DNA from: Secundilactobacillus malefermentans DSM 5705 = KCTC 3548
GTDB lineage: Bacteria > Bacillota > Bacilli > Lactobacillales > Lactobacillaceae
Length of the DNA stretch: 44,962 nucleotides
Assembly: GCF_001436395.1 (NCBI RefSeq)
Contig: NZ_AZGJ01000014.1
Location: 1-44,962 of the forward strand
Reading direction: 5' to 3'
Of the stretch, positions 1 to 44,962 are shown one piece after another. How positions within the stretch are numbered: the first letter of the stretch is position 1; each line of letters opens with the position of its first letter. The notes under the pieces are model-generated. The model was given only the letters and a program-made list of their open reading frames with translations. It had not been told where the DNA came from and did no database searches. Position numbers and translations under genes: made by a program.

Positions 1-8
1 TATTTGGG

Positions 9-44
9 GTTCACTTCAATCAGGTGAACTGATTTCGTTTTTTT
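9..44 (+). terminator. Weak hairpin with T-run at window edge
   Basis: GTTCACTT (9-16) pairs with AGGTGAAC (22-29) around a 5-nt loop; a run of seven T follows at 38-44, eight bases after the stem. It would end a plus-strand transcript entering from the left, or mark the 3' end of the minus-strand island. The distance between stem and T-run makes it weak. Confidence 0.3.
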
Positions 45-47
45 AGA

Positions 48-878
48 TTAATCACTCAAATGATCTAACGCATACTGCTTTCTGCCACCAGGCTTAGGAA
101 TCTGGTCTCCCATCATCATGTGGAAACCACCATCAACTGGTAACTCCGCCCCATTAACATAATCAGAGCGATTGCTTGCTAAGAACAAGACACTATCCGC
201 AATATCGGATACAGTGCCAATCCGCTTGCTTGCCGTTAACTCTTTTCGGCCATTTTCAACGTCAGGATCAGAATAAAATCCCATGGACATTGGCGTTTTA
301 ACTAAACAAGGCATGATGACATTACTTCGAATGCCAAATTGTCCCCATTCAGCAGCGAGTTGTTTTGACAGCATATTCACGCCCGCCTTACTGGTACTGT
401 ACGCACCACTGTAGGTTTCTGGTGCTTCAGAGGCGACGGTCGAAATGTGTACCATTGACCCGCCTTCATGTTTCATCATCAGTTTACCGAAATGTTGTGC
501 CATCAAAAAGTAACCATCTAAATTAACATTAAGCACCTTTTTCCAGGTCTTATACGATAGTTTTTCAAGTGGCGCAAATTTTAAGATACCTGCAGTGTTT
601 ACTAACACATCACACTTATTAAATTTTGCAGCCACCTTTTCCACTAACTCGGAAACTTGGTCTTCGTCCGTTGTATCACAAACTGCTCGCATTATTTCAA
701 CATCAAATTTTGCTTTAATTGAACTAGCCAATTTGGTTAACTTATCTTCATCTAAATCCACTAAGACTAGCTTGGCATGCTGCTCAGCCAACTCTAAACA
801 AATTTTTTTGCCCATGCCACCAGCTGCTCCAGTAATCACACAAACTTTATTTGCTAAATTTAACCAACTTTCAGACAT
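48..878 (-). CDS. Short-chain dehydrogenase/reductase (SDR), last gene of the quinate/shikimate island
   Basis: Classical SDR of 276 residues. It has the cofactor motif TGAAGGMG (16-23), Asp41 after the second strand (suggesting NAD preference), NTAG (94-97) and a Ser146-Tyr160-Lys164 catalytic set in YSTSK. The ATG is preceded by AAAGGAG at good spacing. It lies 18 bp after the upstream MFS gene on the same strand, so they are probably co-transcribed. The family oxidises or reduces secondary alcohols and ketones in the cytoplasm. From context I infer a cyclohexane-carboxylate type substrate, for example a keto or hydroxy product of quinate/shikimate reduction. The substrate cannot be read from the sequence; a generic 3-oxoacyl-like or sugar-alcohol SDR is the alternative. 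Confidence 0.93.
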   Translation of the reverse strand: MSESWLNLANKVCVITGAAGGMGKKICLELAEQHAKLVLVDLDEDKLTKLASSIKAKFDVEIMRAVCDTTDEDQVSELVEKVAAKFNKCDVLVNTAGILKFAPLEKLSYKTWKKVLNVNLDGYFLMAQHFGKLMMKHEGGSMVHISTVASEAPETYSGAYSTSKAGVNMLSKQLAAEWGQFGIRSNVIMPCLVKTPMSMGFYSDPDVENGRKELTASKRIGTVSDIADSVLFLASNRSDYVNGAELPVDGGFHMMMGDQIPKPGGRKQYALDHLSD

Positions 879-896
879 CTTAAGATCTCCTTTTGT

Positions 897-2096
897 TTAA
901 GCGATACTCGTTTTCTTCTCCCTTAGGAGCAAGAGCGTTGCAACCGCACAAATGACGCCTAATACTGCGACCCCAACGTCGAACCACATAATATTTCGAA
1001 TACTTTCCTTGGCAATAAAACCAGTGAAAATAGGAATTGTAAAGGAAGCCAATCCGCTAGCAGTGTAATAGATTCCTAAAACTCGACCCTTATGTTCAGG
1101 ATATAGGTCACTCATGAGGGTTAATCCGATTTGTAAGACGCCGCCAGTTGCGGAAACGCCGATGACAAATCCCCCAATTGCGACCACCCAGTAGACCGGA
1201 AATGCTGCCATCAAAAATAGTGTTATCAGCGACACAATTGTATCAGCCAGCATAAAGTTCACTTGTTTGATCAATCGATTAACGATGATAGCGGTCAATA
1301 ACACGCCAAATATGGAACCGACACTATAAATGCTAACCAACAACCTTGCACTCGTTAAATGCAAATGTAGCACTTCTGTTCCGTATTCAGTCAGCCACTG
1401 ACTAATCAGATAAAAAGTCGCCATTCCAATATAGCCAAAAATCGTTAATACGATTGAGCTTACCACTTTACGACTAGGCGAAAGCGAGCTCGTTTTTTTG
1501 ATTATTGGACTACTTTGATTACTAACCGAATCCGCCAATTTGGGGAATTTTCTGAATTGAAGATAGACCAGGTTTCCAATCAAAATGACGCCACCTAGAA
1601 TAAATACCCAGCCATACCACATATTCGAAATATCGAGTACGGAGACCAAAATTGGTAAAAGTAACTCCCCAACTGATGAAAACGCCTTAATCATAATATT
1701 GGCAGAAGCCTCATGCTGCGGGAACAGGTCCATCAATGTTGGATAAGTACCCGCGTCCAAGAATGAATTTGCCATCCCCGCCATAATTCCCAAAATATAA
1801 GCTAAAACTAAATTTTTGCAAAATATTATTCCAAGGAAAAAGGGTAAATAGGTCAAAATTCCTAATCCCACAAAAATTTTCCGCCCAAATCGATCAGACA
1901 AAATTCCGGCAACGTAGAGCACCAGCAAATGGCCAATTCCGAGTGACGAAATTACAAATGAAACCCCTGCACTATCGACATTCCACTGGTCTCTTAACGA
2001 ATTCATATTCTGAGCCAAAATCACGATTGCCATTCCGTAGACGACGTAATTTAAATAAAGGCAAGCGGCCGTCTTCATCTTTTCCGCCTTATTCAT
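897..2096 (-). CDS. MFS transporter, YdiM/YdiN-like (paralogue 1 of 3)
   Basis: A 12-helix major facilitator protein of about 399 residues with the N-terminal NY-HG-VILAQNM pattern, VISSLGIG, the loop 2-3 motif SDRFGRK, NSFLDAGTYP and a conserved FGY-ATFYLISQWL stretch opening the C-terminal half. These features match my memory of E. coli YdiM/YdiN, which sit beside ydiB-aroD. Probable role: inner-membrane exchange of quinate, shikimate or their reduced products. An upstream in-frame TTG at 2129 would lie inside the preceding terminator hairpin, so I prefer the ATG at 2096 (GTGAG nine bases upstream). It is very similar to the MFS at 8505 and less so to the one at 5259. The transported compound is inferred from context only. 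Confidence 0.9.
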   Translation of the reverse strand: MNKAEKMKTAACLYLNYVVYGMAIVILAQNMNSLRDQWNVDSAGVSFVISSLGIGHLLVLYVAGILSDRFGRKIFVGLGILTYLPFFLGIIFCKNLVLAYILGIMAGMANSFLDAGTYPTLMDLFPQHEASANIMIKAFSSVGELLLPILVSVLDISNMWYGWVFILGGVILIGNLVYLQFRKFPKLADSVSNQSSPIIKKTSSLSPSRKVVSSIVLTIFGYIGMATFYLISQWLTEYGTEVLHLHLTSARLLVSIYSVGSIFGVLLTAIIVNRLIKQVNFMLADTIVSLITLFLMAAFPVYWVVAIGGFVIGVSATGGVLQIGLTLMSDLYPEHKGRVLGIYYTASGLASFTIPIFTGFIAKESIRNIMWFDVGVAVLGVICAVATLLLLREKKTSIA

Positions 2097-2127
2097 ATCA
2101 TTCAACTCACATTCTATTTGATATAGC

Positions 2128-2168
2128 AAAAAGGTCAGACAAGTAAGATAGCTTGATCTGACCTTTTT
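2128..2168 (-). terminator. Hairpin between ene-reductase and MFS gene
   Basis: AAAAAGGTCAGA (2128-2139) pairs with TCTGACCTTTTT (2157-2168), giving a U-run on either strand. It lies 9 bases after the ene-reductase stop and inside the operon-like gene string, so expression of the downstream MFS-SDR pair may be attenuated or separately promoted. Confidence 0.8.
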
Positions 2169-2177
2169 AGCATGGAT

Positions 2178-4475
2178 TTATTCAGATGCTAATGACTTGT
2201 CCATCTCAATAAATTTAAGGAACTTGTTAAAACATGACTTAAGAAAGTCAACACTACCTGAATCAGTAATCTTGTTGTCTTCATCAAACTTGTTTCCAGC
2301 TTGTGGCAACATAAATTCACTACCAGGCATCACCTTAGCATCCACCCCTGGTGAATCCAGAATTTGACGAAGATTCGTTTGTGCACGAACCGTTCCTTGA
2401 ATTCCAAGTGACGTACCGACAATCATAACTGGCTTGTCAGTAAATGGATGTTCAATGGATGAAAGCCATTCGATTGCGCTCTTCAAAGAGGCAGGAACGG
2501 AGTGGTCATATTCAGGTGTACTGATGACGATTCCGTCAGCATCCTCAATTTTGGCTGCAAGGTCCTTAACAATCTGAGGTTCACTTTCCAGGAGATCCTC
2601 GTTAAACATCGGAATATCCTTAATTTCACAAATTTCGAAATCAGTTTGGGCATCAAACAAATCACGCATTGAGTGTAATAACTTCCGGTTGTATGACTTA
2701 GAAGCGTTTGTCCCAACTAGCGAAACAATCTTTTTCTCTTGTCCGCCGACTTCATTCAATCTATCAGCATTCTTGCTAGCAGCTTCACCAGCTACATAGC
2801 CAGAAGAAATGCCCCAAGTATTCATCATACTTGGCATTGAATCATGACCGTTGGCACCGCCAATGACTTCACCAGCACCAAAGTAATTTGGCACTAACTT
2901 ATCTGATTCATCTAATAGTTCAAGGTTAGCTGGACTAACTGAATAGCCACCCAGTGTGGTGGCGTAACGGCCACGTTGTTCAACGACGTAGAAAGTATCG
3001 CCTTCAAATTGGTGAAGGAACTTAGCGTCACGACCAAACTCAGGATCGCGACCCTTTTCTGCATAGCCTTGGTAGTCGGAAACAGTTTTTTCAAGTTGAG
3101 TAGCGTCAATTCCAGCTACTTTGGCAACGTCAGCTAAACTGCCTTTTGCAAATACAGGCTTCTTATCTTGGTTGTCAAAGAATCCTTTAATCTCTTCTGG
3201 TAAGAAATCATGGAGAACAAGCAAGTCATAAAATGCCTTCCAAGTCCGTTCGTCCATCACAAGGTATGAAATTCGATCTGGTTGCTCAAGGATTGCATCA
3301 CGATCATCCGTGTAAGGAGCTAATTCGTTAACAATTCGTTTTCCCTTTGAGTTGACATAGATTGACCCTAAATCGGTTGCTTCCTTTGATGCGTAAGTTG
3401 TTAACTTGGCGATACCAGGTTCAACTTCAACACCATGAGGATAAATTTTGTACCAGCCGAGATCATGCGTCTTTAGCTTCAATTCTGAATTGAAACTGTA
3501 GGCGTCACCGGTTGCAGTCATTGGACCGTAATAGTCGATGCCTTCACTTTCGGCACCACGCATTTTAGCGTTGGCTCCATGACCACCAGCTGCTAAAACA
3601 ACTGATTTAGCCTTAATTTTGATAGTTTCGTTATCACTTTCAGCAACTAACCCATTCAAGTTACCCTTGCTATCAAATGTTAATTGTTCAACACGAGCAG
3701 ATAGGATCACCTTGCCACCCTTGTCTTCAAATGCTTTGGAAACTTTTTTGATAAATTCATAACTACTTGCAGTTGGCAATTCGATTTGGCGATCGATTGA
3801 GTGTTCGATGGTTTGGGTCTGAGCTTTTTGATACTCAAGGCCAGCAAAATCACTGATGAAATCAATCGCAGATCCGATGTTATGCGCCATCAAATTAGTT
3901 AAATCTGGATAATTTGAGTCTTTGCTTTCACGAGCAACATCTTCTGCCAAATGTTCCGGAGTATCACCTGAGTTTCCAAAAATTTTCTTAGAAACTTCAG
4001 AACCGGTACCTGTTACGTTTGAACCATTAAGAATCGTGGCACCACCAAGGTAACCATTCTTCTCAACCAAAATCACATTTTGTCCTTCAGTTAAGACGCG
4101 TGCACCAGCAACTAGGCCGGCTTCACCACCACCGATAACGACAACATCAGTCTTCAAACGCGTTGTTTGGTGTTCAACCACTTTCTTAGGAATTGGCGTC
4201 AAATGAACGTCCTCTTCCTTAATTGAATCCTTGGCTGAATCCAAAATGGATTTCGTCATAACCGTTGCACCACTAATGGTGTCAACATCAAATGATTGTT
4301 CGTCAACGATACTCTTCTTTAACTTATCAATAACTTGGTTAAAGATTCCAGAAGTTTCTGAATGTTTTAATATTTTTAGATCCTTGACTTTATCGTCCGC
4401 AACGTCAATTTCATAGTCAATAATACCGTTGTGACCTTTTGCCTGCCCTTTGATCTGTTTTTCTGAATTACTCAA
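2178..4475 (-). CDS. Three-domain flavin ene-reductase: FMN-binding, FAD-dependent fumarate-reductase-like, NAD(P)H:FMN reductase
   Basis: A 765-residue fusion. Residues 1-80 form an FMN-binding domain with DTISGAT (65-71), the motif whose last Thr carries covalent FMN added by ApbE. Residues 108-570 form a fumarate reductase/urocanate reductase-like domain with VVIGGGEAG (112-120), GGATILNG (144-151), VLAAGGHGAN and GAGEVIGGANGHD (533-545). Residues 583-760 form an NADPH-dependent FMN reductase domain (STPEYDHSVP, 652-661). No signal peptide or haem motif is seen, so it is a soluble cytoplasmic NAD(P)H-driven enzyme. The likely catalytic Arg in DDRD (390-393) is present, but the usual HPT is YPH (345-347), and the Arg expected near 545-550 is missing. 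A C4-dicarboxylate substrate is therefore unlikely. HcrB-type hydroxycinnamate reductases share this layout; the neighbours favour shikimate or 3-dehydroshikimate. The TTG start is backed by AAAGGAG. Confidence 0.93.
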   Translation of the reverse strand: MSNSEKQIKGQAKGHNGIIDYEIDVADDKVKDLKILKHSETSGIFNQVIDKLKKSIVDEQSFDVDTISGATVMTKSILDSAKDSIKEEDVHLTPIPKKVVEHQTTRLKTDVVVIGGGEAGLVAGARVLTEGQNVILVEKNGYLGGATILNGSNVTGTGSEVSKKIFGNSGDTPEHLAEDVARESKDSNYPDLTNLMAHNIGSAIDFISDFAGLEYQKAQTQTIEHSIDRQIELPTASSYEFIKKVSKAFEDKGGKVILSARVEQLTFDSKGNLNGLVAESDNETIKIKAKSVVLAAGGHGANAKMRGAESEGIDYYGPMTATGDAYSFNSELKLKTHDLGWYKIYPHGVEVEPGIAKLTTYASKEATDLGSIYVNSKGKRIVNELAPYTDDRDAILEQPDRISYLVMDERTWKAFYDLLVLHDFLPEEIKGFFDNQDKKPVFAKGSLADVAKVAGIDATQLEKTVSDYQGYAEKGRDPEFGRDAKFLHQFEGDTFYVVEQRGRYATTLGGYSVSPANLELLDESDKLVPNYFGAGEVIGGANGHDSMPSMMNTWGISSGYVAGEAASKNADRLNEVGGQEKKIVSLVGTNASKSYNRKLLHSMRDLFDAQTDFEICEIKDIPMFNEDLLESEPQIVKDLAAKIEDADGIVISTPEYDHSVPASLKSAIEWLSSIEHPFTDKPVMIVGTSLGIQGTVRAQTNLRQILDSPGVDAKVMPGSEFMLPQAGNKFDEDNKITDSGSVDFLKSCFNKFLKFIEMDKSLASE

Positions 4476-4504
4476 TAGTGTTTACTCCTTTACTTTGGCT
4501 TTTA

Positions 4505-5266
4505 CTAGCTTAACTTTAAATCTTCAAGTTCGTTCTTAAGGTGAGCCAATGAAATTTGGCCAGGAGCTGAGGCTGCACCCACAGTTGCAAATGTCAGGCA
4601 TGAGCCAAACACTTCGCCACTTAAACGAGAAACTTTTCCTAAATCACCCATCGACATGGTAATGATTGGTTGATCTAATTTTTCATTAGCTTCATGAGTA
4701 GCAGTTAACAATGTTAAAACATCATCAACTGAAGTTGGCATGACCGCAATCTTTGGAACGTCTGCGCCAAATTCTGCCATGCTCGTCAAACGAGCAACAA
4801 TATCGGCTTCATCTGGGGTTTCATGAAAGTGATGATTACTCATAACAACCTTGACGCCATTAGCGTGAGCCGCTTCGACAACAGCCTTTACTTTGGTTTC
4901 GTCGTGATAGCGTTCAACGTCTAATGCATCAGCGTAGTTACCGGCAAGAACCTTCTTACAAATTTCAAAATAATCATCATCAGAAAGTTCAAGCTCCCCA
5001 CCCTCGCTCATCGTTCTAAACGTAACGAGCAAAGCAGTTTCACCCAAGGCTTCACGGAGAGAATCCCCGACTTTAGTCAATTGGGCTTCATCTTGGACGC
5101 CTTCAAAATAGTCAATCCGCCATTCAATCAAATCGGCGCCTGCTTCACGAGCCTTTGTGGCCTGCTTAACGAGCTCTGATTCAGTTGTACCGGTAATCGG
5201 AACGGCCATTTTAGGACGACCTTCACCAAGCATCGTACTTCTCAATTTAACAGTATTTTTACTCAA
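4505..5266 (-). CDS. aroD: Type I 3-dehydroquinate dehydratase
   Basis: Converts 3-dehydroquinate to 3-dehydroshikimate through a Schiff base. The family signatures are present: AVPITG near the N terminus, EWRIDYFE, SNHHFHETP, DVPKIAVMP and a C-terminal SAPGQI loop. Counting from my start, His145 and Lys172 lie 27 residues apart, the same spacing I recall for the catalytic His/Lys pair of the E. coli enzyme. An in-frame TTG at 5296 is possible, but AAGGAGG sits inside that extension and is well placed for the TTG at 5266, giving 253 residues. That start overlaps the last 8 bases of the upstream MFS gene (TTGAGTAA), implying translational coupling. The neighbours point to a catabolic or reductive copy rather than chorismate synthesis. 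Confidence 0.95.
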   Translation of the reverse strand: MSKNTVKLRSTMLGEGRPKMAVPITGTTESELVKQATKAREAGADLIEWRIDYFEGVQDEAQLTKVGDSLREALGETALLVTFRTMSEGGELELSDDDYFEICKKVLAGNYADALDVERYHDETKVKAVVEAAHANGVKVVMSNHHFHETPDEADIVARLTSMAEFGADVPKIAVMPTSVDDVLTLLTATHEANEKLDQPIITMSMGDLGKVSRLSGEVFGSCLTFATVGAASAPGQISLAHLKNELEDLKLS

Positions 5267-6485
5267 GGTTAGCGCCTCCTTGTCGTTTTTTACCAAATAA
5301 TTTATAGTATCGAATTGTAATTAAGACGGCTAGAACAAATCCTGCAAGCGCGATGAAAACGTCAAACAAGATAATGTTTGCCAGATTTGAGGACATTGCA
5401 CCAGTTAACAGCGGAATTGTAAACGAAGCGATTGATCCTGCTGTATAAAAGGCACCCGTAATTGTTCCTTTTCCTTTGGGGAAGAAGGTTGACATAACAG
5501 TTAGTCCTAGTTGCATAACGCCACCAGCTGCTGAGAAACCAACAACGAATGACATAATTGAACAAATAAGTGCTGTAGGGAACAGATACATTAGAAGTAA
5601 TGATGCGAATGATAGTAAGGTATAAACTCCCAAGAATTGAATTTCCTTAACAGCCTTTTTAGCTAAAACGGCTGTTAACAACACACAAACAATTGAACCG
5701 ATACTGTAGTAACTGATTAATGCCCGTGAACTTGTATCTCCCATGTGCGCTATGCTTGCACCATATTGGCTCAACCACTGACTAACAAGGTAGAAAGTTG
5801 CTTGAGAAATGTAACCGTAAAGGATGAAGAGTGTTCCATCAATCCATAAGTTACCTTCTTGTAATTTGGCACCTGGGCCCTCTTCTTTTTCTTCTTCTGC
5901 TTCAGCCTCTTTAGCATCCTCATTTGGAGCTGGGAATTTACCAGCAAAGATAACGAAGATTAAACTGATTAAGAGAACAACGAGAGCGACAACGAATGAC
6001 CAGCCAAACCACATTTTGCTAGCAACTAAGAAGCTAACAAATAGTGGCAAGATGAATTGTCCTGCAGAAATGAAGGCTTTTAGAACAACGTTGGCAGTTC
6101 CTTTAGCATTGGGAAACATTTCCATCAAAGCTGGATATGTCCCAGAATCAAGGAACGAATTTGCAATTCCGGCTAAGATACCAAAAATGTAGGCCACCGC
6201 AATCGAGGAACTCATTAATATCCCACCAAAGAACAGCATATAGGTGATTATCCCCAAAATAACAAATGGTTTACGCCCAAATTTATCTGATAAGGCACCT
6301 GAAACTAGTAGGACAATGATTCGTCCAATTCCCAATGAAGAAATAACAACTGCAACCCCACCGGCATTTGTGTGCCATTTAGTTGCAAGCATTGCCATGT
6401 TTTGCGCCAAGATAATGACACCAATACCATGGATAAAGTAGTTCATATACAAACTTATAGCAGTTGGCATATAACGATTTTTCAT
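5259..6485 (-). CDS. MFS transporter, YdiM/YdiN-like (paralogue 2 of 3)
   Basis: A 408-residue, 12-helix MFS protein. The N terminus (MKNRYMPTAISLYMNYFIHG), VISSLGIGR, SDKFGRK, NSFLDSGTYPALME and YGYISQATFYLVSQWL closely follow E. coli YdiN/YdiM as I remember them. The central cytoplasmic loop is strongly acidic (a Glu-rich stretch near residue 200). The ATG follows AAAGGGGAAG. It sits between the YdiB-like dehydrogenase and aroD, the same partners as in E. coli, so quinate/shikimate uptake is the natural inference, but no transport assay can be cited here. Its 3' end overlaps the aroD start by 8 bases. Confidence 0.92.
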   Translation of the reverse strand: MKNRYMPTAISLYMNYFIHGIGVIILAQNMAMLATKWHTNAGGVAVVISSLGIGRIIVLLVSGALSDKFGRKPFVILGIITYMLFFGGILMSSSIAVAYIFGILAGIANSFLDSGTYPALMEMFPNAKGTANVVLKAFISAGQFILPLFVSFLVASKMWFGWSFVVALVVLLISLIFVIFAGKFPAPNEDAKEAEAEEEKEEGPGAKLQEGNLWIDGTLFILYGYISQATFYLVSQWLSQYGASIAHMGDTSSRALISYYSIGSIVCVLLTAVLAKKAVKEIQFLGVYTLLSFASLLLMYLFPTALICSIMSFVVGFSAAGGVMQLGLTVMSTFFPKGKGTITGAFYTAGSIASFTIPLLTGAMSSNLANIILFDVFIALAGFVLAVLITIRYYKLFGKKRQGGANLE

Positions 6486-6511
6486 GTTTAAACTTCCCCT
6501 TTATGTGTGGA

Positions 6512-7393
6512 CTATTTGGCGTCGTCGCCGAATAGAATTTCACGAATGTAATCAACTGGCATATCTTTCTTAGTCCAAAGCTTGAATGCGGCTGCGCCTT
6601 GTTCGAGCATCATGCCTAGACCGTTGAATACATGCTTAACACCTGCTTTTTCAGCAACTGCCATCAATTTAGTATCTCTTGGTGCGTAAACTGTATCGAA
6701 TACGATTTGGTCTTCACTGAACCAAGTTGGGTCGGTAACTAAAGTCTGATCTTGAAGTGGATTCATACCAACACTAGTTGCATCGGCGTAAATGTATGAA
6801 CTAGCAATTTCCTTCTTGAAATCGTCTTGATCTTCAAGTTCATGAAGGGTTGCTTTGCAGTCAGTTTTTTCGTTGATAATATCAACGTTACGTTTAGCAT
6901 TGTCGAAGAATTCATCATGACGGTTAAAAATTGAAATTTCTTTAACACCATCTAAAGCAGCTTGGATAGCCATTGGAGTAGCAGCACCACCGGCACCGGC
7001 CAACGTCATCTTCTTACCGCGAATATCAAGTCCTTCATCAGCTAATGACTTCATGAAGCCAATTCCGTCAGTCGTGTATCCTGTTAGAACACCGTTATCG
7101 TTAACAACTGTGTTAACAGCACCAATCATTTCGGTAGCTGGATCTAATTTATCTAGTAATGGAATCACTTTTTGCTTGTTAGGCATTGAGATGTTTGATC
7201 CACGCATGTCTAAAGTCCGAATGGCATCAATTGCGCCAGGTAACTTCTCATTTGTGATTTCAAAAGCAAGGTAAGCAAAGTTCAAACCTAATTTAGCAAA
7301 AGCATTATTGTGCATTGTTGGGGACATCGAATGTCTGATTGGGTAAGCCATCAAACCAATAAGTAATGTGTGTCCGTCAAGTCGTTCTGTCAT
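6512..7393 (-). CDS. aroE: Quinate/shikimate dehydrogenase (YdiB-like AroE family)
   Basis: A 293-residue AroE-family enzyme with the substrate motif SMSPTMHN, NISMPNK containing the catalytic Lys73, Asp109 in TTDGIGF, the Rossmann motif GAGGAA (133-138), ATSVGMNP and the C-terminal NGLGMMLEQGAAAF. After the second Rossmann strand it reads FNRHDEFF (156-163). In AroE this place carries an NRT-type NADP motif, whereas YdiB has NRRDEFF and uses NAD as well as NADP and oxidises quinate as well as shikimate. I therefore call it YdiB-like. The ATG at 7393 has AGGAGTG upstream; the longer TTG start at 7438 has no clear site. First gene of the minus-strand island, divergent from the LysR gene. Confidence 0.95.
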   Translation of the reverse strand: MTERLDGHTLLIGLMAYPIRHSMSPTMHNNAFAKLGLNFAYLAFEITNEKLPGAIDAIRTLDMRGSNISMPNKQKVIPLLDKLDPATEMIGAVNTVVNDNGVLTGYTTDGIGFMKSLADEGLDIRGKKMTLAGAGGAATPMAIQAALDGVKEISIFNRHDEFFDNAKRNVDIINEKTDCKATLHELEDQDDFKKEIASSYIYADATSVGMNPLQDQTLVTDPTWFSEDQIVFDTVYAPRDTKLMAVAEKAGVKHVFNGLGMMLEQGAAAFKLWTKKDMPVDYIREILFGDDAK

Positions 7394-7422
7394 AATATAA
7401 TCACTCCTAAATAAATTTTTGG

Positions 7423-7441
7423 GTAATTTGTTACTCAATTC
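7423..7441. promoter_or_regulatory. Element shared with the 9738-9756 leader (copy 1)
   Basis: GTAATTT (7423-7429) is followed by GTTACTCAATTC (7430-7441), 37 bp before the aroE-like ATG. Upstream of the third MFS gene the same GTAATTT is followed by the exact reverse complement GAATTGAGTAAC. Candidate operator for the LysR regulator encoded between the two sites. Confidence 0.45.
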
Positions 7442-7455
7442 ACTTGCAATGTTAG

Positions 7456-7499
7456 CACTTACACCTATAATAATAAATAAGGATAAGTGTGGTAATCAA
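7456..7499 (-). promoter_or_regulatory. Candidate promoter of the quinate island with an inverted repeat
   Basis: On the minus strand TTGATT (7499-7494) and TATTAT (7475-7470) are separated by 18 bp. The same stretch carries an imperfect inverted repeat, CTTACACCTAT (7458-7468) against ATAAGGATAAG (7477-7487), matching at 8 of 11 positions. LysR proteins usually bind such dyads around the promoter of the divergent target. Motif reading only. Confidence 0.4.
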
Positions 7500-7522
7500 T
7501 AGAAGTTCTCTATCAATAGAAG
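7495..7522. repeat. 11-bp direct repeat before the LysR gene
   Basis: ATCAATAGAAG occurs at 7495-7505 and again at 7512-7522, a 17-bp period, immediately before the LysR start codon. It may be an autoregulatory site; the AGAAG of the second copy may also serve as a weak ribosome site. Confidence 0.5.
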
Positions 7523-7525
7523 CTG

Positions 7526-8464
7526 GTGAACATTTTGAACATTAAACATTTGGTTTACTTCAAGGAGTTAGCGCGTACTGAGCACATGTCACAGGCGGCA
7601 GAAAATCTCGGGATTTCTGAGCCTTCACTTAGCTATGCCATCAAAAAGTTAGAAGTTGAACTTGGTGTGCCGCTTTTCGAACCGGATGGCCGAAACATCA
7701 AATTAACCCACCTTGGTGGTCTCTATCTCAAGTACATCACCGCAAGCATTAACAGCCTGAATCATGGGAATGACCTCATCAAACAACTGATTAATCCGAA
7801 TAAGGGCTACGTTAAACTGGGATTCACCTACACGCTTGGCCAAAGCTTGGTTCCGGAACTCATTAAGCAGTTCTCCATTCAAGAAAATAATCGTGAAATT
7901 TCGTTTGAATTAAACCAAAGTTTCACCGCCCAACTATTGCGGGACTTATACGATGAAAAATACGACGTTATTTTATCCTCCGATGTCACTCAGTTTGGTG
8001 ATCAGGATCCCCATAAAATCTTTAATTTCACGCCGATTGTCGAACAAGAAATAAAGTTAGCAGTTCCCTTTGACCATCCCCTCGCACAGGAAGCAGAGGT
8101 TCGAATGGCAGATATCGGAGATCAGCCATTAATTATGTACTCAAAGAATAGTGGATTAAGACCCCTAATCAATCAAATATTAGAACATGCGGACATTCAG
8201 CCAAACATCAAATTTGAGATGGTTGATGATCACTCAATCGTTGGCTTTGTACGCCAAGGGCTGGGAATTGCGCTAGTGCCAAATCTCCCCCAACTCAATC
8301 AAGAATTTGTGAAACTAAAACCAATTGTTGATAATCCGGTTAATCACGAGCTGTTTTTGGTAACCAAGCAGAGTCAGTTCATCACCCCCTCTGTCAGCCG
8401 ATTCCAGGAATTTGTTAAGAGCTACTGTTGGCAACACTATACAAATAAAGATCGATTAATTTAA
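7526..8464 (+). CDS. LysR-family transcriptional regulator of the quinate/shikimate island
   Basis: A 312-residue LTTR. The N-terminal winged helix-turn-helix (about 5-65) contains HMSQAAENLGISEPSLSYAI. The effector domain (about 90-300) has the usual LGFTYTLG start and a VRQGLGIALVP stretch near 250. It is transcribed away from the dehydrogenase gene and lies between the main operon and the third MFS gene, so it very likely controls both. The inducer is probably a pathway compound such as shikimate or quinate (inference). The GTG at 7526 gives the longest reading; the TTG at 7535 gives a product aligning better with typical LysR N termini. Neither has a strong ribosome site. Confidence 0.92.
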   Translation: MNILNIKHLVYFKELARTEHMSQAAENLGISEPSLSYAIKKLEVELGVPLFEPDGRNIKLTHLGGLYLKYITASINSLNHGNDLIKQLINPNKGYVKLGFTYTLGQSLVPELIKQFSIQENNREISFELNQSFTAQLLRDLYDEKYDVILSSDVTQFGDQDPHKIFNFTPIVEQEIKLAVPFDHPLAQEAEVRMADIGDQPLIMYSKNSGLRPLINQILEHADIQPNIKFEMVDDHSIVGFVRQGLGIALVPNLPQLNQEFVKLKPIVDNPVNHELFLVTKQSQFITPSVSRFQEFVKSYCWQHYTNKDRLI

Positions 8465-8502
8465 AAAACGTCAACCTAGTTTTCACTAGGCTGACGTTTT
8501 TA
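8464..8502 (+). terminator. Bidirectional terminator between LysR and MFS genes
   Basis: AAAACGTCA-CCTAG and CTAGG-TGACGTTTT form a long stem around TTTTCA. The U-run exists in both directions, serving the converging LysR (plus) and MFS (minus) genes. Confidence 0.85.
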
Positions 8503-8504
8503 AG

Positions 8505-9716
8505 TTACACAAGTTTTTCAGTCGTATTCTGTGGGCCATTTTTAAGAACAATAAACACAATAATACTGCAAAGGACGCCGATTACTGCGATTCCCACATC
8601 AAACCACATAATATTATGAATGCTCGTTTTAGAAATGAAAGCCGTAAAAACTGGAATCGTGAACGAAGCCAGGCCCCCAGCCGTATTGTAAATTCCGGTG
8701 ATTCGTCCTTTCGTTGCCGGAAAGAGATTACTCATGACGGTTAAGCCAATTTGCATCACGCCACTTGCCGCCGATGCCCCGATAACAAAGGATCCAATAT
8801 ACATTATCCCCGGAATAGGAAGCAGCGACATAGCAATCAGTGCAATCAAGGAAACCGTTGTATCAAACAGCATGAACCAAACCGGCCGAATGAACCGCTC
8901 CACTAAAATAGCTGAAATCACAACACCAATAATTGAACCGACACTGTAAATACTAACAAGCAATCGGGCATGGACCATATTTAAATTAACAACCTCACTG
9001 CCGTACTTGGTTAACCATTGGCTAATCAGGTAAAAGGTGGCCATTGAAATGTAGCCGAAAATTGTCAAAATAATTCCTAAAAATAGATTCCGTTTGCTCG
9101 TCTTCGGTTTCGCAACCGGTGTCGCTTTCTCAACCTTTTTTGGTTTTGATTGCGTGGGATTATTTAATTTAACATTTCTCAAAAAGACGAGACTTATCGC
9201 CATTGCCACGGCACAAAAAATGAATGACCAGCCGTACCACAACTTTGCAAACGACAGGACCGCAACAAAGATAGGCAAAATAAGTTCACCTATCGACGCA
9301 AACGCTTTAATCAGGATATTAGCTGAAGCCTGATTTTTGGGATAAAGCTCCATAAGCGCAGGATAGGTTCCAGAGTCCAGAAAAGAATTCGCCATTCCTG
9401 CAAAAATGCCACAAACGTACGCTGCTGGAATCGTATGCGACAAAACAATCCCAATGAAAAATAGCATGTACGTCACTATCCCTAATTTAATAAAAAAACT
9501 TCTTCCGAAACGATCGGACAAATTCCCGGCTATATATAAAACGAGTAACCGACCGATTCCTAGTGAAGAAATAACCAAAGAAACACCGGCATCATCTGTA
9601 TGCCAATGTCGGCTTAAAACTGTCATATTTTGAGCTAAGATTACAATGCCCATACCATGCACAAAGTAGTTGAAGTACAAGCACGCTGTTATTTTAAATC
9701 GCTCTAAACGAGTCAT
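8505..9716 (-). CDS. MFS transporter, YdiM/YdiN-like (paralogue 3 of 3)
   Basis: A 12-helix MFS protein of about 403 residues, very similar along its length to the protein at 897 (LTIFGYISMATFYLISQWL, ARLLVSIYSVGSI, GLASFTIP, IMWFDVG are nearly shared). A GTG at 9725 is in frame, but AGGTGG lies five bases before the ATG at 9716, which I choose. It stands alone beyond the LysR gene with its own promoter and a copy of the element found upstream of the dehydrogenase. Three related carriers in one locus suggest separate substrates (for example quinate, shikimate and reduced product) or uptake versus export. That division is inference. Confidence 0.92.
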   Translation of the reverse strand: MTRLERFKITACLYFNYFVHGMGIVILAQNMTVLSRHWHTDDAGVSLVISSLGIGRLLVLYIAGNLSDRFGRSFFIKLGIVTYMLFFIGIVLSHTIPAAYVCGIFAGMANSFLDSGTYPALMELYPKNQASANILIKAFASIGELILPIFVAVLSFAKLWYGWSFIFCAVAMAISLVFLRNVKLNNPTQSKPKKVEKATPVAKPKTSKRNLFLGIILTIFGYISMATFYLISQWLTKYGSEVVNLNMVHARLLVSIYSVGSIIGVVISAILVERFIRPVWFMLFDTTVSLIALIAMSLLPIPGIMYIGSFVIGASAASGVMQIGLTVMSNLFPATKGRITGIYNTAGGLASFTIPVFTAFISKTSIHNIMWFDVGIAVIGVLCSIIVFIVLKNGPQNTTEKLV

Positions 9717-9737
9717 TGATGCCACCTACGCTTTACT

Positions 9738-9756
9738 GTAATTTGAATTGAGTAAC
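9738..9756. promoter_or_regulatory. Element shared with the 7423-7441 leader (copy 2, inverted core)
   Basis: GTAATTT (9738-9744) followed by GAATTGAGTAAC (9745-9756), the reverse complement of the 12-mer at 7430-7441. It lies in the predicted 5' leader, 29 bp before the MFS ATG. Confidence 0.45.
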
Positions 9757-9794
9757 GTGGTGTACGTTCAATATGTAACAAATGAATTAGTCCC

Positions 9795-9823
9795 ATTAAA
9801 TGCTGAAATGCAACAAAAGTCAA
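9795..9823 (-). promoter_or_regulatory. Promoter of the third MFS gene
   Basis: Minus-strand TTGACT (9823-9818), 17-bp spacer, TTTAAT (9800-9795). The transcript would begin near 9788 and include the shared 12-mer. Confidence 0.6.
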
Positions 9824-9840
9824 CTTTAATTTGTCGGGCA

Positions 9841-9876
9841 AAAAAAAAGGATGAACCCATTCCGGTTTCATCCTTC
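9841..9876 (-). terminator. Terminator of the GlsB-like gene
   Basis: On the minus strand GGATGAA and TTCATCC form the stem, followed by eight U. It lies just after the stop at 9882. Confidence 0.85.
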
Positions 9877-9881
9877 CTTAC

Positions 9882-10145
9882 TCAACTAGTCGACTTCCGT
9901 TTCGTTCCACCAATGATAAAGGAAACGATTAATACCAATATGATGGCACCGATAATCGATGGAACAAGCGCCATTCCACCAAGACTTGGGCCCCACGATC
10001 CGAGGATCATTTCGCCAAGCCATGATCCGACCAAACCGGCAATAATATTGCCAACCCAGCCCAATGGCATATCGCGACTGATGATTGCACTCGCCACAAT
10101 TCCGATGATTGCGCCGACGATAAGTGTACAAATTAAACTCAACAT
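9882..10145 (-). CDS. GlsB/YeaQ/YmgE family small membrane protein
   Basis: An 87-residue, very hydrophobic protein with three likely transmembrane helices. The first carries the Gly-rich pattern GAIIGIVASAI, then MPLGWVGNIIAGLVGSWLGEMILG, ending in a charged GGTKRKS tail. This is the pattern of the transglycosylase-associated GlsB/YeaQ family, often linked to general or envelope stress in Firmicutes; the biochemical role is unknown. The sequence offers ATG ATG ACC ATG. AAAGG lies nine bases before the third ATG (10145), so I use that, while others may choose 10154. It stands alone with its own terminator. Confidence 0.85.
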   Translation of the reverse strand: MLSLICTLIVGAIIGIVASAIISRDMPLGWVGNIIAGLVGSWLGEMILGSWGPSLGGMALVPSIIGAIILVLIVSFIIGGTKRKSTS

Positions 10146-10244
10146 GGTCATCATCCTTTCTAAAATCCAAGGGAGTTGCGACTATACCTTGAGTGTAACT
10201 GGACACTTTGAATAAACCTTGGAGAAACTTTAGCATTTGTGTGA

Positions 10245-10421
10245 CTACCAGTTTCCGGTGTCCCAGGTCCGTCCGTCAATTTCACCACTCACTTGATTGA
10301 TTCGCTGGCTGAGCTCTTTTGCTGTATCTTGAACGGCAATGAACAGTGCTTTTTCGTCAAATTTTTGACTTTTCTCCGCCATCATTTGCGACTCGTTTAA
10401 TAGCCAATCCAAATTATCCAT
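10245..10421 (-). CDS. Small hypothetical protein coupled to the upstream oxidoreductase
   Basis: A 58-residue acidic soluble protein beginning MDNLDWLLNESQMMAEKSQ, rich in Glu, Gln and Asp, with a helical pattern and no membrane segment. I do not recognise a family. The ATG overlaps the end of the preceding gene (ATGGATAA, 10421-10414) and GGGAGGG lies upstream, so translation is probably coupled. A longer in-frame reading back to 10487 lies within the neighbour and has no ribosome site. Confidence 0.7.
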   Translation of the reverse strand: MDNLDWLLNESQMMAEKSQKFDEKALFIAVQDTAKELSQRINQVSGEIDGRTWDTGNW

Positions 10422-11094
10422 CAATTTCACCCTCCCGCTTGATAAGTGCCAAAGTGTCCTGCAAATCCGACAGTCGTTCGGTGCCATTTTGCAATTCAGT
10501 CATGATTAATTGAACTCGCTGCTTGGTCGCTTCATCCAACTCTAGCTGATTCAATCGGCTAATTAGCCAAGTAATTTTAACCTGTAAATTATTTAACGGT
10601 TCCTGCGTCAGATAGCGTTGATATTTAATCAGTAGTTGGGCTTTCTCCTCATCCGTTTGGTAGGCAAATTGCGAAATGATCAGTGGTGGTAAAAAGGTCA
10701 TCCCAAGCTTCAATGCCACTGCCTGAAATGGGGTTGTAATTTCCCCCATTCCAAAGTGTTCAGTCCCACCTCGTTCGTAGGCATCGCTCGGTTGCCCCGT
10801 TGAGATAACGAGCCCCAATTGCTTCTCATTGAAGTTCATCGTATCAAATTGGTCAGCCAAAACTAAATCTTCCCACTCTTTCAAACTTGCGGGTGCACTG
10901 TACCAATAAAGGGGAAATTGAAAAATAATTCGATCATGATCTAAAAATAAGTTTCGTTCAGCAGCAACGTCAAATGGCATGCTGGAATCTAGTGAATGCC
11001 AGGTGACGTTTTCAATTTGTGCAGCTCTTGCCAAAAACTGTTGGGTGTAAGAATTATCAACGTGTGGATGCGCCATTAATATGAGTGTTTTCAA
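10414..11094 (-). CDS. NAD(P)H-dependent flavodoxin-fold oxidoreductase (Flavodoxin_2 family)
   Basis: A 226-residue protein. Residues 1-175 match the Flavodoxin_2/NQO1-like quinone or nitro-reductase fold: LILMAHPH at the N terminus, DRIIFQFPLYWYSAPASLKEWED for FMN contact near 55-75, and a GGTEHFG-like glycine segment near 108. The remaining 50 residues are a helical Gln/Glu-rich tail not typical of the family. The start is TTG, supported by GGAGG seven bases upstream; the family's usual first Met would be internal here. The expected role is cytoplasmic two-electron reduction of quinones or azo/nitro compounds. The overlapping downstream small gene suggests a two-gene unit. Confidence 0.88.
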   Translation of the reverse strand: MKTLILMAHPHVDNSYTQQFLARAAQIENVTWHSLDSSMPFDVAAERNLFLDHDRIIFQFPLYWYSAPASLKEWEDLVLADQFDTMNFNEKQLGLVISTGQPSDAYERGGTEHFGMGEITTPFQAVALKLGMTFLPPLIISQFAYQTDEEKAQLLIKYQRYLTQEPLNNLQVKITWLISRLNQLELDEATKQRVQLIMTELQNGTERLSDLQDTLALIKREGEIDG

Positions 11095-11166
11095 CGTTTG
11101 CCTCCAGTAAATTTTACCCCTATCATATCATTTAATTTGTGAATGAAAAGATTTGGCTTTTAGGGA

Positions 11167-11195
11167 TTGTTAAAACGCTTTCACAAACTTATACT
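11167..11195 (+). promoter_or_regulatory. Promoter with a cre-like site before the ABC binding-protein gene
   Basis: TTGTTA (11167-11172), 17-bp spacer, TATACT (11190-11195). The spacer carries TTAAAACGCTTTCA (11170-11183), which fits the catabolite-responsive element consensus TGNAANCGNTNNCA at all but one fixed position, so CcpA repression is plausible. Confidence 0.55.
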
Positions 11196-11230
11196 GTAAC
11201 TAGTCTTATTACAGAAAGGATGATATTTCA

Positions 11231-12106
11231 ATGTTAAGTAAGACGAAGCATTTATTGGTTGGTTTATTGGGAATCGCCGTCATCGTGCCTTTGGTATTGG
11301 CAGGATGCGGAAAAAAGGAGGGTAGTAATAGCAATGATGTCAGTGTTAATGGCGACAAAACGTTAATCGTTGCCACTTCTGGGACGTTGTACCCTACTTC
11401 GTACCACGATACAAAGGGAAACAAGTTAACTGGGTTCGACGTTGAGATTGTCAGAAACGTGGCAAAGGAAATGGGCTATAAAGTAAAGTTCAAGGAACTC
11501 AACGTGGATGGTCAATTAACCGCCGTCAAAACCGGTAAGGCTGACATGGCAGCAAACGACTTCGGTATCTCGCCACAACGGAAGAAACAGTTTACCCTAT
11601 CGACACCTTACAAGCACTCGTTTAACAGCTTGATGGTTCGAAAGAGTGACAATTCTGGAATTCATTCATGGGCGGATATCAAAGGTAAGAAGTCTGCTGG
11701 TGAAGCTGGAACCGGTTATCAACGACTTGCTAAGCAATTGGGTGCTAAGCTAGTCAACTACGATAACGTTTCAAATGACGTTTACCTTCGCGATGTTAAG
11801 AACGGGAAGACTGATTTTATTGCAAATGATTACTATCTTCAAAAATTGGCGCTCGCCGCAACACCTAACAGTGGTCTGAAGCTCATCAAGAACATGTACT
11901 TCAAGACGACTGACGATGGTAGTGGTGTTGGGATCATTATGAAAAAAGGAAACACCAAGCTGGATAAAAAAGTGAATGCTGCTCTAGCAAAACTTAAGAA
12001 ATCCGGTAAGCTCGCAAAGATTTCAAAGAAATTCTACGGCACGGATGTTTCAAAACAGCCTAAGGTCAAGATTTCAAAAACCTTCACGATTAAAAACGAT
12101 AATTAG
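11231..12106 (+). CDS. Polar amino acid ABC transporter substrate-binding lipoprotein
   Basis: A 291-residue family 3 solute-binding protein. A Lys-containing signal peptide ends in the lipobox LAGC (Cys26), so it is anchored to the outer face of the membrane. Features of the family include GTLYPTSYHD near 55, LTGFDVEIVRNVAKEMG, GKADMAANDFGISPQRKKQF and GEAGTGY. The cystine/cysteine or glutamine-type subgroup is likely, but the ligand cannot be assigned. The permease follows 22 bp downstream. No ATPase gene is next to it, so a shared ATPase must be encoded elsewhere. Confidence 0.92.
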   Translation: MLSKTKHLLVGLLGIAVIVPLVLAGCGKKEGSNSNDVSVNGDKTLIVATSGTLYPTSYHDTKGNKLTGFDVEIVRNVAKEMGYKVKFKELNVDGQLTAVKTGKADMAANDFGISPQRKKQFTLSTPYKHSFNSLMVRKSDNSGIHSWADIKGKKSAGEAGTGYQRLAKQLGAKLVNYDNVSNDVYLRDVKNGKTDFIANDYYLQKLALAATPNSGLKLIKNMYFKTTDDGSGVGIIMKKGNTKLDKKVNAALAKLKKSGKLAKISKKFYGTDVSKQPKVKISKTFTIKNDN

Positions 12107-12128
12107 CTTCAAGAATTGAGGTAAGTGG

Positions 12129-12794
12129 ATGAATTGGCTAAGTCATTTCTCAATTCCGAATTTCTTTGACGCACCGCTCGCCGTACAGTCCATTCCAAAA
12201 ATTTTAGCTGGCTTTCCCATTTCTGCTTTTCTAACGATTATCAGTTTTGCCCTCGCCCTCATTTTAGGATTGTTACTTACCTTGGCGCAGCTTAGTAAAT
12301 TTCGGATTTTACACTGGCCGGCTCGGGCTTTCATTTCGTTTATGCGTGGGGTTCCCATGCTGGTCGTTTTGTTCATCATCTATTTTGGCTTTCAAACAGA
12401 TGCAATTCCTGCAGCAATCATTTCATTCACAATTAGTTGTAGTGCATTCATCTCTGAGGTATTTCGCTCCTCATTTCTGGCCGTTAATAATGGTCAATGG
12501 GAAGCCACCTACTCGCTTGGTTTACCATACAGAAAGGTCATCTCAAAGGTGGTGTTACCACAGGCGTTTCGAGTTGCCATTCCGGCCCTGGGCAATATCC
12601 TGCTCGATTTGTTCAAGGGAACGTCTTTAGCCGCAATGATTACGGTCACCGATATGTTTATGGATGCCAAAATAGTGGCGGGTGCAAATTTAGATTATAT
12701 GACAATTTACATCACCATCGCCATTATTTATTGGTTCTTCTGCTGGCTGATTACAATCGGCCAGACCCAGTTGGAAAATCATTTAGCATTATAG
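12129..12794 (+). CDS. Polar amino acid ABC transporter permease
   Basis: A 221-residue HisM/GlnP-type integral membrane protein with about five helices. The FMRGVPMLVVLF segment and the EAA loop SLGLPYRKVISKVVLPQAFRVAIPALGN (about 136-163) are diagnostic and contact the ATPase. GAGGT precedes the ATG. It forms a unit with the binding protein just upstream and ends at a strong terminator. The missing ATPase is the oddity. Confidence 0.93.
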   Translation: MNWLSHFSIPNFFDAPLAVQSIPKILAGFPISAFLTIISFALALILGLLLTLAQLSKFRILHWPARAFISFMRGVPMLVVLFIIYFGFQTDAIPAAIISFTISCSAFISEVFRSSFLAVNNGQWEATYSLGLPYRKVISKVVLPQAFRVAIPALGNILLDLFKGTSLAAMITVTDMFMDAKIVAGANLDYMTIYITIAIIYWFFCWLITIGQTQLENHLAL

Positions 12795-12802
12795 CGAAAC
12801 GC

Positions 12803-12843
12803 AAAACGGACAAGCCAACTTTTGGCTTGCCCGTTTTATTTAT
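12803..12843 (+). terminator. Terminator after the ABC permease gene
   Basis: AAAACGG-CAAGCCA pairs with TGGCTTG-CCGTTTT and is followed by a T-rich tract. It may also serve brnQ from the other side. Confidence 0.85.
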
Positions 12844-12853
12844 TATTGAAAGA

Positions 12854-14248
12854 TTAACGTCCAGTATTGACCGCACTTTGGCGAGCAAAGACTGGTTTCA
12901 GGAAGTGAATTCCTAATCCTAGGACTGCTCCAGCAAGGGCTGGAACTACCCAGTCCATTCCTAAACTAGCGAAAGGTAGAACGCTTTGTTGGAATCCAAC
13001 GAGTGCTTTACCAAAGGCACTTTGGCTGACAACTGGTGGAAAAGCCGCAACCATATCAAGAAGTGCGGGAACTGACGTGAAGACCACGACAAACGCATAG
13101 ACAACTGAATCTCGTTTGAACAGTGGTGAGAAAACGGAAAGGAGAATCAATACCATTGCAAATGGGTATAAGAACATCAACATTGGCGTTGACCAGAGAA
13201 TGATCTTCTCTAAACCGAAGTTAGCGGTTAAGAATGACGCAACACACATGAAACCTAACCATTGGCGATAGCTCACCTTTGAAAAATGCTTATGGAAATC
13301 TTGTGCAAATGCAGCAACCAATCCAACCGCCGTTGTCAAACAGGTAACAGTTAGCAATGTTGCTAAAAGCGCATGTCCAACACCACCAAGATAGTGAGTA
13401 ACCAGTTGGTTGAACGCAACACCACCATCAGCTGAAACTTTATAATGGCCAAGGGTTGTGGAACCAAGCCAGATTAAGCCAACATAGATAACGCCGATCA
13501 TGGCGGTTGCTAACACTCCGGCTTTGGCGGTAACGCGGGCGTTGCTCTTTCGAGATGTTTTTCCAAGTTGACGAACTGCTGTCACAACGGTTACACCAAA
13601 GGCTAATCCTGCCAATGCATCCATTGTGTTATACCCCTGAAGGAATCCATTGAAAAATGAATCACTTTGGTAGGCTGCCGTTACTTTTTGGCTGGCTGCT
13701 TGACCCATTGGTGACAAGAATCCTAGGGCGAACACAGAGAATAAAAGAACCAAAAATAGTGGATTTAGTACTTTACCAACACTGCTCATGATGTTTGATT
13801 CCTTGTATGACACTAAGAATGCTGTCCCAAAGAAAAGCAGTGAGAACACGAACAGGCCAATTTGACCTAAATTACTTGGTAAAAGAGGTTGAACCCCAAC
13901 TGAAAATGGAATTGTCGCAGTACGCGGTGTTCCAAAAAGTGGTCCAATTGTTGCGTGAATTAGAATCATGAAGACTAACGCAAAGGCAGAACCAAGCGGC
14001 TTGCCAATGTCATAAACGCCTTCAGAATGAGTGACACTAATTGCTAAAACGGATAATAATGGCAAAACTACGGCGGTTACTAAGAAACCAAGTGTTGCAA
14101 GTCCCCAGTGTGCACCCGCTAGTTGTCCCAAGTGAATTGGGAAAATGAGGTTTCCTGCACCAAAGAAGAGACCAAAGAGCATTGAACTCACTAATAAGTA
14201 TTGTTTAACTGTTAACGGTTTACGATTTAAATCTGGCATGTCATTCAT
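12854..14248 (-). CDS. brnQ: Branched-chain amino acid:cation symporter BrnQ
   Basis: A LIVCS-family carrier of about 464 residues with roughly 12 helices. Signatures: LLVSSMLFGLFFGAGNLIFPI near the N terminus, GVYDIGKPLG, and GYNTMDALAGLAFG in the middle. It imports Leu, Ile and Val with Na+ or H+. An ATG at 14278 is in frame, but GGAGG lies after it and ten bases before the ATG at 14248, which I choose. The T-box upstream, with an Ile codon in the expected specifier position, fits this function: transport rises when charged tRNA is scarce. Confidence 0.96.
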   Translation of the reverse strand: MNDMPDLNRKPLTVKQYLLVSSMLFGLFFGAGNLIFPIHLGQLAGAHWGLATLGFLVTAVVLPLLSVLAISVTHSEGVYDIGKPLGSAFALVFMILIHATIGPLFGTPRTATIPFSVGVQPLLPSNLGQIGLFVFSLLFFGTAFLVSYKESNIMSSVGKVLNPLFLVLLFSVFALGFLSPMGQAASQKVTAAYQSDSFFNGFLQGYNTMDALAGLAFGVTVVTAVRQLGKTSRKSNARVTAKAGVLATAMIGVIYVGLIWLGSTTLGHYKVSADGGVAFNQLVTHYLGGVGHALLATLLTVTCLTTAVGLVAAFAQDFHKHFSKVSYRQWLGFMCVASFLTANFGLEKIILWSTPMLMFLYPFAMVLILLSVFSPLFKRDSVVYAFVVVFTSVPALLDMVAAFPPVVSQSAFGKALVGFQQSVLPFASLGMDWVVPALAGAVLGLGIHFLKPVFARQSAVNTGR

Positions 14249-14347
14249 AATATGTATTCCTCCAATTAATTTTGTCATTTAAATGTGGTTCCTCTAATGT
14301 GACTAATCTGGCCTTTCAAATGATCATCCCCTTCTTTTAATTAACGA

Positions 14348-14620
14348 CGCCAAAAAGCACCCTTAATCCACTTCTGGATTAAGGGTGCTTTGCACGGTAC
14401 CACCTTATATCGCTATTCCATTACTGAAATAGCCTCATCACGTACAGCAGAATACTGCGATACGCTAACACGATAATGGGTGTGCCCAGTGTAGATTACT
14501 ATTAGTTCACTACATCGCTCAAAAGGGATTTTCGTCATTATATTTTGCTTCCTCTCACCAACCGAAGCTCGCTTAAAAAATGATAATAACTACTCAACTT
14601 TCTCATAGCGTTTTAATTTA
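14348..14620 (-). promoter_or_regulatory. T-box leader controlling brnQ
   Basis: Minus-strand T-box. The conserved sequence AAGGTGGTACCGTGCA is at 14406-14391, directly before a terminator stem (14391-14352, GCACCCTTAATCCA arms with a U-run). A distal loop GGTGAGA and the GACGAAA segment that precedes the specifier are visible. The codon at 14529-14527 is AUC, so isoleucine is the likely effector. Uncharged tRNA would stabilise the antiterminator and allow brnQ expression. Confidence 0.9.
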
Positions 14621-14626
14621 AAACTA

Positions 14627-14655
14627 ATCTTAACCAGTTTATGTCCCACTGTCAA
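14627..14655 (-). promoter_or_regulatory. Promoter of the brnQ T-box transcript
   Basis: Minus-strand TTGACA (14655-14650), 17-bp spacer, TAAGAT (14632-14627), placed just before the T-box stem I. Confidence 0.65.
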
Positions 14656-14711
14656 CCATTAAATCAAAATTTGTTATCTTTATTTTTCTCATAATTCAAC
14701 TTAAAAAATAC

Positions 14712-14742
14712 AAAAAAAGACTTACCACGAATGGTAAGTCTT
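14712..14742 (-). terminator. Terminator of the cold-shock gene
   Basis: AAGACTTACCA pairs with TGGTAAGTCTT around CGAA; reading leftwards it ends in a long U-run. Confidence 0.9.
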
Positions 14743-14763
14743 CCCGCTTAACATTTAAGTTAA

Positions 14764-14964
14764 TTAAGCAACAGTTACGTTAGCAGCTTGTGGGCCACGA
14801 TCGCCGTCTTCGACGTCAAGGGTAACATGTTGGCCTTCTTCAAGAGTCTTGAAGCCTTCAGAGTTGATAGCTGAGAAATGTACGAATACATCTGAGCCGT
14901 TTTCTAAAGTAATGAAGCCGTAACCTTTATCTGCGTTGAACCATTTAACTGTACCTTGTTCCAT
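14764..14964 (-). CDS. cspA: Cold-shock protein (CspA family)
   Basis: A 66-residue single cold-shock domain. RNP1 KGYGFI (13-18) and RNP2 VFVHF (26-30) are intact, as are the start [10 protein letters not shown] and the end GPQAANV. It binds single-stranded RNA/DNA as an RNA chaperone. The gene is monocistronic, with a terminator close behind and a leader of roughly 110 nt, typical of cold-regulated csp messages. The paralogue letter within the organism cannot be decided. Confidence 0.97.
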
Positions 14965-15084
14965 AAGAATGAAACCTCCGTTGCGCTATTGCGCTAATTT
15001 ATTTGCATTTGAAACTTTTGAAAAAGGAGCCATTCTTAAATAGAACGTTGTACCTTTATTCCGAAGCATAAATACATTAACCAT

Positions 15085-15113
15085 AGAATAACAGCTATTT
15101 CGTTAAATAGCAA
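15085..15113 (-). promoter_or_regulatory. Promoter of the cold-shock gene with a perfect dyad
   Basis: Minus-strand TTGCTA (15113-15108), 17-bp spacer, TATTCT (15090-15085). The perfect dyad GCTATTT-CGTT-AAATAGC (15094-15111) fills the -35 box and spacer and may be an operator. Confidence 0.5.
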
Positions 15114-15138
15114 CCCTTATTCTTTAATCAGCTTAAAA

Positions 15139-15591
15139 TTAATCGATATTTTTTTGCATATCAAGGTGCGGAATGCCGTCAACTGGGTATACTTTGCTAA
15201 TTGCTTTCAATCCGAAACTTTCGTAAAAGTTTTGTAGGTAAGCTTGGGCTTGAGCAAGAATCGTGGTTGTTCCCGGATACTGCTTGGGAATTTCTGCTAA
15301 CAATTTTGTGACTAGTTCTCGTCCTAAACCACCTTTTCTAGCTTCCGGAGCCACAACGACTCGACCAAAGTGAACGACTTTACCCTCTTCAGCCGGTATC
15401 AAGCGGGCATAAGCAATGATATTGCCATCAGCATCTTTCGCAAAAAAATGCTTTGAAATCAGATCATCACGATCCACTTCCTGATAGTAACAAGTTTGTT
15501 CAACGACAAAGACTTTCACACGTAGTTCATAAATTAAAAACAATTCTTTAGTGGTGAGCTCATCAAAGCTTTTTACGTCAAAATCTGCCAT
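15139..15591 (-). CDS. GNAT-family N-acetyltransferase, ElaA-like
   Basis: A 150-residue protein with the ElaA-type N terminus (LYELRVKVFVVEQTCYYQEVDRDD, about 20-43) and the GNAT acetyl-CoA loop near VVVAPEARKGGLGRELV (77-93). It presumably transfers an acetyl group to an unknown small molecule or protein. The ATG has AGAAGG upstream. Single gene; nothing in the neighbourhood identifies a substrate. Confidence 0.9.
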   Translation of the reverse strand: MADFDVKSFDELTTKELFLIYELRVKVFVVEQTCYYQEVDRDDLISKHFFAKDADGNIIAYARLIPAEEGKVVHFGRVVVAPEARKGGLGRELVTKLLAEIPKQYPGTTTILAQAQAYLQNFYESFGLKAISKVYPVDGIPHLDMQKNID

Positions 15592-15687
15592 AATTACACC
15601 AACCCTTCTTTTTCTAGAAGTTAGTATATCATGATTGCTTTATTGTTGCGAATACAACAAAGCGTCAAATTATTGGAGGTTTTTATT

Positions 15688-16104
15688 TTGGGAAAATACA
15701 TTGTTCATTCAACGCTTCGTCCAATCGGAAGTCAGGTCATTAACAAGCTGGGTATCCATTCTTTCCTATCAGACGAGCCGGTAGCGGCAAAGGGAACCGA
15801 TGCTGCTCCCAATCCTGTACAATATCTATTGGCAGCCGTAGGGAGCTGTATGGGGGCAACTGCACGCGACATCGAAAATCGGGAAGACTCCCTAACAATC
15901 AAAAGCTTTAATGTAGACGTTCATGGTGAAACAACCACCTACGCCGATCAAAGTTCAAAAGTAACCCATATCGATATCAAAATTAAGTCTGAAACGAATT
16001 TAGATCCAGTTGACCAGCAAACATTTTTGAACGAGGTCGTTCGCCAATGTACCGTTCACTCTTCATTAGAGGGATCAGTGCCAATGGATATTTCATTTGA
16101 ATAG
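15688..16104 (+). CDS. OsmC family protein
   Basis: A 138-residue OsmC/Ohr-superfamily protein. The two family cysteines are present, one in AAVGSCMGATARDIENRED and one in VRQCTVHSSLEG. These act as peroxidatic and resolving residues in peroxide-reducing members. The first in-frame start is 15631, but GGAGG at 15675-15679 lies eight bases before the TTG at 15688, and the product from there starts like family members. Probable role: organic hydroperoxide or osmotic stress defence. It could also belong to the less-studied YhfA branch. Confidence 0.88.
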   Translation: MGKYIVHSTLRPIGSQVINKLGIHSFLSDEPVAAKGTDAAPNPVQYLLAAVGSCMGATARDIENREDSLTIKSFNVDVHGETTTYADQSSKVTHIDIKIKSETNLDPVDQQTFLNEVVRQCTVHSSLEGSVPMDISFE

Positions 16105-16109
16105 CAACC

Positions 16110-16147
16110 AAAAAACGCCTGGAATTTTAATTCCAAGCGTTTTATTT
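16110..16147 (+). terminator. Bidirectional terminator after the OsmC gene
   Basis: AAACGC-TGGAAT pairs with ATTCCA-GCGTTT around a short T/A loop between converging genes. Confidence 0.85.
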
Positions 16148-16459
16148 TACGATTAATTCAATTTCACCTTTACGCGCCGCAAAATTAATCCCCAATAACG
16201 GCTCCGTCAAAATTTTTTGGTATTCGGAAAGAACCTCATCTGGTAGCGGTGTGTGTACACTAAGTTCCATGATGAGTGAATCTGCAGAATCCACACTCGA
16301 AAAATCAATAAACAGCCTAATCTTATTGATTACATCGTGAAAGAGCTCCGTCAGAATTGCGTTTGGCTTCCCCTCCGTGTCGGTAATCAGAATCCGGTTT
16401 ATCGTCAAATTTTGATGGTCAATTGTTGTCATCTTCAAGACATCAAACAGTGTGTTCAT
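16142..16459 (-). CDS. Conserved hypothetical protein
   Basis: A 105-residue soluble protein beginning MNTLFDVLKMTTIDHQNL, mildly acidic, with alternating beta and helical patterns and no signal or membrane segment. I do not recognise the family. AAGGAAT lies before the ATG. It is followed by a shared terminator and preceded by a short gap after mutY, with no operon partner. Confidence 0.75.
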   Translation of the reverse strand: MNTLFDVLKMTTIDHQNLTINRILITDTEGKPNAILTELFHDVINKIRLFIDFSSVDSADSLIMELSVHTPLPDEVLSEYQKILTEPLLGINFAARKGEIELIVK

Positions 16460-16523
16460 CTAGATTCCTTCTTCCGTTTGTCCTAAGTTGTTGGCTTAAT
16501 TATACACATCAATCCTCAAAGGG

Positions 16524-17642
16524 TCATCTATTTACTCGTTCTTTATCAAAAGCTGCAAACAATTTAACTTGAACTTTTGGAATGGGTAAGTCATTTAAAT
16601 CCGTTTGGGAAACTAATTTTCCCGGGAAATTGCTTAAGTCTGGGGCCTTTTGAAGCTCAGCTCTGTAAAGCTTAATTTGCCATTTTTGATGCGTAAAGGT
16701 ATGGGTCACGTCCTTCACATCAGCATCATCAAATTGAACCTTTAGCCCATACTCGTCTGCCACTATCTGATTCAAAGCCTCTACAATAGTTAATTTAGGC
16801 TGTTTCTCTAAGAATTCCGTCACCGTTTCTTCGGAAATGAGCGGAAATGCCCATAAATCAGCTAGCATCCCCTTACTTGGCCGCTTTGTCAGTAAAACGC
16901 TGGTAGCTACCTCGATGACTAAGCCAAATTTTCGCTTTAACACGGGCCGAGGCTTTTTCGTTTTAACCGGATAACTTTCCTCAACCCCATCCAAATAAGC
17001 TTGATTAAATGCTCGAACGGGTGAATGCGCCGAATCTGGATTTGCAGCACTCATGTAGGACGAGCCCAAATCCATGATTGCCTGATTAAAATCGCCGGGC
17101 CGGGTTGGTGAGACAATCGGTTGCAGAATTTCTTCAAATAGGTGCCGCGTTTGGGGCTTGGCAATGTCCGCATCAATTTCAAGCAGCCTGGCAAACACTC
17201 TAAACGCATTCCCATCGATTGCAGGCACAACTTCACCAAACGAAATACTAGCAATTGCACCAGCCGTATACGGCCCAATTCCGGCTAATTTTTGCAATCC
17301 AACCGCCGTATTAGGCCATTTACCTTCGTAATCAAACACAACTTGTTTGGCGGCTTTTTGTAAATTTCTAGCTCGTGAATAATACCCGAGTCCTTCCCAC
17401 ATTTTCATTAAATCATTTTCGGCCGCGTTTGCTAAAGCCTCAATCGTCGGGAATCGCTTCATAAACCGCTCATAATACGGAATCACCGTCTTAACCTGCG
17501 TTTGTTGCAACATGATTTCCGAAATCCAGACGTGATATGGGTCATGATCTTGACGCCATGGTAGATGCCGTTTTTCTTGATCGTACCAAGCTAAAAGAGT
17601 GTCTTGAAAAGCTGCTATTCTATTTTTGGACCAGTTGATCAC
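16524..17642 (-). CDS. mutY: A/G-specific adenine glycosylase MutY lacking the Fe-S cluster
   Basis: A 372-residue base-excision repair enzyme removing A opposite 8-oxoG. The catalytic Glu42 lies in SEIMLQQTQV, the helix-hairpin-helix is LAGIGPYTAGAI (119-130) and Asp143 is in AIDGNAFR. The C-terminal NUDIX-like domain (about 230-365) recognises 8-oxoG. The four-Cys loop that normally holds 4Fe-4S after the HhH region is replaced by SYMSAANPDSAHSP (195-208) with no cysteine at all. Cluster-less MutY is known from some lactobacilli. The GTG start has GGAGG upstream and overlaps the stop of the MerR-type gene by 4 bases. Confidence 0.95.
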   Translation of the reverse strand: MINWSKNRIAAFQDTLLAWYDQEKRHLPWRQDHDPYHVWISEIMLQQTQVKTVIPYYERFMKRFPTIEALANAAENDLMKMWEGLGYYSRARNLQKAAKQVVFDYEGKWPNTAVGLQKLAGIGPYTAGAIASISFGEVVPAIDGNAFRVFARLLEIDADIAKPQTRHLFEEILQPIVSPTRPGDFNQAIMDLGSSYMSAANPDSAHSPVRAFNQAYLDGVEESYPVKTKKPRPVLKRKFGLVIEVATSVLLTKRPSKGMLADLWAFPLISEETVTEFLEKQPKLTIVEALNQIVADEYGLKVQFDDADVKDVTHTFTHQKWQIKLYRAELQKAPDLSNFPGKLVSQTDLNDLPIPKVQVKLFAAFDKERVNR

Positions 17643-18349
17643 TTATTTTCCTCCACTTTGGCTTCTAGTGTGATAATCACATCGTTTAATTGATCGTCGG
17701 CAGGATTGGTTGGCACCACTTGTTCAAGAATGTCAGAAACTAAACTCAACCCGAGGTGGACTGCATGCCTTGTTAGCTCGTCTATGGCTTCTACCAAATG
17801 ATCGATGCCAACAAACGTTTCTATTAAGTAATTGCCTGCTGGAAGCTCAATTGTTTCACTCGTTTTCCGTGAGGCGCTCGTCACTTGCCTTGCTGAATCA
17901 TTTGTTGTTTGCGCAAACAGCTGGCTAACATCTGCTAGGGTAACTTGTTCATCATCCGTCACCTGCTGAAAGTACCGTGTCTGTTTGGCTTCAATTACAA
18001 AGTTTTCGTTTGCAACCGGTGCGGAACTTAAGTCAATCAATCGCTGCTTCGTCTCAGTTAACGTTTGAATTTGTTGCGCTATTTCGAGGACTTTTTTCTC
18101 GAAGTAGGTTTTTAATTCGCCAACATTCCGATTTCTCTGCAATTTAATTTCCGCCGGTGAAACGCCCACGGTCATCAATTGTTGAATTAATTCAGCGATT
18201 ACCAACTGTTCAACGCGATATCGTTTATTGCCATTTTTGTCCCTTTTAATTGGACTAAACAAATCAATTTCATCTAAATGGGCAAGTTCGCTTTTGGTCA
18301 AATTGACCATTTTAGCAAACTGACCCGTTGTCAATTCTCCTTTTTTCAA
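17639..18349 (-). CDS. MerR-family transcriptional regulator
   Basis: A 236-residue protein. The winged HTH (about 6-50, TTGQFAKMVNLTKSELAHLDEIDLFSPIKRD then GNKRYRVEQL) is MerR-like. A coiled-coil linker (about 75-105, rich in Glu and Gln) follows, then a C-terminal effector-like domain with a GyrI/BltR-like character. The TTG start has GAGGTG upstream. The end overlaps mutY, and the divergent oppA gene starts 94 bp away, so it could regulate oppA or itself. No metal-binding Cys pattern is seen, making a drug or metabolite ligand more likely than a metal. Confidence 0.8.
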   Translation of the reverse strand: MKKGELTTGQFAKMVNLTKSELAHLDEIDLFSPIKRDKNGNKRYRVEQLVIAELIQQLMTVGVSPAEIKLQRNRNVGELKTYFEKKVLEIAQQIQTLTETKQRLIDLSSAPVANENFVIEAKQTRYFQQVTDDEQVTLADVSQLFAQTTNDSARQVTSASRKTSETIELPAGNYLIETFVGIDHLVEAIDELTRHAVHLGLSLVSDILEQVVPTNPADDQLNDVIITLEAKVEENK

Positions 18350-18378
18350 GGAACACCTCGTTTCCCGTGGCTACAAGC

Positions 18379-18407
18379 TTGACACGCCTTATTCTGTCCC
18401 CTATTAT
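18379..18407 (+). promoter_or_regulatory. Promoter of the first oppA gene
   Basis: TTGACA (18379-18384), 17-bp spacer, TATTAT (18402-18407). Near-consensus, so it may be active without the 19-bp distortion typical of MerR activation. Confidence 0.7.
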
Positions 18408-18443
18408 CAAACTTAGGAGAACATTCGTAAAGGGGTGGTGAAG

Positions 18444-20114
18444 ATGCACCAACGTCGCATTTTAATGAGCATCGTATTTTTGAGTGTGAGTTTATTTATT
18501 GTGGGGTGTACCGCCGCTCCCGAAAAGCCTCAACAAAAGACTGACGATAAGGGCGTAATGACCCAAAGACAGGTCCTTAACATTTCCGAAACCAAACCAT
18601 TAGACACCATTGATATTTCAAAGGCAACCGGGTTTGGTAAGCTTGCTAATTCTACTGAGGGCCTTTACCGTCAGGGCGAAAGTGGCAGCATCGATCCTGG
18701 TTTGGCAAGTAAAACGGCCATCTCTAACAATGGTAGGCGCTACACGTTCACAATTAGGAAGAATGCTCGCTGGAGTAATGGTCAAGCCATTACAGCGCAG
18801 GATTTCGTCTATTCATGGAAACGAACGCTACATTCTGAAACTAAATCTGATTATACAGATTTATTCATTGGAATCAAAAATGCTGCTGCCATTGCCCACC
18901 ACCATATGTCGGTCAACCGGCTTGGCGTCAAAGCGCAGGGTAAGCGAACCTTAGTGGTAAATTTGGAACACCCAATTATCTATTTTCAATCGCTGATGGC
19001 TTACCCACTTTTTGCCCCGCAAAATGCCGAAATCATCAAAAAAAGTGGATCCCGCTTTGCATCAACTGCCAGTAACCAAGTCTATTCTGGGCCGTTCAAG
19101 CTCATTAACTGGAAAAAAGGCGACCAGTCGCGGACCCTTGTCCCTAATCCTTACTATTGGGACCGAAAGCACGTTTATCTTTCCAAAATATCAATCAGAA
19201 CCATTTCGAGTCCCTCTAGGTCGCTATCTTTGTACAGGGACCGAAAATTAGATTCAGTCGAACTGATTGGCAGACAAATCAAAAATAATTTTAGACGAAT
19301 GGATTATACGATTCGTCCCTACTCAATGATGATGTTTCTCTCGTATAATTTTAGGAATTCAACGGGCAGTCAACGTCAGCTACTTAATAACAAAGACTTT
19401 CGACTAGCTTTGTCCCATGCCATAGATCGAAAAAAATTAATCTATGACGGATTGCAAAATGTTTCATTAGCACCGCGTGGCTTTGTCACAACTGGCCTAA
19501 GCCGGGAAGTGAAATCGGGTGCTGATTTTGCGGGTGTCCAGCGTGCTTCAAGCACCGTAACCGGTTCAACCAAGAAGGCAAAGACTGAATGGCAGAATGC
19601 ACTCAACCAACTCAATCGAAAATCAGCAACGATTAAAATTGTCGTGGTCAATTCCCAATTAAATCACCTTCTGGCAACTAACTTGAAGGAGCAGCTTGAA
19701 AATAACCTGCCGGGACTAACCATCAAATTTAATTTTGAGCCAACCACAGAAGCGGTCACTAACACCTTTAAATCAGGAAATGCCGATCTCATGATTTCTG
19801 GTTGGGGCGCCGATTTTTCGGATCCAATCTCATTTCTTCAGATTATGTCCTCGCGCAATCCCTATAATTATGGTGGCTGGACAAATAAGGAATACGACAA
19901 GCTTGTCTTATCAGCCATCAGTAATTCCGACAATGACGCTAGTCAACGTTGGAACACGATGCTAAAAGCCGATGAAATTTTGATGAAGGATCAGGGTGTG
20001 ACCCCGCTTTATCAGCAAGTCCACTCATACTTAGTTAATCCGCATTTGAATGGCGTTGTCTTCAACTCAACGGGTGTGTCTGCGGATTATAAGGGCGCTT
20101 ATTTTGTGAAATAA
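18444..20114 (+). CDS. Oligopeptide-binding lipoprotein OppA-like (orphan)
   Basis: A family 5 solute-binding protein of about 556 residues. The signal peptide ends in the lipobox IVGC (Cys22 from this start). The family hallmarks are the early LDTIDISKATGFG, a W-SNGQAITAQDFVYSWKR stretch near 115 and WGADFSDPISFLQ near 455. It captures peptides outside the membrane for an Opp ABC importer, but no oppBCDF genes are adjacent. GTG codons at 18435 and 18438 are in frame; AGGGG favours the ATG at 18444. It is paralogous to the product at 23723. Confidence 0.93.
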   Translation: MHQRRILMSIVFLSVSLFIVGCTAAPEKPQQKTDDKGVMTQRQVLNISETKPLDTIDISKATGFGKLANSTEGLYRQGESGSIDPGLASKTAISNNGRRYTFTIRKNARWSNGQAITAQDFVYSWKRTLHSETKSDYTDLFIGIKNAAAIAHHHMSVNRLGVKAQGKRTLVVNLEHPIIYFQSLMAYPLFAPQNAEIIKKSGSRFASTASNQVYSGPFKLINWKKGDQSRTLVPNPYYWDRKHVYLSKISIRTISSPSRSLSLYRDRKLDSVELIGRQIKNNFRRMDYTIRPYSMMMFLSYNFRNSTGSQRQLLNNKDFRLALSHAIDRKKLIYDGLQNVSLAPRGFVTTGLSREVKSGADFAGVQRASSTVTGSTKKAKTEWQNALNQLNRKSATIKIVVVNSQLNHLLATNLKEQLENNLPGLTIKFNFEPTTEAVTNTFKSGNADLMISGWGADFSDPISFLQIMSSRNPYNYGGWTNKEYDKLVLSAISNSDNDASQRWNTMLKADEILMKDQGVTPLYQQVHSYLVNPHLNGVVFNSTGVSADYKGAYFVK

Positions 20115-20134
20115 GAACCTAACACAGTACAAAT

Positions 20135-20170
20135 AAAGGTCATGACGTGGTTGGGCGTCATGACCTTTCT
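20135..20170 (+). terminator. Bidirectional terminator between oppA and lysA
   Basis: AAAGGTCATGACG pairs with CGTCATGACCTTT around an 8-nt loop, three bases from the lysA stop. Confidence 0.88.
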
Positions 20171-20172
20171 CT

Positions 20173-21477
20173 TTACAATTTTTTATCTAATCTTACTAAA
20201 TCATCAAAACTTTCTCGTTCAACAACTAGTTTTGCTTTGCCTTTTTCAACGAATACCACGGCTGGTCGCGGATTACGATTATAGTTTGAGGCCATTGAAT
20301 ACCCGTAAGCCCCTGTATCTAAAATGGCAATCACATCCCCAGCCTTCGTTTCAGGAAGTGGTTGATTTTGAATTAAAATATCTCCTGACTCACAATATTT
20401 TCCAGCAATTCTAACCGTTTCAACGGGTTTGGCTAATGGATTATTTGCCAGCACCGCTTCATATTCTGCCTGATAAAGCGCGGGTCGAATGTTATCACCC
20501 ATTCCGCCATCCACAGCAACGTAAGGCTTGATACCGGGAACGTCTTTGCGGGAACCAATCGTATAAAGGGAATATCCAGCGGGACCCACGATTGAGCGAC
20601 CGGGCTCAATCCAAATTTCAGGCGTGGCCAACTGGCGTTCAGTCGTACGAACCTTTACGGCCTTCACAATTGCGTCCACAAAGTCTTCTGGTGCAATTGG
20701 ATCGTCCGTTTCAGTGTAACGAATTCCAAAACCGCCACCGACATTGATCACCTTGGGTTCGTAACCCAATTCATCATGCCAATCTGCCACGGTGTCGACC
20801 AATTTGTTGGCTGCCATGACGAACCCGTTCACTTCAAAAATCTGAGACCCAATATGTGCGTGAACGCCAAGCATGTTCATCCGTGGTTCAGCAAGAACTT
20901 GTTTCAAAGCGTCCTGCGCCTGACCAGATTTAATATCAAAACCAAACTTACTATCTTCTTGGCCAGTTTGATCGTACTCGTGCGTATGGGCAGAAATCCC
21001 AGGGGTTACACGGAGCATAACGTTTATTTCAGCTGATTTCTCTGCCAAAATTGCTGACAACAGCTTAATTTCGTGAAAGTTATCCAGCATGATGACGCCA
21101 ACGTGCTGATCAACCGCCATTTCAAGCTCAGCAGTCGGCTTATTATTACCATGAAAGCTGACACTTTGCATCGGGAAATTTGCTTTCATCGCTGTGTAGA
21201 GTTCGCCGCCGGAGACAACATCAATGTGGCCATGCTCTTGCGCAATTAATTGATACATTGCAATGGTTGCGAAGGCTTTGCTGGCGTAACTAACCGCGTA
21301 ATCCACCTTATTTTGTTCAAAAACGGATCTGAATCGATGAATCTGATCCCGAATTGCAGTCACGTCGTATGCTACTAATGGTGTCCCGTATTGCTTGGCC
21401 AAATCAAGGGCATCTACACCATCAATGGCTAAGTGACCCGCTTGATTTACCTGTTCCCTACTTAATTGTTCGCTCAT
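20173..21477 (-). CDS. lysA: Diaminopimelate decarboxylase
   Basis: A 434-residue fold-III PLP enzyme making L-lysine from meso-diaminopimelate. PLP is bound by Lys67 in YASKAF; HAHIGSQ (206-212), GGGFGIRY and CESGD near 355 are conserved. The ATG follows TTGAGGG. It is the last gene of an apparent lplA-hypothetical-lysA operon (gaps of 36 and 19 bp). Other lysine-pathway genes are not in this window. The upstream partners give no obvious pathway link. Confidence 0.97.
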   Translation of the reverse strand: MSEQLSREQVNQAGHLAIDGVDALDLAKQYGTPLVAYDVTAIRDQIHRFRSVFEQNKVDYAVSYASKAFATIAMYQLIAQEHGHIDVVSGGELYTAMKANFPMQSVSFHGNNKPTAELEMAVDQHVGVIMLDNFHEIKLLSAILAEKSAEINVMLRVTPGISAHTHEYDQTGQEDSKFGFDIKSGQAQDALKQVLAEPRMNMLGVHAHIGSQIFEVNGFVMAANKLVDTVADWHDELGYEPKVINVGGGFGIRYTETDDPIAPEDFVDAIVKAVKVRTTERQLATPEIWIEPGRSIVGPAGYSLYTIGSRKDVPGIKPYVAVDGGMGDNIRPALYQAEYEAVLANNPLAKPVETVRIAGKYCESGDILIQNQPLPETKAGDVIAILDTGAYGYSMASNYNRNPRPAVVFVEKGKAKLVVERESFDDLVRLDKKL

Positions 21478-21496
21478 CGTTTAACCCTCAATCTCT

Positions 21497-21811
21497 CTAT
21501 TTGTCGGTTTCTGTTAGTCGTTGTTCCGCTAGTTTGAGTGCTTCATCACTGATGGCTGCTGAAGTAAACCGCTGCATTGGCGTAAAGCCATGGCGATCCT
21601 TAAACGCAACGGGCAAAGTCTTGATGACCGCAATTTCTAAATTATTTTCAGTTAAAAATACTTGTCCCAGTTTCTTAAATTTGCCCTTGGTATGTTTCCC
21701 AGTTCGCCAAGAATGAAAATTAAAGCCAGCCTCATCAATCACATACTGCCCGGATTGATTGGTCGTTACTGGAACGCCAATATACTGTGTTACCTCATAC
21801 TTGCCCTTCAC
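21497..21811 (-). CDS. Conserved hypothetical protein in the lysA operon
   Basis: A 104-residue basic protein with no signal or membrane segment. It starts MKGKYEVTQYIGVPV, with a central FNFHSWRTGKHTKGKFKKLG and a helical C terminus. I do not recognise a family. The GTG start is supported by GAGGCG at good spacing. It lies 19 bp before lysA and 36 bp after lplA, suggesting co-transcription. Confidence 0.75.
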   Translation of the reverse strand: MKGKYEVTQYIGVPVTTNQSGQYVIDEAGFNFHSWRTGKHTKGKFKKLGQVFLTENNLEIAVIKTLPVAFKDRHGFTPMQRFTSAAISDEALKLAEQRLTETDK

Positions 21812-21847
21812 TTGATCGCCTCAAATTTTAATTATTTTACTATTATA

Positions 21848-22879
21848 CTATTGCAAAATAAGCTTGGCGAGCTGATCTGGGCCATTTTCACCAATTGCGT
21901 GCTTCACGAACCGCTTATCGATTGCACGCGTAATTGCAGTTTCGTCTAGTGAGACGCCCGTCAATAGGTCCTGCAGCTTGTCCGCGTGCTTCCGTGAAAG
22001 GACATCGCCGTATACGGCCATTTTACTAATTTGATTATTTTCTGTCGCAAAATTAAAAACGATTGCTTTGTCATCAAAAGCTTGACGGCGATACTGACTA
22101 AATCCTGGATTGGAGCCGAAATTCCAATTATCCTGATTGTACTTTTCAGCCAACCGCTCATCAATAATCTGCCAATCTTTCTCGTTCAAATGATACGTTT
22201 CAATTTGATCTAAGCTGTCAACTTTGAAAAGCTTTAGGAGTAGCTGTTCTCGAAATTCTTCCGGAGTTAACTTCTGATAGTCAGCTGCTAAAAATGGTTT
22301 AACATTGGTGATATGACTACGGTTTGATTTAACCCACTTACCATGAATCTTTTCTTCAACGGGGTGAAGCGCGTTGCTTGCGGCGTCAATGTTCATGTCA
22401 AACATCAGGGTGCCACCAGCTGCATATCCGTCGCCGGCTTTCACCATCGTCATCCCCGTAAATTTATGATCATTAATAACCAAATCGCTCTTCCCGCGCA
22501 GAACTGCTTGTGAAGCTCCCAGCTCGTGTAAGGCATCCAAAACTGGTTGCGCGAACACGCCATAGTCGCCCCATTTGGCATTATCATCTGTTTCACCAAC
22601 GACGATATTCTCAAAAATTAAGTTTCCGCGATCATGGTACACGGCACCGCCTCCGGAAGAACGGCGCACCAATTTAATCTTATTTTCGATAAGATAGGGC
22701 ACGTTGACCTCAGCAAACACGTTCTGATTAACTCCAACAATGACTGCAGGATCATTAATGTACATGATTAGGCCATGGCCTGGCAGCTTTAAATCGTTAA
22801 TTAAATAGTTATCGAGTGATTGATTGACGATTGGATCATAAACGGGTTTACCGTTGCGACTAGTATCAATTAAAAACAT
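21848..22879 (-). CDS. lplA: Lipoate-protein ligase
   Basis: A 343-residue LplA-type ligase that activates free lipoate with ATP and attaches it to lipoyl domains. RRSSGGGAVYHD (72-83 from this start) is the lipoate-binding loop, and SDLVINDHKFTG contains the catalytic Lys. The C-terminal accessory domain (about 255-343) is present. AGGAGGAAA supports the ATG at 22879 rather than the in-frame start at 22894. It diverges from the GcvH-like gene, which is a likely substrate. Confidence 0.95.
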   Translation of the reverse strand: MFLIDTSRNGKPVYDPIVNQSLDNYLINDLKLPGHGLIMYINDPAVIVGVNQNVFAEVNVPYLIENKIKLVRRSSGGGAVYHDRGNLIFENIVVGETDDNAKWGDYGVFAQPVLDALHELGASQAVLRGKSDLVINDHKFTGMTMVKAGDGYAAGGTLMFDMNIDAASNALHPVEEKIHGKWVKSNRSHITNVKPFLAADYQKLTPEEFREQLLLKLFKVDSLDQIETYHLNEKDWQIIDERLAEKYNQDNWNFGSNPGFSQYRRQAFDDKAIVFNFATENNQISKMAVYGDVLSRKHADKLQDLLTGVSLDETAITRAIDKRFVKHAIGENGPDQLAKLILQ

Positions 22880-22939
22880 GAGTTTCCTCCTCATTAACGC
22901 GTGATTTAATACACTTAGTTTACTTTGTCACCGTATAAA

Positions 22940-22976
22940 AGTAAACGCTTCCCTTTCAGTAAAAATCCGTTATACT
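22940..22976 (+). promoter_or_regulatory. Possible promoter elements of the GcvH-like gene
   Basis: TATACT (22971-22976) is a good -10, but no clear -35 is present at 17 bp. AGTAAACGCTTCCC (22940-22953) resembles a cre site with two mismatches at fixed positions. Weak evidence. Confidence 0.3.
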
Positions 22977-23012
22977 TTAGGTAATATCTTTTCACAAAGG
23001 AGTATCGCACAA

Positions 23013-23405
23013 ATGACTAATTCACCACAACAAACTGGCTTCTGGGCAAAATTAAAATCATTCTTCACGGGTCACTCATCACGTTCGGCTGCTTTTGAGC
23101 CAACCGAAAAGGAAGGCGTCTGGTATTGGAAGAATCCGGATTCTGGAAATACGCTGGTCGGCCTGACAAAATTTGCCTATCAGGATATTGGAAACATTAC
23201 GTTTGTCGTTTATCCAACAGCTGAAGATTCTATTGAAACGGATGATGACCTGGTAGAATTAGAGGGCGACAAGGCCGTTGAGAATCTAAAGGCGCCCGTT
23301 TCAGGACACATTGTCAAACGAAACCAAGACCTGATTGATAATCCAGAAAAAATTTCAGAGCAGTCAGATCGTGATAACTGGTTGATGGAAATTACTGAAA
23401 ATTAA
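23013..23405 (+). CDS. GcvH-like lipoyl protein without a glycine cleavage operon
   Basis: A 130-residue protein. Residues 35-128 match the glycine cleavage H-protein fold, with the likely lipoylated Lys87 in ELEGDKAVENLKAPVSG. The N-terminal 30 residues are an extra basic/aromatic segment (WAKLKSFFTG) not found in standard GcvH. No gcvP or gcvT is nearby, and the partner gene across the promoter is lplA. It may therefore be a GcvH-like carrier used for lipoate relay or redox signalling rather than glycine cleavage (inference). AAGGAG precedes the ATG. Confidence 0.88.
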   Translation: MTNSPQQTGFWAKLKSFFTGHSSRSAAFEPTEKEGVWYWKNPDSGNTLVGLTKFAYQDIGNITFVVYPTAEDSIETDDDLVELEGDKAVENLKAPVSGHIVKRNQDLIDNPEKISEQSDRDNWLMEITEN

Positions 23406-23420
23406 GTTAAATGATGCCAA

Positions 23421-23456
23421 AAAGAGGACTAAATCCAATGGATTTAGTCCTCTTTC
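23421..23456. terminator. Strong hairpin after the GcvH-like gene
   Basis: A perfect 16-bp stem, AAAGAGGACTAAATCC with GGATTTAGTCCTCTTT, around AAT. The U-run is better when read leftwards, so it probably also ends the 47-codon gene at 23479. Confidence 0.92.
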
Positions 23457-23478
23457 AATAGTCAATGTTAGTTGGCAA

Positions 23479-23622
23479 TTAGTTTTCTTTTGCTAGTTTG
23501 TCGGCTTCTTCGTCAATCGTTGCAAAACCTGACTTAGTACGCTTTTGAGGATGCTTTGAGCGTTCCTCTTCTGCTTTTTCGATCATAGCTTTACGATCTG
23601 CTTTACTTACTTTTCCTGCCAT
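23479..23622 (-). CDS. Small conserved-looking protein, 47 residues
   Basis: Short gene. ATG at 23622 is preceded by AAAGAGGCG, and the TAA lies next to a strong terminator. The product (MAGKVSKADRKAMIEKAEEE then RSKHPQKRTKSGF and an acidic tail) is highly charged, probably helical or disordered, with no hydrophobic segment. I do not know its function. Gene-like signs are the ribosome site, isolation and the terminator. Confidence 0.7.
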   Translation of the reverse strand: MAGKVSKADRKAMIEKAEEERSKHPQKRTKSGFATIDEEADKLAKEN

Positions 23623-23722
23623 AAGCGATTCGCCTCTTTAATTTAGTTTGTGAGATAAAAACTCCACAACTCCACTGTATCACTTTTTCGGCAATGCGGC
23701 ACAAATTAGCTCTAATTAAATT

Positions 23723-25363
23723 TTAATTAATATAGGCGTACTTATAACTCCACTGAGTTCCAGCGGTGTTATGCACAATTCCCTTTACGTCAGAACGTTG
23801 TAGGTATGACGTTTCATTTTGATAAAGAGGGGTCATCCCTTGATCTTCACTAAATAAACGACTTGCCTCAAGTAAATCTTGCCAACGTTTGCTTGGGTTA
23901 TTGGCATCTTGGTCATCGGCTCTTTTGACTAATTTATCGTAGGCCTTATTACTATACTTCCCATAATTGTATGACGTTCCAGTCATTGGAATCTGGAGGA
24001 ATGAGATTGGATCATTGAAATCTGCACCCCATCCAGAGATTGTAATATCAAATTGGCCCTTTTGACCGTACTGATTAGCTGTTTGCGTTGGAACGGCCTG
24101 GATATCTAAAGTAAAGCCAGGTAATACCTTTTCAAATTGTGCTTTAAGGTACTGGGTAACTGCACTCGTTGACGGATCATCATTTGCCGCAGTAATGGTC
24201 ATCTTAAGCTTCTTTTCCCCAATAGCCTTCAGCCCTGATTTCCAATAGTTAGCCGCCAACTTTTCATTATGCGTCACTGTGTTTTTCACAGCTTGTCCCT
24301 TTGAGAAATTCTCGCCATTGTAGCTTGCCAACCCACTGGGAACGAATCCATTAGGCACGGTTGAACCGTCACCAAGAACCTTCTTGGTCAGTTGCTTTCT
24401 GTCTATTGCAAGAGAGAATGCACGGCGAATGTCTCGGTTATTAAGCGCCTTTCGATTCGTTGCATCAGGATCTTTGAAATTATACTTCAAATAGAAGATT
24501 TGTGAATATGGGTAAGATTTGAACTGTGCATCATCTTTGTAATTTTTAACTTGTTCACTTGAAAGTTCAGTTAAATCAAGCTTCTTTTGACGGAATAAAT
24601 CTAGTCCAGTTGTTGGACTCGAAACCACTGTGAAGTTCACTTTCTGAAGCTTTACAGCTTTTTTATCCCAGTACTGATTATTTTTTACGAAGGACCATTT
24701 GTTACCAGTTCCGTTCCAGTTCTTGATCTTAAAGGGTCCGGAATAAACCATATACTGTGACTTTGTGGCGTATTTCTTACCATATTTTTCGACCACTTTT
24801 TGATTTTGGGGTGCAAATAGTGGATATGCCATCAAAATTTTAAAGTAGGCAATCGGCTTGTCCAAATGAATGACAACCGTTTTACTATCAGTTGCTTCAA
24901 TGCCTAATTTATCAGGGTTCAATTTCCCTTCATTAATCTTATCTGCATTTTTGATTCCTTCAAACAGGTAAGCATATTGCGATTTTGTACTAGGGGTCAA
25001 TGTGCGGCGCCATGAATAGACAAAATCTTGAGCGGTAATCTTGTCCCCGTTGCTCCATTTGGCGTTCCGAAGCTTAAATGTCCAGGTTTTACCGTCCTTT
25101 GATTCAGTTGCCGATTTCGCAAGTCCCTTTGTTGACTTCCCATTTTTACCCAAACGGAAGAAACTCTCATAGACGTTACCTGTTTGTCCATAACCCGTGG
25201 CCTTTGCCAAATCAATTGTTGGCAGTGGTGCCTCAGCACTGAGGTTCAGAACTTGTGGCTTACTTGCTGTGCTACTTTCATTACCACAAGCGGTCAGAAA
25301 TGCCCCTAATCCAACAACTGCAATTGCAACTAAACTACCCTTTATCCACTTTATATTTATCAT
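23723..25363 (-). CDS. Oligopeptide-binding lipoprotein OppA-like behind Cys-rich leader ORFs
   Basis: A 546-residue family 5 solute-binding protein with signal peptide and lipobox LTAC (Cys26). It shares most motifs with the product at 18444 (LPTIDLAKATGYG, W-SNGDKITAQDFVYSWRR, WGADFNDPISFLQ), so they are paralogues. No permease or ATPase genes are adjacent. GGGG before the ATG serves as the ribosome site. Its leader of about 330 nt contains a near-consensus promoter, short ORFs with runs of three Cys codons and a terminator-like hairpin. I infer control by cysteine supply, and hence a role in importing cysteine-containing peptides, possibly glutathione. The ligand is not proven. Confidence 0.94.
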   Translation of the reverse strand: MINIKWIKGSLVAIAVVGLGAFLTACGNESSTASKPQVLNLSAEAPLPTIDLAKATGYGQTGNVYESFFRLGKNGKSTKGLAKSATESKDGKTWTFKLRNAKWSNGDKITAQDFVYSWRRTLTPSTKSQYAYLFEGIKNADKINEGKLNPDKLGIEATDSKTVVIHLDKPIAYFKILMAYPLFAPQNQKVVEKYGKKYATKSQYMVYSGPFKIKNWNGTGNKWSFVKNNQYWDKKAVKLQKVNFTVVSSPTTGLDLFRQKKLDLTELSSEQVKNYKDDAQFKSYPYSQIFYLKYNFKDPDATNRKALNNRDIRRAFSLAIDRKQLTKKVLGDGSTVPNGFVPSGLASYNGENFSKGQAVKNTVTHNEKLAANYWKSGLKAIGEKKLKMTITAANDDPSTSAVTQYLKAQFEKVLPGFTLDIQAVPTQTANQYGQKGQFDITISGWGADFNDPISFLQIPMTGTSYNYGKYSNKAYDKLVKRADDQDANNPSKRWQDLLEASRLFSEDQGMTPLYQNETSYLQRSDVKGIVHNTAGTQWSYKYAYIN

Positions 25364-25401
25364 AATTAATCCCCAATTCTGACTGATTTATTTTTTATTC
25401 G

Positions 25402-25446
25402 CTATATGGAACCCCTCAACATCCTGCAACAACACGCTTTTTTCAT
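25402..25446 (-). CDS. Leader peptide with CCC motif, nearest to oppA
   Basis: A 14-codon ORF reading MKKACCCRMLRGSI, with GGAGG (25462-25458) eleven bases before the ATG. Three consecutive Cys codons (TGT TGT TGC) occur at positions 5-7. It ends 38 bp before oppA. Together with the second CCC ORF further upstream it looks like a cysteine-sensing leader rather than a functional peptide. Confidence 0.65.
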   Translation of the reverse strand: MKKACCCRMLRGSI

Positions 25447-25465
25447 AGCGTTATTCACCTCCAAG

Positions 25466-25519
25466 AACAAGAAAGAGACCCCCAAATACCGGCACGAACA
25501 CCGACACTTGAGGGTCTCT
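25466..25519 (-). terminator. Attenuator-like hairpin in the oppA leader
   Basis: AGAGACCC (25519-25512 on the minus strand) pairs with GGGTCTCT (25481-25474), followed by the U-rich TTTCTTGTTCTT. A second copy of GACCCTC upstream (25592-25586) could compete for the same GGGGGTC segment (25483-25477), which would give an alternative fold. Confidence 0.6.
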
Positions 25520-25565
25520 TAGCTGCATCAATCAATTTATCCGTTGGTTACAAACGGCTAATAAA

Positions 25566-25637
25566 TTAATTTTGAAGCACAAAAAGAGGGTCCACTTCAG
25601 CGTTAACGTACGCAAATTGTGCACAACCAAAACACAT
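25566..25637 (-). CDS. Short Cys-containing ORF overlapping the leader region
   Basis: A 23-codon ORF starting MCFGCAQFAYV, beginning four bases after the stop of the MLMQCCC ORF. Its own ribosome site is poor, so translation would depend on coupling. It adds two Cys codons to the cluster. It may be fortuitous. Confidence 0.35.
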   Translation of the reverse strand: MCFGCAQFAYVNAEVDPLFVLQN

Positions 25638-25640
25638 ATT

Positions 25641-25664
25641 TTAACAACAGCATTGCATTAACAT
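25641..25664 (-). CDS. Leader peptide MLMQCCC
   Basis: A seven-codon ORF, ATG TTA ATG CAA TGC TGT TGT TAA, preceded by AAAGGGGG at eight bases and placed about 30 nt after the predicted transcription start. It ends in three Cys codons, the form expected of an amino-acid-sensing leader peptide. Confidence 0.7.
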   Translation of the reverse strand: MLMQCCC

Positions 25665-25701
25665 TGAAGTTTCCCCCTTTCTCTCATAATTTATTAACCT
25701 A

Positions 25702-25730
25702 ATATTACCGACCAATTGCCTGATTGTCAA
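25702..25730 (-). promoter_or_regulatory. Near-consensus promoter of the Cys-leader oppA transcript
   Basis: Minus-strand TTGACA (25730-25725), exactly 17 bp, TAATAT (25707-25702). Confidence 0.8.
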
Positions 25731-25746
25731 TAAACAAATTTCTCGT

Positions 25747-25775
25747 TTGACACCTCGTTTTGAAAGCGTCATTAT
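25747..25775 (+). promoter_or_regulatory. Promoter of the PRD-like regulator gene
   Basis: TTGACA (25747-25752), 17-bp spacer, CATTAT (25770-25775), divergent from the oppA leader promoter. Confidence 0.5.
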
Positions 25776-25829
25776 AAAAGGTGAAACGTTACACAAGCAT
25801 TTTTATTAAATTGATTGGGGATGACCAAC

Positions 25830-26450
25830 ATGGCAGTAGACAGTATTAATAGAGAAAATGAGCTAACTTTATGGCTATTAATAAGCTCTCCAAGGCCAGT
25901 CACAACTAGTTGGATTCTCGACTACTATGACATTGATCTCAATGCACTTCATCAAGATTTGAGCGTCATTGGTGATTTCACCAAGACATTCAGACTTACT
26001 TTAAATCCGGAATTCGATCAGCTTTCGATTTTTGGCCATGAAAATGATATTCAGCAAGGGATTATGTTTATCCTGATGGATTTATATTCCCAAACAAATG
26101 GCCAGCAAGACCATCTTCCGCAAACACCTTTTGCAAAACAACGGGTCATTGCAAAAATTCATGATGGCGTTAAAAATTTAGCGGCCTTTTCTGATTTAAA
26201 CGAATCCAGTCAGGTCGACATTACCAATTACCTTTGGACACTAACAATGCGTTATCATTATGGAACTGTTAAGCACGCGGCGTTCCAGCAGTTGTTCACA
26301 GATAAACAGGCCAATATGATTCAGGAGTATGATAAGTTGTTTAATTGGTCAAAGGGTATTTTGCATGATTTGGCCCAGCTTTATAAGGATTTTGAGTTTC
26401 CTGAATTGGAAGTGTATTTGCTGACGTTGAGGGTGTGGCTGAATAAGTAA
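25830..26450 (+). CDS. Putative regulator with HTH and PRD-like helices (uncertain)
   Basis: A soluble protein of about 206 residues. The N-terminal 75 residues read like a BglG/Mga-type helix-turn-helix pair (LWLLISSPRPVTTSWILDYY, then LSIFGHENDIQQGIMFIL, comparable with the Y-GnE-iR segment before PRD1). The rest is helical and PRD-like but lacks a clear phosphorylated-His signature. It is far shorter than full BglG-type antiterminators. GGGG lies nine bases before the ATG at 25830; TTG 25815 and ATG 25821 are less likely. Divergent from the Cys-leader oppA, so a regulatory link is possible. The family call is tentative. Confidence 0.6.
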   Translation: MAVDSINRENELTLWLLISSPRPVTTSWILDYYDIDLNALHQDLSVIGDFTKTFRLTLNPEFDQLSIFGHENDIQQGIMFILMDLYSQTNGQQDHLPQTPFAKQRVIAKIHDGVKNLAAFSDLNESSQVDITNYLWTLTMRYHYGTVKHAAFQQLFTDKQANMIQEYDKLFNWSKGILHDLAQLYKDFEFPELEVYLLTLRVWLNK

Positions 26451-26498
26451 GAAGTGTGATACCTTACGCCCCTTTTCGAGCACTACTCATCCGCAGGC

Positions 26499-26548
26499 AA
26501 AAAGTGGCCGAGACAAAACTTTTGTTTTGTCTCGGCCACATCTTTTTA
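26499..26548 (+). terminator. Very strong terminator hairpin
   Basis: A perfect 15-bp stem, GTGGCCGAGACAAAA (26504-26518) with TTTTGTCTCGGCCAC (26525-26539), flanked by A- and T-runs. Confidence 0.92.
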
Positions 26549-26573
26549 CTATTACTTTTCCTAATCGGGCTCC

Positions 26574-26669
26574 AAAAGGCAACTTCCTATGCCTAACTAC
26601 GATTAACAAACAATCCAGGTACGGGATTATTCGTTAATCTAGGTTACGCTCGGAAGCTGACCGCCTTTT
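26574..26669. repeat. Imperfect 96-bp inverted repeat
   Basis: AAAAGGC (26574-26580) and GCCTTTT (26663-26669) form the ends. Inside, CTTCC faces GGAAG, and a 23-bp inner arm containing GATTAAC faces GTTAATC around AGGTACGG. It could be a miniature element remnant or a long RNA hairpin at the 3' end of the mutase gene. There is no coding capacity. Confidence 0.5.
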
Positions 26670-26680
26670 ATCTCACCTAC

Positions 26681-27295
26681 TCATGATCTCTGATTATAAA
26701 ATTCTAAATATTGCTTTCCCGTCAACGACTCAACCGTTAGCTTAGTCACACTCGTGTTGGCCGGCTCCGGCAACGTCATTGGATCAGCTGGCTGCAAAGC
26801 GTTCAACGTAAATGCCTTAACCGTAAATCCGTGGGTCACGATTATCAGTTTCCCATCCGGATACTTCTTGGTCATACTCTTCGTAAATGCGGCAACGCGT
26901 TTTTGAACAGCCTCAAATGTTTCGCCATTCGCAAGTGGCGCATATGCTGGCAACACATCGTGCAGATGGTGGTCGAAGACTTCGGGAAACTCTGCTTCAA
27001 GATTGGCATTCTTTTGTCCATCCCACATACCATACGAAATCTCCAAAAGTCGATCGTCATAACTAACTGGCAATTTTGCCGTCCCATTAAGAATCGCTGC
27101 GGTCTCAATCGTTCGATGTAATGGACTCACAATCAATCGATCCGCAAATTGAATGTTAAATTTCGTTCGTAGATTTCGAGCTTGCTCCTTACCCCGATCA
27201 TTTAAGTATGTAAATTTATCATTAATGATTCCCTGCTTGATTCCTGCCAAATTTGCATTCGTTTGGCCGTGACGAACTAGGTAAAATTCAGTCAA
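26681..27295 (-). CDS. Histidine phosphatase (phosphoglycerate mutase-like) family protein
   Basis: A 204-residue enzyme. LVRHGQTNAN (6-15) carries the phosphorylated His, followed by SPLHRTIETA, LLEISYGMWDGQ and IVTHGFTVKAF with the second His. This is the cofactor-dependent mutase/phosphatase superfamily. The length and motifs fit the broad-specificity phosphatases (PhoE/CobC-like) rather than glycolytic GpmA. The TTG start has GAGGAG upstream. The substrate is unknown. It stands alone, divergent from the ABC-F leader. Confidence 0.9.
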   Translation of the reverse strand: MTEFYLVRHGQTNANLAGIKQGIINDKFTYLNDRGKEQARNLRTKFNIQFADRLIVSPLHRTIETAAILNGTAKLPVSYDDRLLEISYGMWDGQKNANLEAEFPEVFDHHLHDVLPAYAPLANGETFEAVQKRVAAFTKSMTKKYPDGKLIIVTHGFTVKAFTLNALQPADPMTLPEPANTSVTKLTVESLTGKQYLEFYNQRS

Positions 27296-27388
27296 TTAAC
27301 GATCACTCCTCATTATCACTTTCTGTCATTATCTCATAACTTTATCATCTTTTTGATGTCATTTCGATTTCAACCTGTATCAACCTAC

Positions 27389-27417
27389 TTGTCAGATTTA
27401 TTTTCACATGCTATATT
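27389..27417 (+). promoter_or_regulatory. Promoter of the ABC-F transcript
   Basis: TTGTCA (27389-27394), 17-bp spacer, TATATT (27412-27417). Confidence 0.7.
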
Positions 27418-27450
27418 ACAGATAATAAAGAAATCGGAGGATTTAGGCCA

Positions 27451-27462
27451 ATGCGCATCTAA
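27451..27462 (+). CDS. Three-codon leader peptide MRI
   Basis: ATG CGC ATC TAA with GGAGG (27436-27440) ten bases upstream, 34 nt after the predicted -10. Such minimal leader ORFs precede antibiotic-inducible ABC-F resistance genes, where a drug-stalled ribosome changes the downstream fold. Confidence 0.55.
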   Translation: MRI

Positions 27463-27539
27463 TCATTTTCAACAACAGAACGATACTTTGCAACATGCTG
27501 AGTATAACCGTTTATTTAGTGTTGGGATTGATTAACTGC

Positions 27540-27592
27540 GTGCGGACTAAGTCTAATAGTCGGCACACGCTTACTGATAAGGTGTGCTTTTT
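27540..27592 (+). promoter_or_regulatory. Antiterminator/terminator pair of the ABC-F gene
   Basis: Hairpin A: GTGCGGACTA (27540-27549) with TAGTCGGCAC (27557-27566). Hairpin B: GCACAC-CTTA (27563-27573) with TAAG-GTGTGC (27578-27587), followed by TTTTT. They share GCAC (27563-27566), so only one can form. This is a transcription attenuator, 47 bp before the ABC-F start. Confidence 0.7.
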
Positions 27593-27638
27593 GTATACCC
27601 TCAAATACTTAATTGATCCCTTAAAGGGGGACAACCAA

Positions 27639-29150
27639 ATGACACAAATTAAATTAACTCATCTTAAAAAAATCGTTGCTGGCGAACCATTATTCGACGC
27701 AACGGACCTGACCGCAACCACCGGAGATGTCGTTGGAATCGTTGGTAATAACGGAACTGGTAAAACAACTTTAATGAAAATTATTGCCCAACAGGATACT
27801 GATTTTGAAGGACAGCGAATCGTTCAAGGCACCCTTTCCTTCGTCCATCAGGTGAACCCAATTACCGACAAAAGTGGTGGTCAAGAAACGATTGCCAAGA
27901 TTCGTGAAGCCTTGGCGCTTAGACCAGAAATCCTAATTTTGGACGAACCAACCGCTAACTTGGATGAACAGCATCAAGACTGGCTCGTTAAGCAGGTCAA
28001 CCAGGTCAACGGCTTGATATTAGTCATTTCTCATGATCGCCACTTTTTAACCCAAACTGCGACAAAGATTTGGGCAATCTCAAATGGTCAATATACCCAA
28101 TTTGATGGTAATCTTGCCAACTTCGAACAACTCACCAAGCAAAATCACGCTAACCAACTTCACGAGTATCACCGACAAACTCAAAAAGAACACGACTTAA
28201 AACTCGCCGTTCAGTCTAGAAAAGAAAAGGCAGCAAGAATTAGACGTGGGAGTCGAAAAATGGGCCGAGTGGAGCTGGCCAAAACTAAATCTGCCAGAGA
28301 ACAAAATGCTGGCAAAATGGAGCGTGGCGCACACGCTCTATTGAGTCGGGCGCAAAATCAAAACTCTGTTGAGAAACCATTCGAAACCTCCGCCATTAAG
28401 CTAATGGTCACTGATTTCCCCGCCTTTTCTGGTAAAACCGTCGTGAGTGCGAATGACTTAACACTAAAGCCTTATGGAAAAGCGCTTTTAACAAATGGTT
28501 CTTTTCAAATTAAGCCTGGAGAACGGGTCGCCTTAGTTGGGCCGAATGGCATCGGAAAGACAACATTGATTCAAGCCATTCTCGCAGAGCAACCTCATAC
28601 GCACCTTTCTATCCACGCTAAAGTGGGTTATTTCAATCAAGACATCACTAAGTTACCGCTGAACCAAACCGTTTGGGAATTCATGAAGCGGCAAAGCGTT
28701 CTCGACGACGATCGTACCCGCCAAATGATGGGCGCATTTGGACTTAATAGTCTCTTCTATACGCGTCAAATAAGCGAGTTGAGCGGTGGTGAACGGGTAA
28801 AACTGCAGCTACTCAGTGTGTTGCTCAGTGAAAGTAACTTTCTCATTCTGGATGAGCCAACCAACTTTCTTGATGGCCAAGCACTTGATGCCTTAGCTAC
28901 CTATTTGATAGCCTATCCGGGCACGGTGCTTCTCGTTTCACATGACGTGGATTTTCGTCAACGGGTCGTCAATCGAACCCTCAAATTCCAAAATCAGCAG
29001 TTGATAGATCCTCAAAAAACGGCCGTTCATGCTGCAAATCCAAGCGACCTTCCCCTGCTTCAGCTGAGGTATGATCAACTAATGACCGCTCCCGAATCTG
29101 ACTCCCAAGAATTACAAAGGTTAAAAAAACAAATTGACGCCTTAAAATAA
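27639..29150 (+). CDS. ABC-F family ATPase, probable ribosomal protection protein
   Basis: A 503-residue protein with two ABC domains and no membrane segment. NBD1: Walker A GNNGTGKTT, SGGQE and Walker B LILDEPTANLD. The Lys/Arg-rich interdomain linker (about 185-260, QSRKEKAARIRRGSRKMG) is the arm that enters the ribosomal E site. NBD2: GPNGIGKTT, LSGGERVKL, LILDEPTNFLD. Layout and length are near those of Vga/Lsa/Msr proteins, which dislodge macrolide, lincosamide, pleuromutilin or streptogramin drugs. A housekeeping translation factor is the alternative. NBD1 is compact between Walker A and the signature. AAGGGGG supports the ATG at 27639. The inducible-type leader fits a resistance role. 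Confidence 0.9.
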   Translation: MTQIKLTHLKKIVAGEPLFDATDLTATTGDVVGIVGNNGTGKTTLMKIIAQQDTDFEGQRIVQGTLSFVHQVNPITDKSGGQETIAKIREALALRPEILILDEPTANLDEQHQDWLVKQVNQVNGLILVISHDRHFLTQTATKIWAISNGQYTQFDGNLANFEQLTKQNHANQLHEYHRQTQKEHDLKLAVQSRKEKAARIRRGSRKMGRVELAKTKSAREQNAGKMERGAHALLSRAQNQNSVEKPFETSAIKLMVTDFPAFSGKTVVSANDLTLKPYGKALLTNGSFQIKPGERVALVGPNGIGKTTLIQAILAEQPHTHLSIHAKVGYFNQDITKLPLNQTVWEFMKRQSVLDDDRTRQMMGAFGLNSLFYTRQISELSGGERVKLQLLSVLLSESNFLILDEPTNFLDGQALDALATYLIAYPGTVLLVSHDVDFRQRVVNRTLKFQNQQLIDPQKTAVHAANPSDLPLLQLRYDQLMTAPESDSQELQRLKKQIDALK

Positions 29151-29164
29151 AGTTGAAATTCAAT

Positions 29165-29193
29165 TTGACTTCAAAATGGAAATTTGTTAGATT
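29165..29193 (+). promoter_or_regulatory. Promoter of the serine-leader serCA transcript
   Basis: TTGACT (29165-29170), 17-bp spacer, TAGATT (29188-29193). Confidence 0.65.
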
Positions 29194-29221
29194 TAGATTA
29201 GAAAGTGAAAGGGGTTCTATC

Positions 29222-29287
29222 ATGTTTAAATTAAACAATCAAAATTTAAGTCTTGCCTCTTCCTGGTCTACATTCTCATTTATGTAG
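29222..29287 (+). CDS. Serine-rich leader peptide of serCA
   Basis: A 21-codon ORF with AAAGGGG upstream. Its last twelve residues are SLASSWSTFSFM, so five Ser codons (AGT, TCT, TCC, TCT, TCA) fall in the last twelve positions. It is followed by a set of competing hairpins and then serC-serA. It reads as a serine-sensing attenuation peptide. Confidence 0.72.
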   Translation: MFKLNNQNLSLASSWSTFSFM

Positions 29288-29309
29288 GCTAAGCTTTTTG
29301 TACCAAAAA

Positions 29310-29408
29310 TGCCCTGCATAGATGAGTCACTCATCCAGGTAGGGCAGACAATCAAGTCTATAAATGGAGTAAATCCATGCCCTCATCGCATTTGCGGTGG
29401 GGGCTTTT
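29310..29408 (+). promoter_or_regulatory. Four-segment attenuator before serC
   Basis: Segment 1 TGCCCT (29310-29315), segment 2 AGGGCA (29341-29346), segment 3 TGCCCT (29378-29383) and segment 4 GGGGGC (29399-29404). 1:2 pairing (with an inner ATGAGT/ACTCAT helix) frees 3:4, a GC-rich stem followed by TTTT. 2:3 pairing would block the terminator. This is the classical layout of amino-acid attenuation. Confidence 0.7.
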
Positions 29409-29430
29409 AATTTAGAACGGGAGCGATTTT

Positions 29431-30531
29431 ATGTCAGTGTATAATTTTTCAGCAGGACCAGCAGTGATGCCAAAACCAGTTATTGAGCAAATTCAAAGAG
29501 AATTACCTTCACTGAATAACTCCGGAATGAGTATTTTAGAAATCTCTCATCGAAGCCAGCAATTTGAACAAATAATGGCCGATGCAGTTGCTAACATCAA
29601 GGACCTTATGGCGATTCCCGATGATTATCACGTTCTCTTTTTGCAGGGTGGCGGTACTGGTCAATTTGCTGCCGCTCCCCTGAATCTGGCAACTAAACAC
29701 CGCTCAATTGCCCTTCTTGATAGTGGTCACTGGGCTGCAAAAGCGGGTGCTGAAGCCAAAAAACTAAGGTTCCACGTCACCACTTTAGCAACAACGGAAA
29801 GTGGTAAATACCGAGAACTTCCACGCTTAAACCAAACAATTCCAGCAAACTCGTTTGATTACTTACACGTCACTATTAATAACACAATTGAGGGCACCGC
29901 TTATCACGAGGTTCCCGAATCAAATATTCCAATCGTCGGCGATATGTCATCGAACTTTTTAGGCGAACGCTATGACGTTAAAGATTTCGGGATGATATTC
30001 GCCGGCGCCCAGAAAAATCTTGGCCCAGCAGGCGTCACTATTGTCATTATCAAAGACGAGCTCATGCATCACGTCGATGGCATCCCCAGCATTTTTGATT
30101 ACCAACTGAACGCGGACAAGAATTCCATGTTGAATACCCCACCTGTTTTCGCCATTTACGCTTCCGGTCTCGTCCTCAAATGGTTAAAAGAACAGGGCGG
30201 CGTCGATGAAATGGAAAAACGTAATCGTGCCAAATCAAGCAAATTTTACGACTATCTCGATCAGTCTCACCTATTTAACTGCCCGGCCTTCAAAGACGAT
30301 CGTTCGTTGACCAACATCGTGTTCTCAACAACTCACGATAAATTGGATCAAGCATTCGTTGAGGAGGCAACTAACGCTGGCCTACTAAACTTGAAGGGAC
30401 ATCGAAGTGTTGGTGGTTTGCGTGCGAGCCTGTATAACGCGATGCCGATGGCGGGTGTCGATGCCCTCATCGATTTTCTCTATCAATTTGAAAAGGACCA
30501 CAAGGAGGTCACTACCCATGTATCAAATTAA
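29431..30531 (+). CDS. serC: Phosphoserine aminotransferase
   Basis: A 366-residue class V aminotransferase converting 3-phosphohydroxypyruvate and glutamate to phosphoserine. It has the N terminus YNFSAGPAVMP, GGGTGQFA (73-80) for the PLP phosphate, and the Schiff-base Lys195 in AGAQKNLGPAG. GGGAG precedes the ATG. The end overlaps serA by 14 bases. It is controlled by the serine-rich leader upstream, which fits the biosynthetic role. Confidence 0.97.
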   Translation: MSVYNFSAGPAVMPKPVIEQIQRELPSLNNSGMSILEISHRSQQFEQIMADAVANIKDLMAIPDDYHVLFLQGGGTGQFAAAPLNLATKHRSIALLDSGHWAAKAGAEAKKLRFHVTTLATTESGKYRELPRLNQTIPANSFDYLHVTINNTIEGTAYHEVPESNIPIVGDMSSNFLGERYDVKDFGMIFAGAQKNLGPAGVTIVIIKDELMHHVDGIPSIFDYQLNADKNSMLNTPPVFAIYASGLVLKWLKEQGGVDEMEKRNRAKSSKFYDYLDQSHLFNCPAFKDDRSLTNIVFSTTHDKLDQAFVEEATNAGLLNLKGHRSVGGLRASLYNAMPMAGVDALIDFLYQFEKDHKEVTTHVSN

Positions 30532-31687
30532 AACGTTCAACGCAATTGCCCAAGCAGGACTCGATCAATTCACGGACGACTACCAAATTAACGAATCAGA
30601 AGCACCAGATGCCTACCTCATTCGCTCGGTCAATTTGCATGAAGCGACCTTCCCTAAAAAATTAAAGGTCATTGCCCGCTGCGGCGCTGGCTTTAACAAC
30701 GTCCCTTTGGATAGAACAACGCAGAATGGTATTGCGGTTTTTACAACCCCAGGCAGCAACGCCAACGCGGTTAAAGAACTGGTTATTTCTTTGTTAATTG
30801 CCAGCTCACGAAACCTATTTACCGCAGCTGCGTTTAGTGCCAAGAACAGCGGCGCCGATATTTCACTCCGAACAGAAAAAGAAAAGACTCAGTTTAATGG
30901 CACCGAGCTCGCTGGCAAAACTCTCGCAGTCATTGGTGTCGGCCACGTCGGTTCACTAGTCGCCAACGCTGCAAATACCCTGGGCATGAAAGTCATCGGC
31001 TATGATCCCTACTTATCCGCTGATGCTGCTTGGCGCATTTCAACCAAAATTCATCGGGCAAACTTACTGGAAGCAGCAATTTCAAACGCCGATTACGTGA
31101 CTATTCACGTTCCCAAAAATGAGGAAACAGTCGGCATGTTTGATGAAGCCATCATTTCCCAAATGAAACCCGGTGCCGTTTTGCTGAACTACGCTCGTGG
31201 TGGAATCGTTGATTTAGATGCTGCACTTGCTGCCCTAAATCATCACCAATTGACGCAATTTCTTACCGATTTTGGCGACGACAAATTGCTCAATCGTGAC
31301 GATGTTGTCATCACCCCACACATTGGTGGTTCAACTGGACAGGCCGAATCAAACGGAGCCGTTCAGGGCGCGCAAACCATCATGAACTTTCTTGAAACTG
31401 GAAATGTTCAAAACTCAGTCAACCTACCTGACATTCAAGCCCCTTTTAAAACGAGATATCGCTTAACTTTAATGCACAAAAACATCCCCAACATGGTCGG
31501 TCAAATTGCGACCCTCCTCGCCGATTCAGGAATTAACATTGAGAATATGAGTAATGCCGCAAAGGGCGACACTGCCTATACCATCATTGATGTCGACCAT
31601 TTGAAAGAGGTTCAAGAAACGGAACTTAAAAGTAATTTAGCAAAAATCCCAGCCGTTTATCGCGCTAGGTTATTGAAGAAAGCTTAA
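30518..31687 (+). CDS. serA: D-3-phosphoglycerate dehydrogenase
   Basis: A 389-residue enzyme committing 3-phosphoglycerate to serine. The catalytic/NAD domains include IGVGHVGSLVA (Rossmann), YARGGIVD and the catalytic ITPHIGGST. A C-terminal ACT domain (about 315-389) suggests feedback by serine. AAGGAGG lies before the ATG at 30518, inside the 3' end of serC. The longer reading back to 30407 is only an out-of-frame shadow of serC. No serB is seen here. Confidence 0.96.
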   Translation: MYQIKTFNAIAQAGLDQFTDDYQINESEAPDAYLIRSVNLHEATFPKKLKVIARCGAGFNNVPLDRTTQNGIAVFTTPGSNANAVKELVISLLIASSRNLFTAAAFSAKNSGADISLRTEKEKTQFNGTELAGKTLAVIGVGHVGSLVANAANTLGMKVIGYDPYLSADAAWRISTKIHRANLLEAAISNADYVTIHVPKNEETVGMFDEAIISQMKPGAVLLNYARGGIVDLDAALAALNHHQLTQFLTDFGDDKLLNRDDVVITPHIGGSTGQAESNGAVQGAQTIMNFLETGNVQNSVNLPDIQAPFKTRYRLTLMHKNIPNMVGQIATLLADSGINIENMSNAAKGDTAYTIIDVDHLKEVQETELKSNLAKIPAVYRARLLKKA

Positions 31688-31689
31688 TT

Positions 31690-32622
31690 CTACTTAATAA
31701 TTTCCTTATCCAAACTACTTCTTCCACGCTGCAGAATATAAATTGCCAAAATAACCATGGCTGATCCGATCACTTCCACAAATGAAATCTTGAGACTCAA
31801 GAAAATGACACTTAAGATGAACGTCATCACGGGTTGCACCGCATCCACAATGCTCACCACATCCGAAGGGGCAAAGTTTAAACTATATAACAGTAAGCTA
31901 AACGGTAGGATTGTTCCAACCACGATGACCGTTAAAACGGAGGCCACTAAGGTTCCCGTGATTGGCGGCGTTGACATCCAAAATGGATGATTCAGGTTAA
32001 ACAAAATACCAGCGATAAACGTGCCCCACCCTAGGACCAAAATAGGTGAATGGTGGGCAACGATTGGCCGTGGTAAAACAACGTAGAATGCTGCCGTTAT
32101 GCCGGAACCAATTCCCCAAAATAGGGACGCCATTGGAATCGACAACTGACTGATATCGCCCTTGGTAATCGCCAAGAAAACCCCAATCATTGAAATAACG
32201 AACGCCAGTAAATCACTTCGTAGTGGCATAATTCGTTTGAAGAGAAAGCTTCCCACCACGATAAAGAGCGGACTAAGGTACTGCAAAATAGTGGCCGCAG
32301 CAGCGGTTCCCGTTTGAACTGACATATAAAAAGTCAGTAGGTTTCCCATTAATCCAAAGATGGCGTAGGCAAGCAGCCACCCGATTGTATGCCAGTTTTT
32401 AAAAATATCAAAAATGCCCATTCTGTACTTGAAGAAACTAATCACCAGTAAAATGGTGCCAGCCCCAATCGTTCTGATCGAAAGCAGCCACCCTGCTGGA
32501 ATTGCCTGTCCTTGTGCGATAAACTGGAGCACCGTTCCCGAGATTCCCCACATTGTCGAAGCCACCGTTGCCCAAAAAATCCCCTTCATGACGTTTTTGC
32601 CAGGAAGATTATGACTATCCAT
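31690..32622 (-). CDS. EamA/DMT-family transporter
   Basis: About 310 residues, ten predicted helices in two EamA repeats. FWATVASTMWGISGTVLQF opens the first, and LFWGIGSGITAAFYVVLPRP opens the second. The YLSPLFIVVGS and DAVQPVMTFILS segments are typical. It is probably an exporter of amino acids or metabolites; the substrate is unknown. AGGGTGA supports the ATG at 32622 over the TTG at 32646. It directly follows the metalloprotease gene (27 bp), so the two may be co-transcribed. It converges with serA with only two bases between the stop codons and no clear terminator. Confidence 0.9.
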   Translation of the reverse strand: MDSHNLPGKNVMKGIFWATVASTMWGISGTVLQFIAQGQAIPAGWLLSIRTIGAGTILLVISFFKYRMGIFDIFKNWHTIGWLLAYAIFGLMGNLLTFYMSVQTGTAAAATILQYLSPLFIVVGSFLFKRIMPLRSDLLAFVISMIGVFLAITKGDISQLSIPMASLFWGIGSGITAAFYVVLPRPIVAHHSPILVLGWGTFIAGILFNLNHPFWMSTPPITGTLVASVLTVIVVGTILPFSLLLYSLNFAPSDVVSIVDAVQPVMTFILSVIFLSLKISFVEVIGSAMVILAIYILQRGRSSLDKEIIK

Positions 32623-32648
32623 ATTCAAATTCACCCTATTCAACAAGA

Positions 32649-33434
32649 TTAATGTAGTAACTCATACATTTTAATTGCGGCTTTTGCCCGCGATAAATCA
32701 TTATTTGTCACCAAATTGACGAAAACTTTCCCTGAAAGCACGTCGTCAAATTGATAAATGTCGCCATAGCCGATTCCCATATACATTAGGTTCTGAGCAG
32801 ACTTCGAATGGAGGAGGCCAAGTGTATGCCCCATTTCGTGTTCCAGAATTCGACTAAACTCGACCATGCGCGCTTGTCCAGCAATCCCTTTATCAATCAT
32901 TAAATTGGCATCCGAGATTGACAGCGCTGGATTAAGTCGGTGTTGATAATTTTTCTTCATCTGTCTGCTAATATCACCAAGTTCAGTATTATAGTACACA
33001 CGGGAAATTGCAATCGTCCTTGATTTATTAAACCACCAGGAAATGCCCCCGTCAATTTTGGTCTGGGCATCCCCGACAAATTTGATTGTAATGGAATGAT
33101 GACTAGCTGTTCCTAAATAGAAACGCTTTTTTCCCAGTCGGCTATTCCAATCATTCATAGCTCTGTTTAAGCTGATGCCGACTGATTTGGAGTGAGTCGC
33201 GTCGTAAATGTAAACTCGGTGAGTCTTAGAGTAGCCCGTCTGAAACGCATAGTTAATGCCATACTTTTTCCCAATTTGCTTTTTATATTTTTGGGCTGTT
33301 TTTTTAGTCTTAATTTGACTGATTGTAACAGCACGACTAGTCGTCTTCGCGTGAACTGTTTCTGCAAATCCCACAGTCATTAAAGCGCCCATTAGTGCGG
33401 CTGCAAAAATACTAACCCCGATTTTCCAGTTCAA
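32649..33434 (-). CDS. Secreted matrixin-like zinc metalloprotease (paralogue 1)
   Basis: A 261-residue exported protein. The signal peptide ends near VHAK (residue 30). The zinc site HEMGHTLGLLH (199-209) fits HExxHxxGxxH, and the Met-turn NLMYMG follows at 215-220, marking a metzincin of the matrixin group. A lysine-rich N-terminal segment precedes the catalytic part. The TTG start follows GGGGAG. It shares the plan and the AFQTGYSKT/SAQTGLNKS region with the product at 40728. The target proteins are unknown; cell-surface or host protein processing is possible. Confidence 0.9.
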   Translation of the reverse strand: MNWKIGVSIFAAALMGALMTVGFAETVHAKTTSRAVTISQIKTKKTAQKYKKQIGKKYGINYAFQTGYSKTHRVYIYDATHSKSVGISLNRAMNDWNSRLGKKRFYLGTASHHSITIKFVGDAQTKIDGGISWWFNKSRTIAISRVYYNTELGDISRQMKKNYQHRLNPALSISDANLMIDKGIAGQARMVEFSRILEHEMGHTLGLLHSKSAQNLMYMGIGYGDIYQFDDVLSGKVFVNLVTNNDLSRAKAAIKMYELLH

Positions 33435-33465
33435 CTTAGCTCACTCCCCTCAGTTTTCAAGCTAA

Positions 33466-33495
33466 GTATACTCAGGTTTCATTGCCTTTAGCAAT
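33466..33495 (-). promoter_or_regulatory. Promoter of the first metalloprotease gene
   Basis: Minus-strand TTGCTA (33495-33490), 18-bp spacer, TATACT (33471-33466). It gives the protease-EamA pair its own start within the minus-strand series. Confidence 0.5.
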
Positions 33496-33512
33496 CATTA
33501 TTACCATTAATT

Positions 33513-34352
33513 TTAACCGTTATGATCTTCACCGGGAGCTGTGTCTTTTAACTTATCTAATACGGCCATATCGGCAACACTAATTTCAAATTCGACTTGT
33601 TTATTATTTTCAATGTGAGCGCTATTAGTTGCCTTTGGAAGGGGCAATAATCCGTGTTGCAAGACGTATCGAATCGCCAGTTGCGCAACAGAGACGTCAT
33701 AGTGTGCTGCAATATCTTTGACCGCTTCGTTATTTAACAAGTAACCAGTGGCCAAAGGTGAGAAGGCTTCGACCAACATATTATGGTCTTGCGCGTAAAC
33801 AGTAATGTCTGGTTCTGTATAGCCAATGTAATATTGAATCTGGTTCACCATCGGCATGATTGTGGCATGTTTTAAAATGTTCTTTTGGTCGGCAACGTTA
33901 AAATTAGAAATGCCAATTGCTCGGACTTTACCGGTTTTATAAATATCTTCCATGGCTTGCCAAACTTCAATGTTCTGGGTACTATAATCGGCACCCATTT
34001 CATCCCATGGCCATGGTGCGTGAATTAAATAAAGGTCCAGGTAATCTAACCCAATTCGATCCATTGTTTCATCAAACGTCTTCATCGCGGCATCATAACT
34101 CTTGGCCGCAGCCGCAAGCTTAGATGTCACAAAAACATCTTCCCGGTTTAATCCGGAATCTCTGATGGCCCGTCCAACGCTTTCCTCATTGCCATACTGC
34201 CACGCTGTATCAATATGACGGTAACCCTGCGAAAGCGCCTCAGTAACCGCGTCATAGGCAACCTGACCATTTGGTACCTGCCAGGTTCCGAAACCAATTT
34301 TGGGAATCTTAACCCCGTTTGATAGTTCATACGTTTCCGTTAATTTGCTCAT
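33513..34352 (-). CDS. Aldo/keto reductase
   Basis: A 279-residue AKR5-like TIM-barrel enzyme reducing aldehydes or ketones with NADPH. The catalytic tetrad is visible: Asp48 and Tyr53 in DTAWQYGNEESVG, Lys78 in VTSKL and His111 in LIHAPW. AIGISNF is conserved. It starts with an ATGA overlap on the stop of the upstream esterase gene, so the two are translated together. 2,5-diketogluconate or methylglyoxal-type substrates are typical of the subgroup, but nothing here decides. Confidence 0.94.
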   Translation of the reverse strand: MSKLTETYELSNGVKIPKIGFGTWQVPNGQVAYDAVTEALSQGYRHIDTAWQYGNEESVGRAIRDSGLNREDVFVTSKLAAAAKSYDAAMKTFDETMDRIGLDYLDLYLIHAPWPWDEMGADYSTQNIEVWQAMEDIYKTGKVRAIGISNFNVADQKNILKHATIMPMVNQIQYYIGYTEPDITVYAQDHNMLVEAFSPLATGYLLNNEAVKDIAAHYDVSVAQLAIRYVLQHGLLPLPKATNSAHIENNKQVEFEISVADMAVLDKLKDTAPGEDHNG

Positions 34353-35104
34353 TTTGAGGACTCCTTATTTTTAATAAATTCAATGACGTCAGCCGCAAGC
34401 TGTTGACGGTACTTACTATACGTGATGACGTGTGGCGCCCCTTCGTATTTTTTCAAAGTCACACTTGTGGTCGGCCTTAGGTAGGTAGCAAGCTGTTCAT
34501 TAATCTTCGGATCTAATAACTCATCCGCCGTTCCTTCAGCAATAAAAACGGGTTGCTTAATGCTTGATAGATCATCATGAATCCCCACCGTATAAGCACT
34601 GATTGCCTGCAATTGATCCGAAATATGCTCGCTAAGCCAGCCGACCCGCTCGGCAATAGTCTCTGGCGATAATTTTTCCTTTTGAAACCAATTCTGAGCC
34701 CGTTCGACAAATCTTGCCTTGACGTGCGTTTTATCCACTGGAAAAAGGGGCGTGCTGATGGTTCCGCCACAACTGATTTCTGGAAAAGTTTCCATTAACT
34801 TAAGGGCAAAAATCCCACCCAGTGACTCGCCAAATACGGCAATTGGACTGTAACCATCCCGTTTCAGCAATTGGTAAGCGGCCAACGCATCCTCCCACCA
34901 CATGTCTGGATGACCATTCGTGATGACGTTTTCCGGATCATCCGTCCCATGACCGCTAAATAAGGGACAGAGAACAGTATAACCAGCCTTATTCAAGTCC
35001 TGGGCAAATGAGCGAACATCGATTGGACTGCTTGAGAATGTATGAAAAAGTAGGATAGCTGTGGGACCACCTTTGAAATAAAACGTTTCTGGTAAAACTG
35101 GCAT
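34349..35104 (-). CDS. Alpha/beta hydrolase, carboxylesterase Est30-like
   Basis: A hydrolase of about 251 residues. The nucleophile Ser94 lies in FGESLGG, the acid is probably in GTADELLD and the His in GAPHVITYS. The SSSPIDVRSFAQDLNKAGYTV region matches the Est30/monoglyceride lipase-like carboxylesterases. GGAGGTGG supports the ATG at 35104; the in-frame start at 35140 has no site. It overlaps the aldo/keto reductase by four bases. No signal peptide, so it is cytoplasmic. Confidence 0.92.
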   Translation of the reverse strand: MPVLPETFYFKGGPTAILLFHTFSSSPIDVRSFAQDLNKAGYTVLCPLFSGHGTDDPENVITNGHPDMWWEDALAAYQLLKRDGYSPIAVFGESLGGIFALKLMETFPEISCGGTISTPLFPVDKTHVKARFVERAQNWFQKEKLSPETIAERVGWLSEHISDQLQAISAYTVGIHDDLSSIKQPVFIAEGTADELLDPKINEQLATYLRPTTSVTLKKYEGAPHVITYSKYRQQLAADVIEFIKNKESSK

Positions 35105-35208
35105 TGCGCCACCTCCAAATTTAATCACTAAAAAGGGCAAGAACCCTATACGACCGCCTAATAAGCTGGTAATATAGGTAAATACATACTTATTTTTCTA
35201 TAAGCAGT

Positions 35209-35238
35209 TTGTCAATCAATGGTCATAACGACTTTAAT
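35209..35238 (+). promoter_or_regulatory. Possible promoter of the PmrA-like exporter
   Basis: TTGTCA (35209-35214), 18-bp spacer, TTTAAT (35233-35238). TGTCAA in the same place reads TTGACA on the other strand and could serve the esterase operon, giving overlapping divergent promoters. Confidence 0.45.
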
Positions 35239-35266
35239 AAAATTTTACCACAAGGGGGCGTTCACG

Positions 35267-36481
35267 ATGACAACTGCTACCCCATGGAAACGAAATCTTT
35301 ACATATTGTGGCTGGGTAACTTTATTGCTGGAATTGCGTTTAACCTACTCATGCCATTTCTACCGTTATTTATCAACACGTTGGGTCACTTCAGCAAAAA
35401 TTCGCTCAACCTTTGGAATGGGGTTGCCTATTCCTCAACCTTCTTAGTGTCTGCTTTAATTGCACCGCTTTGGGGCCGTTTGGCTGATAAAAAGGGGCGA
35501 AAATTAATGTTGCTCCGGTCCTCGCTTGGAATGGCCGTCGTCAACTTAGCCATGGCGTTTGTCACAAATACTTGGCAATTAGTCTTTGCTCGAGTCCTAA
35601 TTGGCCTCTTTTCTGGCTATATCCCTTCCGCTAGCGCCCTCATTGCAACCGAAGTTCCCCAAAATCAAAGTGGGAAAGCGCTAGGATTCCTAACGACTGG
35701 CAACATTTCCGGCACCTTGTTGGGACCCTTACTGGGTGGCGCAATTGCATCGGTTTGGGGCTACCGCAGCACCTTCATTATCACTGGGATTCTACTGCTG
35801 ATTGTCTTCTTTTTAAGCCTAATCTTAGTTAAAGAGCACTTTACCCCCTTATCCGAGGAGAAAGCCAAGCTTAGTTTCAAACAGATTATGGCATCCACCC
35901 AACACGAAAACGTCATTTGGGGCATGATGCTGACCACCCTCATCATTCAAACGGCAATTACCATGGTTAATCCCTTCCTAACCCTATTTATCCGCGAACT
36001 CATGCACTTCCACGGGCCAATAACGATGGTTAGTGGCGTCATTGCCGCTACCCCAGGATTTGCCACCGTTCTCATTGCCGCAAAATTGGGCGACATTGGC
36101 GATCACATTGGCACCGCCCGAATTATCAAGATTGCACTTGGCCTTGGCGTTATCGTATTCATCCTAAGCGCCATTGTCACAAACGTTTGGCAGCTTTGGG
36201 GACTTCGCTTTATCATTGGTCTTGCGGATGCCGCCTTGCTCCCTGGCGTTCAGACAATGCTCATTAAAATGACCCCCAAAGAAAGTGTGGGGACCATCTT
36301 TAGCTATAGTCAATCTGCCCAGGGATTCGGCAGCGTCATTGGCCCGATGATGGGAGCCGTGCTTGCCGGTATCATCGATTATCGCGGCACCTTCGTGGTG
36401 AACGCTGTTTTACTGCTAGTGATCCTAATTGTTCTGATGATGATTCATCGTACAAATGAAAAATTAAAGTCAGCACTATAA
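35267..36481 (+). CDS. MFS multidrug exporter, PmrA/MdtG-like
   Basis: A 404-residue, 12-helix transporter. LWGRLADKKGRKLMLLRSSLGM is the loop 2-3 motif, and GFLTTGNISGTLLGPLLGG in helix 5 is the antiporter motif C region. Overall it resembles pneumococcal PmrA. It probably expels drugs or other hydrophobic compounds using proton exchange. AAGGGGG lies before the ATG at 35267; the start at 35219 lacks a site. It is divergent from the esterase operon and ends in a strong terminator. Confidence 0.92.
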   Translation: MTTATPWKRNLYILWLGNFIAGIAFNLLMPFLPLFINTLGHFSKNSLNLWNGVAYSSTFLVSALIAPLWGRLADKKGRKLMLLRSSLGMAVVNLAMAFVTNTWQLVFARVLIGLFSGYIPSASALIATEVPQNQSGKALGFLTTGNISGTLLGPLLGGAIASVWGYRSTFIITGILLLIVFFLSLILVKEHFTPLSEEKAKLSFKQIMASTQHENVIWGMMLTTLIIQTAITMVNPFLTLFIRELMHFHGPITMVSGVIAATPGFATVLIAAKLGDIGDHIGTARIIKIALGLGVIVFILSAIVTNVWQLWGLRFIIGLADAALLPGVQTMLIKMTPKESVGTIFSYSQSAQGFGSVIGPMMGAVLAGIIDYRGTFVVNAVLLLVILIVLMMIHRTNEKLKSAL

Positions 36482-36490
36482 TTCATCCAT

Positions 36491-36526
36491 AAAGAAGGGC
36501 TCCCCGTTTCGGGAAGCCCTTCTTTG
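36491..36526. terminator. Bidirectional terminator between exporter and amidohydrolase genes
   Basis: AAGAAGGGCT-CCCG pairs with CGGG-AGCCCTTCTT. Followed by two CTATGTG heptamers. Confidence 0.9.
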
Positions 36527-36555
36527 CTATGTGTACGCATTTCATTTTCTATGTG
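36527..36555. repeat. Pair of CTATGTG heptamers
   Basis: CTATGTG at 36527-36533 and 36549-36555, in the 3' flank of the T-box-led amidohydrolase. The same heptamer forms an array at 41687-41836, and AATTCACATAGAAA (minus strand) is common to both places. Confidence 0.5.
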
Positions 36556-36567
36556 AATTTTAGCTAA

Positions 36568-37821
36568 TTAACGGCCAGCCTCAGCGATTGGTTCCACCTC
36601 TGCTGCACCAATTTCTTGGATAACTGCGTGGACGCGTTTGCCGTGTTGGTAAACGTCCTTATCACGCTGGATGACACTGATATCATCGATTGGATTATCG
36701 GCCATGATGATAAAGTCCGCAAACTTACCTGTTTCAATGCTTCCGTACTCATCGCCGACTTGCATGACCTTTGCACAAACAATCGTTGCTGATTCAATTG
36801 CTTGAGCGGGTGTCATATGGGCCTTTTCAACTTCTAGCTGAATCTCGTATGCACTTTCTTCTTTAAAGCCGTTATAGGGTGTTCCTGCATCCGTGCCCAT
36901 TGCGATCGGAATTCCTGCTTTAGCGGCTTTTTCAATTGATTTAAAATGTTTCTTAATGTTAACAATGACCTTTTGACGCGCCCAGTCTGGAACGGTGCCT
37001 TCGCCAAATTCATAAATCCCGTACATGGCATTTAATGTTGGCACTACCGCGGTCCCGTGTTCCTTCATCATGGCAATCGTTTCATCATCAATATCAAAGC
37101 CATGTTCAATGGTATCAACACCAGCTTTGACGGCCTCTTTAATTCCCGCATTGCCCTGTGCATGAGCGGCAACCGTAAAGCCCTTATGATGCGCTTCAAT
37201 AACCCCTGCACGAACTTCATCAAATGTGAGCTGAATGTCATCTGGCGTTTCGCCATTCTTTAGAACACCGCCAGTAACCATCATCTTAATGTTGTTGGCA
37301 CCATTTTTCATAGCTGTTCGAACTGTTTTTCGCATTTCATCGGCGCCATCGACTTCGTAGCCACCATCTGAACCATGGCCGCCAGTCATCGAAATTGCTT
37401 GACCCGATGCTTTAATTTGCGGTCCTTGAATGAATCCTTGTTTTTGCATTTCTCGAATGGCAATATCAACATCAAATGGTGCGCCCACGTTTCTAATATA
37501 AGTAACCCCGTTGTCGATCATGTCTTGCATGTTATGAATGGCGTACATCGTTGCGGTTTCGCGAGTTGATGGATGACGTGCATCAACCTTGTCGGCAAAG
37601 TCGCGAGGAACACTCGTGATATGAGTGTGGGCGTTCATGATGCCCGGCATGACAAATTGATGGTGAACATCAATCGTGTTATCTGCGGAAATGTTGATGC
37701 GTCCTTCACCAGTTTGAGAAATTTTACCGGTTTCGTCATCTACGGCGAACCATGCGTCCCTGATAAAGTTGTGTTGGCGGTAGCTGTAAATGTTTGCGTT
37801 CTTGTAAATTGTTGTTGTCAT
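36568..37821 (-). CDS. Metal-dependent amidohydrolase (imidazolonepropionase/prolidase-like)
   Basis: A 417-residue amidohydrolase-superfamily enzyme. His65 and His67 (AHTH), the probable carboxylated Lys179 (NNIKMMVTGG), His220 (AAHAQG), His240 (IEHGFD) and Asp311 (GTDAGTPY) supply the binuclear metal site. The ADFIIMADNP tail is typical. Its group includes dipeptidases acting on Xaa-Pro or Xaa-Arg/Lys and N-acyl amino acids. A T-box upstream indicates control by one tRNA, so it probably frees an amino acid. The ATG has AAGGGAAG upstream, and a stronger ribosome site lies 80 bp earlier at a short overlapping ORF. Confidence 0.92.
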   Translation of the reverse strand: MTTTIYKNANIYSYRQHNFIRDAWFAVDDETGKISQTGEGRINISADNTIDVHHQFVMPGIMNAHTHITSVPRDFADKVDARHPSTRETATMYAIHNMQDMIDNGVTYIRNVGAPFDVDIAIREMQKQGFIQGPQIKASGQAISMTGGHGSDGGYEVDGADEMRKTVRTAMKNGANNIKMMVTGGVLKNGETPDDIQLTFDEVRAGVIEAHHKGFTVAAHAQGNAGIKEAVKAGVDTIEHGFDIDDETIAMMKEHGTAVVPTLNAMYGIYEFGEGTVPDWARQKVIVNIKKHFKSIEKAAKAGIPIAMGTDAGTPYNGFKEESAYEIQLEVEKAHMTPAQAIESATIVCAKVMQVGDEYGSIETGKFADFIIMADNPIDDISVIQRDKDVYQHGKRVHAVIQEIGAAEVEPIAEAGR

Positions 37822-37917
37822 AATAGTACTTCCCTTCGAATTTTAGTAACGGACCATCAGATTGTTCCTCTTGTAACGCTAACTGGGACTTCACTGCCAC
37901 CACCTCCTTAAAATATA

Positions 37918-38180
37918 AAAAACGCCCTCAGTAATCGAAATTACTAAGGACGCTTTCAACGCGGTACCACCCTAATTGCTGGCTTGCGCCAACCTCTCAC
38001 ACACGGCCACTTGGCGATGTGTTTGACCGTTATCGGGGCCACCGGATTTTTTTATCAGCTCAAATCAACTTTTGGATATAAGTCATGGCACCTTCCCACT
38101 AACTGGCGCTCCCTTTGCATGGCTTAAATCGTCATCCTTGATTCTTCATTGCTTGTCGTTTAATTTGTTTTTAATGATTC
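37918..38180 (-). promoter_or_regulatory. T-box leader controlling the amidohydrolase
   Basis: Minus-strand T-box. TAGGGTGGTACCGCGT lies around 37976-37961, followed by a terminator whose GCGTCCTTAGTAAT arm and long U-run occupy 37954-37917. Stem I base AATCAA/TTGATT and a K-turn-like TTGAG are visible. The specifier is unclear: the segment CCAAAAG before the lower stem allows Lys (AAA/AAG) or Pro (CCA). Confidence 0.88.
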
Positions 38181-38182
38181 AC

Positions 38183-38211
38183 ATCATAATCTCATTTAGA
38201 ATAAAATGCAA
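38183..38211 (-). promoter_or_regulatory. Promoter of the amidohydrolase T-box transcript
   Basis: Minus-strand TTGCAT (38211-38206), 17-bp spacer, TATGAT (38188-38183). Confidence 0.6.
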
Positions 38212-38343
38212 CCCTTTTTAAAAATTAAGTTCATGACAGACTGATACACAATTGTTAGTCGACTGTAATTCCCCTGTTTTTACTTTGTTTTATTTTCTCG
38301 TTACACTAGGGGTAAATATAATTACATAGGGAGGAAACATTTT

Positions 38344-39264
38344 ATGAAGAAACAACCTTTATTAAAACGACTTATTACCGGTGCCTTTGTCGGTCTCGCA
38401 TTTCTAGCTATTGGTGCCACTGGTGCGGATGCTGCTAAGACGAAGATTGCCGATGTGTCCCAATGGCAAGGTTCCATTAACTGGTCAAAGGCCTCAAAGC
38501 AACTCAAAATGGTAATCATCCGGGTTAAGCATGGTAACCCAGGAGATTCAGATTACGCGATTGATACAAAACGAAATACAAACGCAAACGGCGCTTACAA
38601 GTACAACGTGCCATTTGGCCAATACGACTTCGCTGAATTTGATAGTGTCGCTGATGCCAAAGCTGATGCAAAACAATTTTATAGCTTAGCCAGCAAAAAC
38701 GCCAAGTTCTACGTTTTAGATAACGAAAAGCGTAAGTCAGGCGTTAAGGGTAAGGAACAAACTTACGTGAATGCGTGGTTAACCACGATGCGTTCACTGA
38801 CCAACAAGCCTATCGTTTACTACTCATACCAAAACTTCGTATCCGTCCACAGCATCAACTACTCTAAGTTTGATGGCTCATGGATTGCGAACTACTCAAA
38901 CAAGCCAAACGTCAGCACCGACTTATGGCAATACACGAGTAAAGGATCGGTCTCAGGAATTAGTGGCAACGTCGACTTAAACAAGGTCGTTGACTCATCC
39001 ACTGTTTCTAGCTGGTACTCAGGATCAAGTACAAAGACGGCACCAAGCTATTACACTTCCGTAACTGCTGGTCAAAAGGTTACTGCTAAAAAGGCCTTCT
39101 ACCAATACACAACCGCAAACTTCACGGGTAAGCTTTCAAAGGTTTCTAAGGGCAAGACTTACACGGTTAAAGCAATTGCTAAGTCAACTAAGGGAACACC
39201 AAGAATTCAACTATCAAACGGCCACTACATCACGGCTAACAAAGCCTACGTAATGGTTAAATAA
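38344..39264 (+). CDS. Secreted GH25-family muramidase
   Basis: A 306-residue exported protein with a signal peptide ending near GADA (residue 30). The GH25 domain (about 34-220) starts IADVSQWQGSINW with Asp37, and YVLDNEK supplies Asp126 and Glu128, the family's acidic pair. It cleaves peptidoglycan between MurNAc and GlcNAc. Residues 235-306 form a basic SH3-like wall-binding module (DUF5776-type flavour). GGGAGGAAA and a TATAAT at 38317-38322 precede it. It acts in the cell wall, in autolysis or remodelling. Confidence 0.93.
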   Translation: MKKQPLLKRLITGAFVGLAFLAIGATGADAAKTKIADVSQWQGSINWSKASKQLKMVIIRVKHGNPGDSDYAIDTKRNTNANGAYKYNVPFGQYDFAEFDSVADAKADAKQFYSLASKNAKFYVLDNEKRKSGVKGKEQTYVNAWLTTMRSLTNKPIVYYSYQNFVSVHSINYSKFDGSWIANYSNKPNVSTDLWQYTSKGSVSGISGNVDLNKVVDSSTVSSWYSGSSTKTAPSYYTSVTAGQKVTAKKAFYQYTTANFTGKLSKVSKGKTYTVKAIAKSTKGTPRIQLSNGHYITANKAYVMVK

Positions 39265-39272
39265 GCAATTTT

Positions 39273-39306
39273 AAAGAGCTGCGATTAATCTCGCAGCTCT
39301 TTTTTT
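39273..39306. terminator. Bidirectional terminator between muramidase and ackA
   Basis: AAAGAGCTGCGA pairs with TCGCAGCTCTTT, with a long T-run to the right. Confidence 0.9.
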
Positions 39307-40507
39307 AATGCACTAATCTTTTGTCATCCAATTTGTCCTTATCAAATACCTGCCGCACGATTGCCAATTCTTCATCCGTCGGCACAATTAACGCCATTAT
39401 TGGGCTCGTTTCAACGGTAATCTGCCCTTCAACGCCAATCTCGTTTAAATTTGGATCAATTTGAACGCCAAGATGACTTAACCTTGTTAAAATTCGGCGG
39501 CGCATCTCGTCATCCTTTTCACCAATCCCACCTGAGAATACGAGCGCATCAACGCCACCCATTTCCGCATAGTAGGCGCCAACTTGTTTGACGACTTGAT
39601 TTTCAAACATTTGCAAAGCCAGTTCAGATTGATAATTTTCCGAAGCGTTTAGGTCGCGCATGTCTGAAGAAAGCCCCGATACGCCGAGTAACCCTGATCG
39701 TTCATTCAGGATATTAATCACTTCTTCAGGCGTATCAAGATCCAACCGTTTCATCAAAAATGGCACTAGACTTGGATCAACATCTCCAGACCTGGTTCCC
39801 ATCAGAACCCCCGTTACTGGGGTTAAGCCCATTGACGTGTCGTAAATTTTGCCATTCTTAAATGCTGAAATAGAAGCACCGCTGCCCAAATGCATGGTGA
39901 TGATGTTCAAATCTGCTTGGGCTTGTCTCATCAAGGCTGCAGTTTGGCAGGCCAAGTATTCGTGGGAAATCCCATGTTCCCCGTAGCGCCGAATATAAAA
40001 CTGTTTAGATAATTCGTATGGGATACCAAACAATGCCGTTTCTTCAGCCATTTGGTGGAAAAGGGCGCTATCAAATACAGCAAATTGAGGCGTATTTGGC
40101 AAATAGGAAATTAAAGTTTCCACCGTTGCGACCTGCATCGGATTATGCAGTGGTGCATAATCGCTGAGTTGTTTTAATTTTTCAATCACGGGCGCTGTTA
40201 ATTCTGTGACGGATTTAAATTCGGCCGCTCCGGCAACAATCCGGTGGCCCACTGAACCGATTTCGTCGAGTTGGCTCACAATTTTGGATTCCACCAAGCT
40301 ATTTAGCACGTTTTGGACGGCATCGTTCATGGATAGCTTATCGAAAGTCCGCTTTGTTTTATCACCGTTAAATTTTAACTTGACCGTTGAATCTGCCAAA
40401 TTAATTCGCTCAACGTGCCCCTCTGCCACCACGATTTCTTCTGGCATCGAGAATAGTTTCCATTTAAGGGATGAGCTGCCAGCATTGATGATGAGAATTT
40501 TTTTCAA
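39305..40507 (-). CDS. ackA: Acetate kinase
   Basis: A 400-residue ASKHA enzyme making ATP and acetate from acetyl phosphate. INAGSSSLKW (7-16), VGHRIVAGA, VFDSALFHQM and HLGSGASISA are diagnostic, and GGIGEKDDEMRR lies near the C terminus. An in-frame extension to 40570 exists, but GGAGGTGG lies before the TTG at 40507, from which the product begins as in the family. Stand-alone gene with its own terminator; pta is not nearby. Confidence 0.97.
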   Translation of the reverse strand: MKKILIINAGSSSLKWKLFSMPEEIVVAEGHVERINLADSTVKLKFNGDKTKRTFDKLSMNDAVQNVLNSLVESKIVSQLDEIGSVGHRIVAGAAEFKSVTELTAPVIEKLKQLSDYAPLHNPMQVATVETLISYLPNTPQFAVFDSALFHQMAEETALFGIPYELSKQFYIRRYGEHGISHEYLACQTAALMRQAQADLNIITMHLGSGASISAFKNGKIYDTSMGLTPVTGVLMGTRSGDVDPSLVPFLMKRLDLDTPEEVINILNERSGLLGVSGLSSDMRDLNASENYQSELALQMFENQVVKQVGAYYAEMGGVDALVFSGGIGEKDDEMRRRILTRLSHLGVQIDPNLNEIGVEGQITVETSPIMALIVPTDEELAIVRQVFDKDKLDDKRLVH

Positions 40508-40727
40508 GTGAGCCACCTCCAATTTAGTGTTATCATATCTTATAAAGTCCCTCAATGGAAGCGGATTCACTGTCTTTTCGGTTTTCTTTCACTGAAAAAT
40601 CATACTTCTCGAAAAAGGATTAATTTTTGGAAATAATTCGCCGTTAAAATTCCATAATATTGGGTTTTAGCGTATTATGATGGTAGTTTATAGATGCACT
40701 ATTTCGTTCGGGGGAGAAGGGATCCAT

Positions 40728-41621
40728 ATGACTCATAAAAAACTAATTTTACACGTTTCGCTTGCAACATTATCGGGGCTAATGATTTTTGCACCAGTCG
40801 CCACTATTCCAGCACAAGCTTCCAGTGTTAAGCCTTCATCTGCAATGTTAAAGAAGAGCAATAGTTATTATAAAAAGCATTACAAAGCAATCGCAAAGAA
40901 GTATAAATTTACGTATAGTGCCCAAACCGGATTGAATAAATCTGGCACCATTTATGTCTACGAGAAAACGAAGAGTTCTTACCTCAAAAAAAGTCTCAGT
41001 TTGGCAATGAACTATTGGAATTCTAAACTTGGCCGCCAAGCAATTAAGGTTGGCTCCAAGAAATACCACACCGTCACCTTCTCCGTTTCCAACGCGAAAG
41101 CATCCAAATCGGATGACAGTGATGCTTGGTGGATCCCATCAACTAAGAAAGTTCAGATTCGTAACAGTCTCTATGCCGATGATCTTTCGGTTATCACAAA
41201 TACAACATTGTATAACAGTGAAAAATCGCTCGTCAAAACGGCAAACGCCAATTTAGCAGCTTACAAAGCTGGCTTAAGCACCACTGATCCAGATTATCAG
41301 TCAAAGCTTGATACTTACCAACAGCAGCAAGTTGACTATGCGAAGGCCGCTTTTGATAACCAAGAGAGCAATTTGAAATCCGGACTGGCAATCAAGGCCC
41401 GTGAATTCGAATATGCCAACACCTTGGCTCACGAGTTTGGTCACGTGATGGGCTTAAAGCATTCGCCAAACAAGTCGGATTTAATGTACTGGGCGAGTGG
41501 GACAAACGATATTTATAATTATAATAAAGTCAAAAATAGTAGTAAGGGATTCAGCCTAGTCACAAGTACCGATGTTGCGAGAGCAAAGTTGGCAGTGAAA
41601 GTGCATAATGCGAGAAATTAA
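40728..41621 (+). CDS. Secreted matrixin-like zinc metalloprotease (paralogue 2)
   Basis: A 297-residue exported protein. The signal peptide ends near AQAS (31). The zinc site HEFGHVMGLKH is at 235-245 and the Met-turn DLMYW at 251-255. Compared with the paralogue at 32649 it has a longer helical insert, rich in Gln, Lys and Ala, between about 160 and 222. GGGGGAGAAGG supports the ATG at 40728 over 40677. Lysine-rich surface and signal suggest a cell-surface location. Substrates are unknown. Confidence 0.9.
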   Translation: MTHKKLILHVSLATLSGLMIFAPVATIPAQASSVKPSSAMLKKSNSYYKKHYKAIAKKYKFTYSAQTGLNKSGTIYVYEKTKSSYLKKSLSLAMNYWNSKLGRQAIKVGSKKYHTVTFSVSNAKASKSDDSDAWWIPSTKKVQIRNSLYADDLSVITNTTLYNSEKSLVKTANANLAAYKAGLSTTDPDYQSKLDTYQQQQVDYAKAAFDNQESNLKSGLAIKAREFEYANTLAHEFGHVMGLKHSPNKSDLMYWASGTNDIYNYNKVKNSSKGFSLVTSTDVARAKLAVKVHNARN

Positions 41622-41641
41622 CTAAAAGAAATGTTAACCAC

Positions 41642-41679
41642 AAAAAATCATCCAGCTCATTAACTGGATGATTTTTTTA
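41642..41679. terminator. Terminator after the second metalloprotease gene
   Basis: AAATCATCCAG pairs with CTGGATGATTT, T-run to the right and A-run to the left, so it could also end the minus-strand T-box transcript. Confidence 0.88.
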
Positions 41680-41686
41680 TTTGACG

Positions 41687-41836
41687 CTATATGTGTCAAC
41701 ACCTTACCCACAACCGGTGTCGCCTATGTGTTTCTATGTGAATTCCTATGTGTTAAATTTTTCTATATGTGTCTTGTTCTATGTGTTGTTACTATGTGAT
41801 GCTATGTGTTGGAACGTTATGTTGGAACTATATGTG
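41687..41836. repeat. Array of CTATGTG/CTATATGTG repeats
   Basis: Six CTATGTG (starting 41724, 41734, 41746, 41779, 41792, 41802), three CTATATGTG (41687, 41763, 41828) and one degenerate TTATGTTG (41817). Spacing within 41724-41836 is 10 to 17 bp. The array directly follows the stop of the T-box-led small ORF and ends at the metalloprotease terminator. On the minus-strand transcript it reads as ACACAUAG repeats. Function unknown. Confidence 0.65.
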
Positions 41837-41947
41837 CTACCTATACTGCCTGGGTGCCTTTTGAGAAATCGTATTGTTGCCTCCATTAGCAGTCACTCTA
41901 ATCTGAATCTGACCATCGTCAGCATTCTTCATAATGTCCGATTCCAT
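41837..41947 (-). CDS. 36-residue ORF controlled by a T-box
   Basis: Small ORF with ATG at 41947, preceded by GAGGGGGTGG and ended by TAG at 41837. The product begins MESDIMKNADDGQIQIRV and ends in a basic KAPRQYR; it is soluble and polar with no signal. I do not recognise it. It is the only ORF after a complete T-box with promoter, so it is either a true small protein or the remnant of a replaced gene. The repeat array starts at its stop codon. Confidence 0.6.
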   Translation of the reverse strand: MESDIMKNADDGQIQIRVTANGGNNTISQKAPRQYR

Positions 41948-41982
41948 AAAACCACCCCCTCAAAATATGTATTTTAAATTTA

Positions 41983-42286
41983 GACGAAAAAAGCACCCTA
42001 ACTCTCATTTCTGAAAGTTAAGGGTGCTATTGCACTTTACCACCTTAATTTGCCAATTTATCGCTAAATTAGCCTCATCCTGTACAGCCAAATTGGCGAT
42101 ACAGTCATGCTGTAACGGGCATCCCCGACGCAACCTACTTGAATTCAGCGCGCAACTTTAAAGAATGATGGTCGCAATCATGACTGTATCCCGTTTACAC
42201 CAACTCGGGACTCTCTATAACAATCGGATAAAAGGATCGTTTCTTATAATCGTCTGTTAAATCTCATCTAAATTTAATTTATGAAC
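41983..42286 (-). promoter_or_regulatory. T-box leader before the 36-residue ORF
   Basis: Minus-strand T-box with AAGGTGGTAAAGTGCA (about 42045-42030, diverging from ACCGCG) and a terminator with GCACCCTTAACTTTC and GAAAGTTAGGGTGC-type arms (42027-41992) plus a U-run. The distal loop GGTGTAAAC is visible, and AUC followed by A lies just before the lower stem, so isoleucine is a candidate effector. Confidence 0.82.
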
Positions 42287-42288
42287 TT

Positions 42289-42316
42289 AGTATAATCCTT
42301 TCCAGCATTTTTTCAA
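42289..42316 (-). promoter_or_regulatory. Promoter of the third T-box transcript
   Basis: Minus-strand TTGAAA (42316-42311), 16-bp spacer, TATACT (42294-42289). Confidence 0.6.
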
Positions 42317-42326
42317 CCCCCAAATT

Positions 42327-42361
42327 AAAAAAAGATAAACCAACATTATCTTGGCTTATCT
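42327..42361 (-). terminator. Terminator of the beta-helix gene
   Basis: On the minus strand AGATAAGCCAA pairs with TTGGTTTATCT, followed by seven U. Confidence 0.85.
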
Positions 42362-42376
42362 CATAAAAATATTTGT

Positions 42377-44176
42377 TTAGAAGAACGCTGATGCTCTAGT
42401 CCAAGCCTTTTGGGCAGGAATATAGTAATACGTTGTTTGTTTCCCGTTATGCGCCGTTCTGACTGCTCGGCGGGTAACATTAACTGAACTTGGGAAACTT
42501 GCCGTAGTCCCAACTGATTTAGCCAACGTCGAGTCATTAAAGACCTTGGTATAGGTTGGATAACTTTGCAGTGGGGTTACCGTCTTGCTGTAGTCCTCAT
42601 AAGTAATCTTATTAAATGAGAGTGACCCCGCTTTAATCCAGTAGCGAATACTGCTCGTACTTGAGGTAAATCGAACTCGATACCAGTTACCACTTGTGGC
42701 TTCAGCCCGCATATCGATGTACACGTGAGTTGCCTTAGAAGCCTTTAGTTTCTTGGTTGCATAGTTCCAGTTCTTAGATCCCTTGATATGCGTATAAAGA
42801 GCATAGGTCTTTTTAGCATTTGTCTTAAAGTAAGCATATTGAGATGCTAATCCAGCATAATATTTTTCGACTTTATTTGTCTTTTTATTTTTCTTGCTGT
42901 TGATAGGCGTTGCTGTTTTTTGCTTAGCTGCCTTTGCGGTTGCAGTTGCTTTAGCAGTTGAAACCTTGTTGCTATCAATGGTCATCCCATCCGTACTAAA
43001 GTTAGCTGATACAAATGAAATCGACTTCTTAGAAGACGTAATCTGATTATTGGAAACGTCAACGCCCGTGATATCGCCCGCTTCGCCATCTTTTTCAAAA
43101 TAGACGTATCGGTTGCCAGGGTTCAAGTTAACAAACTTGTTATTTTTAATGTTGAGGTTATCCATTTGAATGTCTGAACGGGTATTGTATAACCGAATGT
43201 AGTTACCTGACCCTAACGCATGCTTGTTCTCAAAGGTATTGTTCTCGATATACAAGTTAGAAACGGCTACGAAATGTAAGTTAGCGCCATCTTCTTCTCG
43301 TAATGGTTTTGCATCCTGAACTGTATTTCCCTTGAAGTAAACGTCATGGATTGTGCCGTTGAATAGTTTCGTATAAACAACATGTTCCCCAACTGGGTTA
43401 GGCGCGTATGACTTAATGGTTCCAGACGCCTTGTTGATTGGTAAGAATTTGTTGTTTGAAATGTAGACGTTGTATGAAGGAAGTCCGTCATAACTATCAC
43501 CGGAATTCTTATAGGACATTGCCTTAGAATTTGAGTAGTCAACTTGGATAGCTTCCTTATACTCATACCCCTTTTTTGGATAGAATCCATTAAAGGTTGA
43601 GTTCTTAATATGAATATTATGACTCCCACAAATATCAATGTAGTGTCCTGTGGGTGATTCGGCATTGGTAAACGTACACTTGTTAAAATTAACGGTTACC
43701 GCATGGTTCAAGCTTTGGACAAAAACACTCTGCGTATTTGCGGAAGGATGAGTTCCTTTAAACGTGGCATTATTCCATGTCACATTTTTGATCCCACCGT
43801 TATAGCCGTCTTCTGGACTAGGATAAGCGAAGGCAATCCGATCGCCACCCCGAATTTGGAAAATGGCTCCTTTGTCAAAATTAAACGTCACGTTTGAACG
43901 TAATTTAATCGCATTTAATTCTGAATCTTTAAATAGGTACGTCCCCTTGGTAATATGTATGGTCATTGGCGTATCGCTATTGTATTTGTCGAGTAGTTTT
44001 TGCAAAATTGGCGTATTGTCTGTCTTATCATCCGCCTTCATCCCCTGATGCTGTGCATTAACCGTAAACGAAGTAGCGGCTTCAACATTCTGCTTGGAAT
44101 TGCTTGTGACAATCCCCGCACCCGTTGCTGCACCTAGTAGTAGCAAAGCTGCTATGTATTTTATGACTTTTTTCAT
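42377..44176 (-). CDS. Secreted right-handed beta-helix protein with C-terminal wall-binding modules
   Basis: A 599-residue exported protein. The signal peptide covers about 1-34. Residues 40-405 hold repeated N-I-N-N-F rungs (ISNNKF, IENNTF, IKNNKF, SNNQI), the pectate-lyase-3-type parallel beta-helix. A Lys/Ala/Thr-rich linker (about 410-440) leads to a C-terminal part (about 440-599) with two SH3-like wall-anchoring repeats (KTYALYTHIKGSKNWNY, YPTYTKVFNDSTL). Likely a surface polysaccharide lyase, hydrolase or adhesin; no catalytic residues can be assigned. AAGGGGG supports the ATG at 44176 over 44215. Confidence 0.88.
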   Translation of the reverse strand: MKKVIKYIAALLLLGAATGAGIVTSNSKQNVEAATSFTVNAQHQGMKADDKTDNTPILQKLLDKYNSDTPMTIHITKGTYLFKDSELNAIKLRSNVTFNFDKGAIFQIRGGDRIAFAYPSPEDGYNGGIKNVTWNNATFKGTHPSANTQSVFVQSLNHAVTVNFNKCTFTNAESPTGHYIDICGSHNIHIKNSTFNGFYPKKGYEYKEAIQVDYSNSKAMSYKNSGDSYDGLPSYNVYISNNKFLPINKASGTIKSYAPNPVGEHVVYTKLFNGTIHDVYFKGNTVQDAKPLREEDGANLHFVAVSNLYIENNTFENKHALGSGNYIRLYNTRSDIQMDNLNIKNNKFVNLNPGNRYVYFEKDGEAGDITGVDVSNNQITSSKKSISFVSANFSTDGMTIDSNKVSTAKATATAKAAKQKTATPINSKKNKKTNKVEKYYAGLASQYAYFKTNAKKTYALYTHIKGSKNWNYATKKLKASKATHVYIDMRAEATSGNWYRVRFTSSTSSIRYWIKAGSLSFNKITYEDYSKTVTPLQSYPTYTKVFNDSTLAKSVGTTASFPSSVNVTRRAVRTAHNGKQTTYYYIPAQKAWTRASAFF

Positions 44177-44300
44177 TGAACTAATCCCCCTTGGTAAATT
44201 TGGTTCTGCTATCATTGTACAGAATAAATTGAAAGCGTGCGAATTTTTGTTCGTTTATCCACAAAATTTAATCTGCCTGAAATATAAATTTTACCAAAAT

Positions 44301-44326
44301 AAAAAGGCTGAAACTTTCTCAGCCTT
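44301..44326 (-). terminator. Terminator of the deoxyribosyltransferase gene
   Basis: On the minus strand AAGGCTGA pairs with TCAGCCTT, followed by UUUUAUUUU. Confidence 0.8.
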
Positions 44327-44337
44327 AATCCGAATTT

Positions 44338-44811
44338 TTATAGCACTTCTTTTTCAACGTACTTTTGTGCTAAGTCGTTAAAATCATAATTCTTTAAGTT
44401 TTGAATATCGTCTTTACCACTAAATAAAGCAGTGTATGATTGTGCGACCATCAAATTGATTTTTTGATCTTGATTATACTGAATCACAATCACGGGAATT
44501 CCATGTTCAAATGCTGCACCAATTTCGAAAATTGTTCCTGAATCTGGCTCGTTTTCTTGCGTTTCTTCCATTTGATAATCTAGGATAGCAACCACTGCAT
44601 CGGCCTTGCGTACCTGACGCATGTCGGAAGCAAACGTAGCAACCTGCCATTTAAATGATCCAAATTCTAAGTCCTCATGCTGATGTTCCATTGGCACAAA
44701 AATGCCATTTGAATCAATCGTTTTGTTGGCCTTAAGTAAATCGAGCACCTCTTTAATTCTGGCGTTCTGATTGTCGCTGAAAAATGGCGCTGCTAAGTAA
44801 ATAGTATTCAT
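44338..44811 (-). CDS. Nucleoside 2-deoxyribosyltransferase
   Basis: A 157-residue cytoplasmic enzyme exchanging bases between deoxynucleosides for purine/pyrimidine salvage. IYLAAPFFSDNQ starts the protein, the DAVVAILDY strand follows, and the nucleophile is Glu96 in PDSGTIFEIGAAFE. This matches the lactobacillus type II enzymes in length and motif. AAAGGG supports the ATG at 44811; the start at 44838 lies upstream of it. Single gene with its own terminator. Confidence 0.95.
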   Translation of the reverse strand: MNTIYLAAPFFSDNQNARIKEVLDLLKANKTIDSNGIFVPMEHQHEDLEFGSFKWQVATFASDMRQVRKADAVVAILDYQMEETQENEPDSGTIFEIGAAFEHGIPVIVIQYNQDQKINLMVAQSYTALFSGKDDIQNLKNYDFNDLAQKYVEKEVL

Positions 44812-44895
44812 AGTTAATCCCTTTCTCTTTACATACATATAGTAGTGATGAATTCATCATACCACAAAATATAGCATTATTAGCCAAAAATTTGC

Positions 44896-44929
44896 GAAAA
44901 AAAAGAATCCGACTTCCACCGAATTCTTC
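44896..44929 (-). terminator. Terminator of a minus-strand gene beyond the window
   Basis: On the minus strand AAGAAT and ATTCTT form the stem end of a larger hairpin followed by eight U, pointing to an unseen gene to the right. Confidence 0.6.
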
Positions 44930-44962
44930 CTGAAATTTCGGCTCTATACTTTTTCCTGTTGA

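Follow-up and report, generated by a model that had tools for sequence, protein, structure and literature searches.

A putative cysteine-tuned leader peptide attenuator before an orphan oppA gene of Lactobacillaceae

Leader-peptide attenuation is a textbook mechanism in Proteobacteria. In Firmicutes, where T-boxes do that job, it had hardly been seen as of a 2010 survey (PMC2965389). The nearest described case to the leader considered here, set beside it by description, is uORFC-8-2, which precedes cysS in Rhodobacterales (PMC8632094). Like the oppA leader it is described as having two tandem conserved Cys codons in an upstream open reading frame (uORF), two stems and an intrinsic terminator, and ribosome-mediated attenuation by Cys-tRNA has been proposed for it (PMC8632094). 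The mycobacterial polycysteine uORFs (Canestrari 2020, cited in PMC9031893 and PMC13236596) are alike in their contiguous Cys codons and in an expression set by cysteine supply. In lactobacilli, the Met/Cys T-boxes described in PMC6004538 serve the same physiological task and are terminator-based, some of them lying before related transporters.

Here we consider the leader of an oppA gene in Secundilactobacillus malefermentans DSM 5705 = KCTC 3548, within a window that comprises the whole 44,962-nucleotide stretch of DNA analysed (contig NZ_AZGJ01000014.1). Comparison with relatives indicates that this leader is very probably a cysteine-tuned member of the trp/his type of ribosome-mediated transcription attenuators. 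Three of the five features of such an attenuator are found directly, namely an SD-led short ORF, a run of Cys codons and an intrinsic terminator before the gene, and a mutually exclusive antiterminator, predicted from base pairing, is supported in relatives.

The oppA leader and its cysteine codons

The gene itself (23723-25363, minus strand) encodes an orphan SBP_bac_5 lipoprotein, as judged by Pfam and by its place in a tree. Its description as an orphan in an earlier sequence-only reading is borne out, there being no Opp permease or ATPase look-alike among the ORFs of at least 100 aa between 20 and 32 kb (by eye, with Pfam run on eight window proteins). The leader lies on the same strand and begins with a promoter recognized by eye (25702-25730), with -35 TTGACA at 25730-25725, a 17-base spacer and -10 TAATAT at 25707-25702. 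From the end of this by-eye -10 it is 38 bases to the start of uORF1 (25641-25664), which has a ribosome site AAAGGGGG (25673-25680) and encodes MLMQCCC, with Cys codons TGC TGT TGT at 25652-25644 and the stop TAA at 25643-25641. It is followed in the same frame by uORF1b MCFGCAQFAYVNAEVDPLFVLQN (25566-25637), whose ATG is separated from the uORF1 stop by one codon. An intrinsic terminator hairpin AAGAGACCC...GGGTCTCTT with a T-rich tail TCTTGTTCTT (25473-25520, -31.1 kcal/mol) comes next, and 3' of it lies uORF2 MKKACCCRMLRGSI (25402-25446), a CCC-bearing frame that has the ribosome site GGAGG at 25462-25458 and ends 38 bases ahead of oppA. The promoter, MLMQCCC with its ribosome site, the coupled second ORF, the hairpin and uORF2 with its GGAGG had all been named by the sequence-only reading, and each is found on the minus strand where that reading put it.

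On both strands of the 45-kb window, the ATG-started Cys-Cys-Cys ORFs of 4-45 codons are uORF1, which can also be read from alternative starts, and uORF2 only. Dinucleotide shuffles of the 382-base leader gave at least one such ORF in 23/4000 cases and at least two in 1/4000. A search of 25340-25860 for T-box RF00230 and other Rfam leader families returned no match at gathering score. The uORF1 frame is homologous to MQMLMSMCCECNCMPCAQLADVNAGVDLLFVS of S. oryzae, a single ORF in that species. Because S. oryzae has the same frame unbroken, the leader peptide, longer there, appears to be split in two in the window (its stop being that of one strain), with uORF1b as the counterpart of the later part of the longer S. 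oryzae uORF. At the position of uORF2, S. oryzae has MAKSCCCWMMTKN. The claim of two Cys-triplet ORFs thus stands for the window, but of the Secundilactobacillus loci read S. oryzae alone shares the CCC of uORF2, and we rejected uORF2 as a family-wide part of the leader, its CCC being confined to these two.

An OppA scan of species genomes yielded 115 relatives, of which the best 80 of 115 were fetched and, with the window, make up 81 leaders. An SD-preceded ORF with adjacent Cys codons is present in 78 of the 81. The same criterion was matched by 3/209 leaders of other genes at these loci, 12/800 random segments and 0/81 antisense leaders, and a CCC run occurs in 19/81 leaders versus 0/800 random segments. 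The Cys core takes the form MCCSMC in Lentilactobacillus, ACCEC or ACCQC in Levilactobacillus, ECCC in Lactobacillus, MMMCCPCC in Lactiplantibacillus, FCCC in Furfurilactobacillus and CECCC in Apilactobacillus, and the peptide outside it is unconserved between genera. The spacing from start to CC in Levilactobacillus is 42 bases in 21/26 leaders and otherwise 39, 45 or 48, all in frame by selection. Within the window's own genus an OppA match at 1e-150 or below is found in only 6/15 genomes (7 matches), and six of these seven leaders have an ATG-started CC uORF. The exception, L132, keeps a Cys-rich frame VQCAMCMCLTC with ACG where the start is expected. The Cys codons of orthologous leaders had been named beforehand as a point on which the sequence-only reading could fail; they are conserved, and its proposal of ribosome-mediated sensing of Cys-tRNA gains support from the SD-preceded CC ORF in 77 of 80 relatives (best 80 of 115). 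Other small Cys-bearing ORFs follow the terminator in Pediococcus L070 and L075, as does a CC ORF in Lentilactobacillus L005. One locus, L060, is titled Faecalicatena absiana and groups with Lactobacillus delbrueckii relatives, and is likely mislabelled or contaminated.

Terminator, antiterminator and proposed mechanism

A terminator was found by scan 3' of the Cys codons in 73/78 Cys-uORF leaders. The scan found none after the uORF in L022, L023, L048, L078 and L081. The terminator of L048 sits just past the scanned stretch, those of L078 (by eye) and L081 (by scan) precede the uORF, and no terminator is seen by eye in L022 or L023. The Levilactobacillus locus L022 has kept its Cys uORF beside a degenerate-looking terminator region. 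Across 26 distinct rows of Levilactobacillus the terminator reaches 95.9% pairing and shows 31 double-change cells versus 10.2 in shuffles (0/500), and across 13 rows of Lentilactobacillus it is 86.6% paired, with 21 double-change cells versus 8.8 (0/500).

A second, exclusive pairing, the proposed antiterminator, links a segment starting 13-50 bases past the first CC codon (67/73 leaders) with the terminator's 5' arm and loop. In Levilactobacillus 79.2% of the cells of this antiterminator are paired and 15 show a double change versus 7.4 (0/500 shuffles); when pairs rather than cells showing a double change are counted, the result is 52/500. In Lentilactobacillus 96.1% are paired versus 31-43% when slid, with no double change and with 29/500 for cells paired. 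Covariation of the leader in related genomes, which had been proposed as a check, is found for the terminator in both genera and for the antiterminator in Levilactobacillus. Taken leader by leader, the duplex of region 2 (the 5' strand) with region 3 (its partner in the terminator) ranks at 10/200 or better in 27/73 leaders when region 2 is shuffled and in 33/73 when region 3 is shuffled. With region 2 shuffled, leaders at or below 10/200 number 12/13 in Lentilactobacillus, 3/3 in Apilactobacillus, 8/26 in Levilactobacillus, 1/3 in Secundilactobacillus, 1/11 in Lactobacillus, 0/7 in Lactiplantibacillus and 0/3 in Furfurilactobacillus.

For the window, duplex prediction and the nascent fold place region 2 of the proposed antiterminator at 25581-25620 (minus strand, as are the elements that follow), with the core AACGCTGA at 25604-25597 and CTCTT at 25588-25584. 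Its partner would be the region 3 core TCGGTGTT (25497-25504), within the terminator 5' arm and loop, and a predicted stem-loop in the nascent RNA (25524-25579) would join the two regions. The window duplex, at -16.8 against a shuffle mean of -14.3, is not significant, being equalled by 30/200 and 28/200 shuffles; that of S. oryzae reaches -21.2 (1/200). Region 2 is well conserved between the window and S. oryzae, and GTTARCRCTGA in Lentilactobacillus resembles it. When the window RNA is cut just ahead of the 3' arm and the stretch under a ribosome stalled at the first Cys codon is masked, folding predicts the long-range antiterminator; including the 3' arm gives the terminator instead. Since the terminator greatly exceeds the antiterminator in stability, such a switch must be kinetic. 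A different switch had been read from the letters, in which two GACCCTC copies (25592-25586 and 25516-25510) compete for one GGGGGTC (25483-25477). It finds no support, as the first copy is GACCTTC and the 3' arm GGGGACTT in S. oryzae, and several genera share a different pairing, that of a AACGCUGA-like with a UCGGUGUU-like segment.

In the mechanism we propose, ample Cys-tRNA would let the ribosome clear the Cys codons, region 3 would pair with the 3' arm to form the terminator, and oppA would stay untranscribed. When Cys-tRNA is scarce the ribosome would stall at the Cys codons and leave region 2 free to pair with the terminator 5' arm and loop, so that oppA is read. OppA would then bring sulphur-bearing peptides to a shared Opp permease. 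Translation of the uORF, stalling, antitermination, induction and the OppA ligand are steps that we infer.

Met-type T-boxes and alternative readings of the leader

Three of the leaders, all from Liquorilactobacillus, are without a Cys ORF and have a T-box instead. That of L018 passes the Rfam threshold (94.1 vs 93), and those of L016 and L030 are identified by motif only. At two Lacticaseibacillus loci a T-box is followed by a Cys uORF, the one at L081 passing Rfam (101.2) and the one at L078 being identified by motif. All five T-boxes (L016, L018, L030, L078 and L081) have GAAGAUGR as their specifier region. In the window's own genome GAAGAUGR T-boxes stand before luxS-, two metE-like and metN-like genes (named by eye from N-termini), and because the same motif precedes such genes we take the oppA T-boxes to be Met-type. 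The T-box bulge UGGU fits a tRNA with A before CCA, as expected for Met but not for Cys. A tree built from 92 OppA sequences groups the window protein with 78 relatives in a single clade (79 rows, support 98), in which the Liquorilactobacillus OppAs are nested beside that of Ligilactobacillus acidipiscis, whose leader has a Cys uORF. The frames of L078, L081 and L093 as read stop early and were left out of the tree, so the two tandem T-box/uORF loci are unplaced in it. Together, the T-box loci and the tree thus point to one orthologous OppA whose gene follows a Cys leader in most of the genera sampled but a Met-type T-box in one other genus. At L078 and L081, a Met-type T-box with its terminator followed by a Cys uORF could possibly provide two-input control.

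Since a Met-type T-box precedes the same OppA in some relatives, methionine must be considered too, and the leader might gauge methionine and cysteine together, the Met codons beside the Cys codons making it a general sulphur-amino-acid gauge. Consistent with this, in-frame ATG codons (start excluded) are in excess (158/2439 codons vs 28 and 95/2361 in the other frames), peptides such as MMMCCPCC, LMCCSMC and MLMQCCC combine the two residues, and the Met-type T-box occurs both before the orthologous OppA of Liquorilactobacillus and in tandem with the Cys uORF in L078 and L081. We nevertheless consider a joint gauge rather unlikely. Levilactobacillus, Apilactobacillus and Pediococcus have another frame with as many ATGs or more, Met content differs by genus whereas Cys is the constant feature, and additional ATGs near the start may be alternative starts.

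Control that is mainly translational, with stalling on uORF1 or uORF2 exposing the ribosome site of whichever frame follows, in the manner of mycobacterial Cys uORFs, would make sense of the CCC-bearing uORF2 past the terminator, 38 bases before oppA and conserved with S. oryzae. It would also suit the predicted folds, in which the oppA start codon is partly paired and its GGGGA lies in a hairpin loop or is partly paired, and the four leaders without a terminator after the uORF (L022, L023, L078 and L081). Yet in 73/78 leaders by scan uORF1 and oppA are separated by a terminator, which covaries in both genera tested, and mainly translational control is improbable; uORF2 may nevertheless contribute a translational share. 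Still less credible is a functional peptide (a signal, metal binder or thiol sensor) in place of a codon gauge, which could explain several Cys in each SD-preceded frame. The window product has 7 residues, the sequence beyond the Cys core differs between genera, the reading frame of the tail past the core differs by species in Levilactobacillus while the core CCxC is kept, and two unlike peptide families stand before two gene kinds. The strong conservation of the Levilactobacillus core GCATGTTGCGAATGTAAC at the DNA level is what one would expect if the Cys codons were a chance product of a conserved UGU/UGC-rich RNA structure, but this explanation is the least probable of all given the control counts (3/209, 12/800 and 0/81), the persistence of the Cys core across genera despite differing flanking DNA, and the use of both TGT and TGC at the Cys codons of Lentilactobacillus.

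OppA paralogues, a second carrier and known systems

The window's genome holds 15 OppA matches and a single OppC_N match (L084-L098, L215). Among these 15 genes only the window oppA has a CC leader ORF within 420 bases; six other paralogues carry T-box motifs with differing specifiers, of which two are of Met type, one has an Ile codon and another is perhaps for Val. Fifteen OppAs, one OppC_N and differing gauges would together suggest one permease served by several binding proteins, each with its own amino-acid gauge. One paralogue (18435-20114, plus strand), fast-evolving and of odd composition, forms a long sister branch to the Cys-leader clade and lies about 3.6 kb from the window oppA without its leader. 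A T-box with an Ile codon (14378-14615, minus strand) stands before a BrnQ-like gene (by eye) and immediately 3' of a cspA-type gene that has an Rfam thermoregulator match, and two more T-box matches fall below the Rfam cut-off (42017-42259 and 37943-38158, both minus strand). We also considered the transporter at 11231-12794 as a possible cystine importer; by eye, the 330 bases ahead of it show neither a T-box nor a Cys uORF.

Searches of OppA against PDB and protein families returned general OppA/SBP_bac_5 likeness only, with GsiB among many matches below the cut-off, and it is the regulation by Cys that points to cysteine-bearing peptides as the ligand. The window genome and S. oryzae have only weak cysK-family matches (E ~1e-5), against a strong match in 11/14 other members of the genus, which suggests that both need external cysteine and are possibly cysteine auxotrophs. 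In L. plantarum, 5PSeq reveals ribosome pauses at Cys codons that were attributed to a shortage of free cysteine in the medium (PMC10234816), so that an input signal for a Cys gauge exists. E. coli Opp is reported to import reduced glutathione (PMC11719327), and Listeria CtaP and OppABCDF to supply cysteine (PMC9239247), and on these grounds glutathione is a possible ligand. Import of Cys peptides or glutathione by the window OppA is thus plausible by analogy. The Met-type T-boxes, together with the excess of in-frame Met codons, make methionine a candidate nutrient as well. In sum, a likely nutrient (cysteine, perhaps methionine) can be assigned to one of 15 OppA-like proteins, a class for which sequence alone cannot give ligands.

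The best experimental support for the family's cysteine leader comes from an operon other than oppA, because cysK2-ctl1-cysE2 of L. paracasei FAM18149 is published as cysteine-repressed (log2 ~-3, methionine-deficient versus cysteine-deficient medium; PMC6004538). The passages of PMC6004538 on this operon report it to be without a T-box and to have high 5'UTR coverage, give a Rho-independent terminator motif AAGGGCGCGAAA-N16-TTTCGCGCCCTT, and call the mechanism of repression "yet to be discovered". We searched for the cysK family in 41 genomes, in 20 genomes behind named loci and in 30 from the genus to which the L. thailandensis locus belongs; of 32 plasmid records, two were fetched. An SD-preceded Cys ORF (e.g. 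MSQSMFNAINCCCRTTRFWRCSAC) and a terminator are present in 28/28 assembled leaders of the lower-scoring, cysK2-type gene, a set that was assembled after seeing the matches, includes the near copies L212-L214, and excludes L183 and L211 (broken or cut) and six matches of about 250-310 bits without a given locus. One of the 28 (L155) is from another family of the order. The leaders of higher-scoring cysK genes (L135-L147, L165-L170 and L195-L206) showed no such SD-led CC ORF, as checked partly by script and partly by eye, some frames with CC being listed among the leaders judged by eye. On the L. paracasei plasmid pBD-II the exact published motif lies 3' of the Cys ORF. In L214, the leader upstream of 3345, the palindrome following the Cys leader peptide, which had been published as possibly regulatory, is the operon's terminator. 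The 2:3 duplex ranks at or below 10/200 mononucleotide shuffles in 2/28 cysK2 leaders, and we dropped the claim of a significant antiterminator for this set, 26/28 missing that mark. The Cys leader peptide is a specific candidate for the mechanism behind cysteine repression of cysK2-ctl1-cysE2, which is linked to the sulphur flavour of cheese.

Taken jointly, these observations allow a broader reading that we offer tentatively, as somewhat short of probable. Lactobacillaceae would have a cysteine-tRNA leader-peptide regulon in which at least two unlike peptides, those of oppA and cysK2-ctl-cysE, are interchangeable or stacked with Met T-boxes, and this regulon would be part of a scheme in which many orphan peptide-binding proteins share one Opp permease, each switched on when a particular amino acid is short. 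The cell would in this way turn a single importer to peptides that abound in whichever amino acid it lacks.

Full-text searching of the open literature turned up, among the matches listed, no account of a cysteine leader peptide from Lactobacillaceae. The described systems differ from the oppA leader in distinct ways. uORFC-8-2 belongs to alphaproteobacteria and to a cysteinyl-tRNA synthetase gene, and the passages of its account that describe it mention neither a transporter nor alternation with T-boxes (PMC8632094). The mycobacterial polycysteine uORFs are described as having a leaderless start and acting by translational control in Actinobacteria (PMC9031893, PMC13236596), whereas the window uORF is SD-led and has an intrinsic terminator. 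The Met/Cys T-boxes of lactobacilli are tRNA-binding RNAs without a uORF (PMC6004538), and none is present at the window leader. The His leader peptides of hisS/hisZ in bacilli are alike in being Firmicute leader peptides where relatives have a T-box, and unlike in that they concern histidine and tRNA-synthetase paralogues (PMC2965389). Set against these systems, a Cys leader found in most Lactobacillaceae genera sampled, and alternating or stacking with Met-type T-boxes, represents an unusually clear exchange of sensors.
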